Source: Neoarius graeffei
Taxonomy: Eukaryota > Chordata > Actinopteri > Siluriformes > Ariidae
Length of the DNA: 64,000 nt
NCBI RefSeq assembly: GCF_027579695.1
Contig: NC_083571.1
Span: forward strand, 45,750,390 to 45,814,389
Reading direction: 5' to 3'
The notes under the pieces: model-generated
Databases searched by the model: none
What the model was told of the DNA's origin: nothing
The model's input: only the letters and a program-made list of their open reading frames with translations
Shown here: piece after piece, positions 1 through 64,000 of the stretch
How the letters are laid out: every line of letters begins with the position of its first letter
How positions within the stretch are numbered: position 1 is the stretch's first letter
Position numbers and translations under genes: made by a program

Positions 1-129
1 CTGGAGCAATGGAAAAAAGTCATATGGTCTGAGAAGTCCAGATTTACTTTATTCCAGAGCAATGGGTCCGTCAGGGTGAAAAGGGAAGCGCATGAAGCAA
101 TGCAGGCCATCGGAACTTTCAGAGGTTAA
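1..129 (+). pseudogene. Tc1-like transposase fragment at the window edge
   Basis: The frame from base 1 reads LEQWKKVIWSEKSRFTLFQ and then a block ending in REAHEAM, which matches the region around the first catalytic aspartate of Tc1/mariner transposases (usual form WSDES). Here that aspartate is a glutamate (WSEK), so the product would be inactive even if complete. Similarity ends near base 111 and a stop follows at 127-129. The 5' part lies outside the window. This family differs from the other Tc1 copies further right. Confidence 0.75.
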
Positions 130-154
130 GCCCAGTATTCACAAAGCATTATAT

Positions 155-835
155 ACCCTGTCCACACTAGGGATTTTGTACCGATATGATACTACTTTCG
201 TACCGCAACACCTGTCCACACTAGCAACTATACCGGTACTGTAGCGGTATAACTGTATCGGTACGAAACCCACAAATGTATGGGTTTCATACCGGTACAG
301 TATCGGTACTGTAGCGCTTCGCTGTAGTGTGGACAGATGAAGCGGCTCTGTATCGATACAAATATAATGCGCATGCACAATGAACCATTCCTACGTCTTC
401 CGGGTTATTCATACAATACAATACGCCCGTGCTTTCCAGCTGTAAATAAAACGTCAAAATGGCTCAAAACGACTGTGGAGCTACATGGAGCAAAGACGAA
501 GTTATGTGTTTGTTGGAGCTTTGGGGAGACGAGCGATGCTCAACTGCCTCGCGCATTTTATATGATTCAACTGAATAAATGACCACCAGAAATACAGACT
601 GTACATTGACAACAAAAAGCACACACACATTGTTTCATCCGCCATATTCTCGGAAGGAAGTTACTCGGTAACCACGGAAATATTTCGCGCACGCGCATTT
701 CAACTACCGTGAAAGAAAACCGCAAACATTTCTCGCTAGTGTGGACAGATGCACTAAACTGTACCGGGATACTTTGTATCGATACAGTTATACCACTTTC
801 GTACCGGTATAAGTGTGAACACAGCTTTAGACACA
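155..835. mobile_element. MITE-like element with inverted CGGTAC-rich ends
   Basis: Both ends are rich in palindromic TACCGGTA/TATCGATA motifs in opposite orientation and carry degenerate copies of a TGTCCACACTAG-type terminus (left near 155-175, right near 810-832). The block between 160 and 360 is itself full of short inverted repeats. An exon-like Myb/SANT remnant lies in the middle, which suggests a deleted PIF/Harbinger-type element. The exact ends and target duplication could not be fixed. Confidence 0.5.
459..578 (+). pseudogene. Myb/SANT-like (trihelix) exon remnant inside a MITE
   Basis: A 39-codon frame begins MAQNDCGATWSKDEVMCLLE and continues LWGDERCS. The pattern W-S-x-D-E-V-x-x-L-L-x-L-W-x-D-E is the first helix of the trihelix/MADF-like DNA-binding proteins that PIF/Harbinger transposons encode next to their transposase. 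The frame ends after 39 codons, so only about a third of such a domain is left. It is probably a relic of the autonomous parent of the surrounding MITE. A host trihelix exon is a weaker alternative. Confidence 0.5.
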
Positions 836-839
836 TTCA

Positions 840-1470
840 CAAACGGTTATAAAGTACTCATTTATACATAATAATGGCTGTACTCAAAACACTACAACGT
901 TATATAAGCCCTTACGGCTTGCATAATAAAGCTTGTTTTACTTCTTGATAATGGCACTAATGACATTTTTGCCATATGTTAAATGCTGTTTACCATATGT
1001 GACTCCATACAACCTTTCATAATAATAGTAGTTGTGTTGGACTTGTATTGCAACATCATAACACTTTGAGTGCAGTCATGTCTATTTATAAATAGTTATA
1101 TACACTTACGGAAGTCTCTAATAATGCTTTATTAATTCTGTGTTACATAAAGTTTTGCCGCTGACCTCTAACAGAAAGGTTTACGGTGGGAGGTAAATAG
1201 TGTAACTGGTTACACCATCTGACATTTCAATTTTAAATCAAATTTGATAGGCATCATTATGGACATCTATGTAAGCACATGACCTTGGTGTGAATATTTC
1301 AAACAAAATTGTTCAAGTAAATATTCATTATTATGATGAATGATCAATGCTTTCTTGGGGTCATACCATATATGACATGTAAACTGACCTTACCAAACCC
1401 TAAAAACGTCAAATTATCTTAAAGAGTTACTAACCTTGCTGTACAGTAGCTGAGGTCATTTTCTGTGATA
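840..1470. other. AT-rich stretch, no gene recognised
   Basis: No coding frame, tRNA or clear terminal repeat was seen. The DNA resumes at 3,079 after a Tc1 insertion. The block GGTTACACCA near 1,209 recurs near 3,137, which suggests both flanks belong to one old repeat. Confidence 0.4.
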
Positions 1471-1472
1471 TA

Positions 1473-3078
1473 CAGTGGTGCTTAAAAGTTTGTGAACCCT
1501 TTAGAATTTTCTATATTTCTGCAAAAATATGACCCAAACCATCATCAGATTTTCACACAAGTCCTAAAAGTAGATAAAGAGAACCCAGTTAAACAAATGA
1601 GACAAAAATATTATACTTGGTCATTTATTTATTGAGGAAAATGATCCAATATTACAAATCTGTGAGTGGCAAAAGTATGTGAACCTTTGCTTTCAGTATC
1701 TGGTGTGACCCCCTTGTGCAGCAATAACTGCAACTAAACGTTTGCGGTAACTGTTGATCAGTCCTGCACACCGGCTTGGAGGAATTTTAGCCCATTCCTC
1801 TGTACAGAACAGCTTCAACTCTGGGATGTTGGTGGGTTTCCTCACATGAACTGCTCGCTTCAGGTCTTTCCACAACATTTCCATTGGATTAAGGTCAGGA
1901 CTTTGACTTGGCCATTCCAAAACATTAATTTTATTCTTCTTTAATCATTCTTTGGTAGAACGACTTCTGTGCTTAGAGTCGTTGTCTTGCTGCATGACCC
2001 ACCTTCTCTTGAGATTCAGTTCATGGACAGATGTCCTGACATTTTCCTTTAGAATTCGCTGGTATAATTCAGAATTCATTGCTCCATCAATGATGGCAAG
2101 CCGTCCTGGCCCAGATGCAGCAAAACAGGCCCAAAACACAATACTACCACCACCATGTTTCACAGATGGGATAAGGTTCTTATGCTGGAATGCAGTGTTT
2201 TCTTTTCTCCAAACATAACGCTTCTCATTTAAACCAAATTGTTCTATTTTGGGCTCAGCCGTCCACAAAACATTTTTCCAATAGCCTTCTGGCTTGTCCA
2301 CATGATCTTTAGCAAACTGCAGACAAGCAGCAAGTTTTTTGGAGAGCAGTGGCTTCCTCCTTGCAACCCTGCCATGCACACTATTGTTGTTCAGTGTTCT
2401 CCTGATGGTGGACTCATGAACATTAACATTAGCCAATGTGAGAGAGGCCTTCAGTTGTTTAGAAGTTACTCTGGGGTCCTTTGTGACCTTGCCGACTATT
2501 ACACGCCTTGCTCTTGGAGTGATCTTTGTTGGTCGACCACTCCTGGGGAGGGTAACAATGGTCTTCAATTTCCTCCATTTGTACACAATCTGTCTGACTG
2601 TGGATTGGTGGAGTCCAAACTCTTGAGAGATGGTTTTGTAACCTTTTCCAGCCTGATGAGCATCAACAACGCTTTTTCTGAGGTCCTCAGAAATCTCCTT
2701 TGTTCGTGCCATGATACACTTGCACAAACATGTGTTGTGAAGCTCAGACTTTGATAGATCCCTGTTCTTTAAAAAAACAGGGTGCCCACTCACACCTGAT
2801 TGTCATCCCATTGATTGAAAACACCCGACTCTAATTTCACCTTCAAATTAACTGCTAATCCTAAAGATTCACATACTTTTGCCACTCACAGATATGTAAT
2901 ATTGGATCATTTTCCTCAATAAATAAATGACCAAGTATCGTATTTTTGTCTAATTTGTTTAACTGGGTTCTCTTTATCTACTTTTAGGACTTGTGTGAAA
3001 ATCTGATGATGTTTTGGGTCATATTTATGCAGAAATATAGAAAATTCTAAAGGGTTCACAAACTTTCAAGCACCACTG
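1473..3078 (-). mobile_element. Tc1-like transposon, family A, copy 1
   Basis: Both ends carry CAGTGGTGCTT(G/A)AAAGTTTG in inverted orientation and sit on TA dinucleotides (1471-1472, 3079-3080). A second internal direct/inverted repeat (GTGAGTGGCAAAAGTATGTG) marks the inner edge of each long terminal region. Length is about 1.6 kb, normal for Tc1. The transposase reads on the minus strand and is dead. Three more copies of this family occur at 6.5, 39.8 and 53.4 kb. Confidence 0.95.
1693..2712 (-). pseudogene. Tc1 family A transposase, inactive
   Basis: The protein starts MARTKEISEDLRKSVVDAHQ, has the paired helix-turn-helix DNA-binding region, the GRPTKI linker and the catalytic core, and ends GGHTRY. 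It is about 340 residues, the family length. The start at 2712 is chosen because all copies share MAR/MAQTKE there; an upstream in-frame Met exists at 2793. Three faults are visible: a TGA replaces a tryptophan codon near 1942, the first catalytic aspartate is lost (WTAEPKIE where copy 2 has WMDETKIE), and one codon is missing after LLSKK. Confidence 0.93.
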
Positions 3079-3178
3079 TAATTTCCTGTCACATGGTCAT
3101 CTTGAACAGTATTAACAAAATGGCTCCTCAAATGGTGGTTACACCACTTTGACACTTCAGGATGTTGACTTGACTGAC

Positions 3179-3558
3179 ATCTCATCTCATCTCATTATCT
3201 CTAGCCGCTTTATCCTGCTCTACAGGGTCGCAGGCAAGCTGGAGCCTATCCCAGCTGACTACGGGCGAAAGGCGGGGTACACCCTGGACAAGTCGCCAGG
3301 TCATCACAGGGCTGACACATAGACACAGACAACCATTCACACTCACATTCACACCTACGGTCAATTTAGAGTCACCAGTTAACCTAACCTGCATGTCTTT
3401 GGACTGTGGGGGAAACCGGAGCACCCGGAGGAAACCCACGCGGACACGGGGAGAACATGCAAACTCCACACAGAAAGGCCCTCGCCGGCCCCGGGGCTCG
3501 AACCCGGACCTTCTTGCTGTGAGGCGACAGCGCTAACCACTACACCACCGTGCCGTCC
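3179..3558 (-). repeat. DANA/Mermaid-type tRNA-derived SINE, full length
   Basis: Read on the minus strand it starts GGACGGCACGGTGGTGTAG, with a Pol III A box (TGGTGTAGTGG) and B box (GGTTCGAGCCC), then the TTTCCTCCGGGTGCTCCGG core and a 3' tail of ATGAG repeats. This is the reference structure for about twenty further copies in the window. No open product is expected: the many ORFs in these units are chance frames. Confidence 0.92.
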
Positions 3559-3802
3559 ATTCCTGATGATCCATATATTAATTCATGAAGGCGCCTATTT
3601 TACAAGTTATGATAAAAAACGCGGCTATTTGGGCAAATTTGACGGGGCTGCAGCACCCAGGAGACGAAGGAGGAGGAGGAGCTATATGACGTCAGCGAAA
3701 GAACCTTCCTCCTAACTTACCAGTTTATTGTTGATGCGACAGGTGTTCAGTTTATCATTATTAGTATTTTTATTATAAATTTTATATATATATATAGTTA
3801 TT

Positions 3803-4179
3803 ATGCCTTCGCGTTGTGTTGCTGGCTTTTGCTCCAAAACCCACAAGGATGGGGTAAATTCATTCAAGTTTCCCAGAGATCCCGAGCTGCATGCGAAGTG
3901 GGTGAAGCAAGTCAGGCGCACTCGTGACAAGTGGGAGCCCTCACCAACATCCGTCCTGTGCTCTGAACACTTCGATTTGGATTGCTTTGACACCCTTCCC
4001 AGCTTAAAGGAATCTCTTGGGTGTTCAGTTCAGCACAAACGTGTGTTACAGCAGTGCCTACAGTATTCCGGAGGGGGTCTACTAGTAGCTATGCCGGATC
4101 CAGCAGTCGCCTGGGACAAGGCGACTCCTCCAAAGACAGTCCTCCTGTCAGAACGTGTTGAGAAACGACATAAGATAAA
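3803..4179 (+). pseudogene. THAP-domain exon
   Basis: The frame begins MPSRCVAGFCSKTHKDGVNS and shows the C2CH zinc module: Cys5 and Cys10, then VLCSEHF giving Cys-x2-His about 43 residues later, with the conserved proline and FPRDPE block between. THAP domains bind DNA and occur in P-element and Kolobok transposases and in host THAP genes. The exon most likely ends at 4179, where AAG is followed by GTACGT; the frame runs on to 4258 only by chance. A following exon may lie at 4750-4806. The domain itself looks intact, but the transposase part is not present. Confidence 0.75.
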
Positions 4180-4749
4180 GGTACGTAGAGCTATAGAGTG
4201 CTCCGACATGATGCTAAAAATAGTAACCATGCGGTTTGCACGGCCATCTTGGAAGTGACTCGCTCCAGAGCGCTCATAGAGTACACATCATAGAGTACAC
4301 ATTCATGATAATCATAAATGTAATCATAAAGTCGGCGTGATATCAGTCATGTATTTGCTTGTGAAAGCTTGTGGCTTCCATGTAACTGCCGCCTAGCAAC
4401 GAGAGGCAAAGGGTAAAGAGGGTAGGCTATCATAGATTCTATTCGGAAGAGATCAACACATGATTGCTTAAAAATTAGGTATTTTAACAATTTGCATCTG
4501 TTTTGTGATTATCGTGACACTTGTGTGTTATATAGAACTGTATGTCTTATCAGCACATGGAGGATCTTCCACCGGAGGCTTTAGCAAGCACTCGTAGCAA
4601 CACTACACTTTACCCTTTGCCATGCGTTGTTAGGGAACGGTAGCAAGTACCCCGATGACCGACTTCAAGAATATGTAGAAAAAATTTAGAAATTATACTT
4701 TCCAAAAGTCATTTGAGCTTAGTGTATTGCATTTCCATTTATATTGTAG

Positions 4750-4806
4750 GTTCTTGCTGATGTTTTTGCGGAGTATGACGCAGCTGCTGAATCAGAAGCT
4801 GCAGAG
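4750..4806 (+). pseudogene. possible second exon after the THAP exon
   Basis: After ATATTGTAG the frame reads VLADVFAEYDAAAESEAAE and is followed by TTTGTATGT. It is flanked by plausible splice signals and follows the THAP exon by 570 bp. No domain was recognised; it could be chance. Confidence 0.3.
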
Positions 4807-4885
4807 TTTGTATGTACTAGTTGTGAACATTCACATTATTATCAATCTCATTTATTTAAATTCAGATAAAATCATGCCATCATGA

Positions 4886-4966
4886 TCACTGCTTAAAGTA
4901 CCAGTATTTGGTTGTTGAAGAGCTAGCACTAGAGAGTTCACCGGCGTTTTCATGCGCCATTTCCAT
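4886..4966 (-). pseudogene. short inward-facing first exon, right end of Kolobok copy 1
   Basis: The minus-strand frame MEMAHENAGELSSASSSTTK is serine-rich and starts about 220 bp inside the right terminus. It occupies the same position and orientation as the acidic first exon at 51,792-51,944 in another TTAA element, which is the only reason for listing it. Function unknown. Confidence 0.3.
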
Positions 4967-5191
4967 TGAGTAGAACAGCCAGTGAACCGCAGCGTGTTCT
5001 TCCGCTGACGTCACAGCATGGCCGCGAGCCACGGACCCAGTTTTCTTGCGCTGTGCAATTAAAAGTTGGATATTCGCGTAACAACAGCTTCTTTTCACGT
5101 AATTATAACAGAAATCTAACATGTTTGCCATGTTGTATAGTTTATTTAAGAAATTGCATAGAGTCATGTTCGTGTCATCAGCCCTTTAAAC

Positions 5192-6135
5192 TAGTGCTGT
5201 CAAGCGATTAAAATATTTAATCGCGATTAATGTCGCGACAGTCATAGTTAACTCGCGATTAATCGCAATTTAATCGCACATTTTTGTCACATAAAAAACC
5301 ATTGTAATTCTCTTATCAGCATAAAAAAGTGAATGGGCTTGCTTTATACCAATGTTTTGTTTTGGTTTTTTTATTGCAAAGCATAACACGTCTTGACACA
5401 GCCACTGCAAAGTGAAACCTAAGCCGAGCACCGGCGCGAGGCTAGCAAGAGAACCATGAGTGAAATGATCTACTGCTTGAGTTAGTCTCTAATCAGAGAG
5501 ATAGGTTACACAGTGACGGTAGGCTTGACATGCTTGATTATAATATAAAGTACACTATTATATTAACTTTAAGTTGTTCGTTGATAAATATTGCATTGAA
5601 TCTGATCTTTACTGTTTCAGCTCACTTAACACATTTTGTACTTTTACACTTTCTGCCTGTTGATGCGTCGCGCTGTCCAATCAGAGGCGGCCAAATTTGC
5701 ATATCACAGGAAGGATTTCTGGGATAGCATTGAGTTTACAGTTCAGAGGGATCTGGCTTCTTTAGACGCTGTCTTCTTAAAACTGAATAAATATTTAAAA
5801 AGAGCCAAATGAGCCAGTCTTTTGAACGGCTCTTTTCAAAGAACGGATCACAAAGATGCGGATCCCATCAAAGAGCCATAAATCCCATCTCTACTAGCGT
5901 GCCCTGCCCGCGCGGGTTTTTAGGGAAGGCAGAGGACTCTGGCTGTGTGGGGCATTACAGTCTAGCTACTATCGTTTTTTTTGCAAAGTCTCTGTTCCAA
6001 GTTCCTGGCAGTTTCAAAAGCTTATGAAAAACCTACATCATGCCACAGAGCGTTAATCTCGTGGTAAAAAAAATTATCGCCGTTAAAATTGAGTCAAGTT
6101 AACGCGTTAATAACGCGACATTTTTGACAGCACTA
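5192..6135. mobile_element. hAT-type non-autonomous element with perfect 8-bp target duplication
   Basis: Ends are TAGTGCTGTCAAGCGATTAA and its inverse (TTGACAGCACTA), flanked on both sides by CTTTAAAC (5184-5191 and 6136-6143). The 8-bp duplication places it in hAT. Subterminal DNA is rich in ATTAATCGCGATTAA-type palindromes. No transposase frame survives. A block at 5,790-5,905 ending in CCATAAATCCCATCTCTAC looks like the end of another, nested hAT-like repeat. Confidence 0.88.
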
Positions 6136-6464
6136 CTTTAAACATATTAAATGCAAACCATCAGAAAAGCACATAATGGACATGCAAAGATTAGTTGCAT
6201 GAACAAACCCCAGGCGTGCTCCCTCTCTGGCTCATAAACAGCCTATCAGATCATATCCCTTGATAATGGAGCATGCTATGGCTGACAGGAAAACAGCCAG
6301 TCATTTAACAGGTATTATTGTTCAGATGCACAATGACAAGTGACAACAGAAACAGTGTGGAGTGAGAAAATGAGCAGTGTTTCCTACAGATCTTAAATAT
6401 ATTTGTGGTAGTAACTGGCGGAAAGGGCCGGTATTACCTGCTGGGGAAAAAATAAATAAAAATA

Positions 6465-8065
6465 CAGTGGTGCTTGAAAGTTTGTGAACCCTTTAGAATT
6501 TTCTGCATAAATATGACCTAAAACATCATGAGATTTTCACACAAGTCCTAAAAGTAGATAAAGAGAACCCAGTTAAACAAATGAGACAAAAATATTAGAC
6601 TTGGTCATTTATTTATTGAGGAAAATGATCCAATATTACATATCTGTGAGTGGCAAAAGTATGTGAACCTCTAGGATTAGCAGTTAATTTGAAGGTGAAA
6701 TTAGAGTCAGGTGTTTTCAATCAATGGGATGACAATCAGGTGTGAGTGGGCACCCTGTTTTATTTAAAGAGCAGGGATCTATCAAAGTCTGATCTTCACA
6801 ACACATGTTTGTGAAAGTGTATCATGGCACGAACAAAGGAGATTTCTGAGGACCTCAGAAAAAGCGTTGTTGATGCTCATAAGGCTGGAAAAGGTTACAA
6901 AACCATCTCTAAAGAGTTTGGACTCCAGCAATCCACAGTCAGACAGATTGTGTACAAATGGAGGAAATTCAAGACCATTGTTACCCTCCCCAGGAGTGGT
7001 CGACCAACAAAGATCACTCTAAGAGCAAGGCGTGTAATAGTCGGCGAGGTCACAAAGGACCCCAGGGTAACTTCTAAGCAACTGAAGGCCTCTCTCATAT
7101 TGGCTAATGTTAATGTTCATGAGTCCACCATCAGGAGAACACTGAACAACAATGGTGTGCACAGCAGGGTTGCAAGGAGAAAGCCACTGCTCTCCAAAAA
7201 GAACATTGCTGCTTGTCTGCAGTTTGCTAAAGATCACGTGGACAAGCGAGAAGGCAATTGGAAAAATGTTTTGTGGATGGATGAGACCAAAATAGAACTT
7301 TTTGGTTTAAATGAGAAGCGTTATGTTTGGAGAAAGGAAAACACTGCATTCCAGCATAAGAACCTTATCCCATCTGTGAAACATGGTGGTGGTAGTATCA
7401 TGATTTGGGCCTGTTTTGCTGCATCTGGGCCAGGACGGCTTGCCATCATTGATGGAACAATGAATTCTGAATTATACCAGCGAATTCTAAAGGAAAATGT
7501 CAGGACATCTGTCCATGAACTGAATCTCAAGAGAAGGTGGGTCATGCAGCAAGACAACGACCCTAAACACACAAGTCGTTCTACCAAAGAATGGTTAAAG
7601 AAGAATAAAGCTAATGTTTTGGAATAGCCAAGTCAAAGTCCTGACCTTAATCCAATGGAAATGCTGTGGAAGGACCTGAAGCGAGCAGTTCATGTGAGGA
7701 AACCCACCAACATCCCAGAGTTGAAGCTGTTCTGTACGGAGGAATGGGCTAAAATTCCTCCAAGCCGGTGTGCAGGACTGATCAACAGTTACCGCAAACG
7801 TTTAGTTGCAGTTATTGCTGCACAAGGGGGTCACACCAGATACTGAAACCAAGGTTCACATACTTTTGCCACTCACAAACATGTAATCTTGGATCATTTT
7901 CCTCAATAAATAAATGACCAAGTGTAATATTTTTGTCTCGTTTGTTTAACTAGGTTCTCTTTATCTACTTTTAGGACTTGTGTGAAAATCTGATGATGTT
8001 TTAGGTCATATTTATGCAGAAATATAGAAAATTCTAAAGGGTTCACAAACTTTCAAGCACCACTG
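6465..8065 (+). mobile_element. Tc1-like transposon, family A, copy 2 (nearly intact)
   Basis: TA target duplication at 6463-6464 and 8066-8067; both ends match copy 1. The element is 1.6 kb and lacks the tRNA-SINE insertion seen in copies 3 and 4, so it shows the uninterrupted state. Confidence 0.96.
6824..7846 (+). pseudogene. Tc1 family A transposase, one nonsense codon
   Basis: The 340-codon frame begins MARTKEISEDLRKSVVDAHK. Catalytic residues are present: Asp in WMDETKIE, Asp in MQQDNDPKHT and Glu in DLNPMEMLW (DD34E arrangement). A single TAG replaces tryptophan at 7625-7627 (VLE-stop-PSQSP, where copy 1 has VLEWPSQSP). Otherwise the frame is open to the GGHTRY terminus. This is the best-preserved family A copy here and a good guide to the others. 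Confidence 0.95.
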
Positions 8066-9380
8066 TACCTCGTGTGATCTGCGCAGGTTGGAATTTACTC
8101 CGCTTATGCTGCTCAGAAATTGTGCACGTCATCCGTCAGCAAAAACCACAGATTGCTTTTAAATTTGTATCTGTGATTTCTGATAATAAAAACAATAAAA
8201 TGCCTACTAATTTTTGTTGCCGACACGGTAATATAATGATGACGTACATGATCCATTAATGTTCTTTTAAAATCGTCTAAGCGCTATTTAAAAAGCTGAA
8301 TGTGTTGACTGGACTCAAGCGCTTCATGCTGTCACGGCAATGTTGACAACATGTAACGTGGACGCTGATTAAGATTGTCTACAGCGTGAAAGCTCTCCGT
8401 TCATGTAATCAGATATTTTGCCACTCGTTCCAGCACAACACAGTACCTTTTAGCGATACAGTACATTACTTTTATTATTTGTCTATCGCTCACAGAACAC
8501 TCATTCTTCACATTTATTTGCTAAACTGGGTCAGCAAATATACTTTGAGATACCATTAATATTCCTGGGCAGCCCGCCCAAGATGAGTCTGTGTGGGAAA
8601 CACTGTACAGAAAATTAGGAAACTGTCGTTGAAAGTAAGGCGCTTAAGTTCATAAAGTCATTAAATTTAACCTTTTTCCCCCTCTCCTGGTAATTATTTA
8701 AAAAGGTCATTAAAATTATCAATAATTATTAGGGCTGTAACGATACACCCAACTCACGATTCGATTCGTATCACGATTTTTGACCCACGATTCAATACGC
8801 CCACGATTTTTTTAAATGTTTTTTTAAAGTAGTAAATTTGACTTATTAACATTTACTTACTTACATTAACTATTTAATAACAAATAATTCAGACCACTGC
8901 AGAGAATGAGTAATATCTCATCTCATCTCATTATCTCTAGCCGCTTTATCCTGTTCTACAGGGTCGCAGGCAAGCTGGAGCCTATCCCAGCTGACTACGG
9001 GCGAAAGGCGGGGTACACCCTGGACAAGTCGCCAGGTCATCACAGGGCTGACACATATGCCGCTTTTCCACTACAAACGCGGCTGAGCCGTGCCGTGCCG
9101 TGCCGTGCTGAGTCGAGCTGAGTCGAGCTGAGCGGGGCTATTGAAGTTGCATTTCGACTACAACCGCGCTGAACCGTGCTGGCTGGAAGTGGGTGGACAC
9201 ATTGGGTGGAGTTAGCGAAAGTGGGTGGACGTCACGTGATGTCGTTAAGCAGCGCAAACAGTGACATCAGTGACAGTGGCGGAACAAGTCAGAGCCGGGC
9301 CGGGGGCGGGGCAAATGACCGGGCCCTTTATTAAAGCTTATCATAACATCATTTTAGGCTACAAAATGTCCGCAACTGCG

Positions 9381-9788
9381 GTGTTTACCAATTTCAACAC
9401 TACCGGGTGCAACTATGTTATTTAGTACATCAAGTCCTTCAAACGAACATGTAACTCAGAAACAAAAAACATTAGGATACTGTACATGGCTCATAATAAA
9501 ACATCAATAGCCTATACTGCGCACATTATTTGAAGGGCATACGAATGAGCGCTCAGAGGCTGCAACGGTGACAGGAAGAGTCAGAAATAAAAGGAGGGCG
9601 GTGCAAACCTCACTGAATGCACTGTGTTTACCAATTTCAACACTACGGGGTGCAACTATGTTATTTTGTACATTAAGTCCTTCAAACGAACATGTAACTC
9701 AGAAACAAAAAAACATTCGGCGACATACTGTACATGGCTCATAATAAAACATCAATAGCCTACTGCGCGCATTATTTGAAGGGCATAC
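9381..9788. repeat. internal direct duplication, about 165 bp, period about 240 bp
   Basis: Both copies run from GTGTTTACCAATTTCAACAC to ATTATTTGAAGGGCATACG with few differences (for example an extra GGCGAC in the second). The duplication lies wholly inside the Harbinger-like element. Confidence 0.85.
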
Positions 9789-9891
9789 GGCGAGCCTTGC
9801 GCTCCGCGAACTCGTCCACGATGCTCTGTATGTCACTGATTCAGTGATCTTTTAAGCGGTAGTCTCACGACCCGGATAGTAAACAATAAAC

Positions 9892-10020
9892 ATGGAGGAC
9901 ATGGAGTCGTTAGTGTTGCTGGTCTTGGTGCTGTGGCTTGTTGTCACCGACAACGCCAACAGATACTGGCAAGAGCGTATAGATGAGGCGAGGCGCATAA
10001 GGCTTCAGAAATTCTCGTAA
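9892..10020 (+). pseudogene. HARBI1-like transposase N-terminal fragment
   Basis: A 42-codon frame starts MEDMESLVLLVLVLWLVVTD and continues NANRYWQERIDEARR before a stop. The Leu-rich stretch followed by RYWQERIDEARR resembles the N-terminus of Harbinger (ALP1/HARBI1-like) transposases in fish as I recall them. The catalytic domain is absent. The position inside an element with Harbinger-like ends supports the call. Confidence 0.55.
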
Positions 10021-11398
10021 TTCGTAATTATTCTCCTTCCGGGTTTGCGGTGTTTACAGATCCCAGCGCGCTCGCGGGGCGTGTGTGGGCATGTGAGGAC
10101 ACGCCTCCTCACCAATCAGTGCACAGGGGAGTGTCTGCTCACGCCTCCAGCCTCAGTCGGCTCGCTTTGGCTCGCTTCAGCCCCACTCCAAAACGGTGCG
10201 AGTTTTAGGGGCTAAGCAGGGCTGAAACGAGCTGAGTCGTGCTGGTTTTTGGTAGTCGAAACGCGAGCCGTGTCGGGCTGAAGTGAGCTGAAGCGAGCTG
10301 AAGTGAGCTGAAAAAGGGTAGTGGAAAAGGGCCAATAGACACAGACAACCATTCACACTCACATTCACACCTACGGTCAATTTAGAGTCACCAGTTAACC
10401 TAACCTGCATGTCTTTGGACTGTGGGGGAAACCGGAGCACCCGGAGGAAACCCACGCGGACACGGGGAGAACATGCAAACTCCACACAGAAAGGCCCTCG
10501 CCGGCCCCGGGGCTCGAACCCAGGACCTTCTTGCTGTGAGGCGGCAGCGCTAACCACTACACCACCGTGCCGCCCCAGAATGAGTAATGTGTGTGCAAAA
10601 ATGAACAAATGTATATCCAAAGACTGTTTTATTTCTCAAAATAATACTGTTGAGCCGGAAGCTCTGTTTTTTTCGGTTCTGAAAAAGTCATTTTTCCAAA
10701 TCGTGTAAATCCGTTAAGATTTTTTTTTTTGGGGGGGTGGCTCTCTCACTGTCTCACTCTCATAGGGCCAATGATTTTCTGTGATCGCGGAAAACAGATG
10801 GAAATTACGGAATTTTTATGGTGAAACATTGCTCGCGTGTCAAAATGTAACTGCCGCAGAAGGCTTCCGCCCAAGCAGACATGCCTTCAGTGTTGCCAGA
10901 TATTGCTAACGTTTTCCACCCCAAAATATGTTCAAAACCAGCCAAAAAGCACCTAAACCCGCCCAATCTGGCAACACTGCATGCCTTTCCGGTCAAGTGA
11001 TTGTGATTGGCTTGTGGCACACCTAGCCAGCCAATGAGCTGCTTGTTTACAGATTCGCTCCCCGCGTCGCAACCAGAATGGCGACCGCTTAAAAGAAATG
11101 AATGCTCTGCCAGTGGCGAGTGTGGACGTTGCGTGACTCGCAGAAGATTGTCGCAGGTCGGCAAAAAAACGACTTACTAATAGATATCAAAAAATAAAAG
11201 TAATTTAAGTAAGTTTAAAATGTAATTTAAATAAAAAGTAAAGTATTCATAAATTGAAGTTTGGAAGCGCCTCTGTTTTTGGGCTGAGGAGAAGTTTGAA
11301 AGGGTGTACCGCGATTCTGCCTTCTTGTATCGCGATACGGATCGTGGCTCTGCGTATCGCGATTTCGATTCGCATATTGTTACAGCCCTAATAATTAT

Positions 11399-12132
11399 TG
11401 ATATTGACTGAAATGAAACATTATCATGATTAATTTTTTTAGCTACAGTATATTGCCCAAGCCTAGCTCATACATTTAAAAAAGAAAAGACACGCGCCTT
11501 AAAATACACAAACTTTATTGTTCTAAAAAAATGTTAGTTTTTTTTTTTTCTTAGAACAAATGTAAAGTAGGTCCTGTTTCCTTTTGGTCCAGATCACTGG
11601 GGTGTTTCCTTCAGAAACGGTGGAGTATTCGTGCTTGTGCATTTCCTTGACCAAGTACCTATCACAGGGTAATGACCCCATGTGGATATAAAAAGATTCT
11701 TGTTATCTCACACTCATCTGCTCTCTCATTCTTATCTTGTCAAAGAGTTAAGTAAATGGATTCAAAACTGTTGAGCATGGTGCTCGTATCCTTTCTCTCT
11801 TGCTAACAATTGACGTCTTGTGTTTGATTGGTTACTATTTTCATCCTGGTTATTTCCGTCACCGGAATAGACATGTGGCCTATTGTTTGTCAGAGTATGG
11901 CAGTACGGGCGCTGTAGATGCACGCTAACCTTCTTAATATGTTGCACTTACTTTATCAATCTCTTGTATTTTCAGAGCAGGATGGAAAACTTCCGTGCAG
12001 ACCAGGAAAATACTGCTCAGTATTCATTACCGTCCTGTGATGCTGTGTGAAGTAAGCAGCAGATACGACTGCAGCACTTGGTGGGATGTATTTATTTATT
12101 TATTTAGCTTTTGCCATAGGAAGATCTATATG
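11399..12132. other. Intergenic or intronic stretch with one possible exon
   Basis: No repeat was recognised. A pyrimidine tract and TTTTCAG end at 11,975; the next 76 bases (11,976-12,051) are open in one frame (SVQTRKILLSIHYRPVMLCE at its end) and are followed by GTAAGC. This looks like an internal exon, but the product was not recognised and chance is possible. Confidence 0.3.
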
Positions 12133-12134
12133 TA

Positions 12135-13576
<1,442 letters not shown>

Positions 13577-13647
13577 TATATGTACATACATCATGGCATG
13601 GGAAACCACAACAGCTTGCACCAATTACAGTGGCCCCATTGTACTGA

Positions 13648-13813
13648 ATCTGCATGTCTTTAAACTGTGGGGGAAACCGGAGCACCCGGAGGAAACCCAC
13701 GCGGACAACATGCAAACTCCACACAGAAAGGCCCCTGTCGGCCGTGAGGTTCGAACCCGGAACCTTCTTGCTGTGAGGCGACAGTGCTAACCACTACACC
13801 ACCGTGCCGCCCA
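13648..13813 (-). repeat. DANA/Mermaid-type SINE, 5' part only
   Basis: The tRNA-like head and GGGTTTCCTCCGGGTGCTCC core are present; the 3' half is missing. It abuts family B Tc1 by about 70 bp. Confidence 0.85.
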
Positions 13814-14030
13814 AACGTAAGTAAGCTCCTTCACCACATTGCATTGGCAGGAACAGAAATGGGAAGAAGACTCAGCTGAGTAGCCCTATGGAAGGAGAAC
13901 AGCAAGTGTCTTTGCCAAGAGAACAAAACTGGTTGTGCTCACTGTGTGGCATACTCACTTTCTCCCCTGTCAATCACAGTGATACTAGCCAAACATGGGC
14001 ATCTGTGAGTTCATGTATGTGGAAGAGGAT

Positions 14031-14394
14031 CTCATCTCATCTCGTCTCATTATCTGTAGCCGCTTTATCCTGTTCTACAGGGTCGCAGGCAAGCTGGAGC
14101 CTATCCCAGCTGACTACGGGCGAAAGGCGGGGTACACCCTGGACAAGTCGCCAGGTCATCACAGGGCTGACACATAGACAACCATTCACACCTACGGTCA
14201 ATTTAGAGTCACCAGTTAACCTAACCTGCATGTCTTTGGACTGTGGGGGAAACCGGAGCACCCGGAGGAAACCCACGCGGACACGGGGAGAACATGCAAA
14301 CTCCGCACAGAAAGGCCCTCGCCGGCCCCGGGGCTCGAACCCGGACCTTCTTGCTGTGAGGCGACAGCGCTAACCACTACACCACCATGCCGCC
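14031..14394 (-). repeat. DANA/Mermaid-type SINE with 12-bp target duplication
   Basis: Full-length copy flanked by GTGGAAGAGGAT on both sides (14019-14030, 14395-14406). It is slightly shortened in the GTGTGAATGTGAGTG repeat. Confidence 0.93.
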
Positions 14395-14406
14395 GTGGAA
14401 GAGGAT

Positions 14407-15093
14407 AGTTAGAAAAGTTTCCTCCAAGTGTATTACGCTTCCCTGTGTCACAGCAAGAGAAACTAAAGAGAAAAGATGTGATTGGTTGGCTTTGTGTGTC
14501 TGTGTTAGCCTTCAACCTCTTTCAGTGGTTAAAAGAATTGCCAGGTGACCATGTAGGGAAGAAAATGGAGGGGGGAGATAGTGTCATTGGAAAACAGTGC
14601 CATTTGAAAACATATCGAGCCAACACACTATTCCCACTAAGCTGGTTTTCAGAAACTGCAACATCAGGATGGACGGAGTTACGCAGGATACAGCACGGGC
14701 CACAACAATGCAACCATGCAACCCAGAACAATAAAAACGTATGCTTCTTGTTAGATTGGTGCATGATCATGCTTCCAGGATATCCTGATCTTGCACGTGG
14801 AAGTACTGGACGTACTAAGGCGAAAGTTAATTAGGAAAAGGGTCATTTGACTCCTTACCCGACTGTTCAACGGAAGGAGGTTCAACTTGCATGCCATGCA
14901 AACATTCTTGGTGGAAGACAGTGCCATCTCAATTATGAAATGCAGTCATGATACTGCAAATGGCCACACATCAGCCATATGCACGCTAGGACACTTGGCA
15001 TTTCTTCCAATTGTAGTCGTAAAACTGATTAGGTGAAAGATGTTGGTTGAATGCTCAGTGCCCATCATTCATATTACAAAGGCAGGTGTCAGT
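14407..15093. other. No gene or repeat recognised
   Basis: Moderate GC, no splice-flanked frame, tRNA or terminal repeat was seen. The 129-codon frame at 14,445-14,834 has no recognisable content. Confidence 0.4.
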
Positions 15094-15227
15094 TGCTGTG
15101 TCAGCCCTGTGATGATCTGCCGACTTGTCCAGGGTGTACCCCACCTCTTGCCCGTAGTTAGCTGGGATAGGCTCCAGCTTGCCCACAACCCTGCACAGGA
15201 TAAGCGGTTACGGATAATGGATGGATG
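15094..15227 (+). repeat. SINE 3' fragment, older subfamily
   Basis: Only the TGTCAGCCCTGTGATGAYCTG to GATAAGCGG tail part is present, ending in ATGGATGG rather than ATGAGATGAG, which marks an older subfamily. Confidence 0.8.
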
Positions 15228-15479
15228 GAGGTGTCAGTTGCACATTTTCTCCCTGCAAAAAGGGAAATTGGAATGACAGCAAGACTGGTTGGGCGTGTAG
15301 TGGATGGGTGGGTAATTTTGTTTTTTTTTAATATGCCATGTCAGAACCTGAGGCTATATCATGGCAAGAGTGTTTCTAAAAGGTATTATAGTTAATTCAT
15401 AAATAAATAATTAAAACAAGCAAAATTACATTCATAACTAAATGAGCTGCTTTAAAAATGCATGTGACAGAAATTCTAA

Positions 15480-16600
15480 CGCTTTTTATGGCGGCACCTT
15501 CTTAAAAACATCCTCCAAAGTATTTTGAGAGTGAAACCATTCCCTTATGGCATTTAAACCAGGCCAGCAAAGTAAAATGTGCTTGATTGTCAACGGTGTC
15601 TTACAAAAATGGCATGCTGGTGGTTCTTCACCCTTTAATAAAAGCCATGGGTGAGCCTTGAATGCCCAGTCTGACGCCTGGTATCCACCACATGGTCATG
15701 TCTGGTTTTAATTGAGGATCAAAGTGTCTTACTGATAGCAGGGTTGAGTTCGTGCAATTTGTTTTTGGGACATTTATCCCATCCAGTCTGCCACTTACTT
15801 AAAATATAGGATGCTGGTACAGGTCTGAGGCTGGGATTTTACATTCAGTGACCACCTTAGTGAGAGCTCTTTTGGACACATTACCTGCCTGCTCATTAGA
15901 CCTGCGGGGCCAACATGGCCTGGAATACAAAAAATAATAATAATAATAAGTGGGCAGCACGGTGGTGTAGTGGTTAGTGCTGTCGCCTCACAGCAAGAAG
16001 GTCCGGGTTCGAGCCCCGTGGCCGGCGAGGGCCTTTCTGTGTGGAGTTTGCGTGTTCTCCCCGTGTCCGCGTGGGTTTCCTCCGGGTGCTCCGGTTTCCC
16101 CCACAGTCCAAAGACATGCAGGTTAGGTTAACTGGTGACTCTAAATTGAGCGTAGGTGTGAATGTGAGTGTGAATGGTTGTCTGTGTCTATGTGTCAGCC
16201 CTGTGATGACCTGGAGACTTGTCCAGGGTGTACCCCGCCTTTCGCCCGTAGTCAGCTGGTATAGGCTCCAGCTTGCCTGCGACCCTGTAGAACAGGATAA
16301 AGCAGCTACAGATAATGAGATGAGATGAGACTAATAAGTTTCTGTCTTTGTAAAAGTCCAAGTTTGTCTAAAAGACTGACAATTAAAGGGTGATTGGTCT
16401 TTAAAAAAAAAGAAGTGCCTGAAGCCACGATTCTGAGTCTGTAAAAATTAGTGTTCTGTTGTTTTGTGTTGTCTATATGTTCCAGTAATAACAGCAAAGC
16501 ACAGGCCTCAGCTGTAAAAATTGAACTATGTTCTAAAATGCACAGTCCATGATGATTATGTCCAGTTACTAGAGCTGCAAATACAGTACATATTTATCTA
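15480..16600 (-). pseudogene. LINE RNase H domain, split by a SINE
   Basis: On the minus strand, 16,497-16,333 reads LLLLEHIDNTKQQ and then HPLIVSLLDKLGLLQRQK; left of the SINE it continues FCIPGHVGPAG, then a block with EQAGNVSKRALTKVV. This matches the RNase H end region (…PGHVGIxGNExAD…) of RNase H-bearing LINEs. Several stops and small frame changes are present; it is not functional. Confidence 0.6.
15950..16332 (+). repeat. DANA/Mermaid-type SINE in the LINE RNase H region
   Basis: Full-length plus-strand copy ending in GAGATGAGATGAGA. TAATAA-type sequence on both sides suggests a target duplication. Together with 250 bp of LINE at its left it is shared with 34.66-35.27 kb. Confidence 0.93.
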
Positions 16601-16631
16601 CTTTAGATCAATCAGTGTGTATATAGGTGTT

Positions 16632-16770
16632 TATCTCATCTCATCTCATTATCTCTAGCTGCTTTATCCTGTTCTACAGGGTCGCAGGCAAGCAGGAGCC
16701 TATCCCAGCTGACTACGGGCGAAAGGCGGGGTACACCCTGGACAAGTCGCCAGGTCATTGCAGGGCTAAG
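16632..16770 (-). repeat. SINE, 3' half only
   Basis: Only the tail half (from CAGCCCTG to the ATGAG repeat on the minus strand) is present, consistent with 5' truncation during retroposition. Confidence 0.85.
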
Positions 16771-16858
16771 GTGTTTATATAAAAGCATTAAAAGTAGCAG
16801 CCGAACGCTGCATTTCAGAAAAATTGGCTTTGAAACCACAACAATTCCACTGGATAAT

Positions 16859-17688
16859 GGGCAATTCCATGTAAATGTCAACCTCACCATGCAAAAATAA
16901 AGCAACATGTAATACATCAAAACCACTCCCAGAGATATCACCTAGGCCTGTATTTTACAGATGTGAATAAGTTGAACCAATTTGTCACAATAATTGTTCC
17001 CTTCACCTTAATATGTCAGTCTTTCTTTCTTATAATGTAAAACCCAAGCTAAAATCAACTTTGATCATGTACAATTCTATATTATTGCCACAAGCCACAG
17101 AAATGTATGCTCAAATCCACAAAACAGCAAAACAATAGCCATCCTAAATATTATTTAAGAACTTTGATAGTTTTAGCTGATATTTAGAGAGTTTTTCAAA
17201 GGGTTATGGTGGTTAAATTGCTGATTTTCTAAACATATGCCATGTCTATTTCAGACGCGTCACATCCATAACGGAATTTCGTCACATCCATAACGCTGAC
17301 TTTTCCTTCCGAAACTCTGCATGAAATACAAAATATTTTAAACAAAGATTTTTTAATATTCACCTTGGACCCCTCTATCAAATGGATATCTCCATTTCGA
17401 CATTAGGTTTACAATTTCACAGAGTTTGATAAAAATGTACAGTCACCCAAGAAAAGTGATACTTTTTCTGTCACATCCATAACGCATCTTTTATTGGCAT
17501 TTTCTGGCATGCCCTAGATGTACTATGGGAATTGTTCTTGTTCTATCACTTCTCCAGTATGGTACAGCCTTAAAATATGCAACACCTGTTTAAATACTGG
17601 GAGACAATAAAACATGCACTGGGTCATTTGTTGCCATTTTGAGTTCAAGTGTCACGTCCATAACGCTGGAATTGCTCAAATACGACTA
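16859..17688. mobile_element. Unclassified MITE with four TCACATCCATAACG motifs
   Basis: Left end GGGCAATTCCA and right end TGGAATTGCTC are short inverted repeats. The motif TCAC(A/G)TCCATAACG occurs four times on the plus strand (17,260, 17,282, 17,471, 17,652), clustered towards the right end. Such repeated subterminal motifs often serve as transposase binding sites. No coding frame and no clear target duplication were found. Confidence 0.5.
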
Positions 17689-18742
17689 CGCAACATCAAG
17701 TAGGTAAAACAAGTCACACCCCTTGTTCTTGCATTTGGGGGAGAGGCTTCAACTGCAAGAGGTAATGACTTCTTACATATCTATATCCTTTGGATTTCCA
17801 TTCTTTCGTAATCTATTTTCTTGCCTTTTTTTCAGCTATGGTACCTTGTGTTTTTCTTTTCTTTAGATGACTAATTATGTTTTGCTTGTGGGTTCAGACT
17901 TTGGGTTACTAAGGTCTGACTTGTAGTCTGACTTTGGGTGCTCACAGTCTTGTTTTTAGTTGAGGCTCCTGAACACTTGATATCACTCATTAATTGTGGT
18001 TTATTTTTGATCACAATCTGTCTGACAATCAACAGTGTGCATAACGGGCTTTACAACTGAAGCAGAAGACGGCTGAAAATATTCAAAATCCCTCCACCTC
18101 TTTACATGCATCTGGGTAATTTATCTTTATACATTTGGTTCTTTGAATTTCTTTTTCTTTGATCCAGACGGGACATTGTTTTGATGAAGGTGCATGGTTG
18201 CCAAGACGGTTAGGCCAAGAAAAAATAATTGTTTGTTTCCGGTTACCCGACCGAACATTTAAAAAATGCCCCGACCCTAGACTTTTTTGTTAGATGTTTA
18301 GAAAAAAAATGTATTTTCGCCGACCAACGATAAATTTTGAAAAAAAAAAATCTGCATTACGATTTGCATAATATTGTCGATCTGACAAGTGACTAATTCT
18401 AAAACGCATATATCGGACAAGAAACACTCATTGATTTCTCACGGCCTCAATCTGACGTCATGACCTCTTTCCGGGAAACTCCGGCTTGTGTTGTACACAA
18501 CGCTAGGCATCATGGCGGCCAACGAAGTGTTCTCGATTACCATGATCGGTTGCGACCACACGGAAGATTGTAAGACAATAAGTTCATTTTATAAGTTTTC
18601 AACTGTAAAAGAACTCTACGAACATTATCATCCTCCGCTGGACGAGTCATGCAAACAGTATACACACAGCGCCCAGGCTAACGGCGGTATCGATATCACG
18701 ATGCTCTTTGTATTCATATTAAACATACAAGTTCACAACATA

Positions 18743-19549
18743 GGCCCAATCCCAATTCTAATTTCTACCCCTCCCCCTACCCCTCCCCCTTCCCCTTGGC
18801 CCTTCCCCTTGAAACTGAGCTACAAGGGATAGGGCTTGAAATTCAACCCCTACGTATTGGGATAGCCCTTCAACGATCGCATACGTCATCGCGTACCTCC
18901 GTCAGCGTTTACATTAGCAAAACGCGACCAAATGCGTCATTGGCTGCGACCAGCCGCTACAGTCAGAGCCAGAACCAGAAATCTCTGCTGGCAGGGTGTG
19001 ATTTGTTAACTACACCACTGAATGGGATATCTTTGGCGCTTCGTGCACCACATCCGACAGAATGAGGTGTCAGAACACTCATGTAAACAATAAAAGCGAG
19101 AATAACAGAACAAAACGTACGCAGTCAAGCAACCGAAAACAATACTCACTCCCAAAGCTTTTTAGCAGCAGCTTGGATTTCAGAAATCGCTGCTCATTCT
19201 CAGCTCGAAAGCGAATCAAGCGGCGTGTTTCCTCTGGATAACAACTTAAAACACGTAAATAATGGAGAAAATACATTTATGACAATCTTTCGCCGCGGGA
19301 ACCGCCATCTTTCTGAAATCCGCATGAAATCTCGCTGAAATCCACATGGCATTGTGGGAAATCACTCAAACCCCTTCGTTCGGAGTCAGCTCCAGGAAAA
19401 TCTCCGTTTGGAGGGGTACAGAAGCCCTCCCCCTTCCCCTACCCCTCCGCGTTAACTGGGATTGGGATACCCCTACCCCTTCACGTGAACGCGCAAAATG
19501 GAGGGGAAGGGCCAAGGGGTTGGTCCAAGGGGTGAAATGGGATTCAGCC
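18743..19549. mobile_element. Nested Harbinger-like MITE with CCCCTACCCC-rich ends
   Basis: Ends GGCCCAATCCCAATT and the inverse of GGCTGAATCCCATTTCA are flanked by ATA on both sides (18740-18742, 19550-19552). Both subterminal regions are rich in CCCCTCCCCCT/AGGGGAAGGGG in opposite orientation. It carries a Myb/SANT-like exon remnant on the minus strand. Confidence 0.65.
19160..19232 (-). pseudogene. Myb/SANT-like (trihelix) exon remnant
   Basis: The minus strand reads EETRRLIRFRAENEQRFLKS, then, after a one-base shift in frame, AAAKKLWE directly followed by GTGAGT. The pattern T-R-x-L-I-x-x-R-A-E-N-E-x-x-F…K-x-L-W-E is the trihelix/SANT domain encoded by Harbinger-type transposons, and GTGAGT gives a proper splice donor after LWE. 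It supports Harbinger descent for the surrounding MITE. Confidence 0.5.
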
Positions 19550-20854
19550 ATAGTGTTCCTAATAAAGTTAAGGTTCAACATTTGTAGTTGTTATGTTTAT
19601 AGTTCCTTTAAGCGTCCGAGCACTCCATATTTTATCCATGGGCTCCGAATCCTGTATTCCACAAGCTTCACTGGTTTTCTTAGGCCTGGTTCTGGATGGT
19701 TGAGTCACAGAATGACACTTCCCCACTATGTGCCACTGTTTGTCCCACACCTAAAATTTATTTAAAAAAAAAAACTACCTACCCGGTATTTTGTGTGATA
19801 AAAAAATAAATTAAATAAAATAAAATAAAATAAAAAGACCTACCTACCTACCCTATTTTTTTTCAAGATGTAATAGGAAACAAACAATTATTTTTTCTTG
19901 GCCTTACTACATTTGGATGTTCTTGTACAGCCACGCTCATGTCCTTCCTCTCCACAGTTGCAGGAGACTGGCTTATTTTTACATCCTGCAGAGCTGTGGC
20001 CAAATTTCTGGCAATTAAAACATCTCAGTGGGTTAGGAATGAAAATATCAACAGATACAATCAAATAGCCTACTTGGATTCTTTCTGGTAGTTGGTATGG
20101 TTTTCTTTTTTAAGTTATTCTCTTCACATGTTATACCTTGTTGTTGCAATTCAAGATTCGAGAGAGTCAAGGTATGTTTATCGTCATTGCTTTCTGCACT
20201 TCTGTACAGTCAAGAGTAAAATACAGTTCCTCCTAGCCTAAACAAATGTACATGAATAACTATGAAAAGAATTTGTTACAAATAAGTACTAAAAAGACAC
20301 ACAAGTACTAAAAAAAAAGCAAAAAGCACACAAGTACTAAAAAAAGACCAGCTAGCAATCCTGTCCTAAGTACATGAAGCCCCCCCCCCTTAAAACACAC
20401 ACACACACACACCAACAATTTTAGTTGAGGTTGTTCTTTTGCTACATTAAGGTCCATGGTGTGGTATGTAAAGGACTGCACTAGTAGATGGGGGCATGAG
20501 TGTTCAGAACTCTCACAGCCTGGGAGATAAACCTGTTGAGGAACCTGGATGTCCTGCTACGGATGCTCCTGTACCTTTTTCCTGATGGCAGAAAGGAAAA
20601 CAGTCCGTGGGAAGGGTGGGAGGAGTCCTTGATGATGCTGGAGGCTCTGTGGATGCAATGCTGGTTGAAGATCTCCAGCAGGGTTGGGAAAGGGGCACCA
20701 ATGATCTTCCCTGCTACTCTCACAAGCCTGTTGAGCTGTTTTTGCTCAGATGCTGTGCAAGATCTGAACCAGGCAGTGATGCAGTAGGTCAGAACACTTT
20801 CAATGATACCCCTTTAGAAAGTGGTGAGGGCTGGGATGGGTAGGCTAGCCTGCT

Positions 20855-21377
20855 TCAGCTTCCAGAAGGGGTGCAGGGGATTATTTCCTTGGTCTTGTCA
20901 ACATTCAGGAAGAGGTTGTGTTTGTTGCACCACACTGCCAGTCGTTCCACATCCGTCCTGTCAGCTGTCACAACACTTTTGGTGATGAGACTCACTACTG
21001 TGGTGTCATTAGCAAACCTGATGTGGTTGCTGCTGAGACTGGCTGTCCAGTCATGGGTCAGAAGGGTGAAGAGCAGGGGTCTCAGAACACATCCCTGGGG
21101 TGAACCTGTGCTCACCGAGATGGAGCTTGATGTGTGGCTGCCGACTCTGACAGTCTGCTGCCTCTGTCAGGAAGTCCAGGATCCAGTTGCAAGTGCCAGT
21201 GTCCACCTCCAGTGACCTCGGCATCTCCACCAGTTGCTGTGGGATGATGTTGAAGGCTGAGCCGAAACTGATGAGGAGGAGCCTGGCATAGGCATTACGA
21301 TTTTCCAGATGGGACAGTGCCAGGTGAAGGGTGGTGGTAATTTGCCTCATCTGTGGATTTGTTGGCTCTGTATGCAA
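20855..21377 (-). pseudogene. LINE reverse transcriptase core, inactive
   Basis: Blocks [20 protein letters not shown] (RT motif with SPQG), IRFANDTTVV (degenerate YADD box) and LFLNVDKTKEI (the NxxKTKE motif) come in the order expected of a non-LTR reverse transcriptase. The upstream block [20 protein letters not shown] matches the LDFSSAFNTI motif with changes. Overlapping frames show at least one frame shift between 21,051 and 21,115. Confidence 0.85.
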
Positions 21378-22359
21378 ACTGTGGAAGTTATAAATGTGTG
21401 GGAAGGCAAACCTTGATGTGCTGCATGATCAGACATTCACAGCACTTCATCACTATTTGGAGTGAGAGCCACGGGACTGAAGCCACTCATGCAGGCTGGG
21501 ATGGGTTTCTTTGGCATGGGTATAACTAGTGCTCAAGGCAGGTGGGCACTGATGCTTGGCTGAGGGAAATGTTAAAAATGTCTGTGAAAACAGCCTTCAG
21601 CTGTTCTGCACAATCCCTGAGAACATGACCTGAGATGTTATCTGGCCAGTTGCCTTCCTGGGATTGACATTGGAGAAGGCTCTCTTCACTTTGTCTGGGG
21701 ACAGCTATGGAGTCTGTTCACTGGGTGCTGGTGTCACCCTCAGTGCTATCGTGTTGTTGGAGGCCTCAAAGCATGTGTCAGTGGTTGAGCCTGTCTGGGA
21801 TGGAGGGGTCACTATGGTATGTTTGGGGGTTGGATGTGCCGTCTGTGATGGTTCGGAAGCCTTGCCATAAGCGACATGTGTCCTTGTTGTTCATGAAGTG
21901 GTCATGGAGACTCTGCCCATACTTCCTCTTAGCCTCTCCAATACCCCAGGATAGGTTGCTTTTGGCCAGTCTAAATGCAACAGCATCCCCGGATCTGAAG
22001 GCAGCACTCCAGGCCTTTAGCAGCTCAGTGAAAACTTTCAAGACTCGTGCCAATCAAAAACCCAGACAGCCAGGGTCTTGAAAGTTTTCACTGTAGTCAC
22101 ATCTTGGATACACTTGTTCATGTAGCCCATGACAGACTCCATGTACCCCTCCAAGTCAATGATGTCATACGCGGCAGCCTCCTTGAACACATCCCACTGT
22201 GTGGTTTCAAAACAGTCTTGCAGTGCAGTGATAGCACCTTGTGGCCAGTCTGACTTCCCTAAGAAATGTTTTTTCCTGTTTCATCCTTGGTCTGTATGCA
22301 GGCATTAGTATAACAGTTAGGTGATCAGAGTTGCCCATGTGGGGGAAGGGTGTTGCCTT

Positions 22360-22839
22360 TTACGAGTTCCTAATGTTTGTGTCGATTATGTCCAGAGTGT
22401 TGTTTTCACTTGTTGCAAAGTTCACATGTTGGTGGAATCTTTTTAGTGCAGATTTAAGGCATGCCTGGTTGAAAATCACCTGCAATGATTTACAAAAAAA
22501 AAAAGCATCAGGATGGGCTGTCTGCTGCTCACTGACTGCATTGTAGAGTTCACTCCTAGCCTCCATCACATCAGAGGTAGGTGGTACATAAATAACAGCT
22601 ATCAAGACCGCTTTAGCTCCTGTGGCAAGCAGAATGGGTGGCATTTCACAAGCATGAACTCTACATGTGGGGAAAAGTCCTGAGAAACTACCCGAGGGTC
22701 TTGGCACCATGCTTTGCTCACATATACAGCCAGGCCTCTTCCACATAGCTTTCCAGTTCGCAAAGCTATCCTGTCCACTCTGTGCAGTAATGGCCCCTAC
22801 AGCTGAATTGTGGTGTCCGAAACATTGCCATTTAGCCAT
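22360..22839 (-). pseudogene. LINE endonuclease domain remnant
   Basis: The minus-strand frame contains ITAQSGQDSFANWKAMWKRP, later VLIAVIYVPPTSDV (the core strand of the apurinic-type endonuclease) and TSENNTLDIIDTNI, in the order of L2/Rex-like LINE endonucleases. An A-run at 22,494-22,504 disturbs the GDFN motif region. It nicks target DNA in an active element; this copy is dead. Confidence 0.75.
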
Positions 22840-23487
22840 GACTCAGTAAACACGAAGACACAACAGTCTCTCACATTCCATAGTGAAGCTCACATAAGTC
22901 TGATGTGGTCCATTTTATTGTCCAGTGATCGAACATTAGCTAGCATTCCTGATGGAACTGCCGGCCTGGTCAGGTTAGATGCTAGCCTAGCCTGCACTCC
23001 TCTGCATTTGCTCCGCTTCTGTGTCCGGTACATTGCTTGCAAAGCTTCCTCAGCATAGTGTCTGATGGCAAGTCTAAGGACACGTTGGGGCCTATTGGTC
23101 ATAGCAGGCCAAGTGCACTGATCTCTCCCCACCAGAGTTTGTCCAAGTAATGGCTCTAGTTTCCAATGTCTAGAAGGAACTGCCAGTCATAAGTGTATTT
23201 CCCATGCACACTGGGGTTAATTCCATGTGGAAACAAAGACACAGACGTAGACAAGGAAAATGAGGACACTGTATTTCTTAGCCATATATTACAATGTCAC
23301 TACATGATGCAGAAAAGCTAGTTCACGCTTTTGTTACCTCCAGGCTGTATTACTGTAATGCCTTACTGTCTGGGTATTCCAATAAATGCATAAACAAGCT
23401 CCAGTTAGTTCATAATGCAGCAGTAAGAGTCCTTACTAGAACTAGAAAATATGACCACATCACCCCTATCTTATCCACATTACATTC

Positions 23488-24440
23488 GCTTGGGCTGAAG
23501 TGCCCTTGAGCAAGGCACCTAACCCACAACTGCTCCTCAGGCACTGTAGCATAGTTGCCCACTGCTCTGGGTATGTGTGTGTGCTCATTGCTTACTTGTG
23601 TGTGCGCGCATATATGTGTGTTCACCGCTTTAGAAGGGGTTAAATGCAGAGATTAAATTTCACTGTGTGCTTAAGGCCAAGTTTACATTAGACCATATCT
23701 GTCTCGTTTTCTTCGCGGATGCACTGTCCATTTACATTAAAACGCCTGGAAACGCCGGGAAACGGGAATCCGTCAGGGTCCACATATTCAATCCAGATTG
23801 TGTCTGGTCCGGTGCTGTGTAAACATTGAGAATATGCGGATACGCTGTGCTGAGCTCTAGCTGGCGTCGTCATTGGACAACGTCACTGTGACATCCACCT
23901 TCCTGATTCGCTGGCGTTGGTCATGTGACGCGACTGCTGAAAAACGGCGCGGACTTCCGCCTTGTATCACCTTTCATTAAAGAGTATAAAAGTATGAAAA
24001 TACTGCAAATACTGATGCAAATACTGCCCATTGTGTAGTTATGATTGTCTTTAGGCTTGCCATCCTTCCACTTGCAAGTGGTAAGTGACTTGCGCACAGC
24101 GGCTCAGTCCCGAATCACTGCTCGTGCGCTTAACTTGTGTGCTCTGTGAGCTGCGCAGGGCCGGAGTGCGCACCCTCCAGAGGGCACTCGCTGTTCAGGG
24201 CGGAGTGATTTGGAGCGCAGCCGCTGAGGAGGAAGCGATGAGCCGCACTGACACATTTCAACTTACGTGCCGAATTAGTCATGTGATTAGGGTATCCGTG
24301 TATTGGCGTTGCTGTGTGCACGCTAATCGTTTTTAAAAACGTTAATCTGATGATCCGCTGATACGGTCTAATGTAAACCCCACCTCAGTCTGTGCTTGAG
24401 TGTACATGTGACAAATAAAGGCTTCTTGGCTGCTTCTTCT
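23488..24440 (+). repeat. SINE 3' part (GTGCCCTTGAGCAAGG type), split by a MITE
   Basis: The left part GAAGTGCCCTTGAGCAAGGC…GGTTAAATGCAGAGA and right part TGTGACAAATAAAGGCTTCT are halves of the SINE 3' region also seen at 40.8-40.96 kb and 54.2-54.35 kb. The tRNA-like head is absent. Confidence 0.75.
23690..24388 (+). mobile_element. MITE with GTTTACATTAGACC ends, copy 1
   Basis: Ends GGCCAAGTTTACATTAGACC and inverse of the right end (GTTTACATTAGACCGTATCAG) are imperfect inverted repeats; it sits within the SINE 3' region at TGTGCTT. The internal frame with CELRRAGVRTLQRALAVQGG recurs on the opposite strand at 52.6-52.8 kb in a second copy. Confidence 0.7.
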
Positions 24441-24836
24441 TCAAATTTTGCATTGATTATAAAATACTATTATTGACCAATAAAGCAGTGAATGGTCTCG
24501 CGCTACAGTACCTGTGTGAACTTCTGGTCCTTTATGACCCGCCATACCTACTTGGATCAAAAGGTGCAGGCTATCTGTTGGTACCTCATATAGTGAAGAC
24601 TACATCAGGGGGCAGAGCCTTTTCTTACAAAGGCCCACAGTTACAGAACAGCCTTCCAAGTAGCGTTTGGGACTCAGACACAGTCTCAGTGTTTTAGTCT
24701 ATGCTGAAAACACATCTGTTTAGTCAAGCCTTTTGTTAATAGCTTTTTATTAGGGAAAGGAGTAGATCTGGAAGGGCTTCAGGCATAGTGTTTTGGTAAA
24801 CTGGGATGTATGGATGCTGTCACCCTCCCCACTCTC

Positions 24837-26489
24837 CAGTGGTTGCGTTAGACTTTTTCATTGTCCGTCATTTTGACGGACAGGGTCGTAAAAATTCCGT
24901 CATTGTCCATTATTATCTGTCATTTTATTTTAACTTTTAAATGACAGTGTATATAGGCTATAAATGCTATATATTTAATAACTTGTGTTTTCATGGACTC
25001 ATTTTCATTTAAAAATTAATTCACAGAACAAGCTTGTATTATTTAATCGTTTATTTATGTATTTATGATGCAAAAAGATGAACAGAGATTCTGACGTTCG
25101 GTCACTTGTGAACCCATTTTCACTCCGCTAAAAACATTGCGGCTGTTGTGCCTTAACGGGCATATGAACAATGTTATTTTACAACGTAGCAAGACAATTG
25201 CAGTTCAAATATGAACAGTCCACTACAACGATTTAAGTGACGATCTAATTTGACCCGTTTGTGTGAGCTCAAACCTTCCTTCTGGCCCGCATGGATTTAA
25301 ATTGGGAGCTCGCTTGTGCATAATCAAAGTCGTCAATGGAGACTGCTGCCGAGGCAATTGTCATTAAATTTTGCGTCTTTGCCTCGGACAGACGACTTCT
25401 CATTGATGTTTTAATTTTATTCTGAAGGCTGAACCCGCGCTCTGCTGCGACACTGGACACTGGAATAACCAGCGCCACTTCAGCCAAAGTTCTGAAGTCG
25501 GGAAACATTTCTCCCAGGGAAGTGATCAGAAGCCGGCAAGAGCCTCTGAAAGTTGGATTTCCCGACCCTGCTAGTACTCTCTTCATAGGGAGGAAATCCT
25601 GCAGCATGCGGTCTTTCTGCACCAGTGGTGCAGCTGCACCCCGCGGTGACCCGTAGTGGTCACAGACGCGTTCCAATGCATCCAGTCCATGCCTCTTCCA
25701 TGAACAACGGCTACTTAAATTGATCATCATCTGTCAAAATCACGCACGGCCTTCAGATTCTTCCGTAGGCTACTTAAATTTGTCATAGTGGGGGTCGGCT
25801 CGGCTCGGCGGAGCCTGGAACCTGACACGGAAGGTCTTAAATAAAACGAAGTTATGTTTAAATGCTAGTTTGTCTACCTGTGCTCTCATTAAAATGATAG
25901 TTTAGCAGATATTCGAGCAGTGATGTTCCTAAGCTTCCTAAGCTTGCTGGGGAAGAATACAATAAATCGACATTTGTTTCATTTTAAAAACAAGAAAACA
26001 ACTAGCCTCAATGAGCGCTATTGCATTAAGACATACAGGCAGGGAAACGACACAAACGACCCAATGCATCTCTTTTTTTAATAGCAAAAATGACATGTCT
26101 TTTGCAGAGAAGGGAAACATTAATCCATCTCACTGTGCTAGTGGTTAGAAAAGTCAGAGCGCGGTCAGGAGTGCGATGGGGCGAACAGCCTTGCGCAGTG
26201 GCTACAGTGGATACATGAGTAGCCTATGCACTGAACATCAAGACTCGCCGCAACGCCGGCTCAGGTTGAAAGTGACGGCAGTGAAGACTATGTATATTGT
26301 ATGTAAGAAAACTCTGCCACAACTTGCCAATCATTTCAATTGTGTGTTTCATTATGTTTTATTATTAGGCTATTATTGTTATTGGTAATGGTAAACATCT
26401 GTCAAAATGACCGACGGCCTTCAGATTTTTCCGTCATAGCTAAAAAAAATCCGTCAATGGCGGACAATTGTCGGTTAACGCGACCTATG
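24837..26489 (-). mobile_element. hAT element with transposase remnant and perfect 8-bp target duplication
   Basis: Ends CAGTGGTTGCGTTAGAC and the inverse of CATAGGTCGCGTTAACC; flanked by CCACTCTC on both sides (24829-24836, 26490-26497). Subterminal TGACGGA repeats lie in both orientations. The interior keeps the C-terminal part of a hAT transposase on the minus strand; the rest is deleted. Confidence 0.92.
25269..25730 (-). pseudogene. hAT transposase C-terminal (hATC dimerisation) region
   Basis: A 153-codon frame contains FPDFRTLAEVALVIPVSSVA followed by AERGFSLQNKIKT and MRSRLSEAKTQNLM. The pattern (I/V)PVSS-x-x-AERGFS…NxIKTxxRxRLS…LM is the hAT family dimerisation motif. Upstream catalytic regions (RNase H-like core and zinc finger) are missing, so it is a truncated gene; the surviving part has no stop. 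Confidence 0.88.
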
Positions 26490-26780
26490 CCACTCTCACA
26501 TGTTCACTCGGGTTTGTTGACAGTGGAGTGTTGAAGTAGGAGCTAAAGCACTGTGTTGGACTTGGGGTAGCCACAGCAAAACACATTCCTCAAGAGCTAG
26601 AACCTCTTCCTCCACTGACTCGGGTTGCAACTCATGGCAAACAAGTTGCCCCATTTGTTGCCTCTTATGATCAGCAAGCGGGTGCAGGGGACCTATTCTA
26701 TCCTGGGTCCCCTGGGGGGGGCTGTAGAAAAAGTGGAAGCTTTGGAGAACTGAATTGAAGAAATTGTGGCTAGTGCTACC

Positions 26781-27262
26781 TTTTCAGGAATCCCTAGGGG
26801 GTTACACATACAAGTGCCAACTGACAACACCACAGTGGCGTTTGAATAATGATGATGATAATAATAATAAGAAGAAGAACAAGAAATAGTAGTAGTTTCT
26901 CATTTGATGACTTCTCTCATACCAAAGGCCACTGAAAATGCACACCATAAAAATCACCTGAATTTAGCCAAGCTATGTAGGGCTTTATATGCAAATAGAA
27001 GGGCTTTAAACTGGATCCACAGTTAAAGAGATATAGTTACACTAGTTGAGCTGGGATATGTAGGTATGCAACAGAGTTTCTGCATCTGTCATCCTATTCC
27101 CACTCACACTGAAAACCATATATTTTCTGCTATTATGCTGTCATGGTGTCCTGCAGGAATGGTAGCAAAACAGCGAAACGTTGATTTATCTCCTGGTGAC
27201 CTAGTAGCATTTATGGTAATCTTTTGCCATGGCTCTAGTGGGAATCAGAGCCATCAGATTTA
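26781..27262. other. No gene recognised; trinucleotide-rich stretch
   Basis: 26,846-26,895 is GATGATAATAATAAGAAGAA-type low complexity. A frame after TGTCCTGCAG (27,160-27,215) is exon-like but short and not recognised. Confidence 0.35.
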
Positions 27263-27263
27263 C

Positions 27264-28070
27264 AACCCCGATTCCAAAAAAGTTGGGACAAAGTACAAAT
27301 TGTAAATGAGTGATTCCACGCTTATGGGTACTGAAATGGGGGCATGAACTTATTCACCTAAAACCATTTCTTTTTTTACCATCAGGTCACAAAACATGTA
27401 ATCTTTAATGAACGATATGTTAAAAGATAACTTTAATTTTCTGAGATGTAATAAAAACATATTTATATGCCAAAGTCAAGCCTATGAGTTCCAAAATGAT
27501 GTCTGTTACATTACTTCTGTTACGATTGTCCATCTCGCGTCTGTTACAAATTAATTACAATCTAGCTATATACCATGTTAATCTTATTGAAAGAATGTGT
27601 ATGTTTATTCTGCTACACATGTTTATTAATTATATTTGCTAAAACATCACCTTCCTATGTTTCAAAAAGTAATTCTACATTGTTAAAACTGAGAATATAT
27701 ATGTCCACAACACTTCTGTTACGTTCTGACTTTGGCATATAAATATGTTTTTATTACATCTCAGAAAATTAAAGTTATCTTTTAACATATCATTCATTAA
27801 AGATTACATGTTTTGTGACCTGATGGTAAAAAAAAAGAAATGGTTTTAGGTGAATTTTTAAAAATAAGTTCATGTCCCCATTTCAGTACCCATAAGCGTG
27901 GAATCACTCAAATAAAAACGGAATGCAATAATTTACAAATCTCAAAAACTGATATTGTATTCACAATAAAACATAGACAACATATCAAATGTCGAAAGTG
28001 AGACATTTTGAAATTTCATGCCAAATATTGCAACAGGGCAAAACACATTACGTTCATGTTATAATGAGAC
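27264..28070 (+). mobile_element. Tc1-like family C, 5' end fragment, split by a fold-back MITE
   Basis: It begins CAACCCCGATTCCAAAAAAG, as the intact copy at 28,625 does, and continues past the MITE (from 27,914) to about 28,025 with the same sequence, then diverges. No 3' end and no transposase are present. Confidence 0.85.
27308..27909. mobile_element. Fold-back MITE with about 190-bp inverted arms
   Basis: The arms (27,308-27,490 and about 27,728-27,909) are close inverse copies starting GAGTGATTCCACGCTTATGG. AAAT lies on both sides (27304-27307, 27910-27913). The middle carries repeated TTCTGTTAC motifs. The interruption of a Tc1 terminus gives exact borders. Superfamily not assigned; a 4-bp duplication occurs in Sola-type elements among others. 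Confidence 0.85.
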
Positions 28071-28116
28071 GTGTAAAGAGATTTTTGGTTCATTATGGAA
28101 CTGTTGCAGGACAAAT

Positions 28117-28143
28117 TAGACTATGGCAGGCTGCCATAGTCTA
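28117..28143. other. 27-bp near-perfect palindrome
   Basis: TAGACTATGGCAG, a single G, then CTGCCATAGTCTA. It would form a 13-bp hairpin stem with almost no loop. No gene lies beside it. Confidence 0.8.
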
Positions 28144-28326
28144 GGTAATTAATGGGAAACATTTGTGTTCATCTTTAAAAGACAACCGAATTGACACAAA
28201 TTGAAAATTCCTCAAATGCTGAGTTTTTAAACTCACAACTTTCTGTTACTATCATGAACCTGTAAGAACTGAGTTACTCTTATAGCTTTGTTTCTGCTTT
28301 TAATGAATCGGTCAATATATTTTTAT

Positions 28327-28424
28327 AACCCTGATTCCATAAAAGTTGGGACAAAGTACAAATTGTAAATAAAAACAGAATGCAATAATTTACAAATCTC
28401 AAAAACTGATATTGTATTCAACAC
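28327..28424 (+). mobile_element. Tc1-like family C, terminal fragment
   Basis: About 97 bp match the first bases of family C (AACCCTGATTCCATAAAAGT to GATATTGTATTC). It is one of three left ends of this family within 1.4 kb, all in the same orientation. Confidence 0.85.
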
Positions 28425-28463
28425 AGGATTGAACGAACACAGGATTTCACAAAAAGGCGTTGA

Positions 28464-28548
28464 GAAAGGTGGCTTTTGAACCTCACACTGAAATCGAAGG
28501 GAGCCGAGTCGAAGCATGCTCGAGTTTGCAGTGATCACTTGGTGAAAG
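28464..28548 (+). pseudogene. THAP-domain exon fragment
   Basis: The frame reads ERWLLNLTLKSKGAESKHAR then VCSDHLVK, matching the second half of a THAP domain (W…R…CSxHF…), with the Cys-x2-His zinc ligands present. It is followed by G-GTTTGT, a weak splice donor. The first half with the two N-terminal cysteines was not found, perhaps because Tc1 fragments interrupted it. It may be host or transposon derived. Confidence 0.45.
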
Positions 28549-28624
28549 GTTTGTATTTCCCTCTCGGCTATGTCCTTGGTGTTTTCCAAGTACCTTTCTT
28601 GCTATGTGTCATTATTTTATGGTA

Positions 28625-30230
28625 CAACCCCGATTCCAAAAAAGTTGGGACAAAGTACAAGTTGTAAATAAAAACAGAATGCAATAATTTACAAATCTCA
28701 AAAACTGATATTGTATTCACAATAGAACATGGACAACATATCAAATGTCGAAAGTGAGACATTTTGAAATTTCATGCCAAATATTGGCTCATTTGAAATT
28801 TCATGACAGCAACACATCTCAAAAAAGTTGGGACAGGGGCAATAAGAGGCTGGAAAAGTTAAAGGTACAAAAAAGGAACAGCTGGAGGACCAAATTGCAA
28901 CTCATTAGGTCAACTGGCAATAGGTCATTAACATGACTGGGTATAAAAAGAGCATCTTGGAGTGGCAGCGGCTCTCAGAAGTAAAGATGGGAAGAGGATC
29001 ACCAATCCCCCTAATTCTGCGCCGACAAATAGTGGAGCAATATCAGAAAGGAGTTCGACAGTGTAAAATTGCAAAGAGTTTGAACATATCATCATCTACA
29101 GTGCATAATATCATCAAAAGATTCAGAGAATCTGGAAGAATCTCTGTGCGTAAGGGTCAAGGCCGGAAAACCATACTGGGTGCGCGTGATCTTCGGGCCC
29201 TTAGACGGCACTGCATCACATACAGGCATGCTTCTGGATTGGAAATCACAAAATGGGCTCAGGAATATTTCCAGAGAACATTATCTGTGAACACAATTCA
29301 CCGTGCCATCCGCCATTGCCAGCTAAAACTCTATAGTTCAAAGAAGAAGCTGTATCTAAACATGATCCAGAAGCGCAGACGTCTTCTCTGGGCCAAGGCT
29401 CATTTAAAATGGACTGCGGCAAAGTGGAAAACTGTTCTGTGGTCAGACGAATCAAAATTTGAAGTTCTTTATGGAAATCAGGGACGCCGTGTCATTCGGA
29501 CTAAAGAGGAGACGGACGACCCAAGTTGTTATCAGCGCTCAGTTCAGAAGCCTGCATCTCTGATGGTATGGGGTTGCATTAGTGCGTGTGGCATGGGCAG
29601 CTTACACATCTGGAAAGACACCATCAATGCTGAAAGGTATATCCAGGTTCTAGAGCAACATGTGCTCCCATCCAGACGACGTCTCTTTCAGGGAAGACCT
29701 TGCATTTTCCAACATGACAATGCCAAACCACATACTGCATCAATTACAGCATCATGGCTGCGTAGAAGAAGGGTCCGAGTACTGAACTGGCCAGCCTGCA
29801 GTCCAGATCTTTCACCCATAGAAAACATTTGGCGCATCATAAAACGGAAGATACGACAAAAAAGACCTAAGACAGTTGAGCAACTAGAATCCTACATTAG
29901 ACAAGAATGGGTTAACATTCCTATCCCTAAACTTGAGCAACTTGTCTCCTCAGTCCCCAGACGTTTACAGACTGTTGTAAAGAGAAAAGGGGATGTCTCA
30001 CAGTGGTAAACATGGCCTTGTCCCAACTTTTTTGAGATGTGGTGTTGTCATGAAATTTAAAATCACCTAATTTTTCCTCTTTAAATGATACATTTTCTCA
30101 GTTTAAACATTTAATATGTCATCTATGTTCTATTCTGAATAAAATATGGAATTTTGAAACTTCCACATCATTGCATTCCGTTTTTATTTACAATTTGTAC
30201 TTTGTCCCAACTTTTTTGGAATCGGGGTTG
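28625..30230 (+). mobile_element. Tc1-like family C, structurally intact copy
   Basis: Ends CAACCCCGATTCCAAAAAAG and inverse match over about 54 bp with about two differences; TA lies at 28623-28624 and 30231-30232. Length 1.6 kb. It contains an uninterrupted transposase gene. A TATAAAA box at 28,943 lies about 45 bp before the start codon. This is the youngest-looking element in the window. Confidence 0.97.
28987..30009 (+). CDS. Tc1-like transposase, intact frame
   Basis: The 340-residue protein cuts and pastes its own element at TA sites in the nucleus. It has two N-terminal helix-turn-helix units ([20 protein letters not shown], then a second to about residue 110), a GRKT-type linker, and a DD34E core: Asp in [11 protein letters not shown] (about residue 155), Asp in [11 protein letters not shown] and Glu 35 residues later in SPIENIW. 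It ends [15 protein letters not shown] at 28987 is preferred over the in-frame Met at 28933, because the latter would precede the likely transcription start downstream of the TATA box. No stop or frame shift is seen. Whether it is active cannot be told from sequence. Confidence 0.95.
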
Positions 30231-30395
30231 TAGTATTAAATGAAACCTAGCACCACTGTTATAATACTGGTAATACTGGAATAATCCTTACTGTTTACCT
30301 ACTTTTGCAGCCCCCGTATTAAAATCCATAGCTTTACATACATCCTAAACTTCATTTCCATAGCCAGGTCCAGTTTGAAACAAAACTGCAGATAT

Positions 30396-30767
30396 CTCAT
30401 CTCATTATCTCTAGCCGCTTTATCCTTCTACAGGGTCGCAGGCAAGCTGGAGCCTATCCCAGCTGACTACGGGCGAAAGGCGGGGTACACCCTGGACAAG
30501 TCGCCAGGTCATCACAGGGCTGACACATAGACACAGACAACCATTCACACTCACATTCACACCTACGGTCAATTTAGAGTCACCAGTTAACCTAACCTGC
30601 ATGTCTTTGGACTGTGGGGGAAACCGGAGCACCCGGAGGAAACCCACGCGGACACGGGGAGAACATGCAAACTCCACACAGAAAGGCCCTCGCCGGCCCC
30701 GGGGCTCGAACCCAGGACCTTCTTGCTGTGAGGTGACAGCGCTAACCACTACACCACCGTGCCGCCT
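30396..30767 (-). repeat. DANA/Mermaid-type SINE with 12-bp target duplication
   Basis: Full-length copy flanked by AACTGCAGATAT (30384-30395, 30768-30779). Confidence 0.93.
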
Positions 30768-30866
30768 AACTGCAGATATATAGTATTTATTACATTTTAT
30801 ATCTTCTTAATGTGTTAGAACAGTTTTATATATTTTGTAAATAATTAAATATAAAATTATTTATCA

Positions 30867-31242
30867 GGGCGGCACGGTGGTGTAGTGGTTAGCGCTGTCG
30901 CCTCACAGCAAGAAGGTCCGGGTTCGAGCCCCGTGGCCGGCGAGGGCCTTTCTGTGCGGAGTTTGCATGTTCTCCCCGTGTCCGCGTGGGTTTCCTCCGG
31001 GTGCTCCGGTTTCCCCCACAGTCCAAAGACATGCAGGTTAGGTTAACTGGTGACTCTAAATTGACCGTAGGTGTGAATGTGAGTGTGAATGGTTGTCTGT
31101 GTCTATGTGTCAGCCCTGTGATGACCTGGTGACTTGTCCAGGGTGTACCCCGCCTTTCGCCCGTAGTCAGCTGGGATAGGCTCCAGCTTGCCTGCGACCC
31201 TGTAGAACAGGATAAAGCGGCTACAGACAATGAGATGAGATG
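30867..31242 (+). repeat. DANA/Mermaid-type SINE, full length
   Basis: Head GGGCGGCACGGTGGTGTAG, core and GAGATGAGATGA tail are all present. It lies 100 bp from the previous copy in opposite orientation, so the two could form a 370-bp stem. Confidence 0.93.
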
Positions 31243-31329
31243 AATTCTGGGCCAATGAGTAGAACTTTTTTACCTTTAAAAAATTAGAACATATTCAATG
31301 TTTGATATGACATATATACAATATTAAGG

Positions 31330-31800
31330 TAGTGAGTGACAGGGTGGAGGTAGTTTTGGTGCCAACATAAAGCTGAGTGTCATCGGCGTAACAGTATAGA
31401 TGAAGTCCATGTTGGCAAACATGTAAATAAGAAAGAGAACGTGGTCAAGGACTGATCCCTGGGAAGCACCATGAGAAACAGTGCCATTGGAAAATCGATA
31501 TACTTCCAGAGGATGACAAACTAAGATCCATCAGTAACTTATAAGATGACTCAGTCAAGAGCCAAGCCAGTAATCCCAAGAGCAGATAGACAGGAAATGA
31601 GTAAGTCATGGTTGACAGTATCAAATACGGGACTTAAATCTAGGAGAAGAATACTGAGGACAGCAGAGCTCCTGCTATTATAAAGAGACAGAACGTTACC
31701 AAGGCAAGAAAGCTTAAAGGCAGAAAAAATGGGAGAGGACTGAATAAGAGCAGAAAAGGTGTGAGGATCCACAGCCTTCATACTGAAAAAGCAGATATTG
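31330..31800 (-). mobile_element. LINE fragment with RT motif
   Basis: On the minus strand 31,781-31,551 ends with LLLDLSPVFDTVNHDLLISC, the LDLSxAFDTVxHxxLL motif of LINE reverse transcriptases. Sequence to its left (31,550-31,330) resembles the following RT region but has lost frame. No ends found. Confidence 0.75.
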
Positions 31801-31864
31801 TCAAAGCCTGGGTTTAGCTACGGTATATAACTATACCCACTTGGTGACATCATATTTAGATGGA

Positions 31865-32065
31865 GACAGTCCCACACAGCAATCGGGTTCTGGGTTCGAA
31901 CCTGCCAGTCGACTGAGGCCTTTCTGTGTGGCGTTTGCGTGTTCTCCTCAAGCCTGCATAGGTTTCCTGTGGGTGTTCAGGTTTCCGCTCACAGTCCAGA
32001 CATGCAGATTAGGTCAACTGGCTACTCTAAATTGCTCACAGGGGTGAATGCGAATGGCTGCCTGT
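31865..32065 (+). repeat. Diverged SINE fragment
   Basis: A degenerate copy of the tRNA-like head, B box (GGTTCGAACCTG) and core (GAGGCCTTTCTGTGTGGCG), with about 15-20 per cent difference by eye: an older insertion. Confidence 0.7.
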
Positions 32066-32519
32066 CTCTCTTACCCCTTTGTGACCACCAACGAACAGGT
32101 TTTCGAACTGGTCCCATTCAGGATTCTTTGAACCCTGGTGCCAGCTAGTGACCCGGCCCACATTTTCATCAGTTTTTGAGCAAACCCGATGTAATCAAGG
32201 ATGTGCCATTAACGGAGAGCGTTGCACAATTCACAATGGGAGTAAATAGTAGTAGCAAGATGGCAGTATGCACTGATTACCCGTGAGCTTTTTCTCTGTT
32301 ATTGCAGAAATTTGTTTTAGGTCCATCTTTTTCTGAAGATGTATCCTTTTCCATTGTGTTCTTCATTGCTGCGCTCAGCTTCGTCTCCAAACTAATGACA
32401 CGCCCACTGATGTCATCATGATTCATGCTGGATAAACAAGCGATATTTTGGTTCCAGCTGGGAACAAACTTTTCAGGTTCCGAAACAATTTATTTTTGGT
32501 CAAAATGCTCTGACGGGTT

Positions 32520-32656
32520 TGCGTCTATGTGTCAGCCCTGCAATGACCTGGCGACTTGTCCAGGGTGTACCCCGCCTCTTGCTCATAGTCAGCTGGGATA
32601 GGCTCCAGCTTGCCTGCAACCCTGTACAGAACAAGCGGCTATAGATAATGGATGGA
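32520..32656 (+). repeat. SINE 3' fragment, ATGGATGG-tailed subfamily
   Basis: It runs from TGTGTCAGCCCTGCAATGAC to AATGGATGGATG. Same older subfamily as the fragments at 15.1 and 63.4 kb. Confidence 0.8.
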
Positions 32657-33051
32657 TGCTCTGACGGTTCAAAATTTTGTTGCATGAATCAGAACAGAAC
32701 CTGTTCCCTATTGGTTGAAAAGGTGCATCACTGCCAGCCCTGCAACAGATTGATGCCCTGTCCAGGATGCACCCCACGTCTTCTTCAAACTCATCTGAGA
32801 TTGGCTCCTCACCCAGTAGTTCTCATATTGTGAATGTGTCCACTCCTTTATGACCCATCACCTGTATCCTGAACCTCTAGGACCAGCACTAATGAACCAA
32901 CAGCGCTCATTACTCAGCACACTAATGACACGCCCACTGATGTCATCATGATTCATGCTGGATAAACAAGCGATATTTTGGTTCCAGCTGGGAACCAACT
33001 TTTCAGGTTCCGAAACAAGCACAAACGGCTACAGATAATGAATGGTTGTTC

Positions 33052-33315
33052 TCATCTCATCTCATTATCTCTAGCCGCTTTATCCTGTTCTACAGGGTCG
33101 CAGGCAAGCTGGAGCCTATCCCAGCTGACTACGGGCGAGAGGCGGGGTACACCCTGGACAAGTCGCCAGGTCATCACAGGGCTGACACATAGACACAGAC
33201 AACCATTCACACCTACGGTCAATTTAGAGTCACCAGTTAACCTAACCTGCATGTCTTTGGACTGTGGGGGAAACCGGAGCACCCGGAGGAAACCCACACG
33301 GACAACATGCAAACT
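33052..33315 (-). repeat. DANA/Mermaid-type SINE, head missing
   Basis: Tail and core are present but the tRNA-like head is cut off at CATGCAAACTCGAAC. It lies inside unit 2 of the tandem duplication. Confidence 0.88.
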
Positions 33316-33917
33316 CGAACCCAGAATCAGAACAGAACCTGTTCCCTATTGGTCGAAAAGGTGCATCAGTGCTGGCCCTGCAATAGATTGATGCCCTGTC
33401 CAGGATGCACCCTACGTCTTCTTCAAACTCATCTGAGATTGGCTCCTCACCCAGTAGTTCTCATATTGTGAATGTGTCCACCTGTATCCTGAACCTCCAG
33501 GACCATCAGCGCTCATTACTCAGCACAACGTTTCATCCCGAACAAAGAGGTCAAAATGTCAGCAGTTTAATTAACAGCTACAAACGTGTTAATTCCAGAA
33601 TGCGCACGAGCGCCTCATTAACATCTGAACAGGAAGGAAGTAGCACCTGCACGCCACACACTCAGATGACGTCACATAGAAAACTACTGTCCTAGTGACT
33701 GTTTAACTACAGCAGAATAACCTGTTTATAATAACACTCAGACCGAGTCTTCTCCCAAGGATTCCAGAGGTTCATGTTCTGAAATTAAACCAAACAAACC
33801 CAAACGTTTCTCAGCAGTGACACAGCAAACGCTCTGTCTACTGTCTAGCTCACAGAACCGCACATAAACACCCCAAACACATGGAATATTTATTCAGATC
33901 TGCTCTTCCATACTTAC

Positions 33918-33968
33918 ATTTTCAGTCTCTCGCTCATTTACAGTGGGTAAAGGCATCCGGGTCGACAT
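33918..33968 (-). CDS. Candidate first coding exon of a host gene
   Basis: The minus strand reads ATG followed by 16 codons (MSTRMPLPTVNERETEN) and then GTAAGT, a consensus donor, in phase 0. Bases upstream of the ATG (AAACC before ATG) fit a vertebrate start, and the preceding 350 bp to about 34,340 is not repeat and is fairly GC-rich, as a promoter and 5' UTR would be. The rest of the gene would lie to the left, with repeats in its first intron. I do not recognise the peptide. No later exon was identified, so this stays a candidate. Confidence 0.45.
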
Positions 33969-34440
33969 GGTTTGAGTTCTGAGGCCGGTTCTAAGCTAAC
34001 GCGTCAGTCAGTCAGTCAGTCCCTGCTGGACCCTGCATCCCTAACGGCCTGTCTCTCAGACCGGTCCAAACGAACTTCCGGAAGTCCAAAATCCATATAT
34101 GGTGGTACCAGAATAAAGATGCTCTGCTGTTACTCCATCACCCTTCTATGACTCGTGTGTGTGTGTGTATGGATGCGAGAGCATGTGAGCTGTATACCAA
34201 ATGTATCCGTGCTCCCTACATAGACTCCCTAATGTTAAAGTAACGGTATCAGGACTCAGCAAGCTTCAGCTATTGACTTCTGCCACCTGCCGGAAGTATG
34301 ATTAAGCTGCATGCAGTCCGAGAGTCCTCTCCACACGCATGCGCACAAGAAGGAACGCAGGTCTTGAGATGCTGAAGGCAAAAACAGGTGCACCATGGAC
34401 TGTGAATTGAGATAAACTTTCATTCTAAATTTCTCTTATT
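33969..34440. promoter_or_regulatory. Possible promoter and 5' UTR of the minus-strand candidate gene
   Basis: Repeat-free, with GTCAGTCAGTCAGTCAGTCC at 34,005 and a short GTGTGTGTGT tract at 34,158. No TATA box is obvious. Its role is inferred only from its place upstream of the 33,918-33,968 exon. Confidence 0.3.
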
Positions 34441-34524
34441 TCACTACACTGCAAAAAGTAAAATCTAACCAAGATTAAATATCTTAAATCAAGACAAAAT
34501 ATGCTTGTTATTTGCTTGCCAAGG

Positions 34525-34655
34525 GGCGGCATGGTGGTGTAGTGGTTAGCGCTGTCGCCTCACAGCAAGAAGGTCCTGGGTTCGAGCCCTGGGGCCGGCG
34601 AGGGCCTTTCTGTGTGGAGTTTGCATGTTCTGCGTGGGTTTGCTCCGGTTTCCCC
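34525..34655 (+). repeat. SINE 5' fragment joined to LINE sequence
   Basis: Head and part of the core end abruptly at GGTTTCCCCC, where LINE sequence TGGTTTTAATTGAGG begins. Confidence 0.85.
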
Positions 34656-34902
34656 CTGGTTTTAATTGAGGATCAAAGTGTCTTACTGATAGCAGGGTTG
34701 AGTTCGTGCAATTTGTTTTTGGGACATTTATCCCATTCAGTCTGCCACTTACTTAAAATATAGGATGCTGGTACAGGTCTGAGGCTGGGATTTTACATTC
34801 AGTGACCACCTTAGTGAGAGCTCTTTTGGACACATTACCTGCCTGCTCATTAGACCTGCGGGGCCAACATGGCCTGGAATACAAAAAATAATAATAATAA
34901 TG
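34656..34902 (-). mobile_element. LINE RNase H fragment, duplicate of 15,697-15,945
   Basis: Nearly identical to the LINE piece left of the SINE at 15.95 kb, including the ATAATAATAATAA stretch at the SINE border. Confidence 0.88.
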
Positions 34903-35271
34903 GGCGGCACGGTGGTGTAGTGGTTAGTGCTGTCGCCTCACAGCAAGAAGGTCCGGGTTCGAGCCCCGTGGCCGGCGAGGGCCTTTCTGTGTGGAGTTTG
35001 CATGTTCTCCCCGTGTCCGCGTGGGTTTCCTCCGGGTGCTCCGGTTTCCCCCACAGTCCAAAGACATGCAGGTTAGGTTAACTGGTGACTCTAAATTGAG
35101 CGTAGGTGTGAATGTGAGTGTGAATGGTTGTCTGTGTCTATGTGTCAGCCCTGTGATGACCTGGCGACTTGTCCAGGGTGTACCCCGCCTCTCGCCCGTA
35201 GTCAGCTGGGATAGGCTCTAGCTTGCCTGCGACCCTGTAGAAGGATAAAGCGGCTAGAGATAATGAGATGA
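34903..35271 (+). repeat. DANA/Mermaid-type SINE, sharing its left junction with the 15.95 kb copy
   Basis: Full head and core with the GTGGTTAGTGCTG and TTGAGCGTAGG variants also found at 15.95 kb. The tail is short (GATGAGA) and joins a Kolobok arm. Confidence 0.92.
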
Positions 35272-35856
35272 GACTAGACAGAGAAATCTTTTAGCTTCAA
35301 AATGTTATATCAAACATAATTTTTTGACAACGACAAGTATATTAATTTTGCGACCAAAGTCACCTACCCTTTTAATTTCCGCGCGGTAGTGAAACGTGAT
35401 GTCATCGGCAGGTTCCCCTTCTTGTGTACCACGTGTCGGTCTATTTTTAGACCAGGAAACCCCCAAAGTGAGAGAGTCATTTCTCCTCGTATATGGGAGC
35501 CAAAAAAATTGCGAAAAATTTTGAGTTAATCTTTCAGTTAGCTAGATTTATTGGTATTAGCTAGATTTATTGGTATTATTTTTATCGCGTTCTATCCGCC
35601 ATTGCTGATAATATGTGCCACGTCACACGTCACATGGTACACAAGAAGGGGAACCTGCCGATGACATCACGCGCGGAAATTAAAAGGGTAGGTGACTTTG
35701 GTCGCAAAATTTATATACTTGTCATTGTCAAAAAATTATGTTTGATATATCATTTTGAAGCTAAAAGATTTCTCTATCTAGTGATACCATTTATATATGT
35801 TGTCAAAATATATTGTATTTTATGCCAAAGAATACATCCAATGGTGGAATGGCACT
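35272..35856. mobile_element. Kolobok-type fold-back MITE, left end lost
   Basis: Two arms of about 125 bp are inverse copies (35,275-35,402 and 35,660-35,785, TAGACAGAGAAATCTTTTAG and inverse). The right outer end is GGCACT followed by TTAA (35857-35860). The left outer end is missing at the SINE border. A 20-bp unit TTAGCTAGATTTATTGGTA is tandemly doubled in the loop (35,537-35,577). Confidence 0.7.
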
Positions 35857-35900
35857 TTAAGCATTTTTTACCTCAATTATCTTAATAAGGTATTATAACT

Positions 35901-36280
35901 TCTCATCTCATCTCATTATCTCTAGCCGCTTTATCCTGTTCTACAGGGTTGCAGGCAAGCTGGAGCCTATCCCAGCTGGCTACGGGCGAAAGGCGGGGTA
36001 CACCCTGGACAAGTCGCCAGGTCATCACAGGGCTGACACATAGACACAGACAACCATTCACACTCACATTCACACCTACGGTCAATTTAGAGTCACCAGT
36101 TAACCTAACCTGCATGTCTTTGGACTGTGGGGGAAACCGGAGCACCCGGAGGAAACCCACGCGGACACGGGGAGAACATGCAAACTCCACACAGAAAGGC
36201 CCTCGCCGGCCACGGGGCTTGAACCCGGACCTTCTTGCTGTGAGGCAACAGCGCTAACCACTACACCACCGTGCCGCCCT
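35901..36280 (-). repeat. DANA/Mermaid-type SINE with 12-bp target duplication
   Basis: Full-length, flanked by GGTATTATAACT (35889-35900, 36281-36292). Confidence 0.93.
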
Positions 36281-36855
36281 GGTATTATAACTTGTTATTG
36301 AGATTTTTTATTACTGGTTATGAGTAAGTTCTGTCTTAAAATGAGAATTACCGTAATTTCATCGGTGTTATATTAATCATGACAAGTTTGTCAAAGTCAG
36401 AATTTCTTATTTCAAGCATCTTATCCTTTCTTTTAATCTCTTAACACAAAACAGATAACGAAATGAAATGAATTGTTGTATTGTCAATCTGGCAATAAAT
36501 ATAGGCTACAAAATGGATTGGTTTGTTGTTTTGATTTTGATTTATTTGGCGGTCTCAGTTGGTATAAACACTTACTTAAACAGACCACACCAATATGCCC
36601 AGATGAAATAGTCAAACTGTTGGTTGGGGGACAAAGTATCTCGTATGTTAAAGTGAGTAGTACAAATCTACTTGCTTACACTAGTTTTAAGTCATCTGTG
36701 GGGTTTCTAAAGTTAGATACATGTACTTGTTTTTAAAAATCTTGCCAAGTCAAATTTTCTTGTTCTGTTGGCAGATAATTTTGCTTATTTTAAGTAAAAT
36801 ATTCCTCATTTTATTACTTTTTTCTTGTTTTTGTAAGCCGAGTTTTTGCAGTGAA

Positions 36856-37213
36856 GGTGGTGTAGTGGTTAGCACTGTCGCCTCACAGCAAGAAGGTCCG
36901 GGTTCAAGCCCTGTGACCAGCGAGGGCCTTTCTGTGTGGAGTTTGCATGTTCTCCCCGTGTCCGCGTGGGTTTCCTCCGGGTGCTCCGGTTTCCCCCACA
37001 GTCCAAAGACATGCAGGTTAGGTTAACTGGTGACTCTAAATTGAGCGTAGGTGTGAATGTGAGTGTGAATGGTTGTCTGTGTCTATGTGTCAGCCCTGTG
37101 ATGACCTGGCGACTTGTCCAGGGTGTACCCCGCCTTTCGCCCGTAGTCAACTGGGATAGGCTCCGGCTTGCCTGTGACCCTGTAGAACAGGATAAAGCGG
37201 CTACAGATAATGA
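36856..37213 (+). repeat. DANA/Mermaid-type SINE, extreme 5' end missing
   Basis: Starts at GGTGGTGTAGTGG, directly after the CACTA-like right end. It carries the same TTGAGCGTAGG variant as the 15.95 and 34.9 kb copies. Confidence 0.92.
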
Positions 37214-37431
37214 GATGAGATGATATTTCATGTAGTAATTCAGATTAAAATCTCAAACCTGGGCTTGCTTTTAACACTGTTAACACCAACACTCTGCTGC
37301 ACTGCCTCTCTGATCTCCTGGTCGACCCTGCACTTATTTTATGGATAAAGGACTTTTTAAAAGACAGACCACAGCATGTGTTTTTAAACGGTTTTAAATC
37401 CAGCACAATGGTTTTAAAGACAGGGCTGCCC

Positions 37432-38773
37432 CAGGGGTGTCACTAGGCCTTTTTACTGGGGCACGTCACCTCAGAGCGTTTTTTAACATAGTTACTGGGA
37501 GACCAAATGGTCTCCCAGTGGCCAGATTTGGTCTCCTAGTCAATGCCAAACCAGCTTCGCTGGGAGACCAAATTTTAAACCAAGTTATGTTTTATCATTT
37601 GGTTCAATCAGTTGCAATTAATTAACCAAGTACCATGTAAGTATACATTTAACAAGCAAAACGAAGATCTATGTTATAAGATATACACACAAGATCATGT
37701 TGGTTAAGAAAAACAAAACTAAAATTTGGTTACTGAGATGGCTGATGTCAGAATCCGATGTCATTACTGTGTAACTTTGAGTGTCTTTGACATAACATTT
37801 GTGCTTGGTAATTGCTCTTGATAGCTGTGTAGTCACTGTGGTGTGTTTGTCTGTATGGTGATTGGTGAACCATTTTGCATCACAGAATATGCCGTAGCGG
37901 TGCAGCCGCATGGACTCTGGGGCCTATGACTGTATTGCCCAGACCAGTTGGTCTCCTAGTGAAAAATCCTTAAAAAATGCTCTGGGCACGTGCCCCAGTA
38001 AAAATCAGCTGTGCCCCAGTAAGAAAATGTTGAAAGATTTTCGTAACAAACTAGTTTCTTTGCCAGATCATTTATCTACTGTAAGTTGTAGGACAGAGTG
38101 TGTTTCAAACTTCTATCGCCGCTTCTTTCTAACTAATTTTCTGATTGGTCTGGGAGATTCTCACTGTAAACATTGCGTGCGTGCGGCATGACATGAGTCC
38201 ATTTAGCCAACTGGAGAGATGAGTCTACTCTTTGGATGAGTCAGAGAACGGGCTCTGGATGAGTTAAGGTAGCGCAAAGTTTTTGCAACAAAACTAAGCA
38301 AAACATATTCTAACAAACCCATTAAACTACATCGAATTAAATGATATTAAATTACTTTTCCAGATGGATATCAGACAATTCTTCTCACGAAGCAGAGACA
38401 GGGCAGGGAAACAGTGACAGATGAGGAGGAGGGTGAGAGAGGTAAGATTAAGGTTGTAGGCTATGTGCTAGTCAGTCATAACTAACCAGCTAAGTTCGTG
38501 AATCGTGAGAGTTGAGGTGACACGTTTAGCATCAGCATGCATTAAAAGCCCAAATGCCAACAATAAATTTTTTTGGGGACTGGGATGTGTTTTCTGTCTC
38601 GTTGACCTATTCCTCGCATAACTTCATCCACGAGAGCATGAGAATTATCCACTTTGCATAGGTTGGGGACAGGAATGTTAAGGTGCATTGTGTGTGGGGG
38701 GGGGCAGGGGGGCATTTTGTGTGTGTCGGGGGGGCAGTGCCCCAGTAAAGCTTAATTCCTAGTGACGCCCCTG
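37432..38773 (+). mobile_element. hAT element inserted in the LINE reverse transcriptase
   Basis: Ends CAGGGGTGTCACTAGG and inverse (CCTAGTGACGCCCCTG), then TTTACTGGGGCAC on both sides a little further in. The flanking 8 bp GGCTGCCC are duplicated exactly (37424-37431, 38774-38781). A short transposase start, MDIRQFFSRSRDRAGKQ (38,364-38,417), follows CTTTTCCAG and resembles the N-terminus of a group of hAT transposases; the rest of the gene is gone. Confidence 0.93.
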
Positions 38774-38781
38774 GGCTGCCC

Positions 38782-39371
38782 CAGGGCTGTGTTCTGTCTC
38801 CCATTCTCTTCTCTGTCTATACTCCTGTAGCAGAGAAGGAATGACTCTCTTAAAGTACACGGATGACATGGCCTTGGTAGCCCATCTGACTGACTCCCAG
38901 GCAATGCAACATTATCAGCAGGACGTTCACACCCTGGTCCAAACCTTTGCTGAAAGCTCATTAGAGCTGAACATCTCAAAGACGAAGGAACTGTGCTGTG
39001 GGTCCAGGGGGAAAAACCCAGAGCACTTGTTCCAACCGCTCAGCATCCACAGTCAGCTGGTGGAGCAGGTACAGACTTTTAAGTATCTTGGGATAGAGAT
39101 CGACACCTGCCTGTCCTTTTCACAACATGCTGACTCTGTCTACAAAAAGGCACAACAGCATCTCTACCTGCTTAGGAAACTGAGGACTTTTAATGTCAGC
39201 AAAGACATTTTAACACTTGTTTATAGATCACTCATTAAATCCACTCTCATCTACAATATTTCAACCTGGTTCAAGTTCCTCACTACTACCACCAAAACAA
39301 AACTCTCCCGCATAATAAATCAGGCCAGTAAAATAACCAGAACAGCCCAACTACCTCTGACTGAGCTGTAG
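38782..39371 (+). pseudogene. LINE reverse transcriptase C-terminal part
   Basis: It contains LLKYTDDMALVAHL (YxDD active site as YTDD), LELNISKTKELCCG, FKYLGIEID and a LRKLRTFNVSKDILTLVYRS block, the usual order in L2-like LINEs, and ends with TRTAQLPLTEL. The frame 38,841-39,371 is open over 176 codons; the upstream RT motif piece is separated by the hAT. Confidence 0.88.
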
Positions 39372-39656
39372 AGGCACTCAGTGATGAGGAAAGCCACCCT
39401 TATCACTGAAGACCTTTCCCACCCCCTGCACCACTCCTTCATGTTGCTGCCATCTGGCAGACAATACAGAACCCCACTGGCCCGGAAAACATCTATAAGA
39501 AATCATTCATCCCCTTTGCAATAATTGTTCTAAACAGCACAAAATAGGTTGCACTATTTGTTGCTGTGTGTGAATGTGTTTGTGTGTTTTTAATTTCTGT
39601 TGAAGTCGTGTCTAAGACAAATTTCTATTTTTTTTTACTGAAGAACAGACAATAAA

Positions 39657-39731
39657 GTTTCTAATCTAATCTAATCTAATCTAATCTAATCTAATCTAAT
39701 CTAATCTAATCTAATCTAATCTAATCTAATC
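39657..39731 (+). repeat. (TCTAA)n tail of the LINE
   Basis: About fifteen TCTAA units follow AATAAAGTT. It marks the LINE 3' end. Confidence 0.95.
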
Positions 39732-40483
39732 TTGTACTTGCAATAATTACAGTGGTGCCCTTAAGTTTGTGAACCCTTTAGAATTTTCTATATTTCTGCA
39801 TAAATATGACTGAAAACATCATCAGATTTTCACACAAGTCCTAAAAGTAAATCAAGAGAACCCAGTTAAACAAACAAGACAAAAGTATTATACTTGGTCA
39901 TTCATTTATTGAGGAAAATGATCCAATATTACATATCTGTGAGTGGCAAAAGTATGTGAACCTCTCGGATTGGCAATTAATTTGAAGGTGAAATTAGAGT
40001 CAAGTGTTTTCAATCAATGGGGTGACAATCAGGTGTGAGTGGGCACCCTGTTTTATTTAAAGAACAGGGATCTATCAAAGTCTGATCTTCACAACACATG
40101 TTTGTGGAAGTGTATCATGGCACAAACAAAGGAGATTTCTGAGGACCTCAGAAAAAAAACGTTGTTGATGCTCATCAGTCTGGAAAAGGTTATAAAACCA
40201 TCTCTAAAGAGTTTGGACTCCACCAATCCACAGTCAGACAGATTGTGTACAAATGGAGGAAATTCAAGACCATTGTTACCCTCCCCAGGAGTGGTCGACC
40301 AACAAAGATCACTCCAAGAGCAAGGCGTGTAATAGTCGGCGAGGTCATAAAGGACCCTAGGGTAACTTCTAAGCAACTGAAGGCCTCTCTCACATTGGCT
40401 AATGTTAATGTTCATGAGTCCACCATCAGGAGAACACTGAACAACAGTGATGTGCATGGCAGGGTTACAAGAAGAAAGCCAGT

Positions 40484-40595
40484 GTCAGGATGGCTGAGTG
40501 GTCTAAGGCGCCAGACTCAAGGCTTAGTCCTTCCCTCACTGCATGAGGATTCTGGTCTCTGAATGGAGGCGTGGGTTCGAATCCCACTTCTGGCA
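40484..40595 (+). tRNA. tRNA-Leu(CAA) with intron, inside a Tc1 element
   Basis: The acceptor strand GTCAGGA pairs with TTCTGGC (with G-T pairs). A box TGGCTGAGTGG and B box GGTTCGAATCC are perfect. The anticodon stem CCAGA/TCTGG holds loop CTCAAG with CAA at 40,518-40,520; a 28-nt intron (40,522-40,549) follows position 37, as in vertebrate tRNA-Leu(CAA). The long variable arm is of leucine type. TTTTTT at 40,605-40,610 is a Pol III terminator. It looks expressible, but the acceptor stem has weak pairs, so it may be a pseudogene. Confidence 0.8.
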
Positions 40596-40610
40596 TGAGT
40601 ATACTTTTTT

Positions 40611-40964
40611 GGGGCAGCACGGTGGTGTAGTGATTAGCACAGTCGCCTTACAGCAAGAAGGTTCTGGGTTCGAACCCAGCGGCCAGCAAGGGCCTTTCTG
40701 TGTGGAGTTTGCATGTTGCGTGTTTCCTCTGGGTGCTCTGGTTTCCCCCACAGTCCAAAGACATGTAGTTATGTTAATGTGGGGCGGCCTTGGGCTAAAG
40801 TGCCCTTGAGCACCTAACCCAGACTGCTCCCCGGGCGCTCTAGTGTGGCTGCCCACTGCTCTGGGTCTGTGTGTGTGTGTTCACTGCTTCAGATGGGTTA
40901 AATACAGAGGATGAATTTCATTGTACTTGAAGTGTGCATGTGACAAACAAAGGTTTCTTCTTCC
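40611..40964 (+). repeat. SINE with GTGCCCTTGAGCACC tail, downstream of the tRNA-Leu
   Basis: The head GGGGCAGCACGGTGGTGTAG and core match the DANA/Mermaid type, but the 3' half differs: GTGCCCTTGAGCACCTAACC…GTGACAAACAAAGGTTTCTT. The same 3' half occurs at 23.5-24.4 kb and 54.2 kb. Confidence 0.88.
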
Positions 40965-42017
40965 ACTGCTCTCCAAAAAGAATATTGCTGCTTGTCTGCA
41001 GTTTGCTAAAGATCACATGGACAAGCCAGAAGGCTATTGGAAAAATGTTTTGTGGATGGATGAGACCAAAATAGAACTTTTTGGTTTAAATGAGAAGCGT
41101 TATGTTTGGAGAAAGGAAAACACTGCATTCCAGCATAAGAACCTTATCCCATCTGTGAAACATGGTGGTGGTAGTATCATGGTTTGGGCCTGTTTTGCTG
41201 CATCTGGGTCAGGATGGCTTGCTATCATTGATGGAACAATGAATTCTGAATTATGCCAGCAAATTCTAAAGGAAAATGTCAGGACATCTGTCCATGAACT
41301 GAATCTCAAGAGAAGCTGGGTCATGTAGCAAGACAACGACCCTAAGCACACAAGTCGTTCTACCAAAGGATGATTAAAGAAGAATAAAGCTAATGTTTTG
41401 GAATAGCCATGTCAAAGTCCTGACCTTAATCCAATCGAAATGTTGTGGAAGGACCTGAAGCGAGCAGTTCATGTGAGGAAACCCACCAACATCCCAGAGT
41501 TGAAGCTGTTCTGTACGGAGGAATGGGCTAAAATTCCTCCAAGCCGGTGTGCAGGACTGATCAACAGTTACCGGAACCGTTTAGTTGCGGTTATTGCTGC
41601 ACAAGGGGGTCACACCAGATACTGAAAGCAAAGGTTCACATACTTTTGCCACTCACAGATATGTAATATTGGATCATTTTCCTCAATAAATAAATGACCA
41701 AGTGTAATATTTTTGTCTTATTTGTTTAACTGGACTCTCTTTATCTACTTTTAGGACTTGTGTGAAAATCTGATGATGTTTTAGGTCATATTTATGCAGA
41801 AATATAGAAAATTCTAAAGGTTTCACAAACTTTCAAGCACCACTGTACATTATACCACTGCCTCACATAAAACACATCCAGTTCAAGTAGGGCTTAAAGC
41901 TTATATGCAGAACCATGGCTTCACTTTTTGTTTATAAATGCCTTGAGACCTCAAGAATGGCATAGGAATAGTTTTAAGCATTAACAATAAATCTAATATA
42001 GTAATTTTTACGATTAA

Positions 42018-42700
42018 AGTGATTCATATAGGTAGCGGTCTGAGTGAATTACCTTGACATCTGTGACGTCACAGCAGGAAGGCTATTGGTCTCATCGCCA
42101 TTTCCGCTATACTAAAACACAGAGCTGACTGCAACTCCGAGCTTCCATTTTGAGCTAATTTATCACCATGCCATGTAGATGTGTTGCTGGCCGGTGCAGC
42201 AACACGACAGAAGGTGGATTTACTGTATGTTGCATTCATGGCCCAAGAATGTTCAAACTGCAAAGATTTGGACGCGTTTTGCGAGAAATTCACGGATTGG
42301 GCGTCTACTGCACATTTTACTGAGGACTCGTATGAAACCTCTGATCTGTTGAGGAGCGTTGGCTATAAGCCCGTATTGAAAGAGGGTACAGTACCAGCAA
42401 TTAAGAAAAGAAGACTATAAGAAAAGGAAAGTAAGTTCAGTTGCACCAGTTCTCCCAGAGTGTGAGCCGAGCAGTAATGGCAGAGTACTCAGTATGGAGA
42501 ATGAGTGGATCAGTCATCAGACTTCTGCGCTGGATATGCTCTCTCCCCCCCCCCCCCCCAGCTGAATATGCTTGCCTCAGCAGCAGTATCTCACCCTTAC
42601 GTGGAAGAAGTGAATGAACGAAGAACTGAAAGTCAGATTGTTTCAAAACAATCGGCCACAAGCTCAGCCTTCAAAAGCGAGAACACAGACGGGTAAGACA
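42018..42700 (+). mobile_element. Kolobok-type THAP element, left end and first exons
   Basis: TTAA (42014-42017) is followed by AGTGATTCATATAGG, similar to the AGTGCATATC terminus of the complete element at 50.9 kb. A THAP exon follows 150 bp inside. The right end was not found, so the extent given covers only the part seen. Confidence 0.45.
42168..42420 (+). pseudogene. THAP-domain exon, frame broken
   Basis: It starts MPCRCVAGRCSNTTEGGFTV with the two N-terminal zinc cysteines. After a frame change (between about 42,200 and 42,290) it continues FTDWASTAHFTEDSYETSDL, containing the AHFTEDSY block that holds the last ligand, although the third cysteine is changed (STAH). It ends VPAIKKRRL. 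The domain is not functional. Confidence 0.65.
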
Positions 42701-43078
42701 CGACTCTCTCATTCGGCTACATAACAACAAAAACAACACTTGTTGTTTACCTGCATTTAGATTCATACATGTAATTTGTATTGTGCATTTAATTTACCAG
42801 TGTAAGATTATTTAATTTGCTTCAGAATGTGATTGTCTCAGTTCATCTGATTATTTAACTAGCCTTTTACATTTTATCAGTGAAAATGCATGCATGCACA
42901 TACTCTAGTAACATGCAAGAGTTAAAAGTCCTCTTATTTTAAGGCATTCGTGAATGTTTCTGCTTACATGTATTGCTTGAAAATGTTCAGTAAACACCTG
43001 TTCTAAATGCACCCTGGTCATCGTATGTATGTATGTATGTATGTATGTATGTATGTATGTATGTATGTATGTATGTAT
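42700..43078. other. No gene; ATAC/GTAT microsatellite at the right end
   Basis: GTAT units run from 43,022 to 43,078. The rest is AT-rich without a recognised feature. Confidence 0.6.
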
Positions 43079-43355
43079 ACACTCACAGAACACTTTATTA
43101 GGAACACCTCTACACCTGTTCATTCATGCAATTATCTAATCAGCCAATCGTGTAATGCATAAAATGTATTACACATTGCATAAATGTAGTGTAATGCATA
43201 AAATCATGCAGATACTGTCCAGCAGCTTCAAGTAATGTTCACATCAACCAGCAGAATGGATGATGTTGACTGTGGTATGACTGTTGGTGCCAGATGGGCT
43301 GGTTTGAGTATTTCTACAACTGCTGATCTTCTGGGATTTTTATGGAAGCATATTG
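43079..43355 (+). mobile_element. Tc1-like family D, 5' end fragment
   Basis: It begins with TACACTCACAGAACACTTTA and TTAGGAACACC, a common fish Tc1 terminus, and reaches the transposase region encoding VGARWAGLSISTTADLLGF (first helix-turn-helix of that family). It stops at a (CA)n tract (43,366-43,398). No 3' part was found. Confidence 0.65.
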
Positions 43356-43362
43356 CTGTCTG

Positions 43363-43398
<36 letters not shown>

Positions 43399-43399
<1 letters not shown>

Positions 43400-44609
43400 A
43401 AAAATAAAAAATAAAAATCAGTATCTCCTAATTACGTGAAAAGTTTATTGTTATAACAATATATTTTTCATGTTATAACAATATATTTTCATGTTTTTAC
43501 ATTAAATGTTTCAGTAAACATATAACGTGAAATGTTTCCTGTTACAACATGATAATTTGGTATAACATTTCATGTTAAAATGTGATAATTTATATATGGT
43601 ACTCTGCTTGTGACCCAGCAGCCTTTTGCAGTGAACCAGCATTTTTACAAAATTGCGATGTTCCAGAAGAGTGTTTTTCATGCCCGGAACAAGAACATGT
43701 AAGTGTATTTTTCCATTGCCCACTTATTGTATAACATGAATTTCATTGCTTTTACGGGTCATCCAACTTTACTTATGGCTGGTGTAGGTCAGCTAACTTA
43801 GCCATCTAGCCAGTTAGCCATCCGCAGTAAAGTTAGTTCAGGTTAGATACTCATTTTTAAATGCGGGTATACCCAATAAAAAAGGCAACTAACACCTTAC
43901 ACTGCCAGCCAAGTTTAGCTTTCTGTTCAGACTTAGGCCACACTCAACTGCAGGGAGCAATCATCATCACCTGCAGTCACAGAGCACACACACACGGGGG
44001 AAAAGTGATCAGTTCGCTGTCGGGCAAACTCTCATCCCCCAGTTGGTGCTCCTGTAAGTGTCAGAGCCCTGGTGTAAGATGCTTCAATCGGAGATTGTGT
44101 GCTGCAGGTCACTCTTTCATCCTTGACTGCAGTGTAGTTGCTGTGTTTCTGGTATAGTAACACCTTGCTGGACAGTTAACAGGTGTGTTTACAGTCTTTG
44201 TGTTATTTGGCCCAGAAATGGCCCAGAAGTGAATGCCTTTACTGGTGGAAAATGAGGTTACTGTTAACAATGGGTGAAACGCCATTGGATCCAGAGTGAA
44301 TGGTTGTCGAATATCCACTCTAAAATTAACTTCACCATGGTAGCCAGTTCCGGTACCGTAGTCCAGTAGGTTACCTTTTCGTGTTGAGGCACTGAGTAGA
44401 TGACAAGGACAAAACAAGTCATTAGATTTCATGACAAGTAAAATAAGCAATGAGATTAAACTTCAAATGGGTTATTGTAAGACAATGTGGGGTGTAACCA
44501 TGATGTCTACTTCCTAAACATACACAAAGAACCTGGAAGGGGGCATTTCTTTTATTGTTCCCATCCTTGTCAATTTTAGGTGGTCATTACCTGATGAAGT
44601 TTGCATTTG
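43399..44609. other. No confirmed gene; two exon-like frames
   Basis: A frame before GTAAGT at 43,700 ends FLQNCDVPEECFSCPEQEH. A second at 44,035-44,115 contains WCSCKCQSPGVRCFNRRLC, cysteine-rich. Both are plus strand and lie upstream of the HECT-like remnant, so they could be its 5' exons, but neither was recognised. Three 14-25 bp copies of ATGTTATAACAATATATTTT lie near 43,450-43,490. Confidence 0.3.
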
Positions 44610-44621
44610 GCAAGGATGGAT

Positions 44622-44994
44622 CTCATCTCATCTCATTATCTGTAGCCACTTTATCCTGTTCTACAGGGTCGCAGGCAAGCTGGAGCCTATCCCAGCTGAC
44701 TATGGGCGAAAGGCGGGGTACACCCTGGACAAGTCGCCAGGTCATCACAGGGCTGACACATAGACACAGACAACCATTCACACTCACATTCACACCTACG
44801 GTCAATTTAGAGTCGCCAGTTAACCTAACCTGCATGTCTTTGGGGGAAACCCGGAGCACCCGGAGGAAACCCACGCAGAGACACAGGGAGAACATGCAAA
44901 CTCCACACAGAAAGGCCCTCGCCGGCCACGGGGCTCAAACCCGGACCTTCTTGCTGTGAGGCGACAGCGCTAACCACTACACCACCGTGCCGCC
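44622..44994 (-). repeat. DANA/Mermaid-type SINE with 12-bp target duplication
   Basis: Full-length, flanked by GCAAGGATGGAT (44610-44621, 44995-45006). It is followed by (ATT)n to 45,034. Confidence 0.93.
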
Positions 44995-45268
44995 GCAAGG
45001 ATGGATTATTATTATTATTATTATTATTATTATTTAAAACTGCATAGTATTTTTAAACAGAATTACAAAGTACACAACTGTAAACTCCAGAACAGTTGTT
45101 AAGGGTAGCCATGGTAGCCCCTCCCCCTGCCCCCCTCCACCATATGTGTGAGTGTGAGTGTGCACATGGGTGTGGTGAGAGGATGCTGTAGGTGTTTCCA
45201 GTTTTTCTGTAATAGAGTTGTAATAATGATGTCTGTCTTGACAGATTGATGCCTGTCATTGACTTTAT

Positions 45269-47663
45269 GGATGACGACATTTGCTGGCTACATCCCATCA
45301 TATGGAGATCAGATAGCTGCAAGATGCTTCTGTTTGGAAAATAAAGGTACAAGTGCAAAAGAATAAAAAAAAATCACTGCTTGAGAAACTAAAGAAGAAG
45401 CTGGGCATTGATGGGAGTAATGATAAGTCTGATCATGAGGAGACTTTTGCGCCAATGCAGAAAAGAAGTTATGCAAGAAACAACAAATGGACTGAAAAAA
45501 AAGACTAGAAAAGTAGAGTTGGGATGGATTCATGAGGATCAAGTGAGAAAACACAAAGCAGGGGAACAAGGACCCTTGATATACCCAAAGAATCCAAAAA
45601 AGCTGACATATTACAGTATGCTAAAGACCTTTTCCTCCCAAATGGAAAATGTACATTTAGAAGATTTGAGACTTTCAGTCATGACATTAGATTATCAAGC
45701 GAAAGCTGTATTTGATGAAGATATCACAGTAGGGGAATTGTACACGTCACTAAGAATGGGAGTGCTAAGATTTTACCTGTGTACTAAGAGCCTGAGAGAT
45801 GAGGATGATGAAGAATATTTTGAGGAAAAATCAGATATGAACAATGCTGTACAACAGAGAGACACACATGAGAAAGATGAGCAAGCAACTCAAACTGTTG
45901 TCATCCTGTCACCAGATTTAAAGGATGTTGATGCAGATGGATTATCAAACACATCTGAGGTGATGTTTGGCCCCTTTCTTGGAGAACCAATGGCTAGTCA
46001 ACTGGATGACACTTTGATGCATCAATCCAGCCTGCAGTTTGAAGGAGATGAGCTGGTCCTCGCATCCGTCACACTTCCCCCAACAAGCACACCACTCATT
46101 ACTCCAGACACTGCATCTGGGGCTGATGGAGCAAGCAGTTCTACAAATTCATATGATGATGTATGTGTCACCATAAAATTTCACAGGGTCAATCTTCTGG
46201 AGGAGATGATCAGCCAGTTTAAGTATCCAGCACTCCTCAAACACCCCCTCAAATACACCTACATCAATGAAAAAGGAACTGATGCAGATGGCGTGTCAAG
46301 AGACATGTATGCTGCATTTTGAACTGAGTTTATAGACCACACAGCTGAAGGGGAGGAGCTGAAGGTTCCATCACTGTCTTCTAAATGGCAAAAAGAAGAG
46401 TGGAAATCCAATGGTCGAATTCTTCTGAAGGGATTTCAAAACCATAGATACTTTCCCTCTGTTTCAACAGTGGCACTGATTTTGGGTGAGAATGCAGTCA
46501 CAGATCATATGCTCTTTGAAAGGCTTCTGCTGTACTTTGTGAGGGTTTTGCTGGGATTCAAACCCAGGTCACTGGTGTGATAATCCAGCAAACCCCCACT
46601 GGGCCACCAGGGGGATGACTCAAGTGCAGAGGCGTGAGGCGAAAGTAGAGTATCAAAAAACAGTTTATTTACACTATGTACAATATTTACAATCCAATGA
46701 AAAAAAAACAAAAGGAAAGGCAAAATGCTGAACGCTCAGAAGATCCAAAACACAGTAAATACTTAGGTCCAAAAAGCAAAGCAAAGTGCAAAACCAAAAA
46801 GACAAGGAACACGGTACAGAGGAAACTGGAGCTAAACATAACAGCACAACATAGGAAAAAGACTCCGTGACAAGGGAACAAACAGAGGGGTATTTATACA
46901 CACAATAAATGGGAAACAGGTGACACTAATGAAGACAATCAACACAAACACAAGACACAGGAACAGTGGCAGCCTCTAGAGGCCAAAACAAACATGACAT
47001 GAAAAGGAAATAACAGCGGCCTCTAGAGGCCAAAACAGTCCCAGTCCTAACATACTTAAGTCAGTCAGAGAGGGATCTGATAACCACTGCCTTACAAGAG
47101 GATCTTTTACATGAGGACAGGGATGAACTAGTTCATCTTTTGGAGCACTTGAACGTAACAACACATCTAACACAAGAGAATTTAAAAGCCATCCTCATAA
47201 AAGTGGCACATAAGCAGTTGATCCAGAAACCAAGATATGCAACAGGAAAAATGTCATTAGTTGCAAACCATTTCCTCAGAGAAGCATTTGGGAGCCCACA
47301 AAAAGTCCTACAAATGTATGAAGATAAGAGCCAACAACAAAAAAGCTTTTGAAGTTGCTGGATGCATCTCCTACAACTCAAGCAGAGCACCAAAGCTTTC
47401 ATTTTCTGCAAAAGTACATCGGAGAACTGAATGACTCAGGACTCAGAAGAATGTTAAGGTTTGTCACAGGATCAGATGTTATCTGTGTTAACAAGGTTAA
47501 GGTCTTGTTTACACCTGTAGATGGATTGACACGACAACCAGTAGCGTATACCTGTGGGCCAGCTTTGGAGCTGTCATGGACATACACTTCCTACCCAGAA
47601 ATATGCACTGAAATGGACAATATACTGCTAGCTAAAAGCTCCTATAAATTCAGCATAGCTTAG
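45269..47663 (+). pseudogene. HECT-like gene remnant, multi-copy fish family, split by a solo LTR
   Basis: It begins with MTTFAGYIPSYGDQIAARCF, then an open 304-codon frame (45,408-46,322) with TRKVELGWIHEDQ, a ubiquitin-like region ending LRMGVLRFYLCTKS, an acidic linker, and a HECT N-lobe-like block (VTIKFHRVNLLEEM, then NEKGTDADGVSRDMYAAF). It resumes after the LTR with SERDLITTALQEDLL and ends with a C-lobe-like part: GLRRMLRFVTGSD, later VAYTCGPALEL and SSYKFSIA. The catalytic cysteine of HECT ubiquitin ligases would be in TCGP. A stop near 46,320 and a frame change near 47,345 show it is dead. Family assignment rests on recalled similarity to fish HECT/G2E3-like predictions. Confidence 0.6.
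46538..47052 (-). mobile_element. Solo LTR (fossil LTR retrotransposon)
   Basis: A 515-bp unit with TG…CA ends, flanked by the 5-bp duplication TACTT (46533-46537, 47053-47057). On the minus strand it has a TATAAATA box, an AATAAA signal and GGCCTCTAGAGGCC near its start. No internal region remains, so it is the product of LTR-LTR recombination. A tRNA-like A box and B box lie near its 3' end, which is unusual. Family not assigned; the 5-bp duplication fits Ty3/gypsy-type elements. Confidence 0.75.
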
Positions 47664-48350
47664 TCAAGTTCATGTCTCTGGTACCAAGCCACACAATGAA
47701 AATGATTGATGGATGCATGAAAAGTATTGTTTCGATCTATTCAACATATACACACAAGGTAAAGCCATTGTAACATGAAAAGAGAAAGGTGGAGTTAAAT
47801 TTGAGTGAATATGTATTTAGGGTTTCAAAATTTAGAATAATAAACGTGTCAATAACAAGAGCAGATGGCTAACTTTGAGATGAATGTACTCCTGAAAATA
47901 TAAGGTTGAAATATCTAGAACAACAGCTTGGCAAAATGAAATTGTGAAATTAAATTTGTAATCAATAACGCATCTTTTTTTTTTCTGAGGGTACAGTTGG
48001 ACATTTCAAAGTTCTATCTGTTAACGTAATGCTTACCAAGAAGTACTGTTGTTATAGTACCTGTCCGTGTTTGAGAACTGGATCTGCTCATGTTTACTTC
48101 TACAGAAGCACAAAAACCTTTTTTTTTATTGTCTGCCAAGTTTGTTCAAAACAGGCTTTTTCCTTTTAAGGCTGCTTCCATTTGATGAGCTCCCATAGAG
48201 AGCAAAGAGTGCAAGATATATGTTCATTTCAGTAGTTAATTGTACTGACTGTACTGATCTTAACAGCAGTTTATGGTTTTAGACTCAGTATTTTGGTAGA
48301 CATATCACTTAACGATATTGTGAAAACTGCTCTACATTTTGTTGCTACAC
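47664..48350. other. No gene recognised
   Basis: AT-rich, with T-runs at 47,975 and 48,119. It could be the 3' UTR or flank of the HECT-like remnant. Confidence 0.35.
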
Positions 48351-48354
48351 TTAA

Positions 48355-49804
48355 CCCTTTGATGCAAAACATATGCACACCCCTTCTAATGCACAACATG
48401 GGTCAAAAATGACCTGCATTCATTTTCCAGGTTATTTCATGCTGACTGAGTTTTTCTTTGCTCTATCTTTTGAAATCAATTTATTTTATGATTGAATATT
48501 CCAAGTATTCTTTAAATATCTTGTTTTTAATTACCACAAATCATTAATTTAATTTTTTCTTTCCTACTTTATGAACAAAAATACTTTTTATATTACTACA
48601 CATGGGTCATCCAAGTGTGTTTTAAAATTAAATGTCTTAATACTATAATAATAATTAGTTTCAAGTAATTACTTTAGCAGTGAATGGGGCCAGTTATTTA
48701 TTTATTAACTATAGTTAGCTAAGCCAACTACAATAAAATTAGCTAACTAAAGTAGAATATGTCAACAGCTAGGTAGCTAATAATAATTACTTGTAACTTT
48801 CTGACAAGTAATCTACTCACTGTCAAGGTAACCTAAACATAATCAATTTTTTTCTAAGGTAATGTTAGAACAATTGAAAAACATTACTTACATGTATTAG
48901 ATGGGCAAAGGGCGCTGCGCTGAGCTGTGAAATGTCTGACACAAGCACAATTCACAGTTCCCACCAAACACTGTAGTAAATGCATGCGGGTCGTTTCTGA
49001 CCCACTTGATGTAGAATTACAAAAGCTGTGCTTGTTCATAACTTCATCTCATCTCATTATCTCTAGCCGCTTTATCCTGTTCTACAGGGTCGCAGGCAAG
49101 CTGGAGCCTATCCCAGCTGACTACGGGCGAAAGGCGGGGTACACCCTGGACAAGTCGCCAGGTCATCACAGGGCTGATACATAGACACAGACAACCATTC
49201 ACACTCACATTCACATCTACAGTCAATTTAGAGTCACCAGTTAACCTAACCTGCATGTCTTTGGACTGTGGGGGAAACCGGAGCACCCGGAGGAAACCCA
49301 CGCGGACATGGGGAGAACATGCAAACTCCGCACAGAAAGGCCCTCGCTGGCTACGGGGCTCGAACCCGGACCTTCTTGCTGTGAGGCGACAGCGCTAACC
49401 ACTACACCACCGTGCCGCCTGTTCATAACTTAAGAAAGGAAAAATAAAAATGATGATTTGTGCTAAACAAAAACAAGATATTTACTGCATATTTGGAAAA
49501 ATAAATGACAAAATGAATTTATTTCAAAAGTATATCATAGAAACACTCAGCCATACATGAAATAAGCTGGAAAATGAATGCAGGTCATTTTTGACCCATG
49601 TTGTGCATTAGAAGGGTAGTGATACAAAAAGGGTTTTTATTCAAAAAGTAAGAAAGGAAAAAATAAAATAAGGATGTATGATGATTAAAAACAAGTTAAT
49701 TGAGGAATACCTTGAATACTGAATGATGGAATTAATTTATTGCAAAGATATAGAAGATAAAAACTCAGTCGGGTCACTTTTGACCCATGTTTTGCATCAA
49801 AGGG
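48355..49804. mobile_element. piggyBac-like palindromic MITE holding a SINE
   Basis: Ends CCCTTTGATGCAAAACATAT and inverse, flanked by TTAA (48351-48354, 49805-49808). A second inverted pair lies inside (TTCTAATGCACAACATGGGT and inverse at about 49,585-49,615). GGGTCA-n-TGACCC-type palindromes recur at 48,400, 48,985, 49,586 and 49,770. No transposase remains. TTAA plus CCCT ends fits piggyBac. Confidence 0.85.
49045..49420 (-). repeat. DANA/Mermaid-type SINE with 11-bp target duplication
   Basis: Full-length, flanked by GTTCATAACTT (49034-49044, 49421-49431), inside the piggyBac-like element. Confidence 0.93.
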
Positions 49805-49808
49805 TTAA

Positions 49809-50885
49809 AGTGGAAATAAATGCACAGTTGCACCTTTCAAATGGAATATTCACTGTCATTTTTGTTTGGGCAGAACATTTCAGGGTTTTTTTCTCCTATG
49901 TGTATTCATGGGGGAGGCAAAAATCAAGACCTCTCTTTGTTCTCAAGAAAAGAAAAAAAAGAAAAGGAAGTTACTTGATCTATAAAATGGTTTGTCTATT
50001 ACTCAGTCAGTTTGACACATTTTTGTTTTTTCGTAGATCACAAAAAAAATCAATAAGTAAGGTTGCTGAGTAATATGACTGAATATTGTCATCCCAGATT
50101 AAAACAGTAAAATAAGAAAAAAAAATCCACATTTGAAAAACAACTGTTTATGCATGTCTTTGGTATCAGCAATGGAAAAATTTATTTTATATTATGAAAA
50201 CAAAAACAAAGGGACATAAACCCTGTTGTTAGAGAACTACAAGGAAGAACTCTCAAGAGTGTCGAGTACCCCTTCTCATGAAACACAGATTGCATGTTAT
50301 TGGTAAACATAACTACACCAACACACTCTTGCACATTTTGAAATACCTTGGCAAACCACTTGTTTTTCTTGATCCTACTTATCCCTCATCATTGTGTCAC
50401 AAATATAAATTAGCTGTTGCTAGATTCAGATAAGTTCCTCTCGTAGCAGGTTCACCTCACAGTGGACCTCATCAGCCTCTCAGTCCGGAACCATTTCATC
50501 CTGACAACTTGACAAAAGAAAAGGATATGTTAGACAGTCCAGAATAGCAAATTTTAGATTCAGAATCACTTTGGGATCACCTTACATCACCATACCTTCA
50601 AGTACAAATTAAAGGTCTGGGGCATCTTTCCAAATAGTATTATTTGGCAAATTAAAGGGTAGCATCAAACACTTGAACAACTTCTTAGACAAAACAACAG
50701 GAGGCAAACTGCAGAGCCCTAGTCTTTATGTTTCATCCCTTCTAGGAGGAGCCACAACAGTCTCAAAGTTTGGGCAGGCAAGGAGTTCTTCTCATGATGA
50801 GCATGACACAGCACTGAACTCAGTTGATGTCTTCTATGTGGGACTAACTTGTTGACCTCAGTGACCTGGCCCTATTATGACAGTT
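49809..50885. other. No confirmed gene; possible last exon of the integrase-core gene
   Basis: On the minus strand TTTTGTCAAGTTGTCAG is followed by a frame (about 50,503-50,425) with EADEVHCEVNLLREELI before a stop. This lies downstream of the integrase-core exons at 55.4 and 63.4 kb on the same strand and could be the end of that gene, but carries an internal stop and may be chance. Confidence 0.25.
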
Positions 50886-51221
50886 TTAAAGTGCATATCA
50901 CGGGTAAATTCAGGAGCAAGATCAATGTAATTCGCCTATTTTATATTAAACTTTGGTCAAATATCTGTCACATTTAGCATTTTGTGCAATTTTTTTACCT
51001 TGTGCAATACCAGAAAAATTCAGTTGAAATCAATCCATTTGAGGCGAATTGGTCCGCCTCTGAAAAAACTTGGCATTTGGATTTCCCGGCAAACATTGAT
51101 TTTCGTGACGTCGCGTGCGGGACGCCTCCTTCTGAATCCTACGTCAGCGCTGGTTTGTTTATGAGAAAATGACCTGCTGGTTTTCTGCAAATTTCTTCAA
51201 CATTACCACGTAATTATTAAA

Positions 51222-51665
51222 ATGGTTAACAGATGTATCGTAGAAGGGTGTAGCAACACCATTCTTGATGGGATTAGTACTCATCATTTCCCAAAAGACC
51301 GGGCAACGAGAGAGAAATGGGAGCACTTCGTGTGAGGCACCCGGAAAAATGGGCTACATGCTACAGACTACAGCATCATATGCAGGGCTCACTTCACAAG
51401 GCCCGATGACTTTGAGAACTATTTGCAGTGGGAAATGGGCTTCGCGAGGCAACTTGAGCTGAAAAAAGACGCAGTTCCGTCTGTTAGAATACCCAAAGCA
51501 ACACCATCTCCATCTGTGTCAGCGTCACCAAAGGAGCCAGCCATGTTCGTCTTCCCTGACAGAAGGCGAAGTGCAAAATCCACTGAGGCCCTCAAAGCCG
51601 AGGACCAAGCAGAGCCGAGAAAAAGACCAAGAAAATCGGCAATTCACAAGTTGACTGTTGCCAGG
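51222..51665 (+). pseudogene. THAP-domain first exon with one nonsense codon
   Basis: MVNRCIVEGCSNTILDGIST has the first two zinc cysteines (residues 5 and 10); HHFPKDRATREKWEHFV follows, then a TGA (51,336-51,338), then DYSIICRAHFTRPDDFENYL with Cys-x2-His. The C-terminal part is basic (AEPRKRPRKSAIHKLTVAR), probably a nuclear localisation signal, and ends at AGG-GTAAGA. One stop apart, all THAP ligands are present. Confidence 0.8.
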
Positions 51666-51791
51666 GTAAGAAATAAGAGAGCCGATACTCTAAATTAGGT
51701 GTTCCTGTGTTTGTGTGGTACACGGATAATGTTATTTATTGACACACACAAAAGTAAACAACACGAAAGCGCTGGGCGATAATACACTTAC

Positions 51792-51944
51792 TTCACATGT
51801 ATTATTTACATCCCCGGTGTCGTCTCCATCGTCTTCACTACTTGAATCATCATCAAATCCAAACAGATGAAGCCCCGACTCTGACATCTCATTACATTCT
51901 TCATCTAAAGGTGAAGTATCATTGCATTCAGGTGACAATTCCAT
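51792..51944 (-). pseudogene. Acidic first exon facing the THAP exon
   Basis: MELSPECNDTSPLDEECNEM begins a 51-codon frame with FGFDDDSSSEDDGDDTGDV in it, ending VNNTCE at a GTAAGT donor, phase 0. The composition is strongly acidic and serine-rich. It probably starts the second gene of the autonomous element. No function is known to me. Confidence 0.5.
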
Positions 51945-52385
51945 ATTTCAATGCAAAATCGCTAGCTGCTAAACTTGGTCTACACAGGCTGTGCACTAAA
52001 ACCGTGCAAGCTCTTGCAGCCTGCTGGCGCTTCCGCAGGTGACGTCACGAATCTGGCTCCAGACTCCCTTGGGATTTTTCCAGACACGTTTTGTTATTTT
52101 ATTTTTTTTCTGCTGTAGACAGATGGCCTTGTGCAAAATTACCCTTCTGGATGAGTGTGTAAAGGGATATACTTTCATATTTAAAAAAAAAAACGAATTT
52201 GGTCCAGGATATGCACTTTAAGTGAGCAGATGTACAAAGTAGATAAAATGTTTTGTGAAACTCACATTCTTTTTTTCTCTCTCTCTGTACAGATCAGGAC
52301 ATGAAAACAAAACTCATGACTGTGATTAGTTTTTTTTTTTATATTTTGCTCACAGCTGAAAATATTACAAACTAACCAAGCCTTA

Positions 52386-53257
52386 GGCTACGTTTACATT
52401 ACGTCGAATCAGCGGATCATCAGATTAACGTTCTTAAAACGATTCGCGTTTACACTAAAACCGTTAGCCGTGCACACAGCAACACCAATACACAGATACG
52501 CTAATCACATGACTTTAGACGGCGCGTAACATGATCCCAGTGCATTTCAGACGGCGCGTAACATGATCCCAGTGCATTTAGGGCATGCGCAAGGCTCACC
52601 ACTTGCAAGTAGAAGGATGGCAAGCCGCGCAAGGCTCACCACTTGCAAGTAGAAGGATGGCAAGCCTAATACACGGATACGCTCGGCTCCGCAGGCATCC
52701 TGCGCTCCAAATCACTCCGCCCTGAACAGCGAGTGCCCTCTGGAGGGTGCGCACTCCGGCCCTGCGCAGCTCACACAGCGCGCAAGTGAAGTGCACAAGC
52801 CACGATTCGGGACTGAGCCGCTGTGTGTGAGATCCCAGCTCATATCACTTACCACTTGCAAGTGGAAGGATGGCAAGCCTAAAGACAATCATAACTACAC
52901 AATGGGCAGTATTTGCATCAGTATTTGCAGTATTTTCATACTTTTATACTCTTTAATGAAAGGTGATACAAGGCGGAAGTCCGCGCCTTTTTTCAGCAGT
53001 CGCGTCACATGACCAACGCCAGCGAATCAGGAAGGTGGATGTCACAGTGACGTTGTCCAATGAGACGCCAGCTAGAGCTCAGCACAGCGTATTCGCGTAT
53101 TCTGAATGTTTACACAGCACCGGAGCTGACACGATCTGGATTGAATACGTGGACGCTGGCAGATTCCCGTTTCCTGGCGTTTCCAGGGGGTTTAATGTAA
53201 ACGGACAGTGCATCCGCAAAGAAAACAAGACAGATACGGTCTAATGTAAACGTAGCC
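52386..53257 (-). mobile_element. MITE with GGCTACGTTTACATTA ends, copy 2
   Basis: Ends GGCTACGTTTACATTA and inverse are flanked by TTA (52383-52385, 53258-53260). A unit CGCAAGGCTCACCACTTGCA is tandemly doubled (52,568-52,665). The interior matches the copy at 23.69-24.39 kb in opposite orientation. The 3-bp TTA duplication suggests the PIF/Harbinger group. Confidence 0.75.
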
Positions 53258-54205
53258 TTAGTTGGAATAATGTAGCCCTGCCTTAATGTTCCAGAACACT
53301 TGGGGCAATTTACAAGTCTTTAAGTATGCATGCCCTCAGGAAGAGATAGAGCTCCATGGCTTCATCTGCTGTGGAGGGCGGGTGTAGGTACAGTGGTGCT
53401 TGAAAGTTTGTAAACCCTTTAGAATTTTCTATATTTCTGCATAAATATGACCTAAAACATCATCAGATTTTCACACAAGTCCTAAAAGTAGATAAAGAGA
53501 GCCCAGTTAAACAAATGAGACAAAAATATTACACTTGGTCATTTATTTATTGAGGAAAATGATCCAATATTACATATTTGTGAGTGGCAAAAGTATGTGA
53601 ACCTTTGCTTTCAGTATCTGGTGTGACCCCCTTGTGCAGCAATAACTGCAACTAAATGTTTCCGGTAACTGTTGATCAGTCCTGCACACCGGCTTGGAGG
53701 AATTTTAGCCCATTCCTCCATATAGAACAGCTTCAACTCTGGGATGTTGGTGGGTTTCCTCACATGAACTGCTCGCTTCAGGTCCTTCCACAACATTTCG
53801 ATTGGATTAAGGTCAGGACTTTGACATGGCTATTCCAAAACATTAGCTTTATTCTTCTTTAATCATCCTTTGGTAGAACGACTTGTGTACTTAGGGTCGT
53901 TGTCTTGCAGCATGACCCACCTTCTCTTGAAATTTAGTTCATGGACAGATGTCCTGACATTTGCCCAGATGCAGCAAACCAGGCCCAAACCATGATACCA
54001 CCACCATGTTTTACAGATGGGATAGGTTCTTATGCTGGAATGCAGTGTTTTCCTTTCTCCAAACATAACACTTCTCATTTAAACCAGAAAGTTCTATTTT
54101 GGTCTCATCCGTCCACAAAATGTTTTTCCAATAGCCTTCTGGCTTGTCCACGTGATCTTTAGCAAACTGCAGACAAGCAGCAATGTTCTTTTTGGAGAGC
54201 AGTGG

Positions 54206-54557
54206 AAGAAGAAACCTTTGTTTGTCACATGCACACTTCAAGTACAGTGAAATTCATCCTCTGCATTTAACCCATCTGAAGCAGTGAACACATGCACACA
54301 CACCCAGAGCAGTGAGCAGCCACACTAGAGCGCCCGGGGAGCAGTCATGGGTTAGGTGCTCAAGGGCACTTTAGCCCAAGGCCGCCCCACGTTAACCTAA
54401 CTACATGTCTTCAGACTGTGGGGGAAACTGGAGCACCCAGAGGAAACACGCAACATGCAAACTCCACACAGAAAGGCCCTTGCTGGCCGCTGGGTTCGCA
54501 CGCAGAACCTTCTTGCTGTAAGGCGACTGTGCTAACCACTACACCACCGTGCCGCCC
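54206..54557 (-). repeat. SINE with GTGCCCTTGAGCACC tail, downstream of the tRNA-Leu (copy 4)
   Basis: Matches the SINE of copy 3 throughout, including the GTGACAAACAAAGGTTTCTT end. It is not a separate insertion event. Confidence 0.88.
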
Positions 54558-54574
54558 CCCAAAAAAGATACTCA

Positions 54575-54686
54575 TGCCAGAAGTGGGATTTGAACCCACG
54601 CCTCCATTCAGAGACCAGAATTCACACACAGTGAGGGAAGGACTAAGCCTTGAGTCTGGCACCTTAGACCACTCGGCCATCCTGAC
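54575..54686 (-). tRNA. tRNA-Leu(CAA) with intron, second copy in a Tc1 element
   Basis: Same gene structure as the 40.48 kb copy. The A box here is TGGCCGAGTGG, the normal tRNA-Leu form; the B box is GGTTCAAATCC. The intron differs slightly (ACTGTGTGTGAAT against ACTGCATGAGGAT). The change GGCGCC to GGTGCC affects the D arm. Probably no longer functional as a tRNA but keeps Pol III promoter boxes. Confidence 0.75.
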
Positions 54687-55448
54687 ACTGGCTTTCTTCT
54701 TGCAACCTTGCCATGCACACCATTGTTGTTCAGTGTTCTCCTGATGGTGGACTCATGAACATTAACATTAGCTAATGTGAGAGAGGCCTTCAGTTGCTTA
54801 GAAGTTACCCTGGGGTCCTTTATGACCTCGCCAATTATTACACGCCTTGCTCTTGGAGTGATCTTTGTTGGTCAACCACTCCTGGGGAGGGTAACAATGA
54901 TCTTGAATTTCCTCCATTTGTACACAATCTGTCTGACTGTGGATTGGTGGAGTCCAAACTCTTTAGAGATGGTTTTGTCACCTTTTCCAGCCTGATGAGC
55001 ATTAACAATGCTTTTTCTGAGGTCCTCAGAAATCTCCTTTGTTCACGCCATGATACACTTCCACAAACATAAGTTGTGAAGATCAGACTTTGATAGATCC
55101 CTGTTCTTTAAATAAAACAGGGTGCCCACTCACACCTGATTGTCATCCCATTGATTGAAAACACCTGACTCTAATTTCACCTTCAAATTAACTGCTAATC
55201 CTAGAGGTTCACATACTTTTGCCACTCACAGATATGTAATATTGGATCATTTTCCTCTATAAATTAATGACCAAGTATTTTTTTTTGTCTCATTTGTTTA
55301 ACTGGGTTCTCTTTATCTACTTTTAGGACTTGTGTGAAAATCTGATGATGTTTTCAGTCATATTTATGCAGACTTATAGAAAATTCTAAAGGGTTCACAA
55401 ACTTTCAAGCACCACTGTAGTTATCTACCATTATAAAGCAACACAAAC

Positions 55449-55659
55449 CTGTTTCATCACAAGGATAAGGTCCTTTCTGTTGGCATTCTTGTTTACAAGC
55501 TTCCACTGCTTCCTGAGAGACCTTTTTCAGGTGATCCTGTCTTCCAAATCGATGAGCAATGGTGTACATGAGAATTAGATGTCTGCTTGGAGCAACTGCA
55601 TTTCTGCTGTTGCAGATAATGTGGGTATTCCACAAATGTGCATTTTGCTGCATCTCCTC
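55449..55659 (-). pseudogene. Exon of an integrase-core (rve-type) gene
   Basis: After TTTTTTCTACAG the minus strand reads EEMQQNAHLWNTHIICNSRN, then VAPSRHLILMYTIAH, DHLKKVSQEAVEACKQEC and KGPYPCDET, ending at CAG-GTTTGT. This matches, from memory, the C-terminal region (WNxHxIRxSRNxxxPxGRPxxMY…VEACxxEC) of integrase-core proteins found in many copies in fish and other animals. The catalytic exon of the same kind of gene lies at 63.3-64 kb on the same strand; a Gmr1-like element lies between. Confidence 0.65.
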
Positions 55660-55699
55660 CTGTAGAAAAAAAACAGTAAGAACAAAAATTAACATAGTA

Positions 55700-56178
55700 C
55701 TTCAAATTTTGAGTCATTATGATTTGTAAAGGTATGCTCTCTTATGGACTAAGGGCCTGGAGAAGGGGTCTCTTTTTGTTTAAATCAGGAATAAAATTAT
55801 CTCTGCATCCAGCAATGTGCAACCAAAATATGAAGACACCAAGCCCTTAACAAAACTGTTTGCTTACAAGATTAATAATGATGTCTAGGATGACATTATG
55901 CCAACATTGTGTTGTGAAAAGTAAGCTACAGGACTGTTGCTTAGCCTTCATGATTAACAACAAAGAGTATCTTGTAGTATCCCTGAGGGATTATTTACTT
56001 TACCAGCATTTTATGGGATTGTTACTGTTAAGTGTGTTTTGGTTTATGTGAATTTATTTTATATGTGATTTATTTTAATGATAATTTACATTTTATTTCA
56101 TATAGTTTGGTTTGTTATTGTATTTAATAATTTCTGCTTTAGTTCCTGCCTTGCTTTTATTGTTTAAAGATACTGACT
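55700..56178. other. No gene recognised
   Basis: AT-rich, probably intron of the integrase-core gene. T-rich stretches at 56,050-56,110. Confidence 0.4.
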
Positions 56179-56190
56179 GCAAATTAATCT

Positions 56191-56539
56191 CATCATCTCT
56201 AGCCGCTTTATCCTTCTACAGGGTCGCAGGCAAGCTGGAGCCTATCCCAGCTGACTATGGGCGAAAGGCAGGGTACACCCTGGACAAGTCGCCAGGTCAT
56301 CACAGGGCTGACACATAGACACAGACAACCATTCACACTCACATTCACACCTACGGTCAATTTAGAGTCACCAGTTAACCTAACCTGCATGTCTTTGGGG
56401 GAAACCGGAGCACCCGGAGGAAACCCACGCGGACACAGGGAGAACATGCAAGCTCCGCACAGAAAGGCCCTCGCCGGCCATGGGGCTTGAACCCAGGACC
56501 TTCTTGCTGTGAGGCGACAGCACTAACCACTACACCACC
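56191..56539 (-). repeat. DANA/Mermaid-type SINE, head slightly truncated, 12-bp target duplication
   Basis: Flanked by GCAAATTAATCT (56179-56190, 56540-56551). The first 15 or so bases of the head are missing. Confidence 0.92.
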
Positions 56540-56651
56540 GCAAATTAATCTTAAATTTAAAAAAAAATCATTGTACATGGCATTTTCCTATGTCCTGTGA
56601 GAACAATATCATGTGGATGAGATGTGATCATTTTGATGTGCTGAGGGTTGC

Positions 56652-56983
56652 TGTGGCACCATGGGTGTAGTCAAGTGTTGGTTTGTGAATTGAGGGCAGG
56701 GCTAGGGAAGGCGAGTGGCAAAGTCATTACACCTGTTGTCAATTAATGTTGTGTGTGTGCGCGTGTGTGTGTCTGTTGCAGTGATGACGGACCACGGAAA
56801 AGGAGGGAGAGAGTGATGAGGCGAGGTACCTCCCGACCAGAGCACATTTGTGTGGGTGTATGAGCAAGCAAATGAGCTTAGTGAAGCTGAAAAGCAATTA
56901 AGTACGAAAAATAAAGTCTGTGTTGACATCATTTCCTGCATGTCCACAGTTCAGTATTCCACCCACATCAGGGACATACTACA
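56652..56983 (+). repeat. 5' LTR of the Gmr1-like element
   Basis: Matches 61,178-61,529. Contains AATAAAGTCTGTGTTGACAT and ends CATACTACA. The left border is uncertain by about 15 bp. Confidence 0.85.
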
Positions 56984-56984
56984 G

Positions 56985-56998
56985 TGGTGCCGAAACCC
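56985..56998 (+). other. Primer-binding site
   Basis: TGGTGCCGAAACCC directly after the 5' LTR, the place and form of a tRNA primer site. The tRNA was not assigned. Confidence 0.75.
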
Positions 56999-57015
56999 TT
57001 GATCCTGAATGACCC

Positions 57016-57700
57016 ATGGAGTCCTCCCTGCTCAAGGACCTCATCAATGCCCTCCCTGCTGCCCAACAGAGCTAGCACCAAGCACTGATTGCCCTCTGGA
57101 AGAAGCAAGAACAATGCTTCAAAGCCATGCTGCTGGTCCAACAGGAAGATTGCCAGGCATTCTGGCACCTGCTCATGTCAGCGGGGTCCTTGACCACCAC
57201 CGCTGTGGACCCACCGCATGTCATGCTCACGAAGATGGGGCCACATGATGACCTGGAAGCCTTCATTGCACTCTTCAAGCAAGCAGCCGAAGCATGGGGG
57301 TGGCCAGTCGAGCAACATGTGGCTCATCTACTACTGCTGCTATCCAGAGAGGCCCAGCTTGCAGCGCAACAGCTTCCCGCAGACAGTCAGCTCGATTACA
57401 CCGACTTGAAGTGAGCCATCCTGCAGCATGTTGGCTGCTCCCCAGAACAACACTGTCACCACTGCTGCACGCTGACATTGGAGGAAGTCGGCTGGCTGTT
57501 TGCTTTCAGCCAACAGCTCTGGGACACCTGCCAGTGGTGGCTGAGGGCAGAAGACCACGATACCAAAGGGATCATTGATGTGGCAGCACTGGAGCAGTCC
57601 ATCACATGGCTGCTGGAAGGGACAGTGGAGTGGGTCCAGTGCCACCACCTGGCGTTGCTGGATTGAGTGATTAAGTTGGTTGAGAACCATTTGGTGGCAG
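57016..57700 (+). mobile_element. Gmr1-like gag region with SCAN-related capsid (fossil)
   Basis: Blocks PHDDLEAFIALFKQAAEAWG and later LEQSITWLLEGTVEWVQCH match the capsid of Gmr1-like elements; the second corresponds to the part related to vertebrate SCAN domains. A pyrimidine-rich stretch follows (57,724-57,900). Inactive. Confidence 0.7.
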
Positions 57701-58039
57701 TTCCAGTGACGGGCTGATATCCTACCTCTTTTCTCTCTCTCTCTCTCCTTCTCCCCCTCTCACCTCGACCCATCCCCACCCTGTTCCTCCACCATGAAAA
57801 GGGGGACCAGCCCCCACCTCACAGCCAGCTCGCCACACCCGTGGTGTCCCCCTCTCTTCTTTCCCTTCTGTGCCTGTGTCTTCTCCCCCCCAGGTGAGTG
57901 ATCCCCAAATCACCGGTGCAAAGGTCAAGCCTGGGCTGGTATGCTAGTGCTGCAGGGAACAGCTTCAGTGCTTTGCGATGGAGGTGGGAGCTGTGGTCTG
58001 TGGTCTGGATCCCTGACAAGCCAGAGACCGCCCTCAATT

Positions 58040-58340
58040 GAGCTGGAGCATATTGCATACCAGTCAGTATTCGATTGCATACATACTGTATCATGTGTTG
58101 GTGGATTCCAGCTGTAATCAGATCTCAAACCACCAAAGTCTGGTTCAAAGTGAGGCAATGGGGAGAGCACAAGTGGTGAAAGTTTTGTGTGTACATGGGG
58201 ATGTTCACGAATATCCACTAGTGTTCATCTGCATTCTATTTTGGGGCAAAAAGCATAGTGTAGAGGCAGCAGTTAGCCTGTGCCTCACCCACCCACTAAT
58301 TCTAGGGACAGGCCTGGGTTGAAAGGTTTAATGGAGTGTG
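58040..58340 (+). mobile_element. Gmr1-like protease region (fossil)
   Basis: The end of a retroviral-type protease is suggested by HPLILGTGLG-type sequence, as in gypsy proteases. Weakly preserved. Confidence 0.45.
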
Positions 58341-58623
58341 GCGAAGTGGGCGGGTCCTGCAGCAACACGTTACAGGGGGATTCTGGTGTGGCACTGACTG
58401 GGAAAGCTATCTCAGAGCCATCCATCAGCACTGTTTCAGAGCGATACAAAGAGCAGGGGGTAGCCTGCCCCTCCTCTCTCTCTCTGGGATTCCCTCGAGG
58501 ATTTCCCATTAGAACAAATGTGAGATGAGACTCTGCATCATGCCTTTGACCAAGTGAGAGTAATCAATGGTCAAACTCTCCAGCCAAATGCAACACCCTC
58601 CTTCCCATACTTTATACTTGTAG

Positions 58624-59640
58624 GGAACTCATATTCCATGTGGCTCACTTTAATCCGATGGCTGGACACTTAGGTCAGGATAAGACACTAGTCCAAATAA
58701 TGGCCCGCTTCTATTGGCCAGGGATTTGCAGGGATGTCCATCGGTGGTGTGCAGCATGTCACGAATGCCAGCTGGTGAATCCAGCGGCCACTCCAAAAGC
58801 GCCTTTGTACCCTCTCCCTCTAATTGAGACCCCTTTTGAAAGAATTGGCATGGATCTCATCAGGCCATTAGATCAGTCGGCATGGGGATATCACTTTATT
58901 TTAGCCTTAGTGGACTATGCAACATGATATCTGAAAGCAGTCCTGCAGTATAACATTTCTGCATGCAATGTGGCAGAGGCACTATTTAAAATTATCTCAG
59001 GATTCCCAAAGAAATCCTGACTGACCAAGGCACTACATTTATGTCATGTACACTTCGCAAGCTTTATGAGATATTGGGGATTAAATCCATCTGCACCAGC
59101 ATATATCACCCACAAAAAGATGGCTTGGCAGAAAGATTTAACTAAGCACTTAAAAACTTAATTTGGAAGTTTGTAAGCAAGGATGCATGTAATTGGGATA
59201 AATGGCTCAAGCCCCTGTTATTCACAGTATGAGAGGTCCCGCAAGCCTCCATGGGATTCTCCCCATTTGAGTTATTGTATGGGCGTAAGTCTCGTGGCAT
59301 TTTGGATGTGCTGCAGGAAAATTGGGAGGAGGGACCTTCAAATAATAAAAACGAAATTCAGTACATTCTCAACCTGTGCGCAAAGCTCCACACACTCAAT
59401 CATTTAACCCAGGAGAATTTACAGCAGGCACAAGAATGTCAATCCCAACTGTACAACAGGAGTGTGCGCCTTAGAGAGTTCACACTGGGAGATAAAGTAC
59501 TTGTATTATTGCCCACTTCCAGCTCAAAATTGATAGCCAAGTAGCAAGGGCCCTTTGAGGTCACACAGCGAATTGGGGATGTCGACTATGAGGTTAGGCA
59601 AATTGATATGGGCAGGGTACTACAAATATACTATCTCAAC
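58624..59640 (+). mobile_element. Gmr1-like integrase region (fossil)
   Basis: An H2C2 zinc-binding block (HLGQDKT … CAACHECQ), the core start (ERIGMDLIRPL), GFSPFELLYGRK near the end of the core, and a C-terminal LGDKVLVLLPTSSSK block are visible. It precedes the RT, which is the diagnostic order. Confidence 0.85.
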
Positions 59641-59849
59641 CTGTTAAAACACTGGAATGAGGGGGTCCCTGTGGCACTGGTGTCAGTAGTTCCAGAGAGA
59701 GTGGAGCTGGGGCCGGAGGTAAAAATAGAAGTAACCACTCAAGCCATTCCGGTCCCCTGTGGAGACTACCTCTCGCTGGCCTAACTCATGGAAGTTGCCA
59801 GGTTGCAAGCGGAATTTTCTGACGTTATCACCCCTTCCTAGCCACACTC

Positions 59850-60620
59850 ACCTTGCAGAACATCACATTGAGACCCCAGGGGTGGTGGTGCGTAGCCACC
59901 CATATGGTTTGCCTGAACACAAAAAAACAGTTGTTTGGGATGAACTCAAGGCCATGCTCGAAATGGAAATAATTGAGGAGTCCCACAGTGACTGGAGCAG
60001 CCCGTTGGTCCTGGGCCCCAAGACTGACAAGTTGGTCCAGTTCTGTGTGGATTATAGAAAAGTCAATGTGGTGTCTAAATTTGATGCGTACCCAATGCCT
60101 CACATTGATGAGTTGCTTGATCGATTAAGCACTGCTTGCTTTTATTTGACACTGGATTTGACAAAGGAATATTGGCTGATCCTGTTCACTCCTCTATCCT
60201 GAGAGAAAACGGTCTTTTCCACAGTGTTTGGCTTAAACCAATTTGTCATGCTTCCTTTCAGGTTATTTGGGGCCCCCACTATGTTCCAGCGGCTCATGGA
60301 CAAAATCCTCCATCCCCATGCCACCTATGCCACAGCCTACTTAGACGATATCATTATATATAGCAATGATTGGCTGCAGCACCTAGAACACCTTCAGGCC
60401 ATCCTGGACTTTCTGACACATGCAGGCCTCATGGCTAACCTGAAAAAATATGCGATTGGGCAGGTGGAAGTACAGTATCTGTGTTTCGACTTAGATCATG
60501 GGGAGGTGCATCCCCAAATTGACAAGACTGCAGCAATTGCGGCCTGCTCAAGGCCCAAGACCAAAAAGGGGATGAGACAGTTCCTGGGGCTGGCTGGCTG
60601 GCAGGTTCATACCTAACTAT
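59850..60620 (+). mobile_element. Gmr1-like reverse transcriptase region (fossil)
   Basis: Motifs in order: SDWSSPLVLGPK, FCVDYRKVN, DAYPMPHIDELLDRL, YLTLDLTK and AYLDDIIIYS (YxDD active site). Confidence 0.9.
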
Positions 60621-60689
60621 TCGGATGTCACAAGCCCACTGACTGATCTCACTAAAAAGGGAGCACCAGATACAATCCAGAGAATGGAG

Positions 60690-61110
60690 CCATGCCAACA
60701 GGCCTTCATCAAGGTAAAAGCTACACTGTGTGGGGGGCCACTTTTACACTACCCTGACTTTTATCTCCCTTTTATTTTACAGACAAATGCATTGGACAGA
60801 GGACTAGGGGCCGTTCTGTCCCAGAAGGTGGAGGGGGAGGAACATCCAGTGCCTCAAGCTCTCAATGCGAGAAAGTAAGTACAGCACCATTGAGAAAGAG
60901 TGCCTGGCCATCAAGTGGGTGGTCCTCACCCCCTGGTACTACCTGCTGGGGCGCCCTTTCACCCGATATTCAGACCACACCCTGCTCCAGTGGCTCCACC
61001 ACATGAAAGATGCCAATGCACAGATCACCCATTAGTATCTAGCCCTCCAACCTTTCAAATTCAAGATGGTCCACAGGCTGGGGGCGCAGATGGTGGTGGC
61101 AGACTTTCTG
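60690..61110 (+). mobile_element. Gmr1-like RNase H region (fossil)
   Basis: CQQAFIKVKATLCGGPLL, LDRGLGAVLSQ and a later stretch matching ECLAIKW type sequence mark the RNase H domain. It is followed by a purine-rich stretch before the 3' LTR. Confidence 0.8.
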
Positions 61111-61177
61111 TCCCATCGGGGGGGGGAGTCCGCTGCAGGTCGGACAGCTCCCTGGCATGAGTCGGGCAGTAGGAGTA

Positions 61178-61359
61178 TATGGTAGTGGGGGCGTGCTCAA
61201 GCATTGGTTTGTGAATCAAGGGCAGGGCCAGGGAAGGTGAATGGTAAAGTCATTACACCTGTTGTCAATTAATGTTGTGTGTGTGTGCCTGTTGCAGTGA
61301 TGACAGAGCAGAGAAAAAGAGAGAGAGAGAGCAAAGAGGTGAGGTCTCTCCCAATCAGA

Positions 61360-61410
<51 letters not shown>

Positions 61411-61529
61411 CAAGTGAATGAGCTTAGTGAAGCTGAAAAGCAATGAAATACAAAAAATAAAGTCTGTGTTGACATAATTTCCTGCCTGTCCATGCTTCAG
61501 TATTCCACCTACCTCAGGGACATACTACA
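61178..61529 (+). repeat. 3' LTR of the Gmr1-like element
   Basis: Matches the 5' LTR but is longer because of a (GT)n tract at 61,361-61,406. Confidence 0.85.
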
Positions 61530-61858
61530 GTCACTTTCCTCTGTTTTGGGACCAAATATCCTACCTCTTGGAGCCAAACATTATGGCCCTACTGAAACAG
61601 CTGAACGTGGGGAACTTGAACTAATTAGCATAATTATGGAACTGGGTCACACCAAGATGGTGACATGTGGAAAACATCATGACTCTGCATCGACCTTGGA
61701 GAGTTTTGAGTTGCAGGTATGTAATTTGTGGTTGACATTCACGAATAGATCTGCGAAATTAAAGATAAATATATCTTTTCTCTGTTACTGCTTTTGTGTT
61801 ATAATTTCTTTCTCTGTAAGATCAAAACATTAGGTGTATAATTCCATACTCAGACTCA
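61530..61858. other. Exon-like plus-strand frame next to the LTR, not recognised
   Basis: An open frame (SVLGPNILPLGAKHYGPTET, continuing IIMELGHTKMVTCG) ends at CAG-GTATGT (61,716). It starts at the LTR border, so any 5' part would lie left of the LTR element. No homologue comes to mind. Confidence 0.25.
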
Positions 61859-62074
61859 CTAATCCAAGACAAGTGCTGCAAATTCTTTGTCAGATTTCAC
61901 ACCTGTTTCATCCTTCAGTCAGTTCCAGCAGTTGATCTGTCCCTTCACAAAAATTCTTGCAGACAACCTTTTGTTTTCCATCGCTTTTCTGGTGCACTTT
62001 CTAGCTGATTCTCTTTCATATTTTTCTTTTCTTTTCCACTGGCTTTTAGCTGGCAGGAGAGTGGAGTCTGCCAT
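61859..62074 (-). pseudogene. N-terminal module of an unnamed multi-copy fish gene
   Basis: The minus strand reads MADSTLLPAKSQWKRKEKYE, then KRLSARIFVKGQINCWN, a stop, LKDETGVKSDKEFAALVLD and a stop. Basic run followed by R-x-x-(I/V)-G-x-x-F-x-x-W-x-x-L-K-x-x-x-G-x-K-(S/T)-D-x-x-(F/L)-A-x-x-L-L-D is a module I recall from many fish transposon-related predictions. Function unknown. Confidence 0.35.
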
Positions 62075-62690
62075 CTTTGCCCATGCTGACTTGTTTTGGT
62101 TAAAAGTAGGTCAAAAGCCCCACAGTGGTCATGTGATATTGTTGCTCACTTGCTTCGGCAATCTTCGGAATTGTAAAATGTGGGATGCATTTTATCTTGG
62201 CAAAACATTTACACATAGGATATAGCACAGCTCCTCGATTTCAACTCAAATCAACTTCAAATCAATGCGAAACAGCTCAAAACTCCAACAGCAATAGAAA
62301 TAGAACATTTCTGCCTAGAATTCAACTTTGCGGTCAGAACATTTAACCTACTGCTGAGTTTTTAGATAGAACACCTCAATAAACTGGAGAATGAAAGTCA
62401 CTCATGGATCACAGTTAGCTATAGGTGCATTCCATTTGGACATCCCTGAGAAGTAGCAAGGGTGGAACAAACAATTTAAAAGGAATGTGGGCAGTAGCTG
62501 TATTAACTAATTAATTGTATTAATTGTCATAAGTACAGTAATTGTATAACTGCAGCTGTGACAACAATAAATCATCAAAGCCAAACTTCAAAATCGCTGT
62601 TACATTTGCAGCATTGTGATGGGGATTTAATGACAAGCTCATCAGGATCAGAATGATTTAGTTCAAATATGTAAGTCTATTAGCTACCAT
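62075..62690. other. No gene recognised
   Basis: AT-rich, low-copy looking. Near 62,509 ATTAATTGTATTAATTGT is a short tandem. Confidence 0.4.
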
Positions 62691-62692
62691 AC

Positions 62693-62980
62693 TGGCGAGT
62701 GGCCTAGTGGTTAGCGTGTCCGCCTCTCGATTGTGAGTTCTACTCAGAGTCGGATCATACCAAAGACCATCATAAAAATGGTGCCTAGTGCCATCTGGCA
62801 AGGCATGCTACAATACAGATGTGAGTGGGGAGTCAAACTATCAAGGTTACCAGAGGACTAGCCCCCCACTGTAACCCTAGTTATGTAATATAGGCAAGAG
62901 GCTGAGGGCTACGAAACAGAGATTGGCGCTGCCAAACGCACCATTGTATGGTGCTGGAAGGACTTTGACTTTGATTAGCT
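62693..62980 (+). repeat. tRNA-derived SINE of a second family
   Basis: Head GAGTGGCCTAGTGGTTAGCG (A box) is followed by a degenerate B box (GAGTCGGATCATACC) and a body with CTAGTGCCATCTGGCAAGGC, ending GGACTTTGACTTTGA. The TTTGAC-repeat tail and body differ fully from the DANA/Mermaid type copies. A short direct match TTAGCTACCAT flanks it (62,679, 62,976), the likely target duplication. Confidence 0.8.
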
Positions 62981-63066
62981 ACCATCAGATCAGGTCAACA
63001 ATAAAACCTCCATTTTCTTACAAAAATTGTGATAAAGAAAGTAGGGTGTGTTTCGTGAAGGTCTAG

Positions 63067-63100
<34 letters not shown>
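63067..63100. repeat. (TC)n(AC)n microsatellite
   Basis: TCTC units pass into ACAC units directly before an unrecognised 116-codon frame (63,108-63,458; MKARNIDELTYLDDVKTTEQ) on the plus strand, which overlaps the integrase region and is weakly supported. Confidence 0.8.
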
Positions 63101-63339
63101 GGTCTGAATGAAAGCTAGGAACATAGATGAGCTGACATACCTGGATGATGTTAAAACAACTGAACAGTACAAGCTGCTTATCCAAGAAGTCTCCAGAGAA
63201 ACAGTCACTGTCTTTCAGTTCATGGAGACGATATATCCAGTGTTAGGCATGATGCATTCTCAAAAAGGCCCACCAGCTTTTGATCCACTGATTGTGATTA
63301 CTGGACCCAGTAATGTAACTATTTCTGGAGTGGTCAGTA

Positions 63340-64000
63340 CTCCATCACAAGAATCTTTGCATATCTGCCATTGTGACATTTTCTGTTCCCAAGTCTGCGT
63401 GACCTGTGATAACCTGTTGACTTGGCCAGGGTGTACCCCTCCTCTCGCCCATAGTTAGCTGGTATAGGCTCCAGCTTGCCTGTGACCCTGTAGAACAGGA
63501 TAAGTGGCTACAGATAATGGATGGATGGAAATCTGCATGAATTCTGGCAGCTGTCCCCATCCTCTTCTGAACTTCTGCTAAGAAATAATCAGCAATGATC
63601 TTAGAATTGCTGTTCGTTGAAAAGGCATGAAGCCACACAAGAAGTCTTGAAAAGCCATCGATAGCTCCATTTATACATATACCAAATGGTTTTAGTTTGT
63701 TGTATGAGTCTACATGCCACATAAAATTAGGCCTGGGGTTAACGTATAGGCATCACAAATAGCCGTTTCTCCGTCTATGCTCCACACCATAGGGATCGAG
63801 GAACCTCAATAGATTCCTAACTGTACTTTGGGTTTCAACATATCTAACTTGGATGCAATTCAGATGGTGTAGCTTGTAACCATGGGGCCGTCCGTGCCCC
63901 TCCAGCTGATCAATGAGAAATGATGCTACCTCCAGTGGGTTGGATTCATTCTTCCGTCTGTACAGGCCCATGTATTTAAAAATCCTTCTATAGTGTGCAT
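63340..64000 (-). pseudogene. Integrase-core (rve-type) gene, main exon, running off the window
   Basis: The minus strand enters at 64,000 in frame (HYRRIFKYMGLYRRKNESNP), continues LEVASFLIDQLEGHG and FLDPYGVEHRRRNGYL, then MWHVDSYNKLKPFGICINGA with IDGFSRLLVWL, and RIHAD. After a SINE insertion it resumes DLGTENVTMADMQRFL. The WHxDxxxK and (T/A)DxGTEN blocks carry two acidic residues of a DDE integrase core. A frame change lies between GYL and MWHVD near 63,740. The family is the multi-copy fish integrase-core protein, possibly from an IS3EU- or Ginger-like DNA transposon; not a retroviral pol. Confidence 0.72.
63396..63530 (+). repeat. SINE 3' fragment inserted in the integrase-core exon
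   Basis: It runs from TGACCTGTGATAACCTG to AATGGATGGATGG (older subfamily). AAGTCTGCGTGA on the left and AAATCTGCATGA on the right look like a target duplication. Confidence 0.82.

Follow-up and report, generated by a model that had tools for sequence, protein, structure and literature searches.

The window, the whole 64,000-nucleotide stretch of Neoarius graeffei DNA that was analysed, contains four Tc1/mariner transposons, defined by their terminal inverted repeats, TA duplication and Tc1-type transposase. In reverse orientation, the left 214 bp of copy 3 match the right end of each of the four copies at 92.5-93%, and TA is present at both sides of every copy. The transposase piece of copy 2 scored above the cut-off for PF01498 (HTH_Tnp_Tc3_2) and PF25787 (HTH_SB); in this piece, which ends at a stop, PF13358 (DDE_3) reached 26.1 and remained below its cut-off of 28.6. 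Alignment of the four elements showed that copies 1 and 2 run uninterrupted across the transposase position at which a single homologous insert of about 485 bp, with identical border bases, is present in copies 3 and 4. The insert is composed, in this order, of GT, an intron-containing tRNA-Leu, a trailer with T6 and a SINE that begins at its own 5' end (Table 1). The single insert, the empty site of copies 1 and 2 and the composition of the insert as tRNA-Leu(CAA) with intron, T6 and SINE had been put forward in the original prediction, and all three are borne out by the alignment, by Rfam and ARAGORN with introns allowed, and by the sequence.

Table 1. Tc1 copies in the window and components of the insert
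Feature	Position	Strand	Basis or remark
Tc1 copy 1	1473-3078	-	empty site
Tc1 copy 2	6465-8065	+	empty site; one stop inside transposase frame
Tc1 copy 3	39750-41845	+	TA-flanked; bears insert; transposase frame interrupted
Left CCA	40479-40481	+	candidate target duplication of 2-3 bp; same bases at 40963-40965
GT	40482-40483	+	likely pre-tRNA 5' leader
tRNA-Leu(CAA) with intron, copy 3	40484-40595	+	Rfam RF00005; ARAGORN, introns allowed
tRNA 3' trailer TGAGTATAC and T6, copy 3	40596-40610	+	sequence
SINE, copy 3	40611-40963	+	tRNA-like head to TTC-repeat tail
Tc1 copy 4	53391-55417	-	TA-flanked; bears insert homologous to that of copy 3
SINE, copy 4	54205-54560	-	copy alignment
Trailer TGAGTATC and T6, copy 4	54561-54574	-	sequence
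tRNA-Leu(CAA) with intron, copy 4	54575-54686	-	Rfam; ARAGORN, introns allowed

The two insert tRNAs were the only Rfam matches in the window at the gathering score (43.4 bits in copy 3, 44.1 bits in copy 4). ARAGORN reported no gene in the window before introns were allowed; with introns, both were called tRNA-Leu with a 28-nt intron, the anticodon being given as CAA for copy 4 and as CAG for copy 3. Read from the sequence, the anticodon of the insert tRNA is taken as CAA. The GT directly before the tRNA also precedes 21 of the 27 tRNA-Leu-like rows of the genome that start at base 1, a count from which the L006 rows were dropped because they represent the same place as L070. When the trailer with the tRNA end was searched in the genome with up to two mismatches, it was found in copy 3, copy 4 and locus L008 (C15) only. 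Copies 3 and 4 differ at 26/484 sites of the insert and at 69/1551 of the Tc1 part. Within the insert, the tRNA (7/112 differences) has changed no more slowly than the SINE (17/353), and there is no sign of purifying selection on it. The SINE is itself tRNA-derived, as established by its high copy number, dispersion, tRNA-like head and simple-repeat (TTC) tail: a first look at the genome gave 6956 candidates, and a pattern of CTTTT plus the SINE head gave 3555 matches with up to two mismatches.

Copies 3 and 4 are located at separate TA sites, and the 1.4 kb that flank them on each side have nothing in common. Segmental duplication, which the original prediction had named as a possible refutation, is thereby ruled out. 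Other flank pairs have dispersed repeats in common. The two interrupted elements have in common 11 Tc1 states that set them apart from copies 1 and 2, distributed over columns 66-1992 of the 2108 in the alignment; seven of these do not occur in any of the other rows (3 to 6 per state) that cover them, as polarised with Tc1 stretches from just four further loci. Since the TA sites are separate, the flanks unrelated and the derived substitutions common along nearly the whole element, it was Tc1 that carried the insert. Taken with the empty sites, this upholds the proposal that a retroposed tRNA-SINE became the passenger of a DNA transposon: a single landing of the unit in Tc1 was followed by one further copy nearby, by common Tc1 descent. 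The predicted multiplication by Tc1 and spread through the genome, however, fails. The left junction was found at six places and the right one at four (up to three mismatches), and among these matches the only Tc1 junctions are those of the two window copies, 11.5 kb apart, versus 39,436 matches to the empty Tc1 site. The left junction gave no match in viral contigs.

The tRNA-SINE arrangement is not confined to Tc1. Among 41 tRNA-Leu-like matches in the genome, 17 are followed by the same SINE head, which lies on the same strand and at most 45 bp from where the tRNA ends, where about 0.2 would be expected by chance (for a 40-bp window, from the SINE density of the window analysed). Fifteen of the 17 lie outside the window, and tRNA-SINE units occur outside Tc1 and with other borders, an outcome that the original prediction had counted against itself. 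On the opposite strand, a SINE match within 160 bp accompanies only two of the 41, one of them a self match in the window insert and the other 108 bp upstream. A wider pattern search returned 46 matches, of which 24 have before the SINE a tRNA 3' end of one of nine classes, defined by vertebrate tRNA ends that were picked after the strings had been seen. Ten of these 24 trailers end in at least T3, with one further base allowed, and 14 have no T-run end; both window copies have T6 at the join. A distance control gave 146 raw matches, more than the 46 of the test. By raw pattern count there is therefore no enrichment, and it is the strand- and position-specific tRNA-Leu count that carries the argument. 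Among nine control strings, each truncated, none bears by eye one of these vertebrate tRNA 3' ends, and these nine resemble a SINE beside a SINE, an inverted SINE or other repeats.

Judged from the patterns and the fetched loci, the tRNAs for Ser, Gly, Glu, Asp, Ala, Pro and Arg are further partners, with Pro, Asp and Ala assigned from the 3' ends alone. In the pattern loci, ARAGORN identified Leu (L112, L007), Arg (L113), Ser (L092) and Glu (L110), although with the settings of the trailer count no gene was reported in L110. L114 has a Gly body by eye and was called Ser from its anticodon, and Rfam detected no tRNA in L108 and L111. The tRNA part is cut at the 5' end in L008, L047, L106, L107 and L108. 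The Gly units L106 and L107 have a near-identical trailer and one and the same join point but SINEs of two types; as their bodies show about four differences by eye, one in the anticodon, the two may stem from two genes. Units of tRNA-Ser and SINE are clustered on C1, and full-length Leu units occur in local duplicates (L058 twice, L066 once, L069 twice). The genome search for a SINE-free source gene of the Leu and Gly trailers gave none, both trailers being present in fused copies only.

Target duplications were analysed in 20 units (L049, L058, L059, L066, L069, L109 and L114 were left out) under two settings, which differ in the windows and in the tail anchors of several units. L008, L047 and L055 are each enclosed, as whole units, by direct repeats of 8-10 bp. 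Repeats of at least 8 bp around the whole unit were found in 4/20 units (AT-rich in one of them) versus 10/380 mismatched pairs (p 0.003), and in the narrower window in 3/20 versus 4/380. At SINE-only borders, repeats of at least 7 bp in the narrower window were slightly above chance (2/20 versus 3/380, p 0.02), and L064 and L067 have 6-7 bp repeats positioned as for insertion of the SINE alone. Most of the 20 units show no convincing repeat, and the window copies have only the 2-3 bp candidate.

A small RNA lies 5' of the SINE head, in sense orientation and with different partners, which is one mark of a template-switch chimera. At a nicked Tc1 copy, a LINE-encoded reverse transcriptase would have copied a SINE RNA, left its 5' end and continued on the 3' oligo(U) of a pre-tRNA-Leu that was neither processed nor spliced, so that the tRNA primary transcript and the SINE formed a single insert; the interrupted Tc1 would then have been mobilised once, by transposase from elsewhere, to yield the second copy. 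The switch, the LINE partner and the transposase in trans are inferred, and this two-step account as a whole is considered somewhat more probable than its negation. Similar fusions with several tRNA species recur in the genome, which suggests that unprocessed tRNAs are captured again and again when the SINE is copied; the window insert would be one case of this. The broader proposition is put more tentatively, at rather less than even odds: that the reverse transcription complex of the SINE switches repeatedly to nuclear, unspliced pre-tRNAs of many classes, at their 3' ends, and not to U6, and that new tRNA-headed SINEs recur, one of them as DNA-transposon cargo. The 5'-cut tRNA parts, the Gly trailer with two SINE types, the Ser cluster and the repeats around L008, L047 and L055 favour template switching. 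U6 is the usual template-switch partner, and the lack of any exact genome match in which the SINE head comes within 20 bases of a U6 3' end counts against template switching. Also against it are the trailers seen in fused copies only, the two Gly genes that may be involved, the 14 trailers with no T-run end, the units with no convincing repeat and the outcome of the distance control.

The joining step of the original prediction, Pol III read-through, is ranked as less probable than template switching, given that T6 precedes the join, which lies at the SINE's own 5' end, and that a single Gly trailer occurs with two SINE types at one join point. T6 is a strong Pol III terminator. In such a scheme SINEs would have been situated 3' of tRNA genes, Pol III would have passed the terminator and the fused RNAs, retroposed by means of the SINE tail, would have been truncated at the 5' end; such a locus would behave as a two-headed SINE. 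The local duplicates of Leu units, the Ser cluster and the repeats of L064 and L067 fit this scheme, as does the trailer that the window insert and L008 have in common, but the SINE of copy 3 lies nearer to the plain SINEs used for comparison (0.08-0.13), nearly all picked as best matches to it, than to that of L008 (0.16). The window and L008 SINE parts are not sisters in the tree, where support is mostly weak, and both units may descend from one fused source. Read-through is accordingly given a minor though real share of the probability. Some retroelements insert preferentially at the 3' ends of tRNA genes, and a SINE with this preference would explain its frequent position just 3' of tRNA-Leu and beside several classes, the window insert being a later copy of such a locus; the strict orientation, the 5'-cut tRNA parts of several units and the insertion of tRNA plus SINE as one unit in the window make this improbable. 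For the second step only, gene conversion between neighbouring Tc1 copies without transposition would agree with the proximity of the sole two carriers found, yet almost all of the element would need replacing, given the extent of the derived sites, and it is regarded as unlikely.

The origin of the junction between tRNA heads and SINE bodies has long been a question. Many independent joins, some with truncated ends and involving several tRNA classes, seem to be present in this genome, which could allow direct study of the joining step. The units would inflate gene counts with tRNA-like copies, and the Tc1 ride, with two copies only, is a curiosity. Dimeric SINEs also have a tRNA-related 5' part ahead of the SINE body. 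The same holds for tRNA-Leu-headed SINEs such as Cn-SINE of Coilia nasus (PMC3292006), as described there, whereas here the SINE is complete and follows a tRNA that has an intron and a terminator of its own, and the partners belong to several tRNA classes. MER6, a Tc1/mariner MITE with an internal V-SINE, likewise arose by retroposition of a SINE into a Tc1/mariner element that then carried it (PMC6887750); it is given there with hundreds of copies per genome, primates being tabulated, and with no mention of a tRNA gene passenger in the account cited, in contrast to the two copies and the tRNA passenger found here. In mammalian tRNA/LINE-1 chimeras tRNA sequence also enters together with a retroelement, mostly as antisense tRNA halves according to the account in PMC13174262, while the units described here are sense, have a complete tRNA 3' end, a trailer and, for Leu, an intron, and have a SINE as partner. 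A known case of template switching is offered by the U6-SINE and U6-L2 chimeras of platypus Mon-1 and lizard AnolisSINE2, for which a small Pol III RNA 5' of the SINE, frequent 5' truncation and small target duplications with L2-type elements are reported (PMC4476161); the first two features recur in the units described here, a few of which are also enclosed by short direct repeats, and the difference lies in the partner, which here is a pre-tRNA of several classes, with its intron in tRNA-Leu, and not U6 in any exact join.

One Tc1 family is represented by four copies in the window. In copies 3 and 4 the transposase frame is interrupted at one and the same position by about 485 bp of inserted sequence, with identical border bases; in copies 1 and 2 that position is empty. 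The insert comprises, in this order, GT, a tRNA-Leu with its intron (recognized by Rfam, and by ARAGORN with introns allowed), a trailer with T6 at its end, and a SINE closing with a TTC tail; CCA lies on either side, hence a candidate target duplication of 2-3 bp. Compared with other places matching the insert query, the SINE starts at its own 5' end. Among the matches listed, 26 of 38 other places start at query bases 131-136, the first bases past the T-run, 11 begin elsewhere (114-127, 142 or 145), and the remaining one is a fused locus (L024/L008), where a tRNA part is followed by a same-strand SINE. Elsewhere in the window an element of about 740 bp with inverted ends of about 20 bp, the end word of which recurs further along, interrupts a SINE whose 3' half is similar. 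The window also contains a local duplication, in which two SINE copies are preceded by near-identical flanks.

Coordinates of the features discussed
Feature	Sequence	Positions	Strand
Tc1 copy 1	window	1473-3078	-
Tc1 copy 2	window	6465-8065	+
SINE, duplicated upstream flank	window	15952	
Interrupted SINE	window	23489-24427	
SINE, duplicated upstream flank	window	34902	
Tc1 copy 3	window	39750-41845	+
Recurring end word	window	near 53180-53260	
Tc1 copy 4	window	53391-55417	-
tRNA-Ser(GCT) units	C1	19.5-30.4 Mb	
L066 and L069	C8	near 20.01 Mb	
tRNA-Leu-like cluster	C13	9.308-9.346 Mb	
U7 snRNA match	L008	853-909	+

Copies 3 and 4 occupy separate TA sites, and no similarity was found between their flanks across 1.4 kb. 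Between them, 69 of 1551 sites differ in the Tc1 part and 26 of 484 in the insert, so the insertion is of about the same age as the split of the two copies. At eleven sites both have a common state that is seen in neither copy 1 nor copy 2. On polarization with Tc1 stretches from four other loci (L019, L030, L032 and L094), where a row within the terminal repeats may represent the opposite Tc1 end, seven of these states were missing from the 3 to 6 covering rows and four occurred in some rows. Since the seven are spread over columns 66 to 1992 of 2108, descent from one ancestral interrupted copy is favoured over conversion of a short tract.

When up to three mismatches are allowed, the left junction is present at 6 places in the genome. 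It is exact in both window copies and has 2-3 mismatches in the other four. Two of these four, L012 and L013, are tRNA-Leu copies that lack the window's Tc1; L011 and L014 gave no tRNA match. The right junction was found at 4 places, exact in both window copies and with 3 mismatches in two that resemble plain SINE tails. The empty site, with up to two mismatches, occurs at 39,436 places (19,992 plus 19,444), which shows that this Tc1 group has expanded very strongly. The original prediction was that Tc1 had multiplied the tRNA-SINE chimera and spread Pol III promoters through the genome; with so few junction matches against so many empty sites, this does not hold, and the cargo appears, as far as these searches see, to have doubled once, locally, without spreading.

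Fused tRNA-SINE units recur elsewhere in the genome. The genome search with the 112-nt tRNA gave at least 41 matches (the best candidates being scored), all examined within the retrieved loci. A same-strand SINE head lies within 45 bp past the tRNA 3' end in 17, both window copies counted, against about 0.2 expected from the window SINE density, and L049 adds one beyond a partial tRNA match. Local duplicates (two in L058, one in L066 with two in L069, and the two window copies) bring the 17 to about 13 loci. In 23 of the 41 no SINE head was found there, including a C13 cluster of eight, in which L003 is the best-scoring SINE-free match to the window tRNA. An opposite-strand match within 160 bp was found in two of the 41, one a self match inside the window insert and the other 108 bp upstream. 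Introns and trailers of these tRNA-Leu-like copies are of several kinds.

A pattern of T-arm followed by a SINE head within 42 bases matched 46 places genome-wide and its reverse none; as a distance control (SINE head 112-142 bases away) matched 146, the raw count is no evidence. A 3' end matching one of nine vertebrate tRNA classes with up to two mismatches is present in 24 of the 46 and missing from 22, the 24 being distributed as Gly 5, Glu 4, Asp 4, Leu 3, Arg-ACG 2, Ala 2, Pro 2, Arg-TCT 1 and Ser 1. Window copy 4, L007, L047 and L109 are among these 24; of the 24 trailers, ten end in at least three T, one further base allowed. At 8 of the 46, a repeat end GGTTCGAATCCCAGCAAAACCCTAACA precedes the SINE head with a spacer of varying length. 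Thirty loci were selected by a T-run in front of the SINE head; in twelve of them (L092-L103) a tRNA-Ser(GCT) can be recognized upstream by eye. These are duplicated tRNA-trailer-SINE units dispersed along C1, with common flanks in the four inspected and a 3' flank shared by L109, and constitute a source of extra tRNA-Ser copies. Rfam, applied to 20 of the 30, matched two, both of the C1 cluster, and left 18 without a tRNA, so only a minor fraction of the SINEs is fused. In the set of nine fused loci L106-L114, Rfam reports a tRNA in six, with a score that exceeds the gathering threshold in five and falls slightly short of it in L107; none was found in L108, L109, L111, L008 or L047. L008 contains a U7 snRNA match (37.9 bits, gathering score 34).

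The preferred reading is that the units arose by reverse transcription passing from the SINE RNA on to a pre-tRNA. Such a template switch would fit the cut 5' part of the tRNA in L008 (base 29), L047 (base 28), L106, L107 and L108, the occurrence of a near-identical Gly trailer with two different types of SINE (the Gly bodies differ at about 4 positions), the strictly sense orientation of the SINE, and the position of the join, which in some of the units is a T-run. Direct repeats of at least 8 bp surround whole units in 4/20 against 10/380 mismatched pairs (p 0.003), in 3/20 against 4/380 within a narrower window (p 0.003), and in 4/18 against 5/306 in an earlier run (p 0.0007); L092, one of the four, is AT-rich, and the second repeat of L047 lies 14 bases past the tail. 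At SINE-only borders no repeat of 8 bp or more was found among 20 units, and the narrower window gave at least 7 bp in 2/20 against 3/380 (p 0.02) and at least 6 bp in 5/20 against 37/380 (p 0.05). With these repeats, and with L064 and L067 looking like SINE-only insertions, a mixture of whole-unit and SINE-only insertions is possible. These SINE-only-like repeats keep read-through of older fused tRNA-SINE loci a serious rival, as do two further results that count against the template switch: no U6 chimera with a SINE was found in a search for the exact U6 3' end with the SINE head within 20 bases, and neither the window Leu tRNA end with its trailer nor that of the Gly pair was found, with up to two mismatches, on a SINE-free copy.

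Among the openly licensed papers listed, no treatment of pre-tRNA/SINE chimeras in fish was found in titles and abstract openings. A SINE inside a Tc1/mariner element is reported for the MITE MER6 (PMC6887750). One catalogue contains 21 tRNA/LINE-1 chimeras, mostly antisense halves (PMC13174262), and in platypus and lizard U6-SINE chimeras are attributed to template switching, and the duplications described for L2-type elements are small (PMC4476161).
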